Shown one piece after another: positions 1-64,000 of a stretch of DNA of 64,000 bases. The first letter of the stretch is position 1. Each line of letters starts with the position of its first letter. This stretch comes from Pisolithus tinctorius (taxonomy: Eukaryota; Basidiomycota; Agaricomycetes; Boletales; Pisolithaceae). Below the pieces are notes generated by a model. It worked only from the letters and a program-made list of their open reading frames with translations, was not told the DNA's origin and did not search any database. Location: positions 124,001 through 188,000 of the forward strand of contig JANFAH010000003.1 of assembly GCA_024663395.1 (NCBI GenBank). The letters run 5' to 3'. A program made the translations under genes and the position numbers.

Positions 1-1
1 C

Positions 2-490
2 ATACCTCTGCCTGAGTTCAAGGTCAGAGAACAGGCCTATGTCAAAGCCAAGTACTTCCACTCCACTCATCCTTTGGAAAAACTCTCCAAAAAGTACTTA
101 GGTCCATTCACCATCTTGGCCAGGCCAGGTATGCATTCTGTCACCCTTAAGCTCCCTGACTCTATGTGCTCAGTACATCTGGTCTTCCATGTCTCACAAC
201 TGGAAGCTGCAGCAGCTAACCCTTTCCCAAACTGACAACAACCTCCACCTCCACCAGTGGATGTTGATGGTGACCTTGAGTATGAAATATCAGAGATACT
301 TGACTCTAAGGTGGACTGCTGTCACTGCCATTGTCAGCTCTTGTATCTAGTCTGCTGGGCTGGCTATGAGAACACCAATGAAGAAACCTCTTGGTTGCTT
401 GCAACTGAACTAGATCACACTTCTGACATAGTCTCTGCTTTCCATGAATGCTATCTGCACAAGCCTGGTCTGTATCAACCACCACCATAG
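2..490 (+). pseudogene. Ty3/Gypsy integrase C-terminus with chromodomain, 3' end of pol
   Basis: One reading frame runs from the window edge to the TAG at 488-490 and is broken once by TGA at 233-235. The first part resembles the integrase C-terminal domain (basic, with KYLGPF and HLVFHVSQL, where the family has HPVFHVSLL). The part after about 257 is a chromodomain: EYEISEILDSK, then LYLVCWAGYE, then the ETSW box. In chromoviruses this domain guides integration to marked chromatin. The rest of the element lies outside the window to the left. Its downstream part was displaced by nested insertions, and the LTR at 17846-18785 is probably its 3' LTR (inference). Decayed. Confidence 0.8.
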
Positions 491-835
491 TACTCCACCC
501 ACATAACCTTCCTCCATGGGCCAACTCTGCCCCTTACTGAACTACCTTAAGTACATTAGAATCTTCTCCACTTATCCATTTCACTTCTCAGAGTTGCAAA
601 CAAAGTCACAAGTCTATTTTGTAGTAGTACAAAAAAATACAAACTAAAGACAAAAAAGAAAAAAGAAAAAGAAAAGAAAACTACTCTACTCTTCCATTGC
701 TTCTTCTCTGCCACCCTCCTGTTCTTCTCTGCCTTCCTTCTCTCCTCCAACTGCTTCCTTGTTCTCATCCTCCACCTCCGACCGAGGCCTCTTCCATCCT
801 CCACCTCTGCACTTGTGCTCAGCCATCCTGGCCTC
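491..835. other. Non-coding spacer with purine-rich stretch
   Basis: I see no gene here. The stretch 630-680 is A-rich on the plus strand. Short open frames on the minus strand continue the compositional bias of the neighbouring antisense gene but lie beyond its stop at 836-838. Confidence 0.5.
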
Positions 836-1030
836 TCACACATCCTCCCTCCTCATCTCCACCCACTCTGCCCAGGCATGGTACAGCACCCACTCATTGG
901 CTGTCTGCTCTGCAACCACTGCCATCCTCTTGAAGGCCAGTGCAGTGGTCTCATGCACTTTGGCCTGCTTCTCCATGGCCTGCAGCTGCTGCTCCCTCTC
1001 CCATTCCACCCACTGCATGTGTACTCCCAC
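836..1030 (-). pseudogene. Distal part of an antisense accessory gene (C-terminus), split by an LTR element
   Basis: The minus strand encodes a charged, probably coiled-coil segment rich in W, E, Q and K (around HMQWVEWEREQQLQAMEKQ) that ends at TGA 836-838. It is the same reading frame as the minus-strand gene ending at 16792. Removing the element 1031-16791 and one copy of the 4-bp repeat CCAC (1027-1030 and 16792-16795) joins the two frames without a shift. I recognise no catalytic domain. The gene lies between the Gypsy pol at the left edge and the LTR at 17846, antisense to pol, so it is probably an antisense accessory ORF of that retrotransposon (inference). Confidence 0.65.
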
Positions 1031-1374
1031 TGTGAGGAAATATAATTGTGTGGATTGAGGCTGGGGCAGAGGAATCTGAGAGGGAGAGAGTAAGACCAAG
1101 GGGCTCTTATAGCCTGAGCAAGGGAATGAAGGGGTAGGGAACTGTCTAGGGCTGTCTGAGGCAGTCTTTCCCTTGTTCTCATCTTTGGGGGTAACTCATC
1201 TATTGGTAAAAACTTACAGTACAAACTAACTGTAAGTAAGTGCTGACTAAGCACACAAAAAAGCGAACTATGGTACTCAAGTATAGTACCCACAACAGTA
1301 AGTAAAGAAACCATAAAACAAATAAAATAGAAATTAATACCCAATCCCATAGTAAGGAGATCTCTCTCCTTATA
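1031..1374 (-). repeat. 3' LTR of the gag-only element
   Basis: This 344-bp sequence is nearly identical to the split LTR at 4912-5043 plus 16580-16791. The plus-strand start is TGTGAGGAAATATAATT and the end is TCTCTCCTTATA, where the partner copy has TCTCTCCTTACA. Confidence 0.85.
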
Positions 1375-1440
1375 CCTGAGGGGAGCTTTAGATGTTGACT
1401 GTCCCCAGTCAACACGAAGAGAGGAAGCACTGGCACCAGT

Positions 1441-3190
1441 GAGCATCAACGCTGAAATGAATGACCAGGACACTCAATGAGGGGATGCAAGGGAAGGGGG
1501 ACTGTCGATCAACAATGACGAGTCGAAGCGCTACAAGCCGAGAGGAGGCGACAGAGGGGACTGCGACGAACCAGTCGCAAAAGGATTGAAGGGAAATGGG
1601 GCACCCAGTCCTGAGATATTCGCAATTTTGTCCACAGCTGCCTCTGACGACCAAATGGGGCATATCTCTGCAACGACAGCGCGGAATTTCACAAATGCTG
1701 TGTCAACAGGAAGGGCTCGTCGAGGGGATCATATGACCGAAAAAGCGAGGCGCGCGACGGCGAAACGGGAGAGATATGCGGGAAAGTGTTCTGGGGGAGA
1801 GGGGAGAGGGACACCATTGCGCAACAACTGTTCAGGCGATCGGCACAGAACTTCGGATGACGGTAGGCAGCTCCTAGACGAGCTGGGATAGAAATGAATC
1901 GCGTCGATCAGAACACCCTTTCTCGAGATATTCACAATGTTGTCCTCGCAGGCCACTGGACGCGAAAATGACCATATCTTGACAACGACTGCGCGGAATT
2001 TCACGAGCAAGCAGTCGCCATGAATGGTTCACAGAGGGGAGTGTACATCCGAAAAAGCGAGGGGCGCGACAGCGAAACGGGGGAGATATGCGGGAAGGTG
2101 TTCAGGGGGAGGGGGAGAGGAAGACGCTCGCATGACAACAGCTGGGGCGATCGACACGAAACAGTGGGCCCTCGTAGGGGACCTCCAGGCGAGTCTGGCA
2201 CAAAAGGAACCACGCCAATCGAAGCACCCAACCTCGAGATATTCACAAGGTTGCCTCGCAGACCTATGAATGCGAAAACAGCCATATCTCAACAACGACT
2301 GTGCAGAATGCCACAAACCAGGAGTCGACAGGAAGGGTTTGTCGAGGAGAGTGTGCGACCCAAAAAGCGAGGCACGCGATGGCGAAACGAGCAAGGCGCG
2401 CGAGGGTCTTCAAGAGTGCACCCTCCCACAACCTGCAGAATTTATCTGGAACCGCTTGGCACATCGAAGCGTTCTAGGTACCGTTGGAGAGCTCTCGTCA
2501 AACAGTACAACCGCGCGGAAAAGCGAGAGGCGCGACGGTGAAGTGAGCAAGATACACGAGGAAGTGTCTGGGGGGGGGAGGGGGAGAGGAAGACTCTCAC
2601 GCGACAACGGTTTGGGCGATCGACATGAAACCTCGGGTGCTTACAGACGGCCTGTATACGAGCCGGGAACAAAAGGAATCATGTCAATCCGACCTCCCAA
2701 TCCCGAGTTATTCGCAAAGTCGTGCCTCAGTCCTCTGAACACGAAAATGGTCCTATCTCAACAACGACTGCGCGGAACTTCATGAACAGGGAGTCAATGG
2801 GAAGGGCTCATCGAGAGGGATTAACGACCCGAAAAGCGAGAGGAGCGACGCAGAACTGCGCAGGCGACTATGGCAAGACCTCGAGGATAGACCTTTGCAC
2901 AAATATGCAAATACCTCTGGAGCTGCTGGGCATGCCAAAACATTCTTTGTATCCCTGGAAAGGTCTCATCGAGTAGTACTGGTCTGCCGAAAAGCGAGAG
3001 ACCTGGCGCAAAATCGCGCGAGTTACAGCCAGAAGACCTCATGCGCACAAAATGCGGAATTACTCTGGAACCATGGAGCGCACCGGAACATTCTTGGGTT
3101 CTCTAGGAAGCTCTTGTTGAGTAGTATGATGTTGCAGAGAAGTGAGAGGCGTGGCAGAGAGGTGAGCGAGATATGGCCTTGATGTGATGG
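1441..3190. repeat. Degenerate tandem repeat tract (about 308-bp period, half-period subrepeats)
   Basis: The motif TATCTCAACAACGACTG followed by CGGAATTTCA recurs near 1660, 1974 and 2281, and in diverged form near 2754. A second motif, AAAAGCGAGAGGCGCGAC with variants, recurs near 1740, 2050, 2360, 2520, 2835, 2993 and 3140. The period is about 308 bp with a half-period component. The tract is CpG-rich and lies between the gag gene and the 3' LTR. Overlapping ORFs on both strands look like repeat artefacts rather than genes. Confidence 0.75.
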
Positions 3191-3321
3191 ATGTTGCCAG
3201 CTCAGGATGGGGACGAGTGCGTGTATGAACGGAAAAACCTAAGAAACAAAGAAAACTAACAACGAAAAAAAGACAAAAGACAAATCATGTAGTGTACGAA
3301 AGAGACCATTCTAAAGTAAGA

Positions 3322-4686
3322 TCACCACTCTATAAGATCCACTGTTTCAGGTGGAACCGGCGGTGGACGAGGCTGTATAGCGGGCTGACCCACAACTAGC
3401 TGTGTGAGCTCGTGTGACAGCGGTGGCGAGCAGCTGCGAAGGCGCGAGTGCGATGGAGCGCGGGAGTGTGCAGCTGGTATGGCAACTGGGCATGCTGACA
3501 ATGCGACTGGGCAGTGTACGGGCGATGGACTGCAAGCGCGCATAGTCAGTGGTGTGACCTCCAAAATCTGCATGCTCAATGACTCCAAACGAGGGCCAGG
3601 TGGCGATGGCTTGCTGGACGGCTCACCTGGTTCCGCGAGACCGGGTTTGACCTTCGACAGCACAGCCGCTTTAGCTGGTGTGTATGAGAGCGGGTCGACT
3701 GAGTCGTGAGGAGGCAGGAGTGGGGGTGAACATGTGTGCGAGAGTGGTCGAGCAGGCAAGTGAGTGGGTGACAAGACTGTTCGAGCCCTATGCACACAAC
3801 CTCCTTCCTCCAGCTGTGTGCGCATGATGGATGGAGGCTCGCATACCAAGGAATACTCAGGTTGGCTCGTCAGCGAGGCCCAGTTGTCTAGACGGTCTCG
3901 CAGGGTCCTTCCAGCAACCTCGTGCGGGATTTCCTGTCCAGTAGGTAGTACAACGCGACCATTTATAAGGCGACACCTTCCCGCAGCTAGATACGACTTG
4001 AACGAGTGGCAGCTTGCATGTATATGACCCGAAAGTCCACAAAAGAAGCAGAATGAATATGAATGGTGGGGTGGGCGATTGTCCAAGCTGCGTGGTGGCT
4101 GCGCGTGCAAGTTTTCGACCTTCGAATGCTTTCAGAGGCCGTTCCCAAGTGCAAGGATCTGTTTCACTGCACCTATGACACTACCAACAGTAAGCGCTTC
4201 GTGCAGTGAGTTGCTGTGACACTCGAGGATCTTGTGTCTGAACTCAGGTGGGAACCCGAAATAAAACATCTCAGGTAGGCGAGATGTCGACCCTTTCTGT
4301 TTCTCGAGAGACAGCCAATAATGACAAAAACTGTGAAAGTACTCGCCCAGAGAAGACAATGAGATGACCTCCAAGCACACAAATGCACTTCTCAGCCTGA
4401 AAAAGCGATTCTTCCTGGACTCCTCCAGTTCTGGGTACAGCCAGCCCACTTCTGAGGTAAAAGATGTCCAATCCCCACCACTCTCCTCCACGAAATGTGA
4501 CCAGAGGTCCGCTGACTCAAAAGGCACATATTTGAGTGCAAGTTTGATGCATGCGAGCCCGTCCGAGAGCCTGTATCCATCACAGAAGTCGCTTATGTCA
4601 TCAAAATAACTTTGAAGGTCCTCAGGGTGCCCAGAGAAGCTCGGAGCTTCAGGAGAGCCTCGACATGGAATTTTAAGGCCGAGCAT
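3322..4686 (-). pseudogene. Gag-like protein of the gag-only LTR element
   Basis: A single minus-strand frame runs from ATG at 4686 to the stop at 3322 and is broken once by TGA at 4132-4134. The first 184 residues are a capsid-like domain (starting MLGLKIPCRGSPEAP, then FSGHPEDLQSYFDD), similar in pattern to the Gag remnants at 42272 and 56890. After the stop comes a zinc-finger module (CFFCGLSGHIHASC) and then the signature YLAAGRCRLINGRVVLPTG. The same module is found in the Gag at 40966-41790 (CFFCGGTDGHRTAEC). The tail is Pro/Ser-rich. The TGA follows GL and precedes KHSKVEN, consistent with CGA to TGA decay (inference). Gag forms the virus-like particle of an LTR retrotransposon. Confidence 0.75.
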
Positions 4687-4897
4687 GATGTCAGGAGTTT
4701 ATACGAGTGTGAATAGCTGATATGCGAGTGTGTGCGAGTAAGAAAATGTGAATATGCGACTAATGCGAGAGCGAAAGCAAGACTGAGAGGCCAAACTTGC
4801 TGAACCAAGCCTGAAAATTGCGAAAATGAAGCTGGAAAATGGAAAAATGAATCTGGTGAAAATGGGAGAGGTGCCAGGCTAAGACAGAAGCCCCTCA

Positions 4898-4911
4898 CAG
4901 TGGGCTCCAGA
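4898..4911 (-). other. Primer-binding site of the gag-only element
   Basis: Directly after the 5' LTR on the minus strand stands TCTGGAGCCCACTG. The same motif follows the LTRs ending at 42170 (plus) and 56925 (minus). Its complement ends in CCA, as expected for pairing to a tRNA 3' end. I could not assign the tRNA. Confidence 0.6.
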
Positions 4912-5043
4912 TGTGAGGAAATATAATTGTGTGGATTGAGGCTGGGGTAGAGGAATCTGAGAGGGAGAGAGTAAGACCAAGGGGCTCTTATAGCCTGAGC
5001 AAGGGAATGAAGGGGTAGGGAACTGTCTAGGGCTGTCTGAGGC
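4912..5043 (-). repeat. 5' LTR of the gag-only element, distal piece (continues at 16580-16791)
   Basis: Matches 1031-1162 of the 3' LTR. It is cut at GAGGC (5039-5043) by insertion of the Gypsy element, and GAGGC is repeated at 16575-16579. Confidence 0.9.
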
Positions 5044-5702
5044 TGTTATGCTGCGCTCACATGTTTCCCTTTTGCAGACACTTATGTCATTGTTCGCACC
5101 TCGTCCCGCCTCAGGGGACGTTCTGTTTACTCCCGCAAGACTGTGTCTTGTGTTCCATACATTTCTCCTTTACTTTACGCTTATATGATTTCCTTTTATG
5201 GTAGACCCCTGTCTACCCTGCATTGTACTATAGCCGGACATTGCATCCGTTCCCCTTCCTTCTGTGATCCGCTGGTGGCCCTGATCCACGCGGTCACGTG
5301 ACGCGTTCACCCCGGGAGAACGCTCCACTCTTGACTCACATACGCGGTTAGTCCCTCTTCAGTATACTTGTTTACCCTCGTCCACAGCAGGGTTACCCCT
5401 GCGCCCTTCCCGTTAGGAAGGCGGGTGAGCGGTTATATGGGTGTTCGAATGTTTGACCTACTGTACAGTACATACGTATATAAACCCGCATGTATCGTAC
5501 TGGTCCCCCATTCGAAATCTACTTTGCAACCACCCTTAGCTCTGCACGCTGTACCAACAAGGACTCACCAGTACGACTTCGGTTGGCCAAGACTAGTGTT
5601 CTGCCACTAGTGAAGTTAAATTACACGCCACTCTCACGCAGTCATGTGCTTGTGCCCTCATCGCACTCGATTTGTGGCGCGATATGAGTCGTCGGCATAA
5701 CA
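5044..5702 (+). repeat. 5' LTR of the Gypsy element
   Basis: 659 bp, TGTTATGC...GGCATAACA, the same length as the partner at 15916-16574 with no indels seen. It contains a TATA box at 5477-5484. Confidence 0.95.
5477..5484 (+). promoter_or_regulatory. TATA box in the 5' LTR
   Basis: TATATAAA lies about 220 bp before the LTR end, in a conserved position also present at 16349-16356. It is the likely U3 promoter for the genomic RNA. Confidence 0.6.
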
Positions 5703-6491
5703 GAAGATTTCGAATCACCCGGACACATCAAAGCCCGGATTACCTTCGGATAACTGTGGACTAGAATCCTTGCTAGGCAAAATAGCCTGCAAAATGTCCA
5801 CCTCCCGCCACTTCATCAGGAACCACTGGTTTAATATCAGTGAGCTAGCCCCTAACCTTTGGCACTAACTTCCCCTTCGTCAACATGTCTTCGCACCGCC
5901 AAGAAGAAGGAAGTCAGAGGCCTCCATCAGCAGCCTCCTTGTTCAAACCTCCCATACCAGTTCGAAAAGGAAAAGAGGTTCTCCAAGTGAGGCCACTTAT
6001 TCGTCACCCTTCGGTCGACACACCCAAACCCCGTATAGGTCTTGAAGACCCGCCAGTAAGGCCCCAACTAGGGCAAGCAGCAGAATTGACCTCACCAGTA
6101 AACTTTACCTCATACCAAAACCCGGAGCCTCTCAGCTCAGAATTCGACACACAAGGGCCAGCCGAACCAGCAGACCCCTTAATATCCGACTCTTCTACCG
6201 ATATCTACATACCAGCTTCCGCCGACCTGATGGCAGAAGAACTCGCACACCAAACCACGGAGCTTTCGCTCCAAGACCCCTTCGCTGGTCAGAGTAAGGT
6301 AACCCCTGAAATGGCTGCGCACTTTTACAAGTCCCTGTTCAACCGAGAAGTGGAAAAGCCTAAAGGCCCTCCCCGAGGATCCGAGGAGAAAGGAAAGGAT
6401 CGCAACTCTAGGGGGAGTGGACTGAAAGAAATTGGCTTGAACAAACCCTTCTCGTATAACGGGGCTCACCAGGACTTTTCTGCCTGGTTAA

Positions 6492-6581
6492 GGGCCCGAA
6501 CGGTAGCAGAATTTCCGCTTCCTTATGCAAAACATATACAAACCAACTCTGTGCGGAGTTCAGCGGACTTCTAAGTTGATA
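6492..6581 (+). repeat. Left terminal inverted repeat of Harbinger
   Basis: 90 bp beginning GGGCCCGAACGGTAGC, the reverse complement of 9846-9935. It is the cleavage and binding site for the transposase complex. Confidence 0.95.
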
Positions 6582-6641
6582 CTCGGCTGTGGTCACACGG
6601 CAATCGACCTCATACGCCACTACGCTATCGAGACTATCGCT

Positions 6642-8039
6642 ATGGTCGAGAATCGCCTGATCGCCGTGAGGGACGAGAACAATTTGGACGAGGAGGACGA
6701 AGATTCTGATACCTCGTCTGATATCGTTCGGAGGATGCTAGTCATGCAGCAGATTCGGAACTACGCAGTGGTCGCCGCTACACTCGGTCTATACCAGGCT
6801 GCAGTCGCAACACTTCGAAGCGCTACCCCAGAACCTTACCATATGTCTGCTCTTTCAGGACAGGGATGGGTAAATGAGTTGCTTAATGGGCACCCCAAGC
6901 GGATCAGAACTGAGCTCGGCGTCCACAAACATATCTTCCTCAGGCTGGTATCCATCCTTCGTGAAGGGGATCTCCAAGATTCAAAGAACGTCGCGTTAGA
7001 GGAGCAGCTGGCGATTTTCCTGTACGCAATGGTGACAGGCTTATCGGCTCGGCACATCGGTGAGCGATTCCAACGCTCGATGGATACAATATCACGGTGA
7101 GTGCACTGTCGTTTGAATTGAAGTTCTGCTAAACTTCACCCAGGTATTTTAAACGAATGCTCCATGCATTCTCCGAGGGTCGCATTTATACCACATATGT
7201 TCGCCTTCCCAGAGCCGATTCACCAGTCCCCAGTCGTATCGCCACCAATCCCAAATTTTATCCGTACTTCAAGGACGCTATAGGTGCCCTCGATGGTACA
7301 CACATCGCATGTGCGCCATCCGCAAGTGAACGGGACCTTATGCGCAACCGCAAGGGCTTCTTATCCCAAAACTGTCTCGTCACGTGTTCATTCGATGGTA
7401 TCATTACATACGTTCTCGGAGGTTGGGAAGGGTCGGCTGCTGATGCCACGGTTTACCACAATGCCCGATTGCGGGACTTTGCTATTCCTGATGGGCGGTA
7501 TTACCTTGCTGATGCGGGGTATCCGTCGACTCCACAGCTACTCGTACCGTACCGCGGCCAACGCTATCATCTGGCTGAGTGGGGGCGAGCCAATCTACGG
7601 TAAGTACCATTACATTTTTATGTGCGTTTGATTCTCATTCATTCCCTACAGGCCGAGGGATGGCAAAGAGCTTTTCAACCTTCGCCACGCCATGCTTCGA
7701 AACGACATCGAGCGTAACTTCGGAGTTATAAAGCGACGTTTTCGAACCCTCGTTCTCCCGCCCGAATATGACATGGCAGTCCAGTCCCGCTTGCCTGCGG
7801 CGGCGTGCTGTGTTCACAATATCATCCGCCTCCACGATCCTGACGACGTTGACATGCCAGATCCCGACGAATTCGATGAAGACAGCGGGCCACTTTTAAC
7901 ATCTGAAGAGACGGACGTCGGAAGCTTGCAAGATACTCCGTTGAACGCTGGGTCGCGTAGTCAGATGAATGCCGTGCATGACGCGATTGCAGTGCAAATG
8001 TGGGAGGATTATCGCGCTGAGCTCGCAAGAAGGGGTTGA
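6642..8039 (+). CDS. PIF/Harbinger transposase (DDE nuclease, HARBI1-like)
   Basis: Three exons, 6642-7096, 7144-7599 and 7652-8039, with introns of 47 and 52 nt (GTGAGT...CAG and GTAAGT...CAG), give 432 residues ending at TGA 8037-8039. I chose the ATG at 6642 because the upstream in-frame ATG (6525) lies inside the terminal repeat. The DDE triad is readable: D in GALDGTHIAC, D in YYLADAGYP and E in NDIERNFGVIKRRF, in the spacing of the DDE_Tnp_4/HARBI1 family. An acidic segment near the N-terminus (NNLDEEDEDSD) and an acidic C-terminal region flank the catalytic core. The protein cuts and joins transposon ends together with the Myb-like partner encoded at 8217-9785. No stop or missing catalytic residue is seen. 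Confidence 0.92.
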
Positions 8040-8157
8040 TTCAGTAGTTCAGTAGCTAGTTTCGCATTCTATCCGTGTATCCACTACATCGCCCTCAATT
8101 TTCACGCAAATGTCTTATCCGCCCTCAATTCTCATACTTGCATGGCAATTCGGGACA

Positions 8158-8195
8158 GCGGTGATTGCAGTACAGACGGTGATTGCAGTATAGAC
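8158..8195 (+). repeat. Two-copy 18-bp direct repeat
   Basis: GGTGATTGCAGTACAGAC is followed directly by GGTGATTGCAGTATAGAC, between the convergent 3' ends of the two Harbinger genes. Confidence 0.7.
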
Positions 8196-8216
8196 GCACA
8201 AGTACAAACGAACTAT

Positions 8217-9785
8217 TTATTTCCCCCCCAAATTCGCATATTCTGGAACCTCGTACCCAGCGGCCTCGAGCCTCATCTTAACCCACAGCATTCGGTATGT
8301 TGCCGACTGAGCGGCGGCGTTCTTGTAACCCGCGACATAGGTGGATTTCTCTTCAAACAACATTTGCAAGTGGACCAGGTTCTGCTCCGAAAGGTTCTTC
8401 TCAAGCTCAAACATCAACGCACATGCTTCGTCGAGACTTCGGCCCTTGGGATTGTTGAGAGCGGCGAGTGTCTTGGAGGTACTGTCTTGCACACCAGACA
8501 TTAGATCCCGCACCGCATCTTCAAGGCCAGCCGTCTGCGAGCGTCGCTTCCGAGAACCGCTAGAACTTCCCAGGGAAGCCGCTGTCGATGTGGTGTCGAG
8601 CTCGGCAGTGGCATCGCTCTTGCGTTTCTTGCCGCGAGACGACAAACTAGATGACGGATTGATGGAAGTGCTTACTGATGTCATTGCGGAAGACGGTGGT
8701 GATGTAGGAATGGACGAAGGGGAAACTGTGGGGCCAGGCAGGGATACAGGTGGCACACCGGACAGGGCCTGTGAAATACCCTGTGGTACAGGCGTACCTT
8801 GAACGTTTACGGCGGGCTGCACACTCCAAGGAGTCTGCGTGATTTGATATTGATTGGGAAACCCGGATTGATCCTGCACGAAGGTAAACTGTGCGGCGGG
8901 TTGCACAGGCGGTGGCTGATACTGCGTATGAGGTTGTGTGAACGGTAGCTGACGCTGCACAGGGAATGATGGTGGTGTGGGGGGCTGCATAGATGTGGGC
9001 TGAGGCGATATGACAAGGTGCGCGATGGAGCTGGGAAAATCGGATGACGTGGAAGTAGAAGCCCGGGACCTTTGGGCGGAGGGTCGGGCACCGGTGGCAT
9101 GGTGTGCATTGGTACCCCTCGCCTTGTCAGGAAGGGCAAGGTCTCGCATACGATCGAAGTATTTGAAGCCCGTGTTTCGGTACTGGGCAGTATCCGGCCG
9201 ATTCTAGGGGAAGGTCAAGGATTTTTGCGCCACGCCAGGAAAAAATCTTAGACATACCTCAACGACATCATCCATCACGAGCTGCCCTGCCTCAGTTACG
9301 ACATCAGCTCCTTTTGCTGCTGAATATGCGAGCCCCGATCCCCTTGCAACAGCTAAAGCTGCATAGTAATCCCGTTTCAGCTTTGAATGAGATGAGTGAT
9401 ACCGAACGCAAGGATAAATCAATAAACGTACACTCTCCCACTTATCATAACAGCTTTTCACGGTTTTATGGTAGCCATTGGCTTGGACGGGTAACCGAGA
9501 TACCAAATCGTTGAAGTGCCCTAGTTGAAAGACCATACGATCACCTGCCTTGGGTCGGATTTCCTCCACAAAATCGAGAAGCATCTCGACATCTGCATGG
9601 AGCCATACAGCTCGCAACTTTGGCTGAGGCTCAGAGCTCGAACTGATTGACGGAGCCTTTCCTTTTGACCCAGAACCCCTACCTTCCATCTTGCTGCGAA
9701 GTCGATGTGAGCGGCGGGTCGGGGACACGGAATGGTCTAGCCTGCGATAAAGGTCGGTTCGTCGAGGTGGCATATCATAATGCAT
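8217..9785 (-). CDS. Myb/SANT-like DNA-binding protein of Harbinger
   Basis: Three exons on the minus strand, 9785-9432, 9380-9258 and 9203-8217, with introns of 51 nt (GTACGT...AAAG) and 54 nt (GTATGT...CTAG), give 487 residues in one frame. Residues about 58-120 resemble the Myb/SANT-like domain of fungal Harbinger partners (WLHADVEMLLDFVEEIRPKAG, then FNDLVSRLP, then KSCYDKWES followed after splicing by LKRDYYA). A long Pro/Gln/Ser-rich linker, a basic nuclear-localisation-like patch (SRGKKRKSD, SGSRKRRSQ) and a C-terminal helical region (FELEKNLSEQNLVHLQMLFEEKSTYVAGYKNA, cited in pieces) follow. In this superfamily the Myb-like protein binds the transposon ends and imports the nuclease. 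A start at the fifth residue (MPPRRTD) is also possible. Confidence 0.85.
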
Positions 9786-9845
9786 ACGTGGTAGCTTGAT
9801 TCATCACCTGATCAGTAAACACCACAGTCGCAGATAGTCCGCGAT

Positions 9846-9935
9846 TATCAACTTAGAAGTCCGCTGAACTCCGCACAGAGTTGGTTTGTATATGTTTTGC
9901 ATAAGGAAGCGGAAATTCTGCTACCGTTCGGGCCC
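9846..9935 (-). repeat. Right terminal inverted repeat of Harbinger
   Basis: 90 bp, the reverse complement of 6492-6581, followed by the TAA target duplication. Confidence 0.95.
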
Positions 9936-10806
9936 TAAGCAGTGTCAAGCTCTACCTCGCCACCAATGAACATATCTACTACGAGGATCAATCCAAGATC
10001 GCCTTCGCCCTTTCCTACATGGGCAGTGGTTCGGCCCATGCCTTCGCAGAGGCCTATGTCAACAAAAATACCACAGTCCTTGGCGATCTCAAAATATTCG
10101 ATGGGTGGGACGAGTTTGTCGCAAAACTCAAGGAAACTTTCCAGGTAGGAGATGCCAAAGCCACTGCGCTAATCTATCTGTCGGCTATCCACCAAGGAGA
10201 CCGTTCCCTTGATGAGTACATCGCCAATTTCCACAACTGCCTCAATAAGGCCCAGATCTCTACCAAGGATACCACCGCCGCGGTATTCTTTGGGAAAGGC
10301 CTAAACGAAGAAGTCAACAAGTGGATCCTCATGTCAGGCCCCAAACCCGACACAGTGGAAGACTGGATCCGCCAAGCTACTTCTGCACGGGCAGCTATGG
10401 CTACATTAAAGGTTTTCTCTGGAAAGGCAACTTTCCAAGACCGCTCCTATCTGTGGAAGCAAGAACAGACTTCGCACAGATCAAAATCACCTTCTTTGAT
10501 TCCGAAGACTCCGTACCAAGACCCTTATGCCATGGATGTTGATCGGAAGTCAAAGGTCTGATCACAGAGCGAAGCTCCTACCTGTTATGGATGCAGTAAG
10601 ACAGGACACATAAAGACTAAGTGTCCCTCGTCTGCAACAAACAATAGGTCTTCCTCGGCCCAGAAGTTCCGTACCCACATCCTGGCAATGCTCGAGGAGT
10701 TCGACAAGAATTCCGAAGAGGAGGAAGATTCAGAACTGACCAACAACGATTGTGGGGAGAATGACGAACCCACAGATGATGGTGGACCGAAAGGTCAACC
10801 GGATTT

Positions 10807-13800
10807 TTGAAAGGCTCTTCTGGTGTAGCATCAGAAAGAGGGCCTATAGTATCCCAGAAGGTAGAGGCTAAGATAGAGACTGAGAAAGTGTATGATTATG
10901 AACAAGATATGTCAATCACTTCTATCGCTGGTTTCGCTTACCTCGTCAACCGACAAAATGCTACCATCCGAACCATCCTCGACTCGGGCGCCGAAACAAA
11001 CATCATCGATCCGGCAATCATGCAAAAGTACGAGATCCCGACACGCAAAATTGCTCGCCCATGGGAGTCTAGAAGCTACAAAGGCAGGACTGGAGACTGG
11101 GTAACCCATATCGCTTCCTTCAGAGCCAAGATCTGGGGAAAGACTATGCGCATCCGCACGTACGTCCTCAAGCTCGGAAATTGGGAATCCCTCCTTCTTG
11201 GAATGCCTTGGCTTAAGGAGCACAACCCCATCATCAGCTGGACTTCGTGAAAGCTGATCGGCTGGGGGGAACTCGACCATGGCCTCGACAGGAAAAACCA
11301 CGTCCGCGGAACCGATTTCACACGAACTGTGAAGATAACCCATACCTCCATTTCCACGAAACTCGAAGCTTCTCACGTCCAAGCAGAAGTTGATTTGCCT
11401 TCGGAATATCGGGACTTCTCAGTAGTCTTCTCCGAAGAAGAAATCCCTCTTCCGCCACATTGTGGTTTCCTTGACCACGAAATATGATTGAAGCCCGGCT
11501 TCCAGCCAAAGAAAGGAGCCATCTATCCACTCTCGCTCGACGAACTCAAGGGCCTTGATGAGTTCATCGAGGAAAACCTCAAATGCAGAAAGATTCGCCC
11601 CTCGAAATCTTCGCAGGCAGCCCCTGTCTTTTTCATAGGAAAGAAAGACAGGAAAAGAAGACTCATCCAAGACTACTGGTACTTGAACTCTCACACCATT
11701 ATTGACTCCTACCCTCTCCCCGATGTCAAGACCCTGCTAGACGAACTCACCAGCTCTCGCTACTTCGCCAAGTTCGATGTCCACTGGGGTTTCACTAATA
11801 TAAGGGTAAAGGAGGGAGACAAGTGGAAAGGGGCTTTCATAACCCCTAGAGGACTCTTCGAGCCGACTGTAATGTTCTTTGGGCAGTGCAACTCGCCGCC
11901 CACCTTCCAGAGGTACATGGATCACACGTTCGGAGAACTCAAAAATGAGAGAAAGGCCGTCATCTTCATGGATGATGTCACTATACATTCAAAAACCAGA
12001 GAAGGTCTTCGCAAGGCGGTCCGCCGCTTCCTGCAAATCGCCGCAAAAGAACATCTCTGCCTGAAGTTGAAGAAGTGCACCTTCGAAGCTGAAGAAATAG
12101 ACTTCTTGGGGTTCGTGATCCATCAGGGTCAGTACGAACCGTTGGAAATTAAAATTGAAGCCATCAAAACATGGCCCGCACTGACAACTCTCAAGGAACT
12201 TCGGTCCTTCTTAGGCTTCTGCAACTTCTACCAACAGTTCATCTCCGGCTTCTCACAAACCGCCTGACCGCTGCATGACCTCTCAAAGAAAAACGCAAAA
12301 TGGACCTGGGGCCCTGAACAGAGCTCGGCCTTCGAAGATCTGAAGAAAGCCCTCTCGTCCAAGCCTGTTCTTCGTCTCCCGGACCTCTGGAAGCCTTTCG
12401 TACTCCACACCGATGCCTCGAAACTCAGCACCAGAGCGGTCCTGTCGCAAGCCGATGACTCGGGAATACTCCACCCCTGTGCGTACATGTCTCAGTCACT
12501 AACCAGGGCAGAACAGAATTACCAGGTCTATGACCTGGAAATGCTCGTGGTAATGTGCGCCCTCAAGCAATGGCGCCCTTACCTCCTGTCCCCACCGGAA
12601 CCAACTCGGGTCTACACAGACCACCAAAACATCACTTACTACGCACAGCCTCAAAAGCTTACAGCCCGACAAGCCCGCTGGCAAGCAACCCTACAGGAGT
12701 ACCCACTACAGTTCGTCCACATCGTGGGAACGAAGAATTCTGCCACCGACACTCTTTCCCGACGTTCGGACTTCAATGCCGAACCGGAGACCATCTCTAC
12801 CCTACTCCCAAAGGCCATTTGGCTTGAGGGGGGGGTGAGACCCTCTGTTGTTTCCCTTTTCAAGATCAATCAAGCCGTCTCCGAGCCTTTGGAGGCTTCA
12901 CCGAAAGTTCAGAAGGTCTCGTTCAAGGAGGAAACCCCAACCGAACGCCCGCCTGAGGACAAGCCAAAGGTTCAGAAGGGTAAAGGACATGTGTTCCAGC
13001 TGAATGCAGACCTGTATCAGGAGGTGAAAAAGGCCTCCACGTCCCTCTCCACCCTGGAAACAACTGAAGGGTCTGACGGAGTCAGGAGGAAAGGAAGGAG
13101 AATCTTCATACCGGAACCAGTTCGCCAAGACGTCCTTCGGCAGTACCACGATACCCCTGCCTTTGGGCACCCAGGAGTGAAAGCAATGACGAAGAAAATG
13201 AACAAATATGTGTGGTGGCCCAGGATGTACCAGTCAATCCGGAACTACTGCAAAGGTTGCCTGTCATGCCAGGCCAACAAGGTGAACACACATCCGACAA
13301 TGCCCCCCATCACCCCACACGACGTAGCCAAGAACCCCTTCCCCTTTAAACAGGTCTCGATGGACCTGGTCACCAACTTGCCCCTGTCCAGTGGCAAGTA
13401 CAACTCTATCCTCACCATCGTTGACCAAGGGCTTACTAAGGGTGTGTTCTTCCTACCGACTACCAAAACTGTAAACAGTGTAGGAGTGGCCGATCTCTAC
13501 CACGCCTATGTCTACCCCCATTGGGGCATGCCGGAAGCCATCATATCGGACCGCAGACCTCAGTTCGTGTCCACCTTTACTCAGGACCTTTACCGCTCCC
13601 TCGGAATCGAGTTGAAGGCCTCCACTGCGTATCATCTGCAGACCAATGGAGAGGCCAAATGTGTCAACCAGGAGGTTGGGACCTACCTCCACATGTACGC
13701 GGACACAGACCCCCACAACTGGCATACCAAACTCCCTGATGCACAAATGGCGCATAATTCGCGCGTGCATTTGTCTCACAACCAGTCGCCCTATTCGCTC

Positions 13801-14433
13801 ATGTACAGTTTCGACCCTGCTCCCTACCCTATGGGACAACCCCCTCCGGAGTTGCTAGCGGCCGACCGACTTGAGCAGCTGGCTGCCAACCGAGATGCCG
13901 CGATAATCGCTCATAAAGAAGCACAGGAAGTAATGAAGGCCCAATCAAAAGGAAGCTATACAGAGTTCTCTGTAGGAGATAAGGTTTGGCTTGATGCTTC
14001 TGACCTAAAAAGAGATGTCCCGTCGAAGAAGCTTGCACCCCGACGTCACGGCCCGTTTGTAATTTCCGAACGGATCAGCCCGGTCACCTACAAGCTGCAG
14101 TTACCCCCTAGCTGGCAGATACATCCTGTGTTCCATGCGTCAAAGCTTACTCCTTTCGTTGAAATGCGCGAATATGGCCCGGCACAACCCCCACCTCCTC
14201 CAGAATTGGTAGGAGACGAGAACGAATGGGAGGTCGAGGCCATACTCAAGCACAAACGTGTGCGCAAGGTCAAGTCATCGTCCAGAAATGCCGGTAAAAA
14301 CCCTCAGCAAAAATACCTCTACCTCATCAAATGGCTAGGATACCCGCATTCCCAGAATAGTTGGGAAAGCGAGGACAACCTTATAAATGCCCCAGAGGTT
14401 CTTGGGGAGTACAAGCGCGCCCACAGTCTCTGA
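10807..14433 (+). pseudogene. Pol of the Gypsy element: protease, RT, RNase H, integrase, chromodomain
   Basis: One plus-strand frame, -1 relative to gag, carries TGA at 11248-11250, 11485-11487 and 12265-12267. Domain order: aspartic protease (LDSGAETNIIDP, LLGMPWLKEHNPIISW); RT from about 11488 with the active-site box FMDD (IFMDDVTIHSKT); RNase H (FVLHTDASKLSTRAVLSQ, DLEMLVVM); integrase with an HHCC zinc finger (H..H..CKGCLSCQ, about 13140-13275), then D in SMDLVTNLP and D in ISDRRP; C-terminal chromodomain (EWEVEAILKHKR, YLIKWLGYPHSQNSW). The third integrase catalytic residue is lost: the family motif QTDGQTERVNQ reads QTNGEAKCVNQ here. TGA at 11485 and 12265 stands where relatives have Arg (HEIRLKPG and SQTARPL types), as CGA to TGA decay would give. 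Confidence 0.9.
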
Positions 14434-14439
14434 CCCGCT

Positions 14440-15840
14440 ATGTCCTACACCCCCAACACTGAAAACCCCGGCTCCGACTACTTTGACAATGACTTCCATG
14501 CCGACATCGACGAACCCTATGACCCCTCTCGCCCATACTTCCATAGCTATGCCAGTCCCCCACCTCGCCTCTCAGAACCACCAGTACGCTCCCCCAGAGC
14601 GGTACGCCCCGTATCCCCCGCGGTATCCACCCACTCCTCACATGGCAGTACCTACCAACCCCTTCACGACTCTGTCGCCTCTGCCACACGCCCATACCCA
14701 TACCCAGTCATCTGCTCGGTCCCTGCTATGCAACGAGCCCACAAGGACACCCGCAAGGGAAAGTCCAAAGCTCCCTCGGGACCACCCAAGCCTCGCTATG
14801 ACCCCACTTTCAGAGCCTGCAACACTCCTCCGCTCTCCCAAGCCGGTTACAGATCCCCCTCCCCGCTCCCTCATGCTGGCCCATCCCATGCAGCACCTTC
14901 AGTCGCACCGGCCGATCTCTCGACCCCTTCAGTCGCACCTGCAGCCCCCTCTACCGGAAAATGGGTGGCTCCCGAGGCAAGCATCTTCCTCGGTTATGTG
15001 CAGCTGCTTAACGACTTCAAGCGCTGGGAATCACATGGCTGGAGAGCAGGAGAATGCCACGAGCATCTATGGGTGCTGTCTAAGATCTTCAGAAGCTCAG
15101 AAGTGATCGGTAAGCGGGTACATGACCAGGTGGCTACAGCGGAGGGAAGTTTCGAAGCGCATACATATGAGGACATCGACAAAGCCAACTCCTCCATCCT
15201 CCAGGAAGCCCTCAAGACCCAGGAAGCTGTTGTCAAGATCATCCACGAAGACTATGGCCCCTCCCTCATATCGTCCTTTCGCGCCTTCCTCGACAGAACT
15301 CCAGTCGACATCGTGGTCCGTGGGCTCCTCCCTCTGGCATATCAAGCAACGACTAGAGGATCGGGCCTACCTCCGGACCCTGACAGAAAGGAAGCACGGA
15401 AGGTCGCGGGAGAAGAAACCAGTCGCAAAGGGTCGGTACAACCTGGATTTGGAGGAGGTGGAAAGGCTGTCGGAGATGTCGAGCCGAGGTGTCATGATTG
15501 CTGGGAGAAGATTATACCGGGCCAGGGCCGAGAACACTTTCAAGCCATCGCAGACTCGCTCGCATCCATCCCATTCAATGGATCGCCCCGCAACTGGCTC
15601 GACTTCTTCACCCAGGCCCGAGGTGATGCCGCTGGAAGAGCCATCTTTAACACTACTCAGACATCAAGAGCTCTACCAGCAACTCCCTTCGTCCCTATAC
15701 CTGTCTCCTCCCTCAGCAAGAGAGAACTTGGTGGGCTCGTTCCCATCGATTGGCAGCATCCCCTCCATCAGTTTGCCTGCTACCGATGTTCACACCTTGG
15801 ACATTGGTCGTCTGACTGCCCGACTCACAGTGGCAACTAA
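14440..15840 (+). CDS. Third ORF of the Gypsy element, Gag-like with C-terminal zinc knuckle
   Basis: A 466-codon ORF begins six bases after the pol stop and ends 75 bp before the 3' LTR. The first 170 residues are Pro/Ser/Tyr-rich and disordered. A helical region follows (IFLGYVQLLNDFKRWESHGWR, cited in part). The C-terminus ends in a CCHC knuckle, CYRCSHLGHWSSDC. It is open, while gag and pol are broken. From about 15345 to 15545 the +2 frame looks more protein-like (RYNLDLEEVERLSEMSSRG, RRLYRARAEN), so a pair of compensating frameshifts is possible. I recognise no enzyme. A nucleic-acid-binding accessory role is inferred from the knuckle only. Confidence 0.6.
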   Translation: MSYTPNTENPGSDYFDNDFHADIDEPYDPSRPYFHSYASPPPRLSEPPVRSPRAVRPVSPAVSTHSSHGSTYQPLHDSVASATRPYPYPVICSVPAMQRAHKDTRKGKSKAPSGPPKPRYDPTFRACNTPPLSQAGYRSPSPLPHAGPSHAAPSVAPADLSTPSVAPAAPSTGKWVAPEASIFLGYVQLLNDFKRWESHGWRAGECHEHLWVLSKIFRSSEVIGKRVHDQVATAEGSFEAHTYEDIDKANSSILQEALKTQEAVVKIIHEDYGPSLISSFRAFLDRTPVDIVVRGLLPLAYQATTRGSGLPPDPDRKEARKVAGEETSRKGSVQPGFGGGGKAVGDVEPRCHDCWEKIIPGQGREHFQAIADSLASIPFNGSPRNWLDFFTQARGDAAGRAIFNTTQTSRALPATPFVPIPVSSLSKRELGGLVPIDWQHPLHQFACYRCSHLGHWSSDCPTHSGN

Positions 15841-15902
15841 CTCGGAAATCTGCTCTTGGGTCCAGCAAGGCCTCTACCCGCCTTCGGAGGACCTCAGGCC
15901 TT

Positions 15903-15915
15903 GAGGGGGGGGTGA
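15903..15915 (+). other. Polypurine tract of the Gypsy element
   Basis: TTGAGGGGGGGGTGA-type purine run immediately upstream of the 3' LTR start at 15916; the primer site for plus-strand DNA synthesis. Confidence 0.75.
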
Positions 15916-16574
15916 TGTTACGCTGCACTCACATGTTTCCCTTTTGCAGACACTTACGTCATCGTTCACGCCTTGTCCCGCCTCAGGGGACATTCTGTTT
16001 ACTCCCGCAAGACTGTGTCTTGTGTTCCGTACGTTTCTCCTTTACTTTATGCTTATATGATTTCCTTTTATGGTAGACCCCTGTCTACCCTGTGTTGTAC
16101 TATAGCCGGACATTGCGTCCGTTCCCCTTCCTTCCATGATCCGCTGGTGGCCCTGATCCACACGGTCACGTGACGCGTTCACCCCGGGAGAACGCTCCAC
16201 TCTTGACTCACATACGCGGTTAGTCCCTCTTCAGTATACTCGTTTACCCTCGTCTGCAGCAGGGTTACCCCTGTGCCCTTCCCATTAGGAAGGTGGGTGA
16301 GCGGTTATACAGGTGTTCGAATGTTTGACCTACTGTACAGTACATACGTATATAAACCCGCATGTATCGTACTGGTCCCCCATTCGAAATCTACTTTGCA
16401 ACCACCCTTAGCTCTGCACGCTGTACCAACAAGGACTCGCCAGTACGACTTCGGTTGGCCAAGACTAGTGTTCCGCCGCTAGTGAAGTTAAATTACACGC
16501 CACTCTCGCGCAGTCACATGCTTGTGCCCTCATCGCACTCGATTCGTGGCGCAATACGAGTCGTTGGCATAACA
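15916..16574 (+). repeat. 3' LTR of the Gypsy element
   Basis: 659 bp, TGTTACGC...GGCATAACA. It is collinear with 5044-5702 with no indel and only CG/TG/CA differences. TATA box at 16349-16356. Confidence 0.95.
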
Positions 16575-16579
16575 GAGGC

Positions 16580-16791
16580 AGTCTTTCCCTTGTTCTCATC
16601 TTTGGGGGTAACTTGTCTATTGGTAAAAACTTACAGTACAAACTAACTGTAAGTAAGTGCTGACTAAGCACACAAAAAAGCGAACTATGGTACTCAAGTA
16701 TAGTACCCACAACTGTAAGTAAAGAAACCATAAAACAAATAAAATAGAAATTAATACCCAATCCCATAGTAAGGAGATCTCTCTCCTTACA
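16580..16791 (-). repeat. 5' LTR of the gag-only element, proximal piece
   Basis: Continues the LTR broken at 5043 and matches 1163-1374 of the other copy. It is followed by the CCAC target duplication (16792-16795). Confidence 0.9.
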
Positions 16792-17653
16792 CCACCCCTG
16801 AGGGACCCTTGAGGGGGGTCACTGGCTTGTCTTCTTCGCTGCCTGCCTCCCACTCGTCATCTGCCTCCTCCATCTCTGTTGCTCTCACTTTTCCTTTCCC
16901 TCACACCCTCTTCTTCTTCTCCCCTCAGGAGCTTCCCATCCCTGCCCTCTTTTGTGAAGGTCCCACCACTGCCTCTTCCCACATCCAGCTGCACATCTTT
17001 TTCTTGTTGTGACAGGGCATGCAGGCCCTGGTCTTGCCCTGCCCTGGCTCGCACTGACCCACAGTCAGACTTGCTATGCAGCAAGTGCAGGGCAGCCTCC
17101 TGGTAGCAGTGACCACCACAGAGGTCCCAGGGACCCTCTGGGCAGTGTTGACATTGTACACCACACCACTTAACCTGAAATGAAAGTAGGGTAAAGTAAA
17201 ATACAAGTCAGTTCTGCCTGACTTGCAGTGCTTTGTCACTCACTTTTGTGTGGCCTCATCCTGCCTGGCCTGAGCCCACTCCTGGGAGGCCCTCTGCCTC
17301 TGCCTCTCAGCCTCCTCCACTGCCACTTTCTGCCTCTGCCTCTCAGCCTCTTCCTCTGCCACCTTCTTCCTCTGTGCTTCCTCCTCTTCTCTCTGCCTCC
17401 ACTCCACCTCCAGTTGTGCCTCCTCTGCCTTTCATCATCTGGCCTCCTCTCATTTGGCCTTGTGCTCTGCCTTGCACTCCCTCTCTTTCTGCTCCACCTC
17501 CTCCCTCCAACAAGTCTTCTCCACATTGTTCTCACGCTCGGTGTTGGTTGAGTCATTGGTGAGGATGACCAATGCATCATCCATGACTTGGGAGTAGTCG
17601 TGGGAGTGGCCTGGGGTTGGTTGGGGGGTTGTGTTCTCACGCTGGAGGGACAT
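16792..17653 (-). pseudogene. Antisense accessory gene of the chromodomain Gypsy, N-terminal part (continues at 1030-836)
   Basis: Minus-strand exons are 17653-17244 and 17174 downward, joined by a 69-nt intron (GTGAGT...TTTCAG). Exon 1 starts MSLQRENTTPQPTPG (an upstream ATG at 17695 is possible) and has Glu/Gln/Arg-rich coiled-coil repeats (EEEAERQRQKVAVEEAERQ). Exon 2 has a cysteine cluster (LPCTCCIASLTVGQC, then RACMPCHNKKKMCSW) that recalls a fungal DNA-binding Zn cluster but does not match the Zn2Cys6 spacing exactly. TGA codons interrupt it five times in the same frame, for example KAK-stop-EEAR-stop-stop-KAEEAQ, where Arg would fit. Role unknown. It is antisense to pol and sits before the 3' LTR. 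Confidence 0.65.
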
Positions 17654-17845
17654 GATGATGGGAGGGAAGGATGAAGGTTCAGTACCCTGACACATGTTTT
17701 AAGCAGTACTTTGAACTCCAACAGAGCTCCACCATGGCTAAAGCCATTATCCTCAAGGCATCAAAATAATTTCAAATGATCAACTCGTGTTGATCTCGTC
17801 CCATACATGCAGCCTTCAGGGGTTCAGGCCCTAAGGGGGGGGCAC

Positions 17846-18785
17846 TGTCATGACTGTGCATTCATCCTGCATCATCACTAACTCTGCACCTTTTTCCGCT
17901 GGTCATTTGCTCACTCCACACCAACTCCACCCACCTTCTATCATCTACAAACCATCTCCACTCTGACTGCTGTCAGACTTGTGTTGCTCTCCTACTGGGC
18001 CAGGCGGACTGTTCTTTGAGGGGTCATGTGACTACCCTCAGACTTCTCCCTGACAGCATGCAGTCAGGTACTCCACAGTGCACACACCACATGGTCCAGC
18101 ATCTGGACTGCTTCCTTTTCTGGATGTTCTATGTTACCCATTCATATGTCCTCCATCTACCCTTCATTCATTGTCTAGGAAGTTTTTACTTGAAAATTTC
18201 TGAGTCTCCATATGTCAGTTCCGATTCTGGTTACTGTACCTCCATAGTAGCATAAAAGCATGTATCATACTCCACCATTCCTCAGTACAAATATCAACTT
18301 AGTTCCTACTCCTTCTGTCTCCAACCTCTGTCTGCTGGAGTTACCTCTGACTCTCTGTTTGTACTCTCCCTCTGAAATACAAGGGCTGAGATCATGCAAG
18401 GGGTTGGTGCATGAGCTAAACCCAATGCCCTCACTCCACTCTGCCCTTGCTTCAGCAGTCTTTGTTCCTGCCAACACTCTGCTAGTTGGAGTCCTGCTTC
18501 CCTGTGTCAGACTTGCTTCCAAACCACTCTCTAGACCTTGTTTAGCATCAGAGTTGGCCAGAGTAGGCCTGGACTTGACACATCCCCCATTCAGTCATCA
18601 CTCATTCATCTGCTCTTGCATAACTCATCATCAACTTGCACTAGGAGCACCTGCCATTGAAATTCCCCCACACTAGATTTCTTCTGCTCTCCAGGTTCCA
18701 TGGAGGTACACCACCACTCACTCTACATTTGTCTTTTGTGTTGGTTTTGGTTGGTTTATACCACCTTTCCACACTTTGACTCACA
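17846..18785 (+). repeat. LTR, probably the 3' LTR of the chromodomain Gypsy
   Basis: Begins TGTCATGACTG right after a purine run (CTAAGGGGGGGGCAC, a polypurine tract) and ends TTTGACTCACA. The last 200 bp match 58830-59028 closely (shared CTCTACATTTGTCTTTTGTG). The partner LTR would lie left of the window. Confidence 0.65.
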
Positions 18786-18880
18786 GTGCCTGAAGACTCA
18801 GGTTTAGAGTCACTGATGCCAAGTGGTGTGATCTCCTGCATCATGTCTGCCATGGCAGCTGCACCAAACATGAGATAAAC

Positions 18881-19757
18881 ATGCTTTGGGGCCTTGTGTT
18901 GGAAAGTGTGGCATGTCCTCCAACTGACTTCAGTTCATCACCTTGGAAAGATGCAGTGTTGGTGACACCATGGCATGCCATGTGGATAGAGTGGAATTCA
19001 ATGACAGCGAAGGAACAAGCAAACATGGAAGGTATATCACTTGTCAGCTGTCCTGCTCTGGACACCATAGGAGGTCAGGCACTCACCTTGCCAGAGAAAT
19101 TGGCAGTCACAGCCAAACCAAAAAGTGGTCAGGGATGCAATTGACTTGAGTGTGGAGGACTGTCAGATGAGGTGGTCCTTGCCATTGGCATGGATGTGAT
19201 GGTCACATTCAACATCACAACCAATATCAACATGGCAAATGGTGTGTGAGGCCATGTGGTTGACATTGTGCTTGACCCAAGGGAGTGTGCCAATAGTGCT
19301 GTGAACAATAGGATTCAACTGCAATACCCACCTTTGTATGTGCTCATGGAGATGAAGTGTACCAAGGCCAAGACTCTACCAGGATTGTGTGTGGGGGTAC
19401 TGCCAGTGATGCCTACCTGTAGAACATTCACTGTCACAATGGGAATTGGCAAGTGATCAACAATATCCTGACTGCAGTTGTCAATAATACCTGCCTATGC
19501 TTTTACAGATTATTGTGCACAAGCACAGACTCTGGAACACTGCATCATTGACATCAGCATGCCACCTACTGGGCAGCTGACACCATTTAATGCATATGTG
19601 GCATTATCACATAGCCAAGGCCAGGACACAATCTGTCTTTTAAGAGACTTTGACAAGTGACTTTTCACACAGCACCCCTGCAAACACTTATGAAGGGAAG
19701 ATGAACATTTGCAGAAAATGGATGAGGACACGAAGCAATGGTGGGAATTGACAAAGA
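18881..19757 (+). pseudogene. Helitron Rep-helicase, C-terminal (PIF1-like) fragment
   Basis: Three collinear pieces match the end of fungal Helitron helicases. The first includes DAVLVTPWHAMWIEWNSM and then DTIGGQALTLPEKLAV. The second is NMANGVRGHV-like followed by VVDIVLDPRECA. The third includes AYAFTDYCAQAQTLEHCIIDI, then LTPFNAYVALSHSQGQDTI, then LLRDFDK. The last piece corresponds to PIF1 helicase motif VI, where the family has TDYKSQGQT and ALSRSRGRDT. Stops lie between the pieces and the sequence is CpG-poor. The N-terminal HUH Rep domain and the upstream helicase motifs are missing. Dead fragment. Confidence 0.8.
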
Positions 19758-20183
19758 GCTCAGCAGCAGTATACAGACATTTGGCAACTAATAGTGGATA
19801 CAGAATGGTTGAGTTCATGTGACTACAGATGATTGGAGACTAGTCACTGATACAGAGATGTAGACCTCACATGATTCATGCAGTGGAGCAGGGCATTTGC
19901 CATGCAGAGTGGAATTGGGGGAAAATGCATGGATGTTGAAAAAAGTGTCTCATTTTTGGGGTGGAGTGACCTTGTAAACAAGGTGATCTACTGTCCCACA
20001 TAGTCAACATGAACACATGCCCTGTAGGCTTTTCCATTCAATATTGCACCCCCACAGTACTAATCTCCTACATAAACTTGGACATGCACTCACTCCATAG
20101 AATCCCCTGTAGAGTCACTTGAAAATCTAAATAACTACATCACGTGCTTTCCCCAAATGCGTCCAGGAGCACCCGGAGGGCTT
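19758..20183. other. AT-rich intergenic sequence left of the KDZ insertion
   Basis: No gene or RNA recognised. It ends with the target-site copy TGGTATCA at 20184-20191. Confidence 0.5.
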
Positions 20184-20349
20184 TGGTATCACACCTGATA
20201 CTCCCACTTATATAATCTAATTAGACACAACATTGCTGTTTTGATGTCAGTCTAAGATGAGGCATTTGAGGTGTTTTCCCCCTCAATGAATAATTATTGA
20301 ATACCATAGAGTACTTAAAAAGATTAAGAGCCACTAATCTACCTGAGCC

Positions 20350-20985
20350 ACACCAGGCGCACTGGGATTTGTCATCAGCGCCCCGCCGATGCTTCCCACG
20401 CATGTGACGCGTCATCCCCAACACCTCTCGTCGCCGTTGTCAACAGCGAGCTCGCATATCTCAACAACTACACAACGTACAAGCATTGGACTTTCACGGC
20501 TGTATAGTACTCATGTCTAGCTAGCATTCTGTAACATATTATTAATTACCACTAGATACTATGTACTAAGCTACCAGAGCTGTGCCGCATCGCACTAGGA
20601 TTTGTCATCAACACACCACCCGTACTTCCCACGCACGTGACGCGTCATCCCTGACACCTCTCGTCGCCGTTGCCGACAGCGAACTCGCATATCTCAACAA
20701 CTACACAATGCGCAAACATCGGACTTTCACGGCCGTATAGTACTCATGTCTAGCTAGCATTCTGTAACATATTATTAATTACCACTAGATACTAAGTACT
20801 AAGCTACCAGAGTGGTGCCGCGTCGCACTGGGCTTTGTCATCAACGCCCACCCATACTTCCCACGCACGTGACGTGTCATCCCCGACACCTCTCGTCGCC
20901 GTTGTCGACAGCAAGCTCGCATATCTCAACAACTACACAACACACAAACATCGGAATTTCACGAACATGTAGTATTCATACACAA
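20350..20985 (+). repeat. Left subterminal tandem repeats of KDZ (about 233 bp x 3)
   Basis: Units each contain TTTGTCATCA..., CTCTCGTCGCCGTTG, CTCGCATATCTCAACAACTA and CTTTCACGGCCGTATAGTA. The CTCTCGTCGCC box recurs near 20425, 20658 and 20890. Likely transposase-binding sites (inference). Confidence 0.85.
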
Positions 20986-21061
20986 CTAGTGCCCTGTCAC
21001 ATGAAATCCCATATTCTCGCCAAAGTCAACTGATGCAAGGACATTTAAGTAATTTATCTAC

Positions 21062-24000
21062 TTATGTGTCTGTAGTAACACTTAGGATATGCTGCAACGC
21101 CTCGCATTGCTCCTCCAAATCATCCCCATGATCATCATCAAGGTCTTCATCGGCCTCCTCTTCGCCATCATCTGTACAAATAGGTGGGGATGACAATACG
21201 GACTGTATAGGGACCCGCTGCGGGACATGTGCGCTATCCCCTGGGCCACGTGATATGCTAATGCCAGGGGTTAGGGTACCCCTGAATCCGGGGAGATGGG
21301 ATATTTTTTCGAGGGTACGGAGGTGCAATGGGGTGAATCGGGAGCAGATGGCACGGTACCTAGAAATTTGGTATGCAAGCGCGGGGTTGGTATCCTGGTA
21401 GAGGGCTTCACAAGCCCGGAGGTAGCGGTCTTCGTCAATAAGATATGTAACAACACGATGAATCTCCACATTCAGGCGAACCACTTCTTCCTTAGCCCGG
21501 CATAACTTGAAATACATGTTTATGGTGAGGCGGGCAGTGGGTGACGCCCATGGGCAGGTCGATATGTCCTTCCGCGTATCTCTGAGAAGATCAAAGTCAG
21601 CTAGGAATGCGTACTCAACAACCTCCTCAAATTCCAGTGTTCGACAGCCAAGGGGACGCTGCATCGTTAGCCATAATGACAGTCCATGTAGATAGGATCG
21701 ACTCGAGGTGTTTGCTAAATTTACTGATAGTCAGAACGCTAACCTCTCTATGTAATAGTGCCTACCTGCTCCCAGCTAGATTTACAAGCTGTTGCCAATA
21801 TTCCATCTGCAGCGTTTCTTCCACAGGCTCGCGCAGGAGGGACCCGAGATATTCACGTTCTTCGTCCAACCAAAGCTTAAAGGTATCAGGGTCGCTTACT
21901 CCTAGCTCGCGCATCAGCCGTTCGAGGGTCAAGTGGCCATTAGAAAGAAGATCGAGGGCTTGTTTGTAGTTATTCAGTAAGAACTTTGCTGCTTAGGATT
22001 AGATACGTCGAGATGGGTAAGGTTAATTACTTACTGAGATTTGCGTACACTTCCAGTTCGTCATTGTGTTCAAAATAGCACACAATTGCCTGCCTTCTGT
22101 GAAAAATTGACGTGTATCGAGTAGACGGCGCAAGGGCATTGCTCTTTGAAAAAGCCCTCTCGCAACCTTCGAGATCTTCGAGTCCGAGACCTTTGACGTA
22201 GGTTGTGAGGTTGTCTAACTGACATAGCCTGTTATGAGCGTGGCCGTGGAACGCATTAACAAGAGACATATAGTTGAGTGATCATGCACGCTCGCCCAGG
22301 ACGCTAGATGCTAGAGTGGTCTTGAATTGACAGCCGATGTCATATCCACCGCCCAAATCTGAACCAAATGTGTCGAGGGGTTTGGACGTCACCGCGAGCG
22401 CGTACTTGGACCTGTGTATGAGTGAGTTTGCGAGTAGGGCTTTCTAAGTAGTCTACGTACTGTTCGCCACTTTGTACCATATCTGCGATAAGCAGGCAGA
22501 AGCCATGCCAACAGACTGCTATGAAGACTCCTGTTTCGTCAAATACGCTCCACATTTTTTGTGTAGCACTGTCCTTCATGTTTTTCCAGCGCTCCGCACA
22601 AAGGTTCCCATCACCATCCTATCATGCAGAAAGAAGTCTAGAAAATAAACACGAACAGAACAACTTCTCACCTCTGCAACGATGCTGTGACCTGTCTGCC
22701 GTCCGGATGCAAATTTCTCGACAAAATCACGGGTCAGATATTGTTCATGATGAAACGCACCCTCCAGCATAGGATGAGAAGGGGTAAGAGGGGAAGCATC
22801 ATCGAGGTTGCTGTCCAGTACCCTGGTCGCCACTCTCTTGAGAGAGTCATTCCTGTCCTGAGCAAATAGCATCTTGAATCGCATTGTCGGTTCGTCCTGC
22901 AATTCGTAAGTACAAGAAGGACAGCCGTGCTTGAGCCGCCAGTCAGGTTGATCGCGCTGCAGTGCCTGGTGCACAAGGTTCGAGACGAGTGCTAAAATTT
23001 GCAAGTAAACGTCGAGCGCGATGGAAAATTGATGTGAGCGGTGATTGTGAAATGGGACCTGGATGGTCAAGGGTTAGCGTTCAGGTACCTCGGAATATAT
23101 ATTAATCGCAAACCCCGTGTATATCGCAGAGCGATTTGACGTATCCCTGGATGGAAAGATGGGGGCAACGTTGACGAACAGTGTGGTACAGGTCAAGAGC
23201 TTGCACTGTAATGGCGACCTTGGGGGTAATGGGAGAGCACGGGATTAGACCATGGCGCACGAGAGCTGAAGTTAGGTAACGATCAGTAGGCCCTACAGTT
23301 ATAGAAGTCTTCTCAGCGCCTACTATGCCATGAGTATCCGCACGTGTACTACAGTTGGATTGACTTACAGAAGACGTCTAACACCAGTACACTGAGTAGC
23401 CTGGTGTCTACGCCGTTGCTCCTCTGCTGTTCTTCCCGTGTACGTCGCTCATCCGAATCAAAAAATCCCTGTCCACTCGCACCCTTCCGGATCAAGGACC
23501 AGGCCATGTAAGCTTCCACCATCGCACCCATTTGCACATTGAATGCAGCCGTCCATTTAGCAGTACGATCCCGGAACGTACGATAATCCGGGCGTTTCCC
23601 CCCGATCTTCTGAGAAGCGCTGAACACAGTCAGTTATTATTACTTGGTCCCTGTTAATTCTAACCTTTTCCAGAATTCTCCCAATAACCCGCTGGTGAGT
23701 TCTTGAAACTCACCACCAGCATGACTGACATCAAGTGGCTCCGTTCCGTCCAGGACCATTGCGCCATACTCGTCGCTTTCGTATCCATCGTCTGCGGCCT
23801 CACTGACTGAGTTGTTCAACGCTGGATCTCGCAGCACCTCAAGTGCATGCTTCTCGGTCACAGTCATCTCTATTGAAAGTGAGCCTTTTTTGTTAACCGT
23901 AACAAAAACGTACCTCTTAGTCGCTCTTGTTTGCGTTCTGCCGCACGTGCAGCCCGTTCAGCGATTTTTCTTGGACCTGCCAATTCATGGAGAGTTCGCA

Positions 24001-24103
24001 TAACTCCTGCAGATTGGTGAACTTTGGTCTGGACCCGACGTATTCGTGAGGATGTCAAGCTTCTGCATCTGTGGGAGTGACGACGTGCTGCTCCCCCTGC
24101 CAT
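21062..24103 (-). pseudogene. KDZ transposase with one in-frame TGA
   Basis: Nine minus-strand exons (24103-23914, 23869-23665, 23619-23369, 23322-23114, 23058-22672, 22618-22461, 22411-22035, 21988-21766, 21701-21062) with GT-AG introns of 44-64 nt sum to exactly 880 codons. Family hallmarks in order: an N-terminal basic region (MAGGAARRHSHRCRSL), SIQGYVKSLCDIHG joined to VPFHNHRSHQFSIALDVY, CPSC and DEPTMRFKMLFAQDRNDSL, GNLCAERWKNMK, MWSVFDETGVFIAVCWHGF, LGGGYDIGCQFKTTLA, AFHGHAHNRLCQLD. A single TGA (complement of 22282-22284) follows GERA and precedes SLNYMSLVNAFHG. Relatives have Arg there, so one CGA to TGA change may be all that disables it. The start at 24103 is preferred over 24157 because it resembles the family N-terminus. 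Confidence 0.88.
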
Positions 24104-24268
24104 GACTGGCTTCCGTGCTTCATGCCATTGAGCGGGACCTATCCTCACCAAGACCACGTGATGTTACCGCACTGTCAAGACTTATTGCAAACTTATCTGC
24201 CGTCGCTAGCATTCGCACTCCTGTCCTTGAGTATTGTCCTTAGCACTGACCCACAAGCTTGTCTTACC
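24104..24268. promoter_or_regulatory. Divergent promoter region inside KDZ
   Basis: 165 bp between the transposase start (minus) and the RNase H1-N gene start (plus). I see no clear TATA box. It must serve both genes if both are expressed (inference). Confidence 0.4.
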
Positions 24269-25178
24269 ATGGTGTCGAGCATCGAAGGTAGGACAGAAGA
24301 CTTATTTTTTTTTATCTAGGATTTTACATCTTGTTAGATGATGGTAGCTGGCAGATAGCACGATCTACAGAGCAAGATACAGAGGAGACGATCACGCGTA
24401 TCACAACGACCAAGACTACTCGTGAAGGGACTACGGAAACCAAGGTCAAAACCATGGTGAAACGTAGTCATGTTACCAGGACCACTCTTAGGAGTCCTCG
24501 AAAATGTAGTCCGTCGGCGACAATTACTGGCTCTACCACTACCCCACCATCGGCCTCAAGCACCCCGCAATCCACTCCCAAGTCACAATCTGGTTCAGCC
24601 TTCCCCCCTTCAGTACCTCATGCGTCCACGTCTCACAGCAGTGTCATTCCCCACCCATCGGATGTCCCGCGGCCAACTTCCCCACCTGAAGGGTTTTACC
24701 TCGTTATCGTCGGGCAAGAGGTTGGCATATTTTATACATGGTATTATTTGTTTTGTCTATCCTCTGTTCAGCTCAATCTCGAACCCATAGGAAAGATGCC
24801 GCATTGCGGGTTCTCGACGTCAGTGGTGCAGTTCACTACAAGTGTAAGACCTTCCAGCGAGCCCTTGCGGATTATACGGCTGCATATAACAATGGCGAAC
24901 TGCGCGCGATCCCAATCCCTGGTGGGCCCTTCTGGCCCACGGCACCACATACGCCCTCGCCCGCTCTCAGTGAAGGCGAACAATCCTACTGGGCTGAAGT
25001 GGACGACCTGTCAGATCTGTTTGGCTCAGTTCAACTCAGCCGCACTAAGACCTGGTGGGTTTCTTGCCCTTTCCAAAAGGTCGTTTTATTAATTGTAACA
25101 GTGATGCTACCCCGTCTTCATCCACTGCGAATACTTAGTAGTTACTACCGAAATCATGTCCTTTACTACTATCAATGA
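24269..25178 (+). CDS. KDZ accessory protein with RNase H1 N-terminal (viroplasmin-like) domain
   Basis: Exons 24269-24287, 24338-24740 and 24791-25178 (introns of 50 and 50 nt) give 269 residues. After a Ser/Thr/Pro-rich N-terminus, the splice at 24740/24791 joins EGFYLVIVGQEVGIFYTW to KDAALRVLDVSGAVHYKCKT, followed by FQRALADYTAAYNNGELRAI. This matches the pattern of the RNase H1 N-terminal/caulimovirus viroplasmin domain (YVVxxGxxxGIYxxWxxA, then VxGxxxAxxKxFxxxxEA), which binds RNA-DNA hybrids. No RNase H catalytic domain follows. The 3' end is uncertain: a GT at the end of exon 3 (KTW) could start a further intron. A role in handling element nucleic acid is inference. Confidence 0.7.
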
Positions 25179-25784
25179 CCGCAACATCTTGAATTGAAGT
25201 CTTAGGTGATCATATATGTGAATGAGCGTACTGTAGTCTACACTGTGACCCGAAATTGGTGCGCACGCGACATTGGTGATTGTACACGCCAGTGTTGCAT
25301 GAACACAGTGTAGTGTGTGAACGAGTGTATTGTAGTCTACACATTGTGACCCAACATTTGTGTCCACGTGACATTGAGGAATTCAATAAGGTAAATCAGT
25401 GCTATGCAATTTCCACAATATATCATGTAATGTCCAGGTATCGGACAATGACCGCTAGATAGTATATGAGCTAACGACGGCAAAGGCGTCACGTGTATGC
25501 CGATAGGGTATGTTTTCGAAGATACCGGTAGTGAATACTCTCTGATAGCGAATGGGTTCGCTATCATGTTCGCTATCACCACAACCCAATACACATCTCC
25601 TGTAATTTGAATCACTAATTTTACAAACCAGATTTCAAGCGCAGGAATGTTTAGACATGAATTGTATGCAAAAGTACTACATAGAGAGGTAATAGCGAGA
25701 CCCCGGACAAGGGGGGAGTTGAGGGAGCTGACACTTCAGATATCGGGCGAGGAATATATAGACATAGTTTGTATGACAAACGGG
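25179..25784. repeat. Intergenic stretch of KDZ with a roughly 113-bp direct duplication
   Basis: Around 25215-25378 a unit containing GTAGTCTACAC...TGTGACCC...GACATTG is present twice. Near 25540-25575 there is a short inverted repeat, GATAGCGAA with TTCGCTATC. No gene is recognised between the stops of the convergent genes. Confidence 0.6.
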
Positions 25785-26566
25785 CTAGACAGTAAAGTAG
25801 TAACGAGCTTCGGAGATTCGAGACAAGGGGGATATAGGTGCATAGTTGTCTAATTTGACTTCGAAAAAGCGTAGTTCAGTCAATAAAGATGTGAGCAAGT
25901 CAAACACTTGTTCGTACAAGTCTGCAGCTCTGTACCCCATACCCCTGAAACCTTTGCGTGCAATATTCCTCAAAATCCAAACAAGCCGTCTCCCTTCTTC
26001 AATGTGGGCCTCACATTGTGAAAAGAACGAGTCAGTTGCAAGTCGGCCCCTGCCCTGTGCATGCCTAAGTTGATCATGGAACTTCTTCGGCCATGTTGAC
26101 TCCGTGCCCCATTCAGATTGCCAGTCGGCGATGAGTTGCCTGACCTTCTCGAGTGGAGGGGGTTCCGAAAGTGCCGAAGGGTGTAGGTACGAGTTGGGCT
26201 CTGGGTCCGGGGACGCTCCAACTGCACTGGTCGGTGTTGGGTTGCGGGTGGTATCTTCACTCTCTGTGACAAGCTTCCTAATAACAGAGTTAATATGTCG
26301 AAATATCTGGAGAAGGTGCTTACTTGGTCCTGTTCCTACGAGTGTAGATCGATCACCGTTGATAGACAGGATCAATCATACCAGCCGACCTACCTGGCAG
26401 CACGAAGTCTTGCTTTCTCCCTCTGCTCTTCTCGCACTCTGAAAACATGAGTTATATACAGTATAAAGGGAGGTAATAAAAATATTCCGTACCCTGGCTT
26501 TGATAGCCAGCGCTCAGTGGCTGCGCGTTGCTTATCTTGCTTCCTCGCAGTGCGTGTGGCTCCCAT
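25785..26566 (-). CDS. KDZ-associated hypothetical protein (207 residues)
   Basis: Four minus-strand exons (26566-26493, 26438-26394, 26335-26324, 26277-25785) with GT-AG introns sum to 208 codons. One exon is only 12 nt, and the phases fit throughout. The N-terminus is basic (MGATRTARKQDKQRAATERW). The rest has a Pro-rich stretch and a helical region (IADWQSEWGTESTWPKKFHDQ, cited in part). I do not recognise a domain. It lies between the RNase H1-N gene and the plus-strand gene, all inside the KDZ inverted repeats, so it is element cargo or an accessory gene. Function unknown. Confidence 0.6.
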
Positions 26567-27307
26567 GTACGAACATGAAGATGCTAGCTATGGGAAAGGG
26601 ATGTTGGGTTTAGTTTACACGGATACTAAGGGTAATATACAAAACTTACCTGGTGCGACTTGGGAGGAAGCAGATTACAGAGATACTTAGGCTTGACGCA
26701 TGACATTCGGACTCAAGAAATTTCTCCTGGTCACATGACCATTGTCGTGTGTCTCAGGGTCTGTCATCTCTGACTGTTGGCCTAAGTCACCGTAGAAGGA
26801 TCCAGGTACTGAAATCTTTTCTAGCGTAGCTGAATTAATGGTCTTTTTATCCAGAGTTCTATTGTATGGACTTCCACGTGATCGTCCAAACCCGTCTATC
26901 CAAATTTCCCCGAGCTCTGCGGTAATTGCGTTCGTTGTATCATACAGAAAACAAAATGCTGATTAGACGGTTCCCATTAATGCAGATATTACGATGTGAT
27001 GGCGGCCATACTAGTGCCCACTCAACTTTGGCGAGTTGACAGCAGGGTATCGGCTTCATCCACGGCAAGTGTTATCAATAGCCCGTTACTCACATCGCCT
27101 CTAGTATATTATTGTATCATGCTGATGCCCCCACAGGTCCACATGGTCTTATATCGAGTTGTATATATCATACCTGATCGTCCTAATGACAGAGTACACC
27201 AATGTCATCCGCTCAATATCACGCTGTCAAATTTTTATTTTATTTTCCAGGATTTGGAGACATGCAGCAATACTATAGACTTCGTGCCTCGATGCTCTAC
27301 CTACAGC
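26567..27307. other. Intergenic region of KDZ
   Basis: Lies between divergently oriented genes. The region 27230-27258 holds a pyrimidine tract and TTTTCCAG, a possible 3' splice site of an untranslated or short leading exon of the gene at 27308. Nothing else is recognised. Confidence 0.45.
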
Positions 27308-29177
27308 ATGGACCAATATGTTTTCACCTTTCCTCCCACCACCTTCAGCCCCGCAGGAGGTGATTCCGCATGTCCGACTCCAGGGTTCAACTCGTATAAT
27401 TTCCGGAATCCGTCCGATGCGCCATTCCCTCCCAACGCTGCACAATCGCCTCCACAGCCTTTGGAATTGCACAACCCATCCTATGGTTATCCTGCACTGG
27501 ACCCCGCTCTCTTAGCCATTTCCGTCCCTCGGCTCGAGTCATCTCTGACTTCGAGACCCGCCCTACCTTCATCTACTGCTCAAGTAACGGCATCCGCACA
27601 TGTCCCAATTTCTTGCACTGTGGTAGACCATCATCCGGACACCACACCTGCCGAGACTGCCCATTCAAATGCTACCTCTGTCCCCGGCGTGACCACCTCT
27701 AGTACACATCCCAATAACGGCACACCCAACATTTGCAATGGCGGAGTCTCAGTGGTTAAAGCGGCAGGCAACAAGTCCACTTGGGCTACCCGAAACCCTG
27801 GATGGCCAGTCATGCAGCCTCGTCAGCCACTCTCCGCTGTGGAGAAAGATCATTGCAGCGTGCATGCGGCATCAAGGCAAATTTCTGCAGCACAACGGAG
27901 GGATCATGACATGCTTCTGAACGATGCCATCCAGTCCCTAGCCAATGAGTTCGAAATGAAGGTACAGGCCGTTGCGACTACACATAACGTTACAAGTGAG
28001 AAGGTCAAGAAGCTCCTGGGCGGTCACAAATATTATCAGAACCCGCGCAGCATGCAACTGGCCAATGCCATTATTCATGACAAGGCAAATGAGGTTAATG
28101 AAGGTAATTTCCCACTCTGATGCTGTTATATTCCAGCTCTAACTCATGCATCACAGGTCGCGCTCGTGGGGAGAAGCTCTCCCTCCAACAGATTCGGGAG
28201 TTGGCAAGGGCGGACCCCAAATACCAGGACATGACTCAAGACAAAAAAGATGAATTGTTACATGCCCTCACGGAATATCGCACTCTCAAGAACGTGAGTG
28301 TTCGCACTACAAATTCTGCAGCGGCACGCGATGCACAGTCGACCTTGGAGCATGTTTTTAAAATAGTGAGTTCCGCATTCTATTCTAATGATCATCAACT
28401 GAATTCCTATAGCTTGATGGACTTGCCCTTCGCACTGGAATATACGCATGCCTCTTTGCCACTTGTGGACACGTCTACGACTCATCACAGCCTTTCTGGT
28501 ACGGAACTGATAATGTCATGGACTTTTGGGAGGATGTTATGGACCTCGAACCCGACGAAATCGTTCGTAAACTGGAACAGTGGGCATGCATGCATGGAAA
28601 AAGTAGGTCGAGAGTGGCGTTAAATAGCTATTAAGTATTGAATTACATTGTTCATACAGACATCGAGGAGCGCAACTCCGTAGAAGGCATGCAGCGAATG
28701 TGTGCCCGCATTCTTAATTCTGGTCTCCGTGAGTATTCGTTCTACCTTCTAACAGCTCCTGACATGCGCGTATACACAGGTGTTGTTGCCAAGAAAAAAA
28801 TCCAAATCAACTTCGTCAATTTTGAGGTGGCCATCAAGGAGAAATACGGCATCGAGCTACTTGGGTGGCCGGAGAGTGTTCCGTTCCAGTCTCCTCACGC
28901 CACTACAAATGCTGAACACCTCCGTACCCTTCGTGACGCGCTTAAAGCAGGTACATGTCGTTGGGCATACATGTCTATGCAACAACGTATGCAACACGCG
29001 GATTGACTTAAGGAACGACGAATTGCTGGGGAAGCGGTTGGAAAACCTCACAAGAAGCGCTCCGATGCGGGCAGGAAACGCCGCTGCACAGCACCAGGCA
29101 AGGGGAAAGCTCCAAAAAGTGTCGCATTGATCAACTCGTCTTCGGAGGACAACAGCTCCACAGAAGATGACGAGTAA
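27308..29177 (+). pseudogene. KDZ-associated hypothetical protein (553 codons, one in-frame TGA)
   Basis: Exons 27308-28103, 28157-28365, 28413-28602, 28660-28728 and 28780-29177 join in phase with introns of 47-57 nt. Residues 1-165 are Pro/Ser/Thr-rich. A conserved-looking middle part follows (GRARGEKLSLQQIRELARADP; then CLFATCGHVYDSSQPFWYGT; then DFWEDVMDLEPDEIVRKLEQW; then MQRMCARILNSGLR; then YGIELLGWPESVPFQSP; then LRTLRDALKAGTCRW). I recall this type of protein as common and uncharacterised in agaric genomes. TGA at 29004-29006 cuts off a basic, Ser-rich tail (RKRRC, SSSEDNSSTEDDE) that stays open to TAA 29175-29177. A CGA to TGA change fits. Function unknown. Confidence 0.65.
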
Positions 29178-29455
29178 TGAGATGTAAGTTTTTATCCACC
29201 CTACTTTAATACTTCGTCACGCACGCATTTTAATGCAGGATTTTCCGGTCGCTGTCGATGTAACGCACTTATATATCTTCCGAAAGTTATGCACAGTCAC
29301 GCGCCGTAGATCAATTCATTCATGCATCCACTGCCCTTCTATATACACTGTACGTCTGCGTGAAAATCCGATGTTTTTACAATATACAACAGTCGTGATA
29401 CGCGTACTTGGTGAGGAGACTATGTCCAACGGTGTTTGCTGAACACATGACAACT
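29178..29455. other. Spacer before the right subterminal repeats of KDZ
   Basis: Nothing recognised. Confidence 0.5.
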
Positions 29456-30160
29456 GGTGTGTCACCCAGTGCGATGCGGCTCTGGTAGCTTGATGCTTAG
29501 TACGTAGTATCCAGCAATAATCAATAATATGTTACAGAGCACTAGCTAGCCATGGGTACTATACGGCCGTGAAAGTTCGATGTTTGTGCGTTGTCTTGTT
29601 GTTGAGATATGTGAGCTCGCTGTCGACAACGGCGACGAGAGGGCACGTGCGTGGGAAGTACAGGTGGGCGTTGATGACAAATCCCAGTGCGATGCGGCAC
29701 GGCTCTGGTAGCTTAGTACAGCGATCATCAATAATATGTTACAGAGCACTAGCTAGACATGGGTACTATACGGCCGTGAAAGTCCGACGTTTGTGCGTTG
29801 TGTAGTTGTTGAGATATGCGAGTTCGCTGTCGGCAACGGCGACGAGAGGTGTCGGGGATGACGCGTCACGTGCGTGGGAAGTACGGGTGGTGTGTTGATG
29901 ACAAATCCTAGTGCGATGCGGCACAGCTCTGGTAGCTTAGTACATAGTATCTAGTGGTAATTAATAATATGTTACAGAATGCTAGCTAGACATGAGTACT
30001 ATACGGCCGTGAAAGTCCGATGCTTGTACGTTGTGTAGTTGTTGAGATATGCGAGCTCGCTGTCGACAACGGCGACGAGAGGTGTCGGGGATGACGCGTC
30101 ACGTGCGTGGGAAGCATCGGCGGGGCGCTGATGACAAATCCCAGTGCGCCTGGTGTGGCT
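29456..30160 (-). repeat. Right subterminal repeats of KDZ (three full units and a partial)
   Basis: Inverted relative to the left set. The reverse-complement box GGCGACGAGAGG recurs near 29631, 29840 and 30071, with a partial unit at 29456-29585. The innermost units are more diverged than the outermost. Confidence 0.85.
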
Positions 30161-30500
30161 CAGGTAGATTAGTGGCTCTTAATCTTTTTAAGTACTCTAC
30201 GGTATTCAATAATTATTCATTGAGGGGGAAAACACCTCAAATGCCTCGTCTTAGACTGACATCAAAACAGCAATGTTGTGTCTAATTAGATTATATAAGT
30301 GGGAGTATCAGGTGTGGTATCAGCATCCTTAATCTGGAGCCCTCTGGAACTGAGCTGTCTACCGAATTGCGGCGCAGGACAGTGCACAAATGACAAGCTG
30401 CCTCATGTTCCAGGGTATTTTAATTCACTCGTCGAGTCTTCCATCGCTTCCTACCTCGCCTACTACTACTGGTGTCTCCTGCGCTCATCGTCTCAGTATC

Positions 30501-33500
30501 ATGACCCGGTTCACCCAGGTGGGTGGCCTGACCTGCTGAGGTTTCCGCTGTTTACCAACCCCGCCGTGCTATTACCTTCCTACCTGCTGGCCATTTTCTC
30601 GCTCGCGCTGTTCCTCATCCACAGGCCGTGCGTGTTCACACTGTTTGAGCCTCTCGCCGGTTGCTGACGCGCGCCCTGCTATTGCCCGTGCACAGCCAGT
30701 GCGTGCTGTCACCGCTTGAGTTTCTGGTCATCTGCTGACCCTTGTCCTGCTATTGCTCACCGACAGGATGTAAGTATTCTCACAAATCTTAGCTTGTACT
30801 TGTCTGGTGACCCTTGCACTGTTATTACCCATCCACAGGGAGTATGTGTTCTCATCGTTTGAGCCTCCAGTCGCCTGTTGACCGCTGCCCCCTGTTACCC
30901 ATCGACGGACCGTGCGTCCTCTCACCATTTAAGCCTCTGGCAGTCTGCTGACCCTTGCCCTGTTCTTTCCCAGCTACAACAGTATGTGAGTGTTGTGGAG
31001 CTTTGATGCTTCCGGCCGTTCACTGACCATTGTCTTACTGTTCCCCATCCACAGCGAGTGCGTTTTGTCACCATCTGAGCCTCTAGCCGGGTAGTGACCA
31101 TTTCCCTGCTATTACCTATCTACAGGAGGTACGTGTTCTCACCTTGTGAGCCTCCCGCTGTCTGCTCACCCTTGCCCTGTATAACCCCCTCCACAGAAAG
31201 TGCGTGTTCTGAGATTCTGAGATTCTGGCAGTTTTCTGACACTTGCATTGTTATTACCCATCCACAGGTCGTGCGTGTTCTCACCGTTTGACACTTGAGC
31301 ATTCTGCTGAACCTTCCCCCTCTGTTACAAACTCACAGGAGGTGCGTACTGTCACCATTTGAGCCTCTGGCATCCGCTGACCCGTGACCTATTGTTACCC
31401 ATACACAGGATGTGCGTGTCCTCACCATTTGAATCTGTGGCAGTCTCCTGACCATTGCCTTGCTATTACCCATGTGCAGCAAGTGCGTGTTCTCACCATG
31501 TGAGGTCTTGGTCGTCGGTTGACCCTCGCCCCGCTATTACCCACCCACAGGGAGTGCGTGTTATCCTCATTTGAGGTTGTCGCAGTCCGCTGACCTTTGC
31601 ACTGCTTATCACCGATCCATAGGGAGTGCGTATTATCACCATTTGACCTGTTCTCACGGTTTGAATCTTCGGTCATCTGCTGACCCTTTCCCTGCTATTA
31701 CCCATCTACAGAATGTACGTGTTCTCACAGCTTGAGTCTTTGGTCGTCTGATGACCCTTTCCCTGCTATTAACCCATCTGCAGATGGTACATATTCTCAA
31801 CTTTTGAGTCTGTGGTCGTCTGCTGACCCTTTCTCTGCTATCTTCCATCTACAGCCCGTACGTGTTCTCAACCTTTGAGTCTCTGGTCGTCTGCTGACCC
31901 TTTCCCTGCTATTTCTCATCTACAGTCCGTATGTGTTCTCAACTTTTGAGTCTCTGGTCGTCTGTTCACCCTTTCCCTGCTATTACTCCTCTACAGTCCG
32001 TACGTGTTCCCAACTTTTGAGTCTCTGGTCGTCTGCTGACCCTTTCCTTACTATTACCCATCCACAGTACGTACGTACTCTCACCGTATGAGTCTCTGGT
32101 CGTCTGCTGACCCTTTCCCTGCTATTACACATCTACAGAATGTATGTGCTCTCACGATTTGAGTCACTGGTCGTCTGCTGACCCTTTCCCTACTATTACC
32201 CATCTACAGCCCGTACGTGTTCTCAACTTCTGAGTCTCTGGTCATCTGCCGACTCTTTCCCTACTATTACCCATCTACAGATGGTACATGTTCTCACGGT
32301 TTGAGTCTTCGGTCATCTGCTGACCCTTTCCCTGCTATTACTCATCTACAGATGGTACATGCTCTCACAGTTTGAGTCTCTGGTCGTCTGCTGACCCTTT
32401 CCCTGTTAGTACCCATCCACGGTACGTACGTGCTCTCACCATATGAGTCACCGGTCGTCTGCTGACCCTTTCCCTGCTATTACTCATATACAGGGTGTAC
32501 GTGTTCTCACCATGTGAGTCACTGGTCATCTGCTGACCCTTTCCCTGCTATTTCCCATCTACAGCCCGTACGTGTTGTCAACTTTTGACTCTCTGGCCGC
32601 CTGCTGACCCTTCCCCTATTATTACCCTTCTACAGATGGTACATGTTCTCTCAGTTTGAGTCTCTGGTCGTCTGCTGACCCTTTTCCTGCCATTACTCAT
32701 CTAAAGATGGTACGTGCTCTCACGGTTTGAGTCACTGGTCGTCTGCTGACCCTTTCCCTGCTATTACCCATCTACAGAATGTATGTGTTCTCACCATTTG
32801 AGTCACTGGTCGTCTGCTGACCCTTTCCCTACTATTACCCATCTACAGCCCGTACGTGTTCTCAACTTTTGAGTGTCTGGTCGTCTGCTGACCCTTTCCC
32901 TGCTATTACTTATTTACAGAGTGTATGTGTTCTCACCATTTGAGTCACTGGTCGTCTGCTGACCCTTTCCCTGCCATTAATAACCCGTCTACAGAGTGTA
33001 TGTGTTCTCACCATTTGAGTCATTGGTCGTCTGCTGACCCTTTCCCTGCTATTACCCATCTACAGCTGGTACATGTTCTCACGGTTTGAGTCTCTGGTCA
33101 TTTGCTGACCCTTTCCCTGCTATTACTCATTTACAGGGTGTATGTGTTCTCACCATTTGAGTCACTGGTCATCTGCTGACCCTTTCCCTGCCATTAATAA
33201 CCCATCTACAGAGTGTATGTGTCCTCACCATTTGAGTCATTGGTCGTCTGCTGACCCTTTCCCTACTATCACCCATCTACAGCTGGTACATGTTCTCACG
33301 GTTTGAGTCTCTGGTCATTTGCTGACCCTTTCCCTGCTATTACTCATTTACAGGGTGTATGTGTTCTCACCATTTGAGTCACTGGTCGTCTGCTGACCCT
33401 TTCCCTGCTATTAATAACCCATCTACAGAATGTATGTGTTCTCACCATTTGAGTCACTGGTCGTCTGCTGACCCTTTCCCTACTATTACCCATCCACAGT

Positions 33501-35665
33501 ACGTACGTGCTCTCACCATATGAGTCTCTGGTCGTCTGCCGACCCTTTCCCTGCTATTACTCATCTACAGATGGTACGTACTCTCACGGTTTGAGTCTGT
33601 GGTCGTCTGCTGACCCTTTCCCTGCTATTACCCATCTACAGAATGTATGTGTTCTCAACTTTTGAGTCTGTGGTCGTCTGCTGACCCTTTCCCTGCTATT
33701 ACCCATCTACAGGAAGTACGCGTCCTCACCATTTGAGTCTGTGGTCGTCTGCTGACCCTTTCCCTACTATTACCCATCTACAGACGGTACATGTTCTCTC
33801 GGTTTGAGTCTCTGGTCGTCTGTTGACCCTTTCCCTGCTGTTTCCCATCTACAGGCAGTACGTGTCCTCAAGGTTTGGGTTTCTGGTCGTCTGCTAACCC
33901 TTTCCCTGCTATTTCCCGTCTACAGCCCGTACGTGATCTCAACCTTTGAGTCTCTGGCCGTCTGCTGACCCTTTCCCTGCTATTTCTCATCTACAGGCCG
34001 TACGTGTTCTCAACTTTTGAGTCTCTGGTCGCCTGCTGACCCTTTCCCTGCTATTACCCATCTACAGGCAGTACGTGTCCTCAGGGTTTGAGTCTCTGGT
34101 CGTCTGCTGACTCTTTCCCTACTATTACCCATCTACAGATGGTACATGTTCTCTCGGTTTGAGTCTCTGGTCGTCTGCTGACCCTTTCCCTGCTATTATT
34201 CATCTACAGATGGTACGTGCTCTCTCTGTTTGAGTCACTGGTGGTCTGCTGACCCTTTCCCCGCTGTTACCCATCTACAGGCAGTACGTGTCCTCACGGT
34301 TTGAGTTTCTGGTCGTCTACTGACCCTTTCCCTGCTATTTCCCATCTACAGACAGTACGTGTTCTTAACTTTTGAGTCTCTAGTCGTCTGCTGACCCTTT
34401 CCCTGCTATTACTCATTTACAGGGTGTACGTGTTCTCACCATTTGAGTCACTGGTCGTCTGCTGACCCTTTCCCTACTATTACCCATCCACAGTACGTAC
34501 GTGCTCTCACGGTTTGAGTCTGTGGTCGTCTGCCGACCCTTTCCCTGCTATTACACATCTACAGAACGTATGTGTCCTCACGGTTTGAGTCACTGGTGGT
34601 CTGCTGACCCTTTCCCTACTATTACCCATCTACAGCCCGTACGTGTTCTCAACTTCCAAGTCTGTGGTCGTCTGCTGACCCTTTCCCTGCTATTACCCAT
34701 CTACAGTCAGTAGGTGTCCTCACCATTTGAGTCCCTGGTCATCTGCTGACCCTTTCCTTCCTGTTACCTATCTACAGATGGTACATGTTCTCACTGTTTG
34801 AGTCTCTGGTCGTCTGCTCACCCTTTCCCTACTATTACCCCTCTGCAGATGGTACATGTTCTCACCATTTGAGTCTCTGGTCATCTGCTGGCTGACCTTT
34901 GTTGTCCTTTTTCCCATCCACAGCAAGTATGTTGTCACCACTTGAACTTCTGGCCGTCTGCTGATCCTCCCTTCCTGCTATGACTCATACACAGGAAGTC
35001 CGTGTTCTCCGCATATAAGTCTCTGGCCCTCCGCTGACTCTTCCCCTGCTATTGCTGATCCACAGGCAGTCCGTGTTCTCGCCGTTTGTGCTTTTCGCGA
35101 TCTGCTGATCTTTGTCCTGCTATTGCCCATCCACAGTTCGTGCGTATTCTCGCCATTTGAGATTTTGACTGTCTACTGACCTTTGCCCGACTCTTACGCA
35201 TCCACAGCGTGTGCGTATTCTTTCCTTTTGGCGTTTTGGCTGTTGCTTCATCCTTGTCTTGCTGTTGCACATCCATAGGCAGTGCGTACTCTCGTCTTTT
35301 GGCCTGCCGGTCATTTGCTCATCATTAAGCTGTCCCCTTGCGTTGTGCATCCAGAGAGTGTGTGCTCTTCTCTTTCGCTTTTCACTTCACTGATACCACC
35401 AGCACTTCAGGCAATGGATGACGACTCTTCTCCATCAATGTCATCAAACTCGCCGCTCCCAAATGAGTGAGTCCAGTTGATGTCACTTCCCACGATGCTT
35501 CCTATGGTAATATATGCTATTAGCTCTGTTGCGGTTCCCCCTGCGCACTCCGAAGATCCCTCCTGCGACGACTCTGCTGATATGTCCTCCGAGGACTTGG
35601 AAGTTGCGTCCTTCGATGATCCTGATGCAGTTGCTGGGTCTTCTGCTGAGCGTAGAGCCTCCTGA
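30501..35665 (+). CDS. Candidate single-codon micro-exon gene (about 138 residues, about 70 introns)
   Basis: Model from splice signals only. A first coding exon is possible at 30501-30518 (ATG, six codons, ending CAG before GTGGGT). Then come 67 exons of exactly 3 nt between 30625 and 35357, then exons 35411-35466 and 35524-35665 (stop TGA 35663-35665). All phases are compatible: a phase-0 first exon, 3-nt exons, and a phase-0 entry to the acidic, Ser-rich tail (AMDDDSSPSMSSNSPLP; SEDPSCDDSADMSSEDLEV). None of the 67 triplets is a stop. Residues encoded by the micro-exons are mostly A, P, G, S, M, N, Y and E. I recognise no family. The first exon is the weakest part, and the gene could begin elsewhere. 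It lies just outside the right KDZ end. Confidence 0.45.
30605..35365 (+). repeat. 71-bp tandem array of intron-like units (67 copies)
   Basis: Each unit reads, in order: GTRYGT (GTATGT, GTACGT, GTGCGT, GTACAT), a body with TCACNNTTTGAGTC, the branch-point-like TGCTGAC, CCTTTCCCTGCTATTACCC, CATCTACAG, then three variable bases before the next GTRYGT. The central copies (about 31700-34870) repeat at 71 bp, some at 74 bp through an extra TAA. Units at both ends are more diverged. The spacing CAG-NNN-GT is kept in all 67 copies. The acceptor is changed in a few: CGG near 30908 and 32430, AAG near 32704, TAG near 31621 and 35279, GAG near 35353. Confidence 0.95.
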
Positions 35666-36568
35666 ACACTGCTATTTCCGATCTGGTCAAGTGATCGCAG
35701 TTGTGACCCTGAATGTCTTTGAATCCAAATCATTTGCCGTGCTCTTGTTCTCTTGTGTTTTGCCTTCTTTTAAAAAACGGAAAAAGAAAAACGACACAAA
35801 TGGGCTTGTTCTTTGTACGATAAACACCTCATCCTGGAGTTTCAACACTCCTACCATTACTCGTTGATGCGTCTGGTTGCGCACCTACATATGCTTCTTC
35901 CCTCCGTGTTTCCTTTGCTCAGCCTTGCGTTCATTCACAAGCAATGGCTAAGAAATATTATGCTGTACAGTATTTCGTCTGGCTACCGACGTGCGCCGTG
36001 CCTTTGCTTCTACACAGGAGCTTGTATCCATGGCAAATCCTTGCACTCATGAAGACTGGATGCGAACCGCTATGTTGATTCGGCGTTAGAATCTATGTAT
36101 ATGTGCATAGTTTGCATCTCACGAGATACTCTACAACTTTGACTTGGGTGCTCCAGGATGCATCCTGGTCCAGGTCTGAAAACTGTTTCATCCCCTGAGT
36201 TTTTGCCTGATTGAAGGTGCTGGGCTCTCCCTTTTTGAGAGCCTGCCTTTTGGTGCTGCTTGATTCATGACAAGCAATATGCCAACCATTATGATACTAG
36301 AGGATAGGGCTGATGGGGACAGCAGGCACCTTGTTTACAGAGATGTCATAGACTCCCCCAATTTACAGCTACCAATCAATATGTGTACAAGCCTCTCTTT
36401 GTCATTGCAATGCTGCCCTAGGTCCTGTCTCTAATTGCCAATACAATTTCTTTGCTAGGCCTTCTCAGTAAGAAAAATCTGAACCTCCTCACTTCTGATG
36501 AAGCACTGATTGGAGAGACAATCCCTTCAGATAATGAGTCCATGTACAGGATCAGAAGCATCATGAAC
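35666..36568. other. 3' flank of the micro-exon array and intergenic DNA
   Basis: Holds an A-rich stretch (35775-35800) and a 16-bp perfect palindrome, CCAGGATGCATCCTGG, near 36153. No gene is recognised. The CpG-poor tract begins around 36200. Confidence 0.5.
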
Positions 36569-37679
36569 TCACATATTGTTCTTGAACACAAATGAATAGC
36601 CATCCAGAAAGGCAGGATATGCCCTGCACATGTACCCACTGAGCAACCACATGACATTGATAACTCCCAAGCATTTGAAGACCTCAGCAGACCTCACAAC
36701 ATCATGATGGAGATCAGTGATTTGAAGCCATAGACAGCCACCATCTGTCAAAGTGCAAGGAATAGACCTGCAAGTATATGGCAAGTGATGAAGGTCCTCA
36801 CATCCACCAAATTTGAAACCACATGAGGCATATTTTTGCAGGGCTGCCATGGTCTTAAAGCTGATTGAGCCATTATAAATTGGAAGTGAGTTGATGAGTG
36901 TGCAGTGATGGAATGTCAGGTTGGGATATGTGCCAAAAATGCTGTCAGCACTGATGAAATTCATTACAGCTGTGCTGCAGAACTGAAACAGCAGGGAGAT
37001 AGCAGTCAATGTCCTGGAGACAATAACATCAATGTGATGGGTGCCATTGGAAAAAGTGAGGATAGAGTGAATGGCAGACATGTTGTAAGGGCTGGCCTCA
37101 ATGCAACTCTTGTGAATGATGTTGTAACCTGCAAGCTGGTAGTTGGAGTATGTTAATCCATGAAGGGAATGAGAGAGACATACCTTCACATTCTAGTTTC
37201 ATGGATAAGTAACACATCTGGCACAAAGGCATGTAAATATCTATGTCTGAGGGTGTCCAAGCACAGCTGTTGGCAGGCAAGACCATGTGAAGTGCAAAGG
37301 AACCAGAAATGACAGTGTCACAGGAGCACAAGATACCTACCAGGACTGCACAGTTGGAGAAAAACCCAGCTGTCCAAATATGGAGGTGGTATCTGATATA
37401 ATGGTACACAGCCACCCTGTAGACACATGCAAAATTGTGTTGACAGTAGCACATGTCAGATGCAATGCCAACTTGTGCCCAGACACTGGCATGCAGTTTG
37501 TATCTGACAGGAATTGGTGTGATCCATATCCAGTGCCAAACATCAAATGTGTCAGCCTCAAACCACACCCAGTCCTCCTGGGCTTTCTGACTGGTCTCCA
37601 AAAATTTCCATTCACTTGTGTTCCCCCAAAATGTGCATATGAGAGGCATAAAGTCATATAACATACTGCATAGATACAT
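36569..37679 (-). CDS. Hypothetical protein with nucleotidyltransferase-like signature
   Basis: Minus-strand exons 37679-37184 and 37128-36569, joined by a 55-nt intron (GTATGT...GCAG), give 351 residues with no stop. The stretch ISGSFALHMVLPANSCAWTP and then SDIDIYMP has the GS...DxD pattern of nucleotidyltransferase-fold proteins. It is followed by YNIIHKS, FSNGTHHIDVIVS and STAVMNFISADSIFGTYPNL, the order seen in a large uncharacterised agaric family. The N-terminal third is rich in Trp, Cys and His and does not fit the family, so it may hold an unrecognised intron or decay. The CpG-poor sequence suggests age. Activity cannot be judged. Confidence 0.5.
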
Positions 37680-39511
37680 ATTGCAAAGAGTCCAACATAA
37701 TCAAGAGAGGTGACAAGAAGTCTTCACCCAAAATATCATCATCACCATATGTTTGAGACAGGTCCAGCAGGACACTGCTGCCACAAGCAGAGGTGCTTGA
37801 TGTATCAGGCAGAGACTGTGGTGTATGGGTTTGTTGGTGGGGTGCAGGAGTGGCAGATGAAGTGACTGCAGGAGCAGCAGATGAAGTGGCTGTGGGTGGA
37901 GGTGGCAGAGGGGATCCTCTCGACTCTGTGAACATGCTGGGCAGTGCAGGTAATATCATCCCAGCATTCTTCCCATAACTTTCTTGATCATTGATGATGA
38001 TGGAGTTGAAAAACTTAAGTATGCACACATTACAGCAAACTCATGATGACAAATAAGTGTAACTTACTCACACCAATGTTCATTTTTCATGTCCTTTCCA
38101 TACTGTTCAATATCCTTGATGAATAAGTGGTCCATTGCACTCCAAAAGTCACGGCCAGTCTTCACTCTTCCTGGGGGGGCCTTGTGACTCATCAACTTGG
38201 CATGTTTGGCAGGAGGCTTGCTTGGTGAGCCTGTTTCTTTGCCACTCTCAGCCCTGCTCTCTGCTCCAGGACCCACAACATATTGATGCCATCTTCCATA
38301 GAAGCACTGTAAACACAACATGTCAACACTTCAGATCCTTGAGATGAATGTATGCACCACACCAGATAGGCAAAGTGTAACTGGTGCTCAACCTTAGACC
38401 CCATACCTACCCCCCCTCACTTATGTTTGTTCAGTACTGTCCATGTAAATTCCTTGAGCAATATGTGTCCCTTGCCACTGTCTGACACACCAGTGCTCTC
38501 CAATATCTAAGTTGAGATGCAATCAGTGACAAACATCAAGCCATCAAAAGAAAGGAGGTGACTTGCCAGTGTGCAGAACTTGCTTTGAATCCCACTGCAT
38601 TCCTTCTTAATCATGGTGTAGAGCACCTGTTCATGCACCAGGTTCCCAAACATGTTCTGGAATCCCAGAGTGTCTGTGTGTGACTTGAGCTGATCCTACC
38701 ACCAGTGCACAATGAGTGAGATAGTGCAGCATAGAAAGTGAAGGGCCTCACCTCCACATTGACATGCAGCATCTTGTATTTGGTGCACCCAGCTTGGATG
38801 AGCATATCCTTGCAGGTGATAGCTACTTGCATCTGATGATGATGATCATCTGCAGGCCATCATAGATATGGAACATACCATCTGGTCTGCACTAAGCTGA
38901 AATCCACCTTTGAGCCCAGAGGTCACCTTCTGCATGGCAGTCTTCATGCTTGCTGATTCCACCTTGATTTCTTCAATCCCATTTAACATTTTGTAGTTAG
39001 TGGCCTGCTGCCAGATCCACAACCAAAGATCTGTGGCATTCAGCTTCCTCCCAACCTTGATATGTCAATGAGCATAAGGGAAATAAAAATATGCTGACTT
39101 AAATGATGTGGCTTACATCAATGAACATGCTAAGCTCCAAGAACTGTGCTGCTTTCAGTACAAATTTACTTGCCACTTTCTGAGCCCACAGTTTGAAGTC
39201 CTTGACACAGTTGTCTGAGAGTTCACTTTCCAGGCATGAGATTGCTGAGAAACTGGAGTGGGGTGTGAGCCAAGAACTGTCATTGTCATTGCATTGCATT
39301 GTTCCTCCAGAGGATTGTGGAATGCAGCTAGTTGTGGCACATCAGATTCTGACACATTGCAAGCCCATTGAGATGCATCTGACATCCACTGGGACATGTT
39401 GGGTGCCCTTGGAGACACATTAGGTACTCTCAGAGACTCATTGTGTGCTCTGAGAGACCTGTCACATGGGGCAATGTCAGTCCTCATCATCTGTGCCATG
39501 TCAACCCCCAA
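37680..39511 (-). pseudogene. Decayed hypothetical gene (transposon-derived?)
   Basis: A series of minus-strand pieces in shifting frames, from about 39511 down to 37700. It begins MGVDMAQMMRTDIAPCDRSL. It includes MLHVNVEVRPFTFYAAL near 38765, TGRDFWSAMDHLFIKDIEQY with KNEHWC near 38070-38170, and a Pro/Ala/Ser/Thr-rich tail with an acidic end (YGDDDILGEDFLSP) near 37700-37950. I do not recognise the family. Splice-like joints cannot be set with confidence. Confidence 0.4.
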
Positions 39512-39850
39512 AGGTCTTGGTGATCCTTTAGAGGAGCATGGTGAGCCTCACATGATGATGTACTGTATGTATGCACCTGTGGAGATGCAATGCAATCTGA
39601 GAGGTGAGTTTACAAAACCTGAGGATGGTATATTTCTGAAAGGGTATGCACTGGGATCATGGTGGGGGCTGCTGCAACAACATCTTGTCTACACAATTTG
39701 AGAGAGATTAATATGAGCACAGAGGCAGAGAAAAAAAAAAGATGACACATCTTATATTTTTTTCCAGATATTGAGAACCAAATAATGTCATCCTGTCAGC
39801 ATGACATTGTTGATCAGAGAGACAGAGATATCACATGAAACCCATTGCAT

Positions 39851-41022
39851 TTATTGGCCTGCTGTGTCTTGACCTGTATGGTGGAAGATGTTGATAAACT
39901 GTGCAGGTGCTGCAGATGCATTTGATGGTTGGCTTGGAGGTACTGATACTGCTGATGTGCTCAATATACAGCATGCTGGCACTGTGAACATGCTTGATGG
40001 CTGGCCTGGCAGTGATGGTATCACTGTGCTCAGCACACCCTGACTTTGAGTATTGCCTTTCAAGGTTTTTTGTGACTTGATCTTCTGCACCTCAAGCTCA
40101 GCTGCTGTGCCTGTATGAATTGCCCAATTGCATTCAAGTGGTGGAGGTTGGATGTGGAAGCATTGCACATGAATTGCATCATGCATCTGTGTGGTGTTTA
40201 GTATGAGGTCAGATGGGGAAATGTGCTCAATGCACTGCTGTGTTTTAGACATCTTCTCACATTCCTTGTAGATGGGTGCTGTAGATGAACCAGTACATTT
40301 ATGTGCAGCACATTGACACCACACAGAAGTCCCTTGAACAAGCGATAGCATCAGCTGCACACATGGATGTATTGATGATACAAAACTTACCATGGCTGGC
40401 AGTACTGCCCACCCTGATGGCTGTATATGTGGAAGTTGATAAATGTCTGAAGCACTGGTGACTTGGAAAGTCTTGAGCAATACATAGTTGGCTTGATTGC
40501 ACTGCTGGGCTGGTGAGTGACAGATCTGAAGAATTTCACAAAGCCATCTGATGATAGGGAGGGCCCCATCAACAGAGCATGGTTCCTTTGCCAGGACAAA
40601 GCTGTCAAGGTTACACATTTCACCATTAGATGCAGCAACAGATGAACAACTTTGAAATAGTCAGTGTGTTGCATGCAGCAGTGCATGTGGGATGTGCAAT
40701 GCTGTTGATGTCTTCTCAAGTGGTTTGGGTCAACTCTTGTCATGTAGACATGATCCTGTAATGGACATGTCCATCTTCCAACATTGATTTGCACAAGTCA
40801 CCCACTGGGCAAACAAGAACCAGCTTCTGGAACAAACCTGAAGAAATCTGCAATGACATTCCAGATTGATGGAACATCCACATTGATTAGCAACTGGACT
40901 CCTGATCCAGCAATGAGCCAGTCACATGCATTATCACTGTAGGGAAGATGGGTTGCCAGAGATGAATGGGTCATAAATTTACCACCAGACAAGAAATGGT
41001 GGATGTGATTGCAGTGTGCCAT
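39851..41022 (-). pseudogene. Decayed hypothetical coding region
   Basis: Minus-strand frames 41022-40798, 40794-40387 and 40618-39851 overlap in different frames. They include SGVQLLINVDVPSIWNVIAD and DHVYMTRVDPNHLRRHQQHC. The composition is rich in His, Cys and Gln, probably an effect of CpG loss. No domain is assigned. It overlaps the start of the plus-strand gag remnant at 40966. Confidence 0.35.
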
Positions 41023-41790
41023 AGGGATGCATTCTCCAAGGAACTCCTGAACTACTATCCAGGTGCCTCAGTGAAAGATTGTCACTATACTAAAGCCAAC
41101 CTTGAAACCTTACTCTACCATCAAGTTCAGAAACTGATGGGATTGCTGGAAGATCTCAGGAAATATGTCTGAGAATTCCAATGCATCCTTGGCCTCATCC
41201 AGAAGAAGAAGAAACTCCCTGAGGACTACATCAATGAGAAATTCCTTGAGGGGTTTCCCCCAAGGTTTCAGAATTCCTTGCTCATGTGATTGCAACTCTC
41301 TGACTTAGATCATGACATTGATGAACCATGGGAGTTTGATATAGTCTATATACATGCCAACTACCTGCTCAGTGGGGCCAAGCAAAACCTTCCTCAGCCA
41401 GATTCATCAGCACTGTTTCCCCAGAATTCCACTCCATCTTCCTTGCCAACTGTTCCTACTATTTTGAAACAAGAATATGTTCATGTTGCTCAGCAACCTG
41501 TTTCTGCCTTGCCTCCTCAACAAGGTCAAGAAGGCCAATTCCATTGTTCCTTTGATCCACAGTGTTTCTTCTGTGGAGGAACAGATGGTCACAGAACTGC
41601 AGAGTGTGTGCTGTGTCATGAATACATACAAGCTGGGAAATGCTCCCTGATTGGGGGAAGAGTTTTCATGCCAGATGGCTCTGACATTCCTAGGACAGCT
41701 GTGGGTCATAATTTCAAGGAAAAGATCAATAACTTCCTCACCATGTGTGACTTGATCATTGCCTCAGCAAACCTCATCTCAGTTCAGTGA
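40966..41790 (+). pseudogene. Gag remnant with zinc finger, same family as 3322-4686
   Basis: One plus-strand frame broken by TGA at 41170-41172 and 41287-41289. It ends with CFFCGGTDGHRTAECVLC, then YIQAGKCSLIGGRVFMPDG, collinear with the minus-strand Gag at 3322-4686. It stops 33 bp before the LTR at 41824. Its own upstream LTR is not visible. Confidence 0.7.
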
Positions 41791-41823
41791 CCAGGCCAGC
41801 AGTCAACCTTGTCCTGCAGGCAT

Positions 41824-42170
41824 TGTAGGGAATGTAATTTCCCTACCAGGGGAATTGCCTTATTTTGCTTGTTTTACTTCATTTTCATTCTAGATACTTT
41901 TTTCTATGAGTTGCACTTAGATTTCGCTTTTTTGGTTGCTTAGTCAGCAGTAGTGCTACTTGTGTATGGTTTTTTCCTTTAGAAATAATAGACAAGTTAC
42001 CACAGACAAGAGACAACTTTGAGCAGGTCATTCCCTGCACCAAGACAGCCTTAGAAGCCTTCAGATGACTACCAGGAACCTTGCCTAGGCTATAGAAGCC
42101 CCTTTTGGCCTACTCTCTCCCCTCAGATCTCATCATTCTCCCAACCTCTCTCTTAAATCCATTTCCTACA
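41824..42170 (+). repeat. LTR at the left end of the large inverted repeat
   Basis: 347 bp, TGTAGGGAATG...TTTCCTACA. It shares blocks with the LTR of the 1031-16791 element, for example CGCTTTTTTGG/TGTGCTTAGTCAGCA, ATAGACAAGTTACC and GGCTATAGAAGCCCC. It is followed directly by ACTGGAGCCCACTG (42171-42184), the same primer-binding motif as at 4898-4911. Confidence 0.75.
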
Positions 42171-42271
42171 ACTGGAGCCCACTGCAAGGGGGGTTCTGTT
42201 TGTTTTGGGAAAAGAAGCCACCACTTTATCACCACATGAAAGTTTTTCTGGATTGGGCTTGGGCAAGCTAA

Positions 42272-43006
42272 GTGTTCAGAATCCCAATTCTAGCTACAGT
42301 CTACACTCAGGAATTTGGGAAATTTTCAGAGCTATTTTTCAAGCAGCAAATGTCAAGCAAGTATCTAAGTCAAAGATCCCTTGAGCTGAGAAGCAAGTCC
42401 AAAGGAAAATTAATAGTTGAATTTTTGCGAAGAAGCTGTGAGAATGTGCCAAGAGAGCTCGAGGGAATGCCACTGAGGCATTTGAGGGACACACCATGGT
42501 TCTCAGGGTGCACATCTGACCTTTTTAGGTATTTTAAAGAGGTTTGAAGTCTTTGTGAGCACGAGAATTGCTTTGATGACCAAGATTGGGCGAAATGGGC
42601 TTGCTGGTATGCAGGCAGCGAAGTCTCCAACTCATGGTATGAATTCATTGAAGATCAGTTGGTTTGGCCTGAGTTTGTAGTGGCTGTCACGTGTTTGTAT
42701 CCTGGGTCCCAGAAATTGGATCAACAGTGTTTGAGGAATGACCTCTACAGTCTCATTGATGGCCGAGCAAGAAGAGAAATTTGTACAGAGGAAGAACTGA
42801 TGAACTACAGACTTTATTTTCTAGATTTAGCAATGTATCTATGGGTTTTGAAGCAACTCAAGGCCAATGAACTTGAAGACCTCTATTTGCAAGGTTTCAA
42901 CAAAGAATTTTGGCATGAAATCATTTGGAAAATGCGATGCAATGATCGATGGCAACATTCTGATGATCCATGGCCCATGCAGCAAGTAACGTACACAGCC
43001 ACATGA
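42272..43006 (+). pseudogene. Gag remnant, left arm
   Basis: One frame with TGA at 42545-42547 (after LFRYFKEV) and a stop at 43004-43006. It carries RHLRDTPWFSGCTSDLF, WPEFVVAVTCLYPGSQ and YSLIDGRARREICTEEELM. The right-arm copy reads CGA at the position of the first TGA, so the change is directly visible. Same broad family as the Gag at 3322-4686. Confidence 0.8.
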
Positions 43007-43090
43007 CTACTACACAAAGGATTTTGCTTGGAGTGAGTGTGAACAAGCACAGAAGACTACTATGAGCCTCGAAACAACCAGGGAACTAGT

Positions 43091-43840
43091 TTGGACAAGC
43101 AGCAACAGCCTACAAAGTCTTTTCTGAGTTTGTCGATGCACAGCTCACTGACAACTGATGTACAGGAATCTATGGACTTACTGGAATGCATGCAGCATGA
43201 GCAAATACTGATGTTAGTGTCAGCAAGTCATGCGCAGCCAAGAAGACAAAGAGTGAAGACCCAAGCCCAGGCAGGCTCATCAAAGCAGCAGCAACAGCCC
43301 ATTTTGAGACAAAGGAGTTTTCTTTGAGTGTGAACAAACTACTAACTACTGAGTTACAGGAAGCAGTAGAGCTTGAGTGAGTTGAACGAGTGGTAGTGGA
43401 AGATCCACTCACAGCAAAAGTCCCATTTGAATTCAAGGCAAATTACAACACTCAAAGGGGTTTTTCATTTTGTTCATATTGAGTTTCTCTGATGGCTACT
43501 GGTGTGTCACTACAGGAGTCCTACCTAAGAGGTCAAGGCGATGAAAGAAGTGGCCTCAGAGTTCCAGCAGTCAGCAAAGACACACATCAGTTAACTGACA
43601 ATCTGTTCATATCAAAGATACCACTTGAGTTTGAAGCAGAAAGGCTTGAAGAACACATGAAGCCCACAGGAGTTGAAGTCAAGGAGCTCAAAACACTCAC
43701 AGGCAGTCTCGAAGTGGAAAAGTTGGTGTGCAAAGAGATCATTGACTCACATAGGATGCCACAGCATATGAATCATGCTGAGTCAAGGGTTATTGTGAAG
43801 AGGATCAAGATTGAGAAGCCATCAAGGCTCATCATATGAA
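43091..43840 (+). pseudogene. Second ORF region of the gag-type element, left arm
   Basis: Gln/Glu-rich, poorly structured reading frames (MDKQQQPTKSFLSLSM; MATGVSLQESYLRGQGDERS; LTDNLFISKIPLEFEAE). They align with 56004-55243 in the right arm at roughly three-quarters amino-acid identity by eye. Function unknown. A short gap with stops separates the two pieces. Confidence 0.55.
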
Positions 43841-44366
43841 GGAAGCCACCAGAAGAAGTTTTGCAAATCGAAATGTTGAAGCATGCAGCAAGGGTGGATG
43901 ACCTTGCACTTGAAATGTTCTGTGGCCATGCAGTGTCAGCAATATATATATTATTCAGGAGTTCATTGAGAGTATTGACATGTGCATTTGGTATTAGGAC
44001 TTGTAGAGAAAGTCCAGCAATGTTGACTAAGTGGAGTCACATGACCGCTCTGCACATCAAGGCAGCGCACACAATAGTACTACATACTGACAAATCTAGC
44101 ATTATAGGCTGACTACACAAGATCATGATGATCAAAGGATATGAAGAATGGGGCAAACAAGGTGCTGAATGGAAGCTGCTGCAGTTACAAGCGAAGGTGA
44201 CAATGCTGGGAGCGACAACAGCATCAACCAGAGTGATAATGATGATGACAACACTTGGCATGGAATGGTGGCTGTGCAGAGAGAGGTTTCCTGTTCAATG
44301 GAGACAAGGTGTGAGGAGTGCAGGAGCTGAGCTCAACAGCTCATGGGTTCATTTTGATTTCGAGAT

Positions 44367-47300
44367 GTCTTACTTATGACTATCCTACTCTAGGGCAAAT
44401 GGACATATGCAATGAAGCATGACAGAGGTCCTTGTGATCACGATTCAAGGGTCAATGATGGACTACAAATGAGTGATGGCGACAGTGAGAAGAGAAATGA
44501 TGACAATGACGGTGCTGGGTAGGGAGCGATGGCTGCACGAGGCAGGAAGAGTCATTTGATGGAAACAGAGTGTGACAAGCACAGATTTTGAGCATTATGG
44601 CTCAAGGTTTTGTTTTGAATTCATAGCAGTCTACTTACAGCTGTCCTATTCTAGGGAAAATGGATGTATGCAGAAAAGAGCATGAGCAATGACAACAAGA
44701 GAGACAGTGATGCCAACAATGTTTGACACAGATTGAAGGCTGTGTGAGGCAAGAATGGCTGTACAATGGGAATGGAGTGTGATGAGCACAGACACTGAGC
44801 CTAATGGCCCAGGGTTTCGTTTTGATTCCATAATGTCTTACAACTACTCTATTCTAGGAAAAATGGATGCATGAGACAACACTCGAGCTACATCCAAGCA
44901 GCTGTGATACAATGGACTGTGATGACCTACATGGAAAGTCAATGGGCCCTTGAGGAGAAGCTACATGAAGCAATCCAACAAAGCTACTATGAATGAGGCA
45001 AGCAGTCAGAGCAAGCCGAAGGCTCAAAGGTGGTATTTTCCTTTTCATCTAGTACAGAAGCTACGAGATATACAGTGTGACAACTATGGCATCTATGAAG
45101 CACCTGAAGAGAGACATTAGAAGGGATTTTGTGGACTTTCACCTGAGGACAGCTACCAAGGGTAGCATGACAGCAAGTGCCAGAATCGCAGCAAGATGTG
45201 TGACATGCGAACAGTGTCAAAGCCACACCATTACCATGTTTTGGGGAATACAAAGTTCTACAGGATCAATGGCCATGCAAGGCTAGACTTACCATTTGAC
45301 AGAGACGAGGCATGAGGAGCACAGATACTGAACCTGATGGCTCAAGGTTTTATTTTGCTCTTAGAACATTTTACTTACAATTACTTTATTCTAGGGAAAA
45401 TGGCTATACATGATGAAGTATGAGTGACATCCAGGCGAGCGCAACTCGAGCACCTACCACAACTATGTACAGGGAGAAGACCTTCCCACCACCAGTTGAG
45501 GTCAAGGCTATCAATGCCATTATCAAGCAAGCTACACTCGAATTTGACCTGCAGTCTACCCACCATGTATCACAACCACTTACCACACTCAGGAAACACA
45601 CCAATGATGGTGACTTCGAGGAAGAAAGACAAGCACGAAGATCATGGCTCAATCTGCAACAGCAATCATCAAAGATATGAGATCTGACAGACATGGGCAC
45701 TGAGTGCGATGGCCCAAGTTTCTATTTTAGTCATGCAACTTTTTACTCACAGATAGGTTATTCTAGAGTAGACAATAGTTTGGAAGAAAGAACACATCAA
45801 CTTACAGAGCAACAAGTACAGTGACCACTTGCAACACTCAGGAAGCACATCAATTCTACAAGTTACTACCATTTTCACCGAAACTACCCCTGTTACAAGG
45901 CAAAGTTGATGGAGCCATCCATCTGTGGAGATGCATTTGTGTGCTCGAAGTGCAATGGCCCCAGTTTTTATTTAAAGGACAAGACACAGCAAGTTACAGA
46001 AGGACAAGTGCAACGAACATGGTTCAACCTACAACAGCGAGTTTCAAAGTCACCACAACATGTGAGCAGTTCCAAGATCATGCTGATTGGGCTCGAAAGC
46101 CCAGAGTTTAGTCTTTCTGTTCAAGTGCTTTACTTACAGCTACTTCGTCTTAGGGAATACAGGCATCTACAAAGTGTCAAAGAATCTACAGCTAACTATG
46201 AACAAAGTGTGACAAGATAAGCACAAAGACTGTGGTTCAGTCTATGGCAGTGATCATCAAGGAAATGACATCTGATGAACACAGATACTGGGCTCGATGG
46301 CCTAAATTCTAGTCCTTTCGATGATGATGTGATTTACTTACAGCTACATTATTTTAGGGAATACAGGTGTTCACAAGATGTTGATGGAACATCAAACTAC
46401 AAAAGACCTACAGTACAAAGGCTCACATCAAGAACAATGACCATCTCCCTTTGGGTTGGAGACACCTACCCTGTCATTGCTTGAAGCCATTTCATAGGTT
46501 GACATACTGTCGAACAGCTAGCAAAGGGAGATGCCATCGCCGGGTTGGATACTGTGCAGAGACACAGTGGTGTCTTGTTCTGTAGAGCCAGGATCACAGA
46601 TGAATGGGACATGTTGGATATATTGAACAAATCAGGCACTATGTGTACCGAACACACTACCTTACTATGGCAGGGCATGAAAGACCCCTCTGTCTACTAC
46701 AAGGTCAATGTCGAGGACACTTGAGCCGTCATTGACACAGCTATCGCAACTGGTGTTGGTAGGCTCATCTGCACAAGTTTTGCAGGCATCATATTTAATA
46801 GCACTGATGTCATGGATGTTGATGGATGGACGTCCTATTCACACAAGCTGTTCGATGCATATAATCTACTGCCTTACTGCTCTACCACATCGAGTGAACC
46901 CAAACTAGACCCCGAAAGCACAACAGCAACACTCAATGGATTTCTACACTGTGCTCTCTCCCATATGTGCCACAACTGAATGTCACTGCATGATACATGG
47001 CTCCATGCAGGCACTTGGTCCCTATGTCACATCTGCACCCACTGCTGAGTCCATCCTATCAGCATTCAACACCCTGTCTGACTTGTGTGGACTCGAGTGC
47101 CTCACTGTCTGTTCTCAAGTCGAAGGATGGGCACTCTTCATCACAAATGGAGAGCGGGTTTGTTGCTGGGACTTTACAGGAGTACATGACAAGTATGAAT
47201 GGATGCTATCAAGTTTGGAGGTACAAAGTACAAATAAGTGACTAGGAGAGGCAACAAGAGTACAAGGGACAGTGATGCAGTTCACTGGTGATTGATGGTT

Positions 47301-47960
47301 GTTCAAAGCAATAGAAGTCATTTGAAGGAGGAGAGACAAAGGAGATTCATGTGCTGAGCTTGACAGCTCATTGTTTCTCTTTCATTCTGTGTTGGTTCAC
47401 TTACAGCGACATTACTATAGGGAAACCCAGTCTCCATGATGGAGTACAAGAACATATGAGACAGGACAGAGGACTGTCAACATGGAACTATGCAGTGTGG
47501 TACAATGGCTTTACTACGAGTGGGGAGAGCATGCAAGATGCAGCAAGTCAGTCCAAAACCATACTGGATGAGTACAAGAATTATGATGGCAGGTCTTGGA
47601 GATGCAAGAGGAGGATGCATGCTTGCAGGCTGAGCATGAGCACTCAAAGTTTCTGTTGGTTTCTATGATGCTTTACTTATGGATTCACTATTCTAGGGAC
47701 AGACAAGAGGATGCTCGATATGTGAGACTACCAGACAACTGCGGCCAAGTACAGTCACATTTAGGAGTACAAAAGTGACATTTGAAAGGGACTCTGTATG
47801 GAGCTATGAAAATTGGAAAGGGTTGATGCTGGCTAGATCGATGGAGATGCCTGCAGCGTGTTCAAGGTGGCATGGATTCACACATGGAGCCCGAGTGCTC
47901 TTCATTTCACCTCTGTTTCATGATGAGTTACTTACAAGTGTTTGATGTTAGGGTATTAGA
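44367..47960 (+). repeat. About ten dispersed splice-like blocks, left arm
   Basis: A block of about 75 bp (GGCYCAAGGTTTYGTTTTGA, then TTTACTTACAG, then CTATTCTAGGGAAAATGG, with variants) recurs near 44370, 44631, 44828, 45369, 45741, 46130, 46333, 47396, 47664 and 47929. The last part looks like a branch point (CTTAC) and a 3' splice site (YTCTAG/G). The sequence between blocks is not clearly repeated. Confidence 0.7.
46461..47215 (+). pseudogene. Captured Erg26-like sterol 3-beta-dehydrogenase, left arm
   Basis: Fragments in frame order match a 3-beta-HSD/Erg26 protein nearly end to end: a Rossmann start (HTVEQLAKGDAIAGLDTVQRH), VYYKVNVEDT, VIDTAIATGVGRLICTSFAG, IFNSTDVMDVD, FDAYN, then LGPYVTSAPTAESILSAFNT and CCWDF. 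In active enzymes of this family these regions bind NAD and act on C4-carboxylated sterols in ergosterol synthesis. Several stops are present and the middle after FDAYN is shorter than in the right arm. The copy is dead. Confidence 0.75.
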
Positions 47961-48066
47961 TGAGTTCAAATGTGGAGGGTTAGCATTGAATGAGGTGATT
48001 GGTCCCCAAAGGGCAGAGTCCTTCAAAGCAAGGGGTGCGCTGAGAGCAACAGTGCTGGAAGAGAGA

Positions 48067-49481
48067 TTCAGGGAGGGGATATATGAAGTCCAGGTACCCT
48101 ATTCAGTTTTGATTTGAACACTTTATACTGTGAAGTACAGATACCTTAGCACAAAAGGCAAGGCAATCGATAGGGATGGGTGGCTCAAAGCCATTCATCA
48201 GTACTTAGAAGCAAGACTTTGTCCACCTGACTGTGAGGTCGAAGGCCAACAACTGAGTTCGAATGAGATTAGCACCTACATCTGTCAGGGTCAAAGACCT
48301 ATCACTGAAGAGATCTTGAGAATGTACAGGCTTAAGGTGACATCTTTTACTATGATTTGGACATATACTATGCCAAAACACTTTGTTTCTAGGGTCGAGA
48401 TAGTGGTGAATGAAGATGGGTGACTCAAGGTCGCTCAGCAGCACTTAGCACAAGGGCTTTGGCCACCAGATGAAGTACCAGATGAAGTACAAGAAGTCAA
48501 GCATGTGCACGTGCAGAGAGTTGAGGGTACAAGAATGAGAAGGACAGTATAGAGAAAGTCCTGGTGAGACTATTGATATATAGTTTTCCTTAACATGAGT
48601 TTTGCTTTGTGTGACATTGTTCAACCAAGTCATACTAGTCTTGGGGTGATTCTACTCACTCTGATGTGTAGTTCTGAGTTTTCTGCAATTTTCCCTGTGC
48701 TAAGTTGTCTTAAGGACAAGCAGTAATCAAGAACACATATACAGTGAGGGACAAAAGCGTTGCAATGTTTGTGAGGTGTGAGTTGTTGCTGATGTAGCTT
48801 GGGCTATTCTGCACAGAGAATGATGATACCTATACCATTGGAAAGGGGTGACTCTAAGCTTTCCAGAGCACTAAGGTTCAGTGCAAACAAAGCAATACAT
48901 GCTGAGATACACCCTATTCTTTCCAAAAAGTGCATTGCAACGCTTTTGTCCCTGACTGGTGAAATCATGAAATGTGACCTTTTGATGGGATTGAGGGCGT
49001 GGAGGATGGGAAAAAATGCTTACATAACAAACCACATGATCATCCAGATGATTTGTCAGCATGTAAACAATGACAAACATTGGACTTGTACCATTAACCC
49101 TCCCTCTTTTACCACAACTCATGAAATCATCTCTCTACCTCACATGGTCATTTTCCCAAGGAATTCTTATCAAATACTGGTGGCCACCACAGTGCCATCA
49201 TTATAACATGCTCTCAGAACCATCAGTTCCTTAAAAAACCTGCTGTCAGTCATTTCCTGGACTGTTTCCCCCCCATGCCTGATGTGTTCTGGGACTAATC
49301 AGTACTTGGAAGGCTGAAAATGTTATGGAGGTCAATCTGGCACTTCAGAACATGATGTACAAACCAGTCCCCTCTCAACCAATGCATTTCTGGCACAGGG
49401 ACAGTGGTATGGAAGTTAGGGCAAGACAAAATCCTCTTTACCCCTGGGTGTCATCAGAAGGATATGCTACTGAACTGCCAT
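48067..49481 (+). repeat. Inner, nearly identical part of the left arm
   Basis: Across this block the arms look almost identical. The paired reading frames at 48130-48423 and 48799-49206 give the same translation as their partners, with one visible difference near 48480. Immediately outside 48067 differences become frequent. Confidence 0.85.
48742..48958. mobile_element. MITE-like unit with mariner-type ends (left arm)
   Basis: 217 bp bounded by inverted copies of CAGTSAGGGACAAAAGCGTT (26 bp in all). The outer side has TA next to the end; the inner side does not. The mirrored copy is 50190-50406. The ends resemble Tc1/mariner termini. Confidence 0.5.
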
Positions 49482-49666
49482 GGAGCAGAATCCTGTGCTT
49501 CCATCTGGCCCTGAATATTGCCTTTGGTCACATATGACCAAATAATCCTTCCCCAGTCATCTACAGTTCAGATCAGAGCAAGATCTAGTGAACCCTCTTA
49601 TGGTGCTCAGAGCACAAGGAGGTCTTGTCTCACCCCAACTTCCATATCAGTGTTCCTGTGCCAGAA
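49482..49666. other. 185-bp loop of the inverted repeat
   Basis: Not palindromic. Its right half (49630-49665) contains a diverged second copy of the neighbouring arm sequence (CTTCCATATCAG...CCTGTGCCAGAAATGG). Confidence 0.8.
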
Positions 49667-50189
49667 ATGGCAGTTCAGTAGCATATCCTTCTGATGACAC
49701 CCAGGGGTAAAGAGGATTTTGTCTTGCCCTAACTTCCATACCACTGTCCCTGTGCCAGAAATGCATTGGTTGAGAGGGGACTGGTTTGTACATCATGTTC
49801 TGAAGTGCCAGATTGACCTCCATAACATTTTCAGCCTTCCAAGTACTGATTAGTCCCAGAACACATCAGGCATGGGGGGGAAACAGTCCAGGAAATGACT
49901 GACAGCAGGTTTTTTAAGGAACTGATGGTTCTGAGAGCATGTTATAATGATGGCACTGTGGTGGCCACCAGTATTTGATAAGAATTCCTTGGGAAAATGA
50001 CCATGTGAGGTAGAGAGATGATTTCATGAGTTGTGGTAAAAGAGGGAGGGTTAATGGTACAAGTCCAATGTTTGTCATTGTTTACATGCTGACAAATCAT
50101 CTGGATGATCATGTGGTTTGTTATGTAAGCATTTTTTCCCATCCTCCACGCCCTCAATCCCATCAAAAGGTCACATTTCATGATTTCAC

Positions 50190-50406
50190 CAGTCAGGGAC
50201 AAAAGCGTTGCAATGCACTTTTTGGAAAGAATAGGGTGTATCTCAGCATGTATTGCTTTGTTTGCACTGAACCTTAGTGCTCTGGAAAGCTTAGAGTCAC
50301 CCCTTTCCAATGGTATAGGTATCATCATTCTCTGTGCAGAATAGCCCAAGCTACATCAGCAACAACTCACACCTCACAAACATTGCAACGCTTTTGTCCC
50401 TCACTG
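50190..50406. mobile_element. MITE-like unit with mariner-type ends (right arm)
   Basis: Mirror copy of 48742-48958. The outer end is followed by TA (50407-50408). Confidence 0.5.
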
Positions 50407-51189
50407 TATATGTGTTCTTGATTACTGCTTGTCCTTAAGACAACTTAGCACAGGGAAAATTGCAGAAAACTCAGAACTACACATCAGAGTGAGTAGAATC
50501 ACCCCAAGACTAGTATGACTTGGTTGAACAATGTCACACAAAGCAAAACTCATGTTAAGGAAAACTATATATCAATAGTCTCACCAGGACTTTCTCTATA
50601 CTGTCCTTCTCATTCTTGTACCCTCAACTCTCTGCACGTGCACATGCTTGACTTCTTGTACTTCACCTGGTACTTCATCTGGTGGCCAAAGCCCTTGTGC
50701 TAAGTGCTGCTGAGCGACCTTGAGTCACCCATCTTCATTCACCACTATCTCGACCCTAGAAACAAAGTGTTTTGGCATAGTATATGTCCAAATCATAGTA
50801 AAAGATGTCACCTTAAGCCTGTACATTCTCAAGATCTCTTCAGTGATAGGTCTTTGACCCTGACAGATGTAGGTGCTAATCTCATTCGAACTCAGTTGTT
50901 GGCCTTCGACCTCACAGTCAGGTGGACAAAGTCTTGCTTCTAAGTACTGATGAATGGCTTTGAGCCACCCATCCCTATCGATTGCCTTGCCTTTTGTGCT
51001 AAGGTATCTGTACTTCACAGTATAAAGTGTTCAAATCAAAACTGAATAGGGTACCTGGACTTCATATATCCCCTCCCTGAACCTCTCTTCCAGCATTGTT
51101 GCTCTCAGTGCACCCCTTGCTTTGAAGGACCCCACCCTTTGGGGACCAATCACCTCATTCAATGCTAACCCCTCACATTCAAACTCATC

Positions 51190-54100
51190 TAATATCCTGA
51201 CATTGAACACTTGTAAGTAACTCATCACAAAACAGAGGTGAAACAAAGAGCGCTCTGGCTCTGTGTGTGAATCCATGCCACCTTGAACACACTGCAGGCA
51301 TCTCCATTGATCTAGCCAGCTTCAACCCCTTCCAATTTTCGTAGCTCCATACAGAGTCCCTTTCGAATGTCACTCTCATACTCCTAAACATGACTGTACT
51401 TGGCCACAGTCATCAGGTAGTCTTGCATATCGAGCATCCTCTTGTCTGTCCCTAGAATAGCGAATCCATAAGTAAAGCATCGTAGAAATTAACAGAAACC
51501 TTGAGCGCTCATGCTCAGCCTGCAAGCATGCATCCTCCTCTTGCATCTCCAAGACCTGCCATCATAAATCATGTACTTGTCCTGTATGGTTTCAGACCAA
51601 CTTGCTGCATCTTGCATGCTCTCCCCACTTGTAGTAAAGCCGTTGTACCACACTGCATAGTTCTGTGTCAACAGTCCTCTGTCCTGTCTCATACATTCTT
51701 GTACTCCATTGTAGAGACTGGGTTTCCCTATAGTAATGTCGCTGTAAGTGAAACGACACAGAACGAAAGGGAAATAATGAGCTGTCGAGCTCAGCATGTG
51801 AATCTCCTTTGTCTCTCCTCCTTCGAATGACTTCTATTGCTTCAAATGACCATTGATCACCAGTGAACTGCATCACTGTCCCTTGTACTCCTGTTGCCTC
51901 TCCTAGTTGCTCATATGTACTTTGTACCTCTAAACTTGATAGCATCCATTTGTACTCATCATGTACTCCTGTAAAGTCCCAGCAATGAACCTGCTCTCCA
52001 TTCGTGATGAAGAGTGCCTGTCCTTTGACTCAAGAACAGATGGTGAGGCACTCGAGTTCACACAAGTCAAATGGGGTGTTGAACACTGATAGGATGGATT
52101 CAGTGTTGAGTGTGGGTGTGACATAGGGACTGAGTGTCTGTGCTGAGTGGTGATATTTGGTTGTGGCACATATGGGAGGGAGAGCACAGTGTAGAGATTT
52201 GTTGAGCTTTGCTGCTGCACCCTCAGGGTCTAGTCTAGGTTCGCTCGATGTGGTAGAAGAGTAAGAGGCAGGAGGAACGAGTCTGCCCCTGTTGTCACTG
52301 ATCTGGATGTGGGCTTGGCAGTGATGATATGCTCGATATGAGCCATCCTCTATTTGATGGTCCCCAGGCCCAAACATTTCCTGGGCATCATTATACACAT
52401 TAAATGACTTCTCCAGAAAGGGCACCTGCTCATTGACATTTAAGACATTGGTGCCATTAATTACAACACCTGTGGAACTCGTGTAGATGAGTCTATGGAT
52501 GCCAGCTGTGACAGCTGCATCAAAGACAGCTCTGGTGCCTTCGATGTTGATCTTGACATAGACAGAGAGGTCCCTTGTGCCTCGACTTCCCAATCCAAAC
52601 AAGACACTGCAGTGTCTCTGCACGATATCCAACACAGAAATGGTGTCTCCCTTTGCTAACTGTTTGATGCTATGTTGTTCTATGAACTCGCTTCAATTGG
52701 CAGTAAGGTAAGTGTCTTCATCTTGAAGGGCAATGGTCATTGGTCTTGATGTGAGCCTTTGTACTGTAGGCATGCTGTTGCTTGAAGATTCATTGACACT
52801 CTGTAAATTCTCACATTCCCTAAAATGTTGTAGCTGTAAGTAAAATGCTAGGAAGAAAAACCTAGAACTTGGGCCTTCGAGCCCATTTGGCATGGTCTCG
52901 ATATGCCTTGTGTGTTGCATGTGAAGCTGTGACTCTGAAATCCTCTGTTGTGCCACTATTCATATTAAGTCTTGCATGCAATTCCATAGAGTCACTTCGA
53001 ACTCATGTCCTGTGACACTTCATGGTTGATGTTCTTGTAGCTCTGTATGTCGATGCATTCTTTCTTCAAAGTTGTTGTCTACTCTAGAATAGTGTATCTG
53101 TAAGTGAAAAGTTGCACAACTAAAACAAAAACTTGGGCCATTGGGCTCCACATCCATGCCCATTAGGTGTCATATCCTCGATGATTGCTGTTGTAGTTTG
53201 AACCATAGTCGTTGCACTTGTCTCACCATACATCCACACAACGTTTGCTCGTAGATCGCTGTAGTTTCTTGAATCACAGTTGCTAGTACTTCAGTCATAC
53301 TTCGTTGCATATGTCCATTTTCCCTAGAGTAGGATAGCTGTAAGTAAAATGTTCTGCATTCAAAACAAACCAATGAGCCACAGTGCTCAGAATCTGCATT
53401 CATCATGCCTCATCTCCATTGAACAACTGATCCAGTGTCATGTGGCCTTCGATCCACGTCAGTTTTTGTCATCTCTGTTTGTACTACTGTCATCGTCAAC
53501 AGCAGGTGTCACTCCACCTCTTCGCCTTCACCCTCAAATGGCTCCTTCTCTTCTTCAATCTCGCACTGTGACATTAGTGCTCTTTTCCTCGGGTACTGTA
53601 CCTGTTCTCCCCACTTGTTGTAACCTTCGACTGCACTGATCTCACATATCTGTTCTGTATCCCGAGTCCTGTCGACACATAGTACTCGCACCATGCTACT
53701 CTTGCCTTCATTCAGAGCTCCTGTTGCCACCTGTAGTCATTCGTACTTCCTTTGTACTTCGAAATGCGACCCTCCTTGTCCATAGTTATCACATACTCTA
53801 GAATAACATAGTTGTGAGCAAAATAATACGAAATAAAGGCAAAATCTTGAGCCATTGAGTACAGCAATCAAGATCCTTTGGCTATCTCCCTGTTGAGAGA
53901 CTTTTCCTGCCTCAGAATGCCATCTGTTGATGTCAAAACCCAGTGCTGTCATATTTAGATTGCTCAGGTGTCGCTGCATGCACTGCATGACTGTGTGAAA
54001 CCCTTTGTCTGGTGCCTTATCACTTCATCCTGCTTGCCCACCCCATTCGTAGTAGCTTGGTCATATTGCATCGCATATCTTCTCCTTGATGGTCCACTGA

Positions 54101-54702
54101 CTTTCCTCATAGGTCATCGTAGTTCCTTGTATTGTGGTGGCCTGGGTGTCACTCATACGTCGTTGTGTATAGCCATTTTCCCTAAAATAAAGTATTTGTA
54201 AGTAAATTGCTATGGAATGTAAGCGAAACCTCAGGCCCTTGAGCCCAGTACTGGCACTTGTCATGCCTTGTTCCCATTGAATGGCATATTTGATCTCACT
54301 TGGCTGTTGGTCTGTGCCAAGTCTAATTGTCATCTTCGTTCGTTGTATCATGATCATCTGGATGTCCTTCAGTCTTTGTCATCTATACCCATTTTCCCTA
54401 GTGTAGAAATGCTGTAAGTAAAACACTAAGAAATCGAAACAGAACCTTGGGCCATTGAGCCCAGTACCCATGCTCATAGCATATCATCTCCATCAAATGG
54501 CAAGTCTTGCCTTGTGTGGCCATCAATCCTATTCGAGCACTGTCATAGTTGTTCCTTGTACCACGGTTGTTGTTCATTGTAGATAGGTACCTTCCTGGCA
54601 TTGGTCAATGCTCAGCATAATCATCATCATCGTTCCTTGTATTGCAATCATTGTCCATTGTAGATATCCAGCTTTCCTAGAACAAGGCAGATGTAAGTAA
54701 AA
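51190..54702 (-). repeat. About ten dispersed splice-like blocks, right arm
   Basis: On the plus strand the blocks read CCCTAGAATAG...CTGTAAGTAAAA, near 51192, 51454, 51726, 52818, 53090, 53322, 53798, 54180, 54397 and 54674. They match the left-arm series in order and spacing. Confidence 0.7.
51930..52690 (-). pseudogene. Captured Erg26-like sterol 3-beta-dehydrogenase, right arm
   Basis: On the minus strand a 201-codon open frame (52635-52030) reads through VLDIVQRH, then KINIEGTRAVFDAAVTAG, then HRLIYTSSTGVVINGT, then NVYND, FGPGDHQ, AHIQISDN, LPPICATT and LSPYVTPTLNTESILSVFNT, in the order of Erg26. The catalytic YxxxK is not intact: Tyr is kept in VYNDAQ but Lys is missing. No intron interrupts the 600-bp frame, which hints that the sequence came from a spliced transcript (inference; the donor gene's introns are unknown). 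Frames upstream (SIKQLAKGD) and downstream are broken. Confidence 0.8.
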
Positions 54703-55242
54703 CATCCTGCAATCAAAACCAACCTTTGAGCTGTTGAGCTCAGACCCTGTGCTCATTGTGCCCTGTTTCCATAGCACTGCCCTTCCTATCTCGCCCAGCC
54801 ATTGATCTGCGCTAAGTAAAGGCATCGTTGTCGTCATTGCTGTCACTCGAGTCACTGCCATTGTTGCCTTTGCTGCTGTCGCCATCGCTTGCAACCACAG
54901 TAGTTCCCACATGGTACATCATTCGCCCCATTCTTCATATCCTTCAACCGCCATGCTCTTGAGTAGTTGGCCTGTAATACTAGTCTCGTCAGTATGTAGT
55001 ACTGGTTGTGTGTGCATGGCCATGACATGCAGAGTGATCATGTGACTCTGCTTAGTCAACATCACTGGACTTTCTCTACAAGTCCTAATACTGAATGCAC
55101 ATGTCGATACTCTTGACACACTCCTGAATAATATATAAACTGCCAACACTGTGTGGCCATGGAACATTTCAAGTGTGAGGTCATCCACCCTTGCTGCATG
55201 CTTCAACATTTCGATTCGCAAAACTTCTTCTGGCAGCTTCCT

Positions 55243-56004
55243 TCATATGACAAGCCTCGATGGCTGCTGGATCTTGATCCTCTTTGCAGTAACCTTCATT
55301 TCAGTATGACTTATGCGCTGCAGTGCTCTGTGTGAGTTGATGATCTCTTCACACACCAACCTTTCTGCTTTGAGACTGCCCACAAGCATTTCAAGCCCCT
55401 TGCCTTCAACTCCTGTGGGCTTCGGGTGTTCTTCAAGCCTTTCTGCTTCAAACTCAAGTGGTATCTTTGATATGAATAGGTTGTCGGTTAACTGATGTGT
55501 ATATCTGCTGACTGCAGGAACTCCAAGGCTGCTTCTTTCATTGCCTTGACCTCTTAGGTAGGACTCCTGTAGTGACACACCAGTAGCCATCAGAGAAACT
55601 CAACATGAACAAAATGAAAAACCCCTTTGAGTGTTGTAATTCACCTCAAATTTGAATGGGACCTTCATTGTGAGCAGATCTTCCACTACCACTTGTTCGA
55701 CTTGCTCGAGCTTTGCTGCTTCCTGGAATTCTGTAGTCAGTAGTTCATTCATACTCAAAGAAAACTCCTTTGTCTCAAAACAAGCTGTTGCTGCTGCTTC
55801 AATGAGCCTGTCTGGGCTTGGGTCTTCGCTCTTTGTCTTCTCAGATGAACTTGGTGGCTGTGTGTGACTTGTCAAAGCTACTTTTGGGACTTTCTCACAT
55901 TCTATGTATCTTGATAATTCTGTAGATCCCTGTACATTGGTCATCAGCAAGTCATGTGTAGCTGTAGGCAGAAAACACTTCATAGGTAGATGTTGCTGGT
56001 CCAA
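55243..56004 (-). pseudogene. Second ORF region of the gag-type element, right arm
   Basis: Open minus-strand frames 56004-55600 (MDQQHLPMKCFLPTATHDLL) and 55590-55243 (MATGVSLQESYLRGQGNERS). They are the counterpart of 43091-43840 and slightly better preserved. No domain is recognised. Confidence 0.55.
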
Positions 56005-56157
56005 ACTCGATTCTGGGTCACTTTGTGGCTTGTAGTAGTCTTCTGCGCTTGTTCATGCTCGCTCCAAGTGAAATCCTTTGTGTAGTAGTTGTGTGGCTGT
56101 GTGTGTTACTTGCTGCATGGGCCATGGATCATCCAAGTGTTGCCATTGATTGTTGCA

Positions 56158-56890
56158 TCATGTTTTCCAAATGATTTCGTGCCAGAATTCCTTGTCAAAG
56201 CCTTGTAAATAGAGGTCTTCAAGCTTGTTGGCCTCAAGTTGCTTTGAAACCCATAGATATGTTGCTAAATCTAGAAAATAAAGTCTGTAGTTCATCAGTT
56301 CTTCCTCTGTACAAATTTCTCTTCTTGCTCGGCCATCAATGAGACTGTAGAGGTCATTCCTCAAACACTGTTGATCCATTTTCTGGGACCCAGGATACAA
56401 ATGCACAATGGCCACCACAAATTCGGGCCAACTCAGCTGATCTTCAACGAATTCATACCATGAGTCTGAGATTTCGCCACTTGCATACCAGCAAGCCCAT
56501 TTCGCCCATTCTTGGTCATTGAAGCAATTCTCATGCTCGCAAAGACTTCGAACCTCTTCAAAATACCTAAAAAGGTCAGATGTGCACCCTGAGAACCATG
56601 GTGCATCCCTCAAATGCCTCGGTGGCATTCCCTCGAGCTCTCTCAGCGCATTCTCATGGCTTCTTCGCAAAAATTCAACTATTAATTTTCCTTTGGACTT
56701 GCTTCTTGGCTCGAGGGATCTTCAACTTAGATACTTGCTTGACATTTGCTGCTTGAAAAATAGCTCTGAAAATTTTCCAAATTCCTGAGAGTAGACTGTA
56801 GCTAGAATCAAGATTCTGAACACTTAGCTTGTCCAAACCCAATCCAGAAAAACTTTTGTGTGGTGATAAAGTGGTGGCTTCTGTCCCCAA
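56158..56890 (-). pseudogene. Gag remnant, right arm
   Basis: Minus-strand frames 56890-56675 and 56670-56158 overlap through one frameshift. The second holds RHLRDAPWFSGCTSDLF, FEEVRSLCEH (Arg codon CGA where the left arm has TGA), WPEFVVAIVHLYPGSQ and ARREICTEEELMNYRL. It is better preserved than the left copy. Confidence 0.75.
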
Positions 56891-56910
56891 AATGAACAGA
56901 ACCCCCCTCG

Positions 56911-56924
56911 CAGTGGGCTCCAGA
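56911..56924 (-). other. Primer-binding site motif, right arm
   Basis: On the minus strand TCTGGAGCCCACTG follows directly on the LTR 57389-56925, mirroring 42171-42184. Confidence 0.6.
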
Positions 56925-57389
56925 TGTAGGAATAGGTAAAGAGATGAACCTAGAATTAGTAAATGTCAGTGATGGGTGAGATTTGTGCTCAACCCAAAAG
57001 GGAGGTCCTGTTTTGGAGAAATGAAGTGTAGTAAAAGGGTGAAAAATGCGAACTGTAAAAGGATACTTAGCTGTGCCTGTCTAATACTCTTGCCAGTCCT
57101 CCTGGCACTTTGGGTACTCCCCAAAGTAATAAATCTAACTTCAAAAACTTGCCAAATTGTGAGATGAATTCACCCTACTACTGAGGGCCTGTGACATGTA
57201 TTGGTTGCTATGGTAAACTGAACTCATGTGAACACAGCATGCACTTAGTCAGCAATGCGGCTGCTTGCCACCAAGTCCAGTGGTACAATGCAAAAAACAA
57301 AAGAAGGAAATAAAACAAAAGAAAACTCTCCACCCCTGAACTCATGACCCAGACTGCTTCTCCTAGGGAACTCGAACTCATTCCCTACA
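56925..57389 (-). repeat. LTR at the right end of the inverted repeat
   Basis: 465 bp on the minus strand, TGTAGGGAATGAG...CTATTCCTACA. It matches the LTR at 59057-59517 (shared ACTTGGTGGCAAGCAGC, GTTCAGTTTACCA, GGGAGTACCC) rather than the LTR at the left end of the inverted repeat (41824-42170). Confidence 0.8.
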
Positions 57390-58214
57390 GTGCCCATGGA
57401 TGGCATTCTGGTTTTCATTGTATCTCTGCCATTTCCAAAGATATTGACTACATTCTCACACTCACTTAAAGTGCTCAGCCACACAATTCTGCCTTCCAAA
57501 TTTGGAGAGGATCCTTGCACCCTACACATTTCTACAGCACTCCATCCATCAGATGCTCATTTTGCTAAGTCCATCAATCATGGCTGCCTCTTTGTTGATT
57601 GTCTCGCTTGTCTCATTTGCCAGAGACAGTGGCTACATGTATCTGCCAGGCATTCCCACCAGCTTCTGTCCTGAAGCCCCCTGGTTCATCCCATCATTGT
57701 CAGCCCTGTCTCATCCCATGCAGTTTGGTCAGCATGTTCTCCTTGTCAGTATGACTTCCAGAAGGACATTCTTTGGTTGCCTCAGGTCTGTCACTCAGTT
57801 AGAGAGGTCTTATGTGGTCATTTCAGTCTCCCCAGTTGCTGAAGCATATGGATCATTCCTCCCTGCTCCCTGCACCATCTTTGTTCCAATCTTGTCCATC
57901 ATTCTTCCCACATTGCAACAGCTGCAGCATAGTCTACTGTTCTCCAGCCTCCCTGATCACATCCATGATGAGTATGACATGCATCTTGCCTTCTTACTGC
58001 AAGATCCAGCAGAAGACATCCCCCCTTCTCCTCCTCCATCAGAGCCCCATTCATGAAGTTTTTGTTAACTTCACTGAGAGGATGAAAGGGTGGGAGACAT
58101 GATTGTGTATGCTCCCATTGCCCCACAGATCCCAACACCCTAGCCCCTTTGACACCTGACTCATGCCCTTCAATTCTGGAGTTAATACTTCCTTGTCTGG
58201 AAACACTGTCCATC
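57390..58214. other. Unassigned, CpG-poor sequence with weak coding traces
   Basis: A 184-codon plus-strand ORF (57502-58056) exists, but its hydrophobic composition looks like an off-frame reading. Another frame holds INHGCLFVDCLACLICQRQW. No family is recognised. Confidence 0.3.
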
Positions 58215-59028
58215 TGTCATGCCATCTTTGGATCTAGAGATGTCTCCACCAAGATCTGACTTGCATCGCCACCCCCTAATGTGATATCAGTGCACTTACT
58301 CAGTTTCTGACTCCATTTGACTCATTTTGTGATATTTTGACTGTTCTTGACTCATTCATTGCCAATACTTACCAATCTTCTTTGCTTGCTTACTTTTCAT
58401 TTCTTGCTTACTCATCATGATTACTCAGTCCTTACTCATTACTTACCAAGTGTTTGTGCCTTGTTTGTCACAAGCTGTGCTCCCCCCACAGTATATAAAC
58501 CCCCATGTACTTAGCTACCCCCAAGTGAACCAGAAGTTATTCAGCAGTCAGTTCAGCCCAGCATATCTCATCATTGACAGTTGAGGCTCATTTGGAAGAG
58601 TCTATCTGTCTTCATTCATATCATTGGTAGTTGAGGCTCTATGAAGGGGTCTATCTACCTCCATCATTTATCTGAAGCTTCCTCCACTCTTAGTCAGCAG
58701 TATTGCTTAGTCATCCCTCCACTCCTGCATAACTCATCAACAACTTGTGCCAGGTGCATGTTCTATCAAGGTCCATCATTTCAGAAGTCCTTTTGGCTGA
58801 ACACCTTCACTCTGTTCAGCATCCCCCATCCAGTCTTCACTTGCTTGTCTACTCCTGCATAACTCATCAATGACTTGTGCCAGGAGCACCCTCTACTTGA
58901 AGTCCTCCCCACACATTCAGGTTTTTCTGCACTTCAGGTTCTGTGGAGGCAAACCACCACTCGCTCTACATTTGTCTTTTGTGTTGGATTTCTTTGGTTC
59001 ATACCAGCTTTCCACACTTTCACTCACA
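58215..59028 (+). repeat. LTR-like sequence related to 17846-18785
   Basis: Starts TGTCATGCC, carries TATATAAAC near 58493 and ends TCACTCACA. Its last 200 bp closely match the LTR end at 18590-18785. No target duplication is found. It may be a solo or truncated LTR. Confidence 0.6.
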
Positions 59029-59056
59029 ATGGTCAAAGTCTAAACCACCCCTCAGA

Positions 59057-59517
59057 TGTAGGGAACAGGTTCAAGTTCCCTAGGAGAAATCATCTTGGTC
59101 AGGAATTTAGGGGTCAGGGGACTTGTTTTATTTCCTTGCTTTTGTTCTTGTGTTTGTACTGCTGGACTTGGTGGCAAGCAGCTGCATTGCTGACTAAGCA
59201 TGTGTGCTGTGTTCATGTGAGTTCAGTTTACCAGAAAATGAATCCATGTCACAGGCCCTCAGTAGCAGGGTGATTTTGTCTTGCAATTTGGTGAGTTTTT
59301 GAGGTTAGAATTGTTACTTTGGGGAGTACCCAAAGGGCCAGGAGGACTGGCAAGAGTTATTAGACAGACAGAGCTAAGTCTGCTTTTCTAGTTCGCATTT
59401 TTTACATTTTACTACACTTCTTTTCTGGAAACAGGACCTCCCTTTTGGGTCAAGCATTATACTCACCCATCACTGACTATTACTAATTCTAGGTACTTCT
59501 TGTTACCTATTCCTACA
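59057..59517 (+). repeat. 5' LTR of a decayed Gypsy element
   Basis: 461 bp, TGTAGGGAACAGG...CTATTCCTACA, the same family as 57389-56925. The gag frame starts 32 bp downstream. Confidence 0.75.
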
Positions 59518-59548
59518 GTGTCACACTCCTCCCCATCTGGTCAGCACA

Positions 59549-60590
59549 ATGTTCTTCAGCAATGAGGATGCCTTGGAATACCATGTTGACCTGCACCCCT
59601 CTTCCTATCTAGTCAACAAAGACCTAGAGGAGGATGCTGATGAAGAGGACCAACATGCCTTAGCAAGGGCTTATGCACAGGTAGAAGAGTTGAAAAATAC
59701 TATCAAGAGAAAGAAGACAGCTTGCTTTGATGGTGTAGAAGTCCTGGTTCATCATCAAAGGCTGGCACTAGCAGTCCCAATGTTGGCCAACATGCCAGCA
59801 GCCCCTATCCCAGTCAGTAATCCCACTCCAGCTAACCCTGCCTCATCTTCAGAAGCCCCAGCAGCTGGAAAAACTCCAGTTGCTCCTAATCTTACAGATC
59901 TCCAGAAGCTTAAGCTGTCTATGAATTCTGTGCATCAATTCTGTTACCAAAGCAGCTTTGATGAGGCTGTGGCAACCAAGCAGATCATAAACCAGGTCTT
60001 AGATGCAAAGATGGAAATCTCCACTAAAGACCTATTAGCTGTCAGCCCAGAGATTCACTTGCAGGTCCGAGAACTGGCCATGATGAAGAAAATAATGATT
60101 GGGAGTTTAGAAACCACATCAGATGTGACACCCTCAGCTGCCTGGGCATCCTATGAACAGTACTGGGTCAGAGACACAGAAGGGAAGTGTGTAGGCCTCA
60201 CTACAGCTCCTTTATGTGCTGTCAATGGAATCTTGATGGACAAACTACACGTTGAATGTATTCTGGACAGCAGATGTCAGGTAGTGGCCTTATGACAGGA
60301 GTTGTGGGAAGCCTTAGAGGCCCCTCTCCATACTGACATGACCATGACTCTGGAGGCAGCTAACCAATCCAAAGAAAGCACCCTTGGGGTCATAGAGAAT
60401 GCCACCTTGTGCATAGGAAATGTCAAGGCCCATCTGCAAATCCAGGTTGTGGATTGTGCACCTTTCAACTTACTGCTCAGTCAACCCTTCTGCCTACTCT
60501 CCAGTGTCCTCTGTGATTTCCCTGATGCCGAACAGTCTCTAGAAATCTGTGACCCCAATTCCAGGAAACAAGTTTTAATCCTGACATGAC
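59549..60590 (+). pseudogene. Gag and aspartic protease of a decayed Gypsy element
   Basis: The frame from ATG 59549 runs 248 codons to TGA 60293-60295, then continues in frame until 60589. The first 150 residues are a Gag-like region with an acidic start and an Ala/Pro linker. The protease part reads VECILDSRCQVVAL, where the family has ILDSGSQ, so the catalytic DSG has become DSR. LLLSQPFCLLSS and DPNSRKQVLILT follow at the expected places. The TGA follows VVAL, where relatives continue. Inactive. Confidence 0.75.
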
Positions 60591-60876
60591 CTCACAACAG
60601 GCTGCAACCTCTTCCACATTTCATAAATTCCAAAGATGAAGAAGACTTCTTTGTGTGAAAACAAATGCATTGCCACATGAATCCACCCAAACAGGGTTTT
60701 TAATATTGGTTGAGGACTTGTATGATCTGCAAGGAGACCAGGACTGCACTTTCTCCAAGTGTTCACTTTATGTTTCTGACCTGCCTTTATACCCTTTGAA
60801 GTCTACCACATTTTTGCCCACAGACACTGCCTTAAATTCCACTGTGGCATTTATCTATGATTTATGAGGCAACAGT

Positions 60877-63087
60877 ATGCCCCCTGTCAATCCCTTTGAC
60901 ACCAGTTCCATTTCTCTGACTGATCCTTTCTTGTTTTCGACTGCTACTACCATTTCTCCACTGACAATCTCTGCTTTATGCTCTACTTATCAGTTTGATC
61001 CCATTTATCATGTCTTAAAGTACAAACCTGTAGCAAGGAAGGTGAGGACAGTACCAATGACAATGCCAGCAGAATTCTGGGTAGAGTGTTGGGAGGCTAA
61101 AGACCCACTTGCAAATCTGCCTGTCTTACCTACTCATCCCCCTCTGTTCATGCCAGGTTCCAGGTTCACTCAGGAAAGAGCTGATGAGCTTGACCTGGAC
61201 CTGGCAAGGTTCCTTTGGCCTATGGAATTAGACCTAGCATGGTGGTTGGTCAGGGAGCAAGAAGATGCCTTTGCTTGGGACACTTCAGAAAGAGGGACCT
61301 TTCAAGAGGACATGTTCCTGCCCCTGAAGATAACTACACTAGCCCACAAGCCTTGGATTGAGTGGAATATCCCCATTCCTCCTGCTATTTTCCGTGAAGT
61401 TGTTAATATCATCAAAGAAAAGATTTCTGCAGGGGTTTATGGACTGTCTACTTCATCTTACCACTCAAAATGGTTCTGCATAGTCAAGAAGGACAGAAAA
61501 TCTCTGTGCCTTGTACATGACTTACAGCCTCTAAATGCCATTTCTATCCAGGACTTGGCTGTTCCCCCCTTTGTTGATTCAATTGCTGAAGCCTTCACTT
61601 GCCATTTGGTCTATGGAATTTTAGATCTTATGGTCAGATATGATCATTGCACCATACACAACAATTACCATGACCTCACTACCTTCCAAACTCCTATCAG
61701 CACCCTTCAACTCACCAAACTTCTTATGGGCTACATGAATGCCATCCAAATTTTCCATGGAGATGTCTGTTGGATTTTAAAGGACAAAATTCTGGAAGTC
61801 ACCATTCTGTTTATTGATGACTGTCCTATTAAAGGCCCCAAATCTCACTACCAAAATCCTGACAGGACCTACAAAATGATCCCACAGAATTCTGGGATTA
61901 GACCCTTCATCTTGGAGCACCTGCAGAACACCAACTGAGTCTTACACTGTCTGTGTCATGCAGGAGCCACCATGTCAGCAAAGAAATGTGTCATTGCTGT
62001 GCCATCTATCATAGTGGTTGGACATAAGGTGTCATTTGAGGGTAGAATTCTGGACAAAACTAAAGTCCAAAAGATTAAAGATTGGCCTTACTGTGCAAAT
62101 GTCACTGAAGTATGCAGATTTTTAGGTCTCTGCTCATACTGCAGGATCTTCATCAAAGACTTCACCAAACATGCCCATCCCCTCATCAAACTGACCAAGA
62201 AGGATGTCCCCTTTGAATTCCATGACAAACATAGGGAAGCCATGGAGTACCTCTGCCAGGTGATCATCTCATCCCCTGCATTGCAAACTATTGACTATAA
62301 TTCCAAAAGGAAAGTCATCTAGCAGTCGACACTTCTAACATTGCTGTCAGGTACCTCCTCATGTGGGAGGGGGAAGACAGCAAATGCTACCCTGCTAGGT
62401 TCAGCTTGATAACTCTCAATGACCATGAATGCTGCTACAGCCAAGCTAAGCTAGAATTATTTGGGTTTTTCTGTGCCTTGCACAATGTCCAACTTCATAT
62501 CTTCAGTGTGCAGAATTTAGTCATTGAGGTGGATGTGCAGTACATCAAAGGGATGATTAACAATCCCAACCTACAGCCTAATGTGAACATAAATTGTTGG
62601 ATCACCAGAATTCTCCTATTCAACTTCAAGCTCATACATGTTCCAGCACACAAGCACACAGTGCCAGACAGACTTTTGAGGAGGCTGAGAGCAGAAGAAG
62701 ATGAGGAGGGGGACAAGGACTATGAGGATTGGATAGATGAGTGTGGGGCTTTCACAGTCAAGCTCTTGGATTGTAGGGAAGCATGTTTCGAGTCTCAACC
62801 TTACCCCTTGGAAATTCCAAGTGTCATGTCAGACTCATCTCTCCCCCTGTTACAGAGTCTAGGAATCTTTACTGCCAAAGAATCGATGCCAGAAAACCTT
62901 GAGACCAAAATTCTGAGGTCAGAAAAAGTGAGGCAGAGAGAGGAGAGGATTAGAGTGGTGAAGGACTTTTTGGAGATGAAGAAAACACCAGAAGGGTTTG
63001 AGAGAGGGGGAGTTGGAAAGCCTAGTGCATCTGGTGACTCAGTATTTTGTGAAAGGAGGGGAACTGTGGAGGAAGAAACCCCAGGGG
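60877..63087 (+). pseudogene. RT and RNase H region of the decayed Gypsy element
   Basis: Plus-strand frames 60877-61938, 61972-62322 and 62361-63087. RT motifs: YHSKWFCIVKKDRKSLCLVHD, LQPLNAISIQD, FQTPISTLQLTKLLMGYMNA and FIDDCPIKGP, where the family active site is FIDDVPVKGP. Next are the RT thumb (VEGHKVSFEG-like, KIKDWPYCANVTEVCRFLG) and RNase H pieces (YSQAKLELFGFFCAL, FKLIHVPAHKHTVPDRLLRR). Stops and frameshifts separate the pieces. Near 63010 the frame must shift by one base to continue as YFVKGGELWRKKP before the solo LTR. Confidence 0.8.
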
Positions 63088-63674
63088 TGTCACAACCATG
63101 TCCAGACCACCCTAGACTAGCTCTACCCCAGTCTCAACTGGTCTCAACCAACCCTTGCCCCAGTCCTGGCCTTAACCCTTTGACCCAGAAACATGTTAGC
63201 TCATGAGGCACTGCAAGGCAGTGCCCAGTCAAGTTGTCCCCTCAGTTGGTACCAGGCTGGTGTAACACCTGGCCCAGCCACATGTCCTGCCCCAGTTCCT
63301 GGTAATCCCTTGTTCATAGTCTTTGCTTGATAAGATTCTTTGTAACACTACTTACCAATATGTTTACCAATCATCACTGTACTGGCACAGACTGGTCTCT
63401 GGTGCTATGTTACACTTAGGTTACTTCTAGTATTTAAGTCATAGGATAATCTGTTTTAGCCTCAGTCTGAAATCAACTTAGTTCTCATCTTAACCCAGTC
63501 TCCCTGATTCTCTGTCTTTTGTCTCTTGACCAGACTACAGCCCATGCAAGGGAATAGTGCTGTGTCCTCAGTCACTAAGTCCAATAGTCCAAATCCCTTA
63601 GTATCTCATATTACCCTCTGACCCCTGACTGGACTCCAGACTGGCCTTGGACTGGTGAAGACCTGGACTTAACA
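63088..63674. mobile_element. Solo LTR, 587 bp, TSD AGGGG
   Basis: Begins TGTCACAACC and ends GGACTTAACA. A perfect 5-bp duplication AGGGG flanks it (63083-63087 and 63675-63679). It splits the integrase coding region: reading across the empty site gives the expected LWRKKPQGWHQLVVPP. There is no internal element sequence, so the element recombined out through its LTRs. Confidence 0.85.
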
Positions 63675-63679
63675 AGGGG

Positions 63680-63922
63680 TGGCATCAGCTAGTGGTACCC
63701 CCACACAAACACCTTGGGATTCTCCACAAGGCCTGCAATGATCTAGGGCACAAGGGTATCTTCTTGACGTGCATGCATTTGCTGACTCACTTTTGGTGGC
63801 CCATGCTAGAGCAGGATGTCTGTTGGTATGTTAAATCATGCCATGAGTGCCAGATCCACTGTTTGGACCACATTCATATTCCACCAGTCATCGCTGTAGG
63901 AAAAGTCCAAGTAGCTGTATAA
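63680..63922 (+). pseudogene. Integrase zinc-finger region of the decayed Gypsy element
   Basis: Frame from LVVPPHKHLGILHKACNDLG to TAA 63920-63922. HHCC finger: H in DLGHKG, H in CMHLLTH, then CHEC in VKSCHECQ. The following catalytic core is not in the window. Confidence 0.75.
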
Positions 63923-64000
63923 CACGAGCTAGATGGCTTAGATAACAACAATAAGAAATGAAGGGAACGAATTGTTCGTCCCAAGGGATTCTGGACTGTC
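63923..64000. other. Window edge, unassigned
   Basis: The integrase reading frame ends abruptly. The last 78 bp do not continue it in any frame I can recognise, so another insertion may begin here. Confidence 0.3.

What the first reader, a model, noticed from the sequence alone, without database searches (positions are those of the whole stretch)
30605..35365. Array of 67 intron-like units separated by exactly three bases
Seen directly: in all 67 units the acceptor position (CATCTACAG or variant) is followed by three variable bases and then a GT donor (GTATGT, GTACGT, GTGCGT, GTACAT, GTCCGT). Each unit also has a TGCTGAC branch-point-like box and a pyrimidine stretch. Unit bodies, especially in the first 15 and last 7 copies, have drifted, yet the 3-base spacing never changes. 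If spliced, this is a gene whose exons are single codons. Micro-exon genes of schistosomes and bicycle genes of aphids have short in-phase exons, but I know of no array of one-codon exons this long.
Basis: partly seen in the sequence, partly recalled or inferred. Interest (0 to 1): 0.95.

Follow-up and report, generated by a model that had tools for sequence, protein, structure and literature searches.

The report
Gene with 67 consecutive one-codon exons
A mushroom-forming fungus (Pisolithus tinctorius) has a family of genes in which a stretch of protein appears to be written one codon per exon, each codon cut off from the next by a similar intron of about 68 bases, a more extreme splitting of a gene than any I found described.

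Summary
Window 30519-35410 is a chain of 68 introns (mostly 68 nt; 2 of 68 end in GG, not AG) separated by 67 exons of 3 nt, between a 5' coding exon (MTRFTQ) and 3' exons ending at 35665. The genome is Pisolithus tinctorius. Eight further loci carry long chains (22-70 single-codon exons; two pairs are near-copies) and three carry short ones. A parser free to choose exons of 0-40 nt returned 3 nt almost throughout; reverse strands, shuffles and other window pieces did not. None of 336 triplets is a stop (9-20 expected). Triplets vary more than most intron columns; in one array identical introns carry different codons. Two loci differ by six whole units through a chimeric intron. Three long chains follow a ULD_2 module. 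For two short-chain ULD paralogs, homologous proteins (one from a contig too short for the unspliced gene) contain all nine residues that single-codon exons encode, four of them beside introns of the array family. Best reading: a real gene family with consecutive single-codon exons, spliced in phase 0, whose tandem introns recombine and so add or remove whole codons. Not shown: RNA across a long array. I found no such architecture in print.

The parts
30501..30518 (+). 5' coding exon ATGACCCGGTTCACCCAG (MTRFTQ), phase 0 at donor GTGGGT; start codon inferred
   Evidence: identical exon at paralog L039
30519..30624 (+). first intron, 106 nt, GTGGGT..CCACAG
30625..35357 (+). array: 67 exons of 3 nt (GCC ... 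AGA) separated by 66 introns, most of 68 nt; 67 codons, no stop
30909..30911 (+). single-codon exon ACC preceded by a GG (not AG) acceptor; would probably be skipped, in frame
32423..32425 (+). single-codon exon TAC preceded by a GG acceptor; same remark
35358..35410 (+). last array intron, 53 nt, GTGTGT..CACTTCAG, shared with paralogs L039, L040, L041 and, by eye, L043
35411..35466 (+). 3' coding exon (AMDDDSSPSMSSNSPLPN + 2 nt)
   Evidence: same splice choice in public model P0074
35467..35523 (+). intron, 57 nt, GTGAGT..TATTAG, phase 2
35524..35665 (+). terminal coding exon, acidic, ends ..AERRAS-TGA
   Evidence: agrees with P0074

Best explanation
This is a protein-coding gene of Pisolithus tinctorius in which 67 consecutive codons are each a separate 3-nt exon, divided by tandemly repeated U2-type introns of about 68 nt. 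It is one of nine long arrays found in the assembly (two pairs are near-copies). Introns are probably recognised by intron definition and removed one after another, each step adding one codon to the growing exon (inferred). Every exon is one codon in phase 0, so skipping any number of them keeps the frame (follows from the structure). At DNA level the similar introns are the substrate for unequal crossing-over and conversion, which add or delete whole codons and homogenise introns while selection keeps the codons different (change by whole codons shown once, L040 against L041; selection inferred). The arrays probably grew by tandem duplication of intron plus codon in genes that already had a few single-codon exons; related introns and such exons survive in shorter-chain ULD_2 paralogs (inferred). 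The product is a low-complexity tail, often acidic or charged, attached in L043, L045 and L046 to a ULD_2 module.
For: Free-length parser gives 3-nt exons in all 9 long-array loci: 66 of 67, 21 of 24, 29 of 30, 23 of 24, 53 of 54, 69 of 70, 56 of 56, 38 of 39, 38 of 39, with clean controls. 0 stops in 336 triplets of 7 distinct loci; 19.6 expected from composition, 9.3 from position-specific composition. In 8 of 9 intron-length classes at most 3 intron columns are more variable than a triplet column; in L045 pair differences are 0.634 per codon site against 0.077 per intron site, and all 8 pairs of identical introns carry different codons. In-frame models with a stop for WIN, L040 and L043, and for L042 with one irregular unit; start codons inferred. 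Spliced alignment with a flat intron cost recovers five 3-nt exons for P0014 (460/516 identical) and four for P0016 (415/426), all nine matching; P0014 comes from a 1861-bp contig although the genomic span is 2455 bp. Four of the nine (CCA and CCG in L049, CCT and AAA in L047) lie next to introns related to the array family (z 6.7-10.1). Public model P0002 of strain Marx 270, marked partial, ends exactly at the exon end before the array. L041 intron 6 is an exact chimera of L040 introns 6 and 12 and the six codons between are missing. Four-gamete column pairs occur in all five arrays tested.
Against: No transcript or protein covering a long array was found: of 73 homologs of the L043 product none covers more than 84% of it and none of the 19 sequences I viewed has the tail; the WIN product hit only two P. 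tinctorius models, which I read as running through array introns. 2 of 68 window introns lack AG. L039 has a broken donor, L045/L046 lose the pattern at the 3' end, L044 lacks a recognisable 5' exon. In L044's 68-nt class (11 units) 8-12 intron columns are more variable than the triplet columns, and in L042 close unit pairs mostly share the codon. P0014 and P0016 differ from the P. tinctorius genome at 11% and 3% of residues, so may come from another strain or species, and the nature of their source contigs ('lgn') is inferred from length.
Confidence: 0.8

Rival explanations
1. Combinatorial skipping: the array is spliced, but any donor may join any later acceptor, so each locus yields many in-frame peptides and the full 67-codon product is rare or only one of many.
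For: All exons are one codon in phase 0 and stop-free, so every combination is in frame; donors are a few near-equal types; two acceptors are GG and would force skipping.
Against: No RNA was available. In the two short-chain paralogs the homologous proteins contain every single-codon residue (9 of 9), which shows full inclusion in those products.
Confidence: 0.15
2. Non-coding intron satellite: a tandem repeat of dead introns inside one large intron; the codons are not used.
For: Tandem repeat character; no long-array transcript found; public models do not use the triplets (P0001, P0074, P0076).
Against: Absence of stops, codon-specific diversity and in-frame termini at several loci; nine used single-codon exons in relatives.
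Confidence: 0.06
3. Unspliced or partly spliced translated repeat, as in the public models P0074, P0075 and P0076.
For: Three public models read parts of array introns as protein, by my comparison with the frames.
Against: 71 is not a multiple of 3; the longest open frame inside the five arrays examined is 155 codons; it does not explain the triplet statistics.
Confidence: 0.02
4. As to origin: insertion of a mobile intron (introner) at every codon boundary of an older continuous coding sequence, instead of tandem duplication.
For: Identical introns with unrelated codons in L045.
Against: Chimeric intron with a six-unit deletion shows exchange between units; four-gamete mosaics; repeated multi-unit codon blocks in L043 (read by eye). 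Three two-unit DNA searches listed only array loci, though the lists of 16 and 17 are cut and such queries find dispersed single copies poorly.
Confidence: 0.12

Closest known systems
Schistosoma micro-exon genes (MEGs); PMC10526429, abstract and passages seen
   Same: Many short exons, mostly multiples of three; hard for automatic annotation
   Different: There 10-20 very short exons; the abstract gives 3-81 bp, the text a minimum of 6 bp and mostly 15 bp, with introns of 0.1-5 kb. Here 67-70 consecutive exons of 3 nt and tandemly repeated introns of about 68 nt
Aphid bicycle and megacycle genes; PMC9168663, passages seen
   Same: Many small internal exons of one phase; the megacycle gene has more than 100 microexons
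   Different: Bicycle exons are phase 2, about 17 per gene; megacycle encodes about 2000 residues with over 100 microexons, so exons of several residues. Here phase 0 and one residue each
Single very small exons: Arabidopsis APC11 1-nt exon (PMC4674806, abstract and opening seen); Drosophila hth 3-bp exon (PMC7392893) and Fusarium CYP621A 1-nt exon (PMC12940212), start of abstract seen; Trichoderma Xlr2 microexon (PMC11121469, start of abstract seen)
   Same: Exons of 1-3 nt can be spliced; microexons exist in fungi
   Different: As described there, one isolated exon, not a consecutive array
Introner-like elements and tandem-duplication intron gain (PMC4457414, PMC9860276, PMC4974935; start of abstract seen)
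   Same: Families of similar introns; duplication as a source of introns
   Different: Those are spread over many genes or are single events; here tandem arrays with one codon between copies

Membership tests
Spliceosomal (U2-type) introns | GT donor, branch box, AG acceptor in each unit | tested here: met
   The parser demands GT and AG (or a well-scoring GG), so those are partly by construction; the branch A, not demanded, is 97% in the 68-nt class (n=151) and 78% in the 67-nt class (n=118); exceptions 2 GG in WIN
Spliceosomal (U2-type) introns | Removed from the mature RNA | tested here: inconclusive
   Supported for relatives L049/L047 by protein-to-genome spliced alignment; no RNA for the long arrays
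Micro-exon genes (as an architecture) | Many consecutive short exons that keep the frame | tested here: met
   67 exons of 3 nt in WIN, 70 in L043, at sequence level
Schistosome MEG family | Exons 6-81 bp, mostly 15 bp, with introns 0.1-5 kb | tested here: not met
   3-nt exons, about 68-nt introns; definition from PMC10526429
Schistosome MEG family | Secreted protein | not tested
   No signal peptide prediction was run
Aphid bicycle genes | Internal exons of phase 2 | tested here: not met
   Array exons are phase 0 in the models; definition from PMC9168663
Introner-like elements | Near-identical introns dispersed in many unrelated genes | tested here: inconclusive
   Three genome searches with two-unit queries listed only array loci; lists are cut and counts are lower bounds
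ULD_2 (PF22893) protein family | Match to the Pfam profile | tested here: met
   Two joined exon pieces of L045, E 1.2e-8, 35.4 bits against cut-off 24.5. Applies to L043/L045/L046, not shown for the window gene
Non-coding satellite | No reading-frame constraint | tested here: not met
   0 stops in 336 triplets

The most novel reading that the evidence does not exclude
The arrays are a codon-by-codon diversity device: at DNA level recombination between similar introns shuffles, adds and removes single codons without breaking the frame, and at RNA level any donor-acceptor pair gives an in-frame peptide, so one locus could make very many tails for an adaptor protein.
Probability: 0.25. Interest if true: 0.97.

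Novelty: new variant of a known kind. Interest (0 to 1): 0.92.

Why it matters
It would show that a spliceosome can assemble a protein segment from dozens of consecutive single-codon exons, which bears directly on how small an exon can be, on splicing order and on intron definition. It gives a natural example of introns acting as recombination substrates that let a protein change by whole codons. It also means that gene annotation can miss such genes: four public models at these loci (P0001, P0074, P0075, P0076) stop before or read through the array. The short-chain paralogs make the splicing question testable at once with ordinary RT-PCR.

Tried and rejected
Unspliced reading of the repeat: rejected (longest open frame 155 codons in the five arrays examined). 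tRNA genes and Rfam families at gathering score: none in the window. My first L043/L045 model put the last ULD intron at GTGCAT; public model P0002 and homologs place it at TG|GTAAAC..(50 nt); corrected, but the protein searched still had the old junction. I first read TATATAAGTGGGAGTATCA upstream of WIN and L044 as a shared promoter; one search shows it lies at the ends of a long inverted repeat (transposon-like), so L044 may be truncated at its 5' end, and I do not count it as complete. A search with intron read-through pieces, meant to find such arrays in other species, gave only one P. tinctorius model; uninformative. A start codon that is itself a micro-exon (ATG first in L040/L041) is possible but not settled. 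GT-starting codons are rarer than expected from positional composition (8 against 27) but valine content confounds this. Codon choice differs from normal exons of the L043 and L045 genes (GAA, CGA); I have no tested cause. Papers: in the rows listed by searches I saw no description of consecutive single-codon exons; (five phrases such as 'single-codon exon') returned 0 papers. The library lacks most subscription journals, and I saw only the top rows of the longer lists.
Full report
WHAT IS THERE. At 30625-35357 the window holds 67 triplets, each directly after an acceptor-like site and directly before a GT donor. The introns are mostly 68 nt: of 68 array introns 53 are 68 nt, 4 are 69, 4 are 72, 2 are 67, and one each 71, 73, 86, 106 (first) and 45 as the parser ended the last one; by the 3' exon the last one is 53 nt. 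I wrote a parser that demands GT and AG (or a well-scoring GG), scores donor, branch and acceptor, and lets exons be 0 to 40 nt long. It returned 68 introns here, with 66 of 67 exons of 3 nt and one of 1 nt. The odd one becomes AGA, 3 nt, if the acceptor is CATCCAG instead of CATCCAGAG (my choice). Controls were clean: reverse strands of the nine array loci gave at most 9 introns and one 3-nt exon, 45 shuffles at most 8 and one, 18 other strand-pieces of the window at most 6 and none. Against perfection: 2 of 68 introns end in GG.

WHERE IT IS. The genome (G000, 92.5 Mb) is Pisolithus tinctorius: public proteins P0001 and P0074 of that species list contigs of 6,547,381 and 4,449,062 bp, the lengths of C2 and C3. 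Long arrays lie at C3:154.6-159.4k (window), C3:298k (L039), C3:788k (L040), C33:351k (L041), C2:1.54M (L042), C2:5.98M (L043), C21:806k (L044), C114:68k (L045) and C43:210k (L046). Searches give lower bounds. Exons of 3 nt as parsed: 66/67, 21/24, 29/30, 23/24, 53/54, 69/70, 56/56, 38/39, 38/39. L045 and L046 are 99.97% identical over 10 kb and may be one locus assembled twice; L040 and L041 are 94-98% identical in the long aligned pieces.

IS IT CODING. Triplets of seven distinct loci (L041 and L046 left out as near-copies) number 336 and hold 0 stops; 19.6 are expected from base composition, 9.3 from position-specific composition. In the window the model reads MTRFTQ, 67 single codons, then two 3' exons to TGA at 35663-35665, 138 residues. 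The public model P0074 has the same C-terminal 65 residues and thus the same 3' splice choice, but its N-terminal part contains a stretch that also appears in a read-through frame of the array introns. L043 gives an in-frame protein of 377 residues (the ULD_2 part), 70 single codons and ATDARCLHECL-stop; L040 and L042 also end in frame, L042 with one irregular unit that I read as a 12-nt exon. ULD_2 was scored on joined exon pieces of L045 (E 1.2e-8). Public model P0002 of strain Marx 270, marked partial, ends at the exon end just before the array. L039 has a donor changed to ATACGT (by eye), L045/L046 lose the pattern at the 3' end, L044 has no recognisable 5' exon.

CODONS AGAINST INTRONS. 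In same-length classes the three codon columns are more variable than every intron column in WIN, L040, L043 (67 nt) and L044 (67 nt); at most 3 intron columns exceed one of them in L042 (both classes), L043 (68 nt) and L045; in L044 (68 nt, 11 units) 8-12 do. In L045 the mean pair difference is 0.634 per codon site and 0.077 per intron site; among 25 pairs of units with at most one intron difference 6 share the codon and 19 do not, and all 8 pairs with identical introns differ in codon. Close pairs (at most 4 intron differences) have different codons in 74% (WIN, 31 pairs), 100% (L040, 8), 40% and 29% (L042, 15 and 7), 100% (L043, 2), 71% (L044, 7) and 80% (L045, 193). If units simply duplicated and drifted, codon and intron sites would differ alike; so selection on codons, or homogenisation of introns that spares codons, is needed. 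Both imply that the codons matter (inference).

SUPPORT FOR SINGLE-CODON EXONS FROM RELATIVES. One search found 73 homologs of the L043 product, mostly of Pisolithus and Suillus; I viewed 19, and most share an N-terminal module ending in a motif like LIRNFL.KQV. Six further ULD loci were fetched. Three have a short chain right after that motif: L047 and L048 (6 introns, four 3-nt exons and one of 9) and L049 (7 introns, five 3-nt exons and one of 36); L050, L051 and L052 gave no such chain. I aligned proteins P0014 and P0016 to the genome (L053 and L054, covering L049 and L047) with a flat cost for any GT..AG intron and no splice-site model. The result has five 3-nt exons for P0014 (460/516 identical) and four for P0016 (415/426), and all nine encoded residues match: L,S,E,P..,P and L,E..,P,K. 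P0014 stems from a 1861-bp contig, but the genomic span is 2455 bp, so it must be a spliced sequence; for P0016 (contig 2444, span 2007) this argument does not hold. Introns 11-13 of L049 and 10 and 12 of L047 are related to the array introns (z 6.7-10.1); L047 introns 8 and 11 are borderline (3.8, 4.5), the other downstream ones at most 2.5, the introns of the N-terminal part at most 1.6. Thus CCA and CCG of L049 and CCT and AAA of L047 lie next to an array-family intron. Limits: the proteins may come from another strain or species, and 'lgn' as assembled RNA is my inference.

HOW ARRAYS CHANGE. L041 lacks six consecutive units of L040. Its intron at the joint differs from L040 intron 6 only at positions 53 and beyond, and from L040 intron 12 only at positions up to 26 (0-based): an unequal crossover inside the intron that removed exactly six codons. 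Of the 24 codons of L041, 23 could be paired by intron with L040 and all 23 agree; the 24th (intron of another length) has the same codon in order. Column pairs with all four gametes are 17/21, 325/528, 141/231, 216/300 and 161/325 in L045, WIN, L042, L043, L044, as expected from exchange among units.

MECHANISM (inferred; splicing principles recalled). Short fungal introns are recognised across the intron. With 3-nt exons two neighbouring introns can hardly be bound at once, so removal is probably sequential, each step adding one codon. Because every exon is a whole codon, skipping is harmless to the frame; the two GG acceptors would each cost one residue. The product is a tail: acidic in L042 and L043, R/E/I/L-rich in L045, M/N/P/S/G-rich in the window gene. 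In L043/L045 it follows ULD_2 and a CxC..CxxC stretch; in relatives other C-termini follow the same module (kinase in P0056; below-cut-off C2H2 in P0005 and HLH in P0011). Function of the tail is unknown; an interaction or activation tail is a guess.

KNOWN OR NEW. Micro-exon genes are known in schistosomes (exons mostly 15 bp) and aphids, and isolated 1-3 nt exons in plants, flies and Fusarium. In the rows listed I saw no arrays of consecutive single-codon exons or tandem intron arrays of this kind; the library is open-access only. I therefore file it as a new, extreme variant of micro-exon genes and not as a member of any of those families.

Noticed in passing
window 20184-21002 and 29529-30322: Long inverted repeats (819 bp at 91%) with internal 233-bp tandem repeats; they look like the ends of a 10-kb DNA transposon-like element whose right end lies about 180-190 bp upstream of the array gene's ATG. 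A 23-base piece of these ends (20196-20218, 30288-30310) also abuts the 5' end of array L044.
   Followed up: partly
window 11488-14433: Ty3-type LTR retrotransposon pieces with reverse transcriptase, RNase H, integrase and chromodomain ('Ty3-type' is my label).
   Followed up: partly
window 7133-7603: Open frame with a DDE_Tnp_4 transposase domain.
   Followed up: no
L043 and L045, first 2 kb: Segmental duplication (97.5% over 1.9 kb) that includes a gene whose reading frames look, from memory, like RNA14/CstF-77, upstream of both ULD array genes.
   Followed up: no
L042 around 2944-3017 (oriented): One unit with a lost acceptor appears to give a 12-nt exon (TATCCACACCTC) in place of a single codon, still in frame.
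   Followed up: partly
seven distinct arrays: Array codons prefer GAA over GAG (55:10) and CGA among arginines, unlike normal exons of the L043 and L045 genes.
   Followed up: partly
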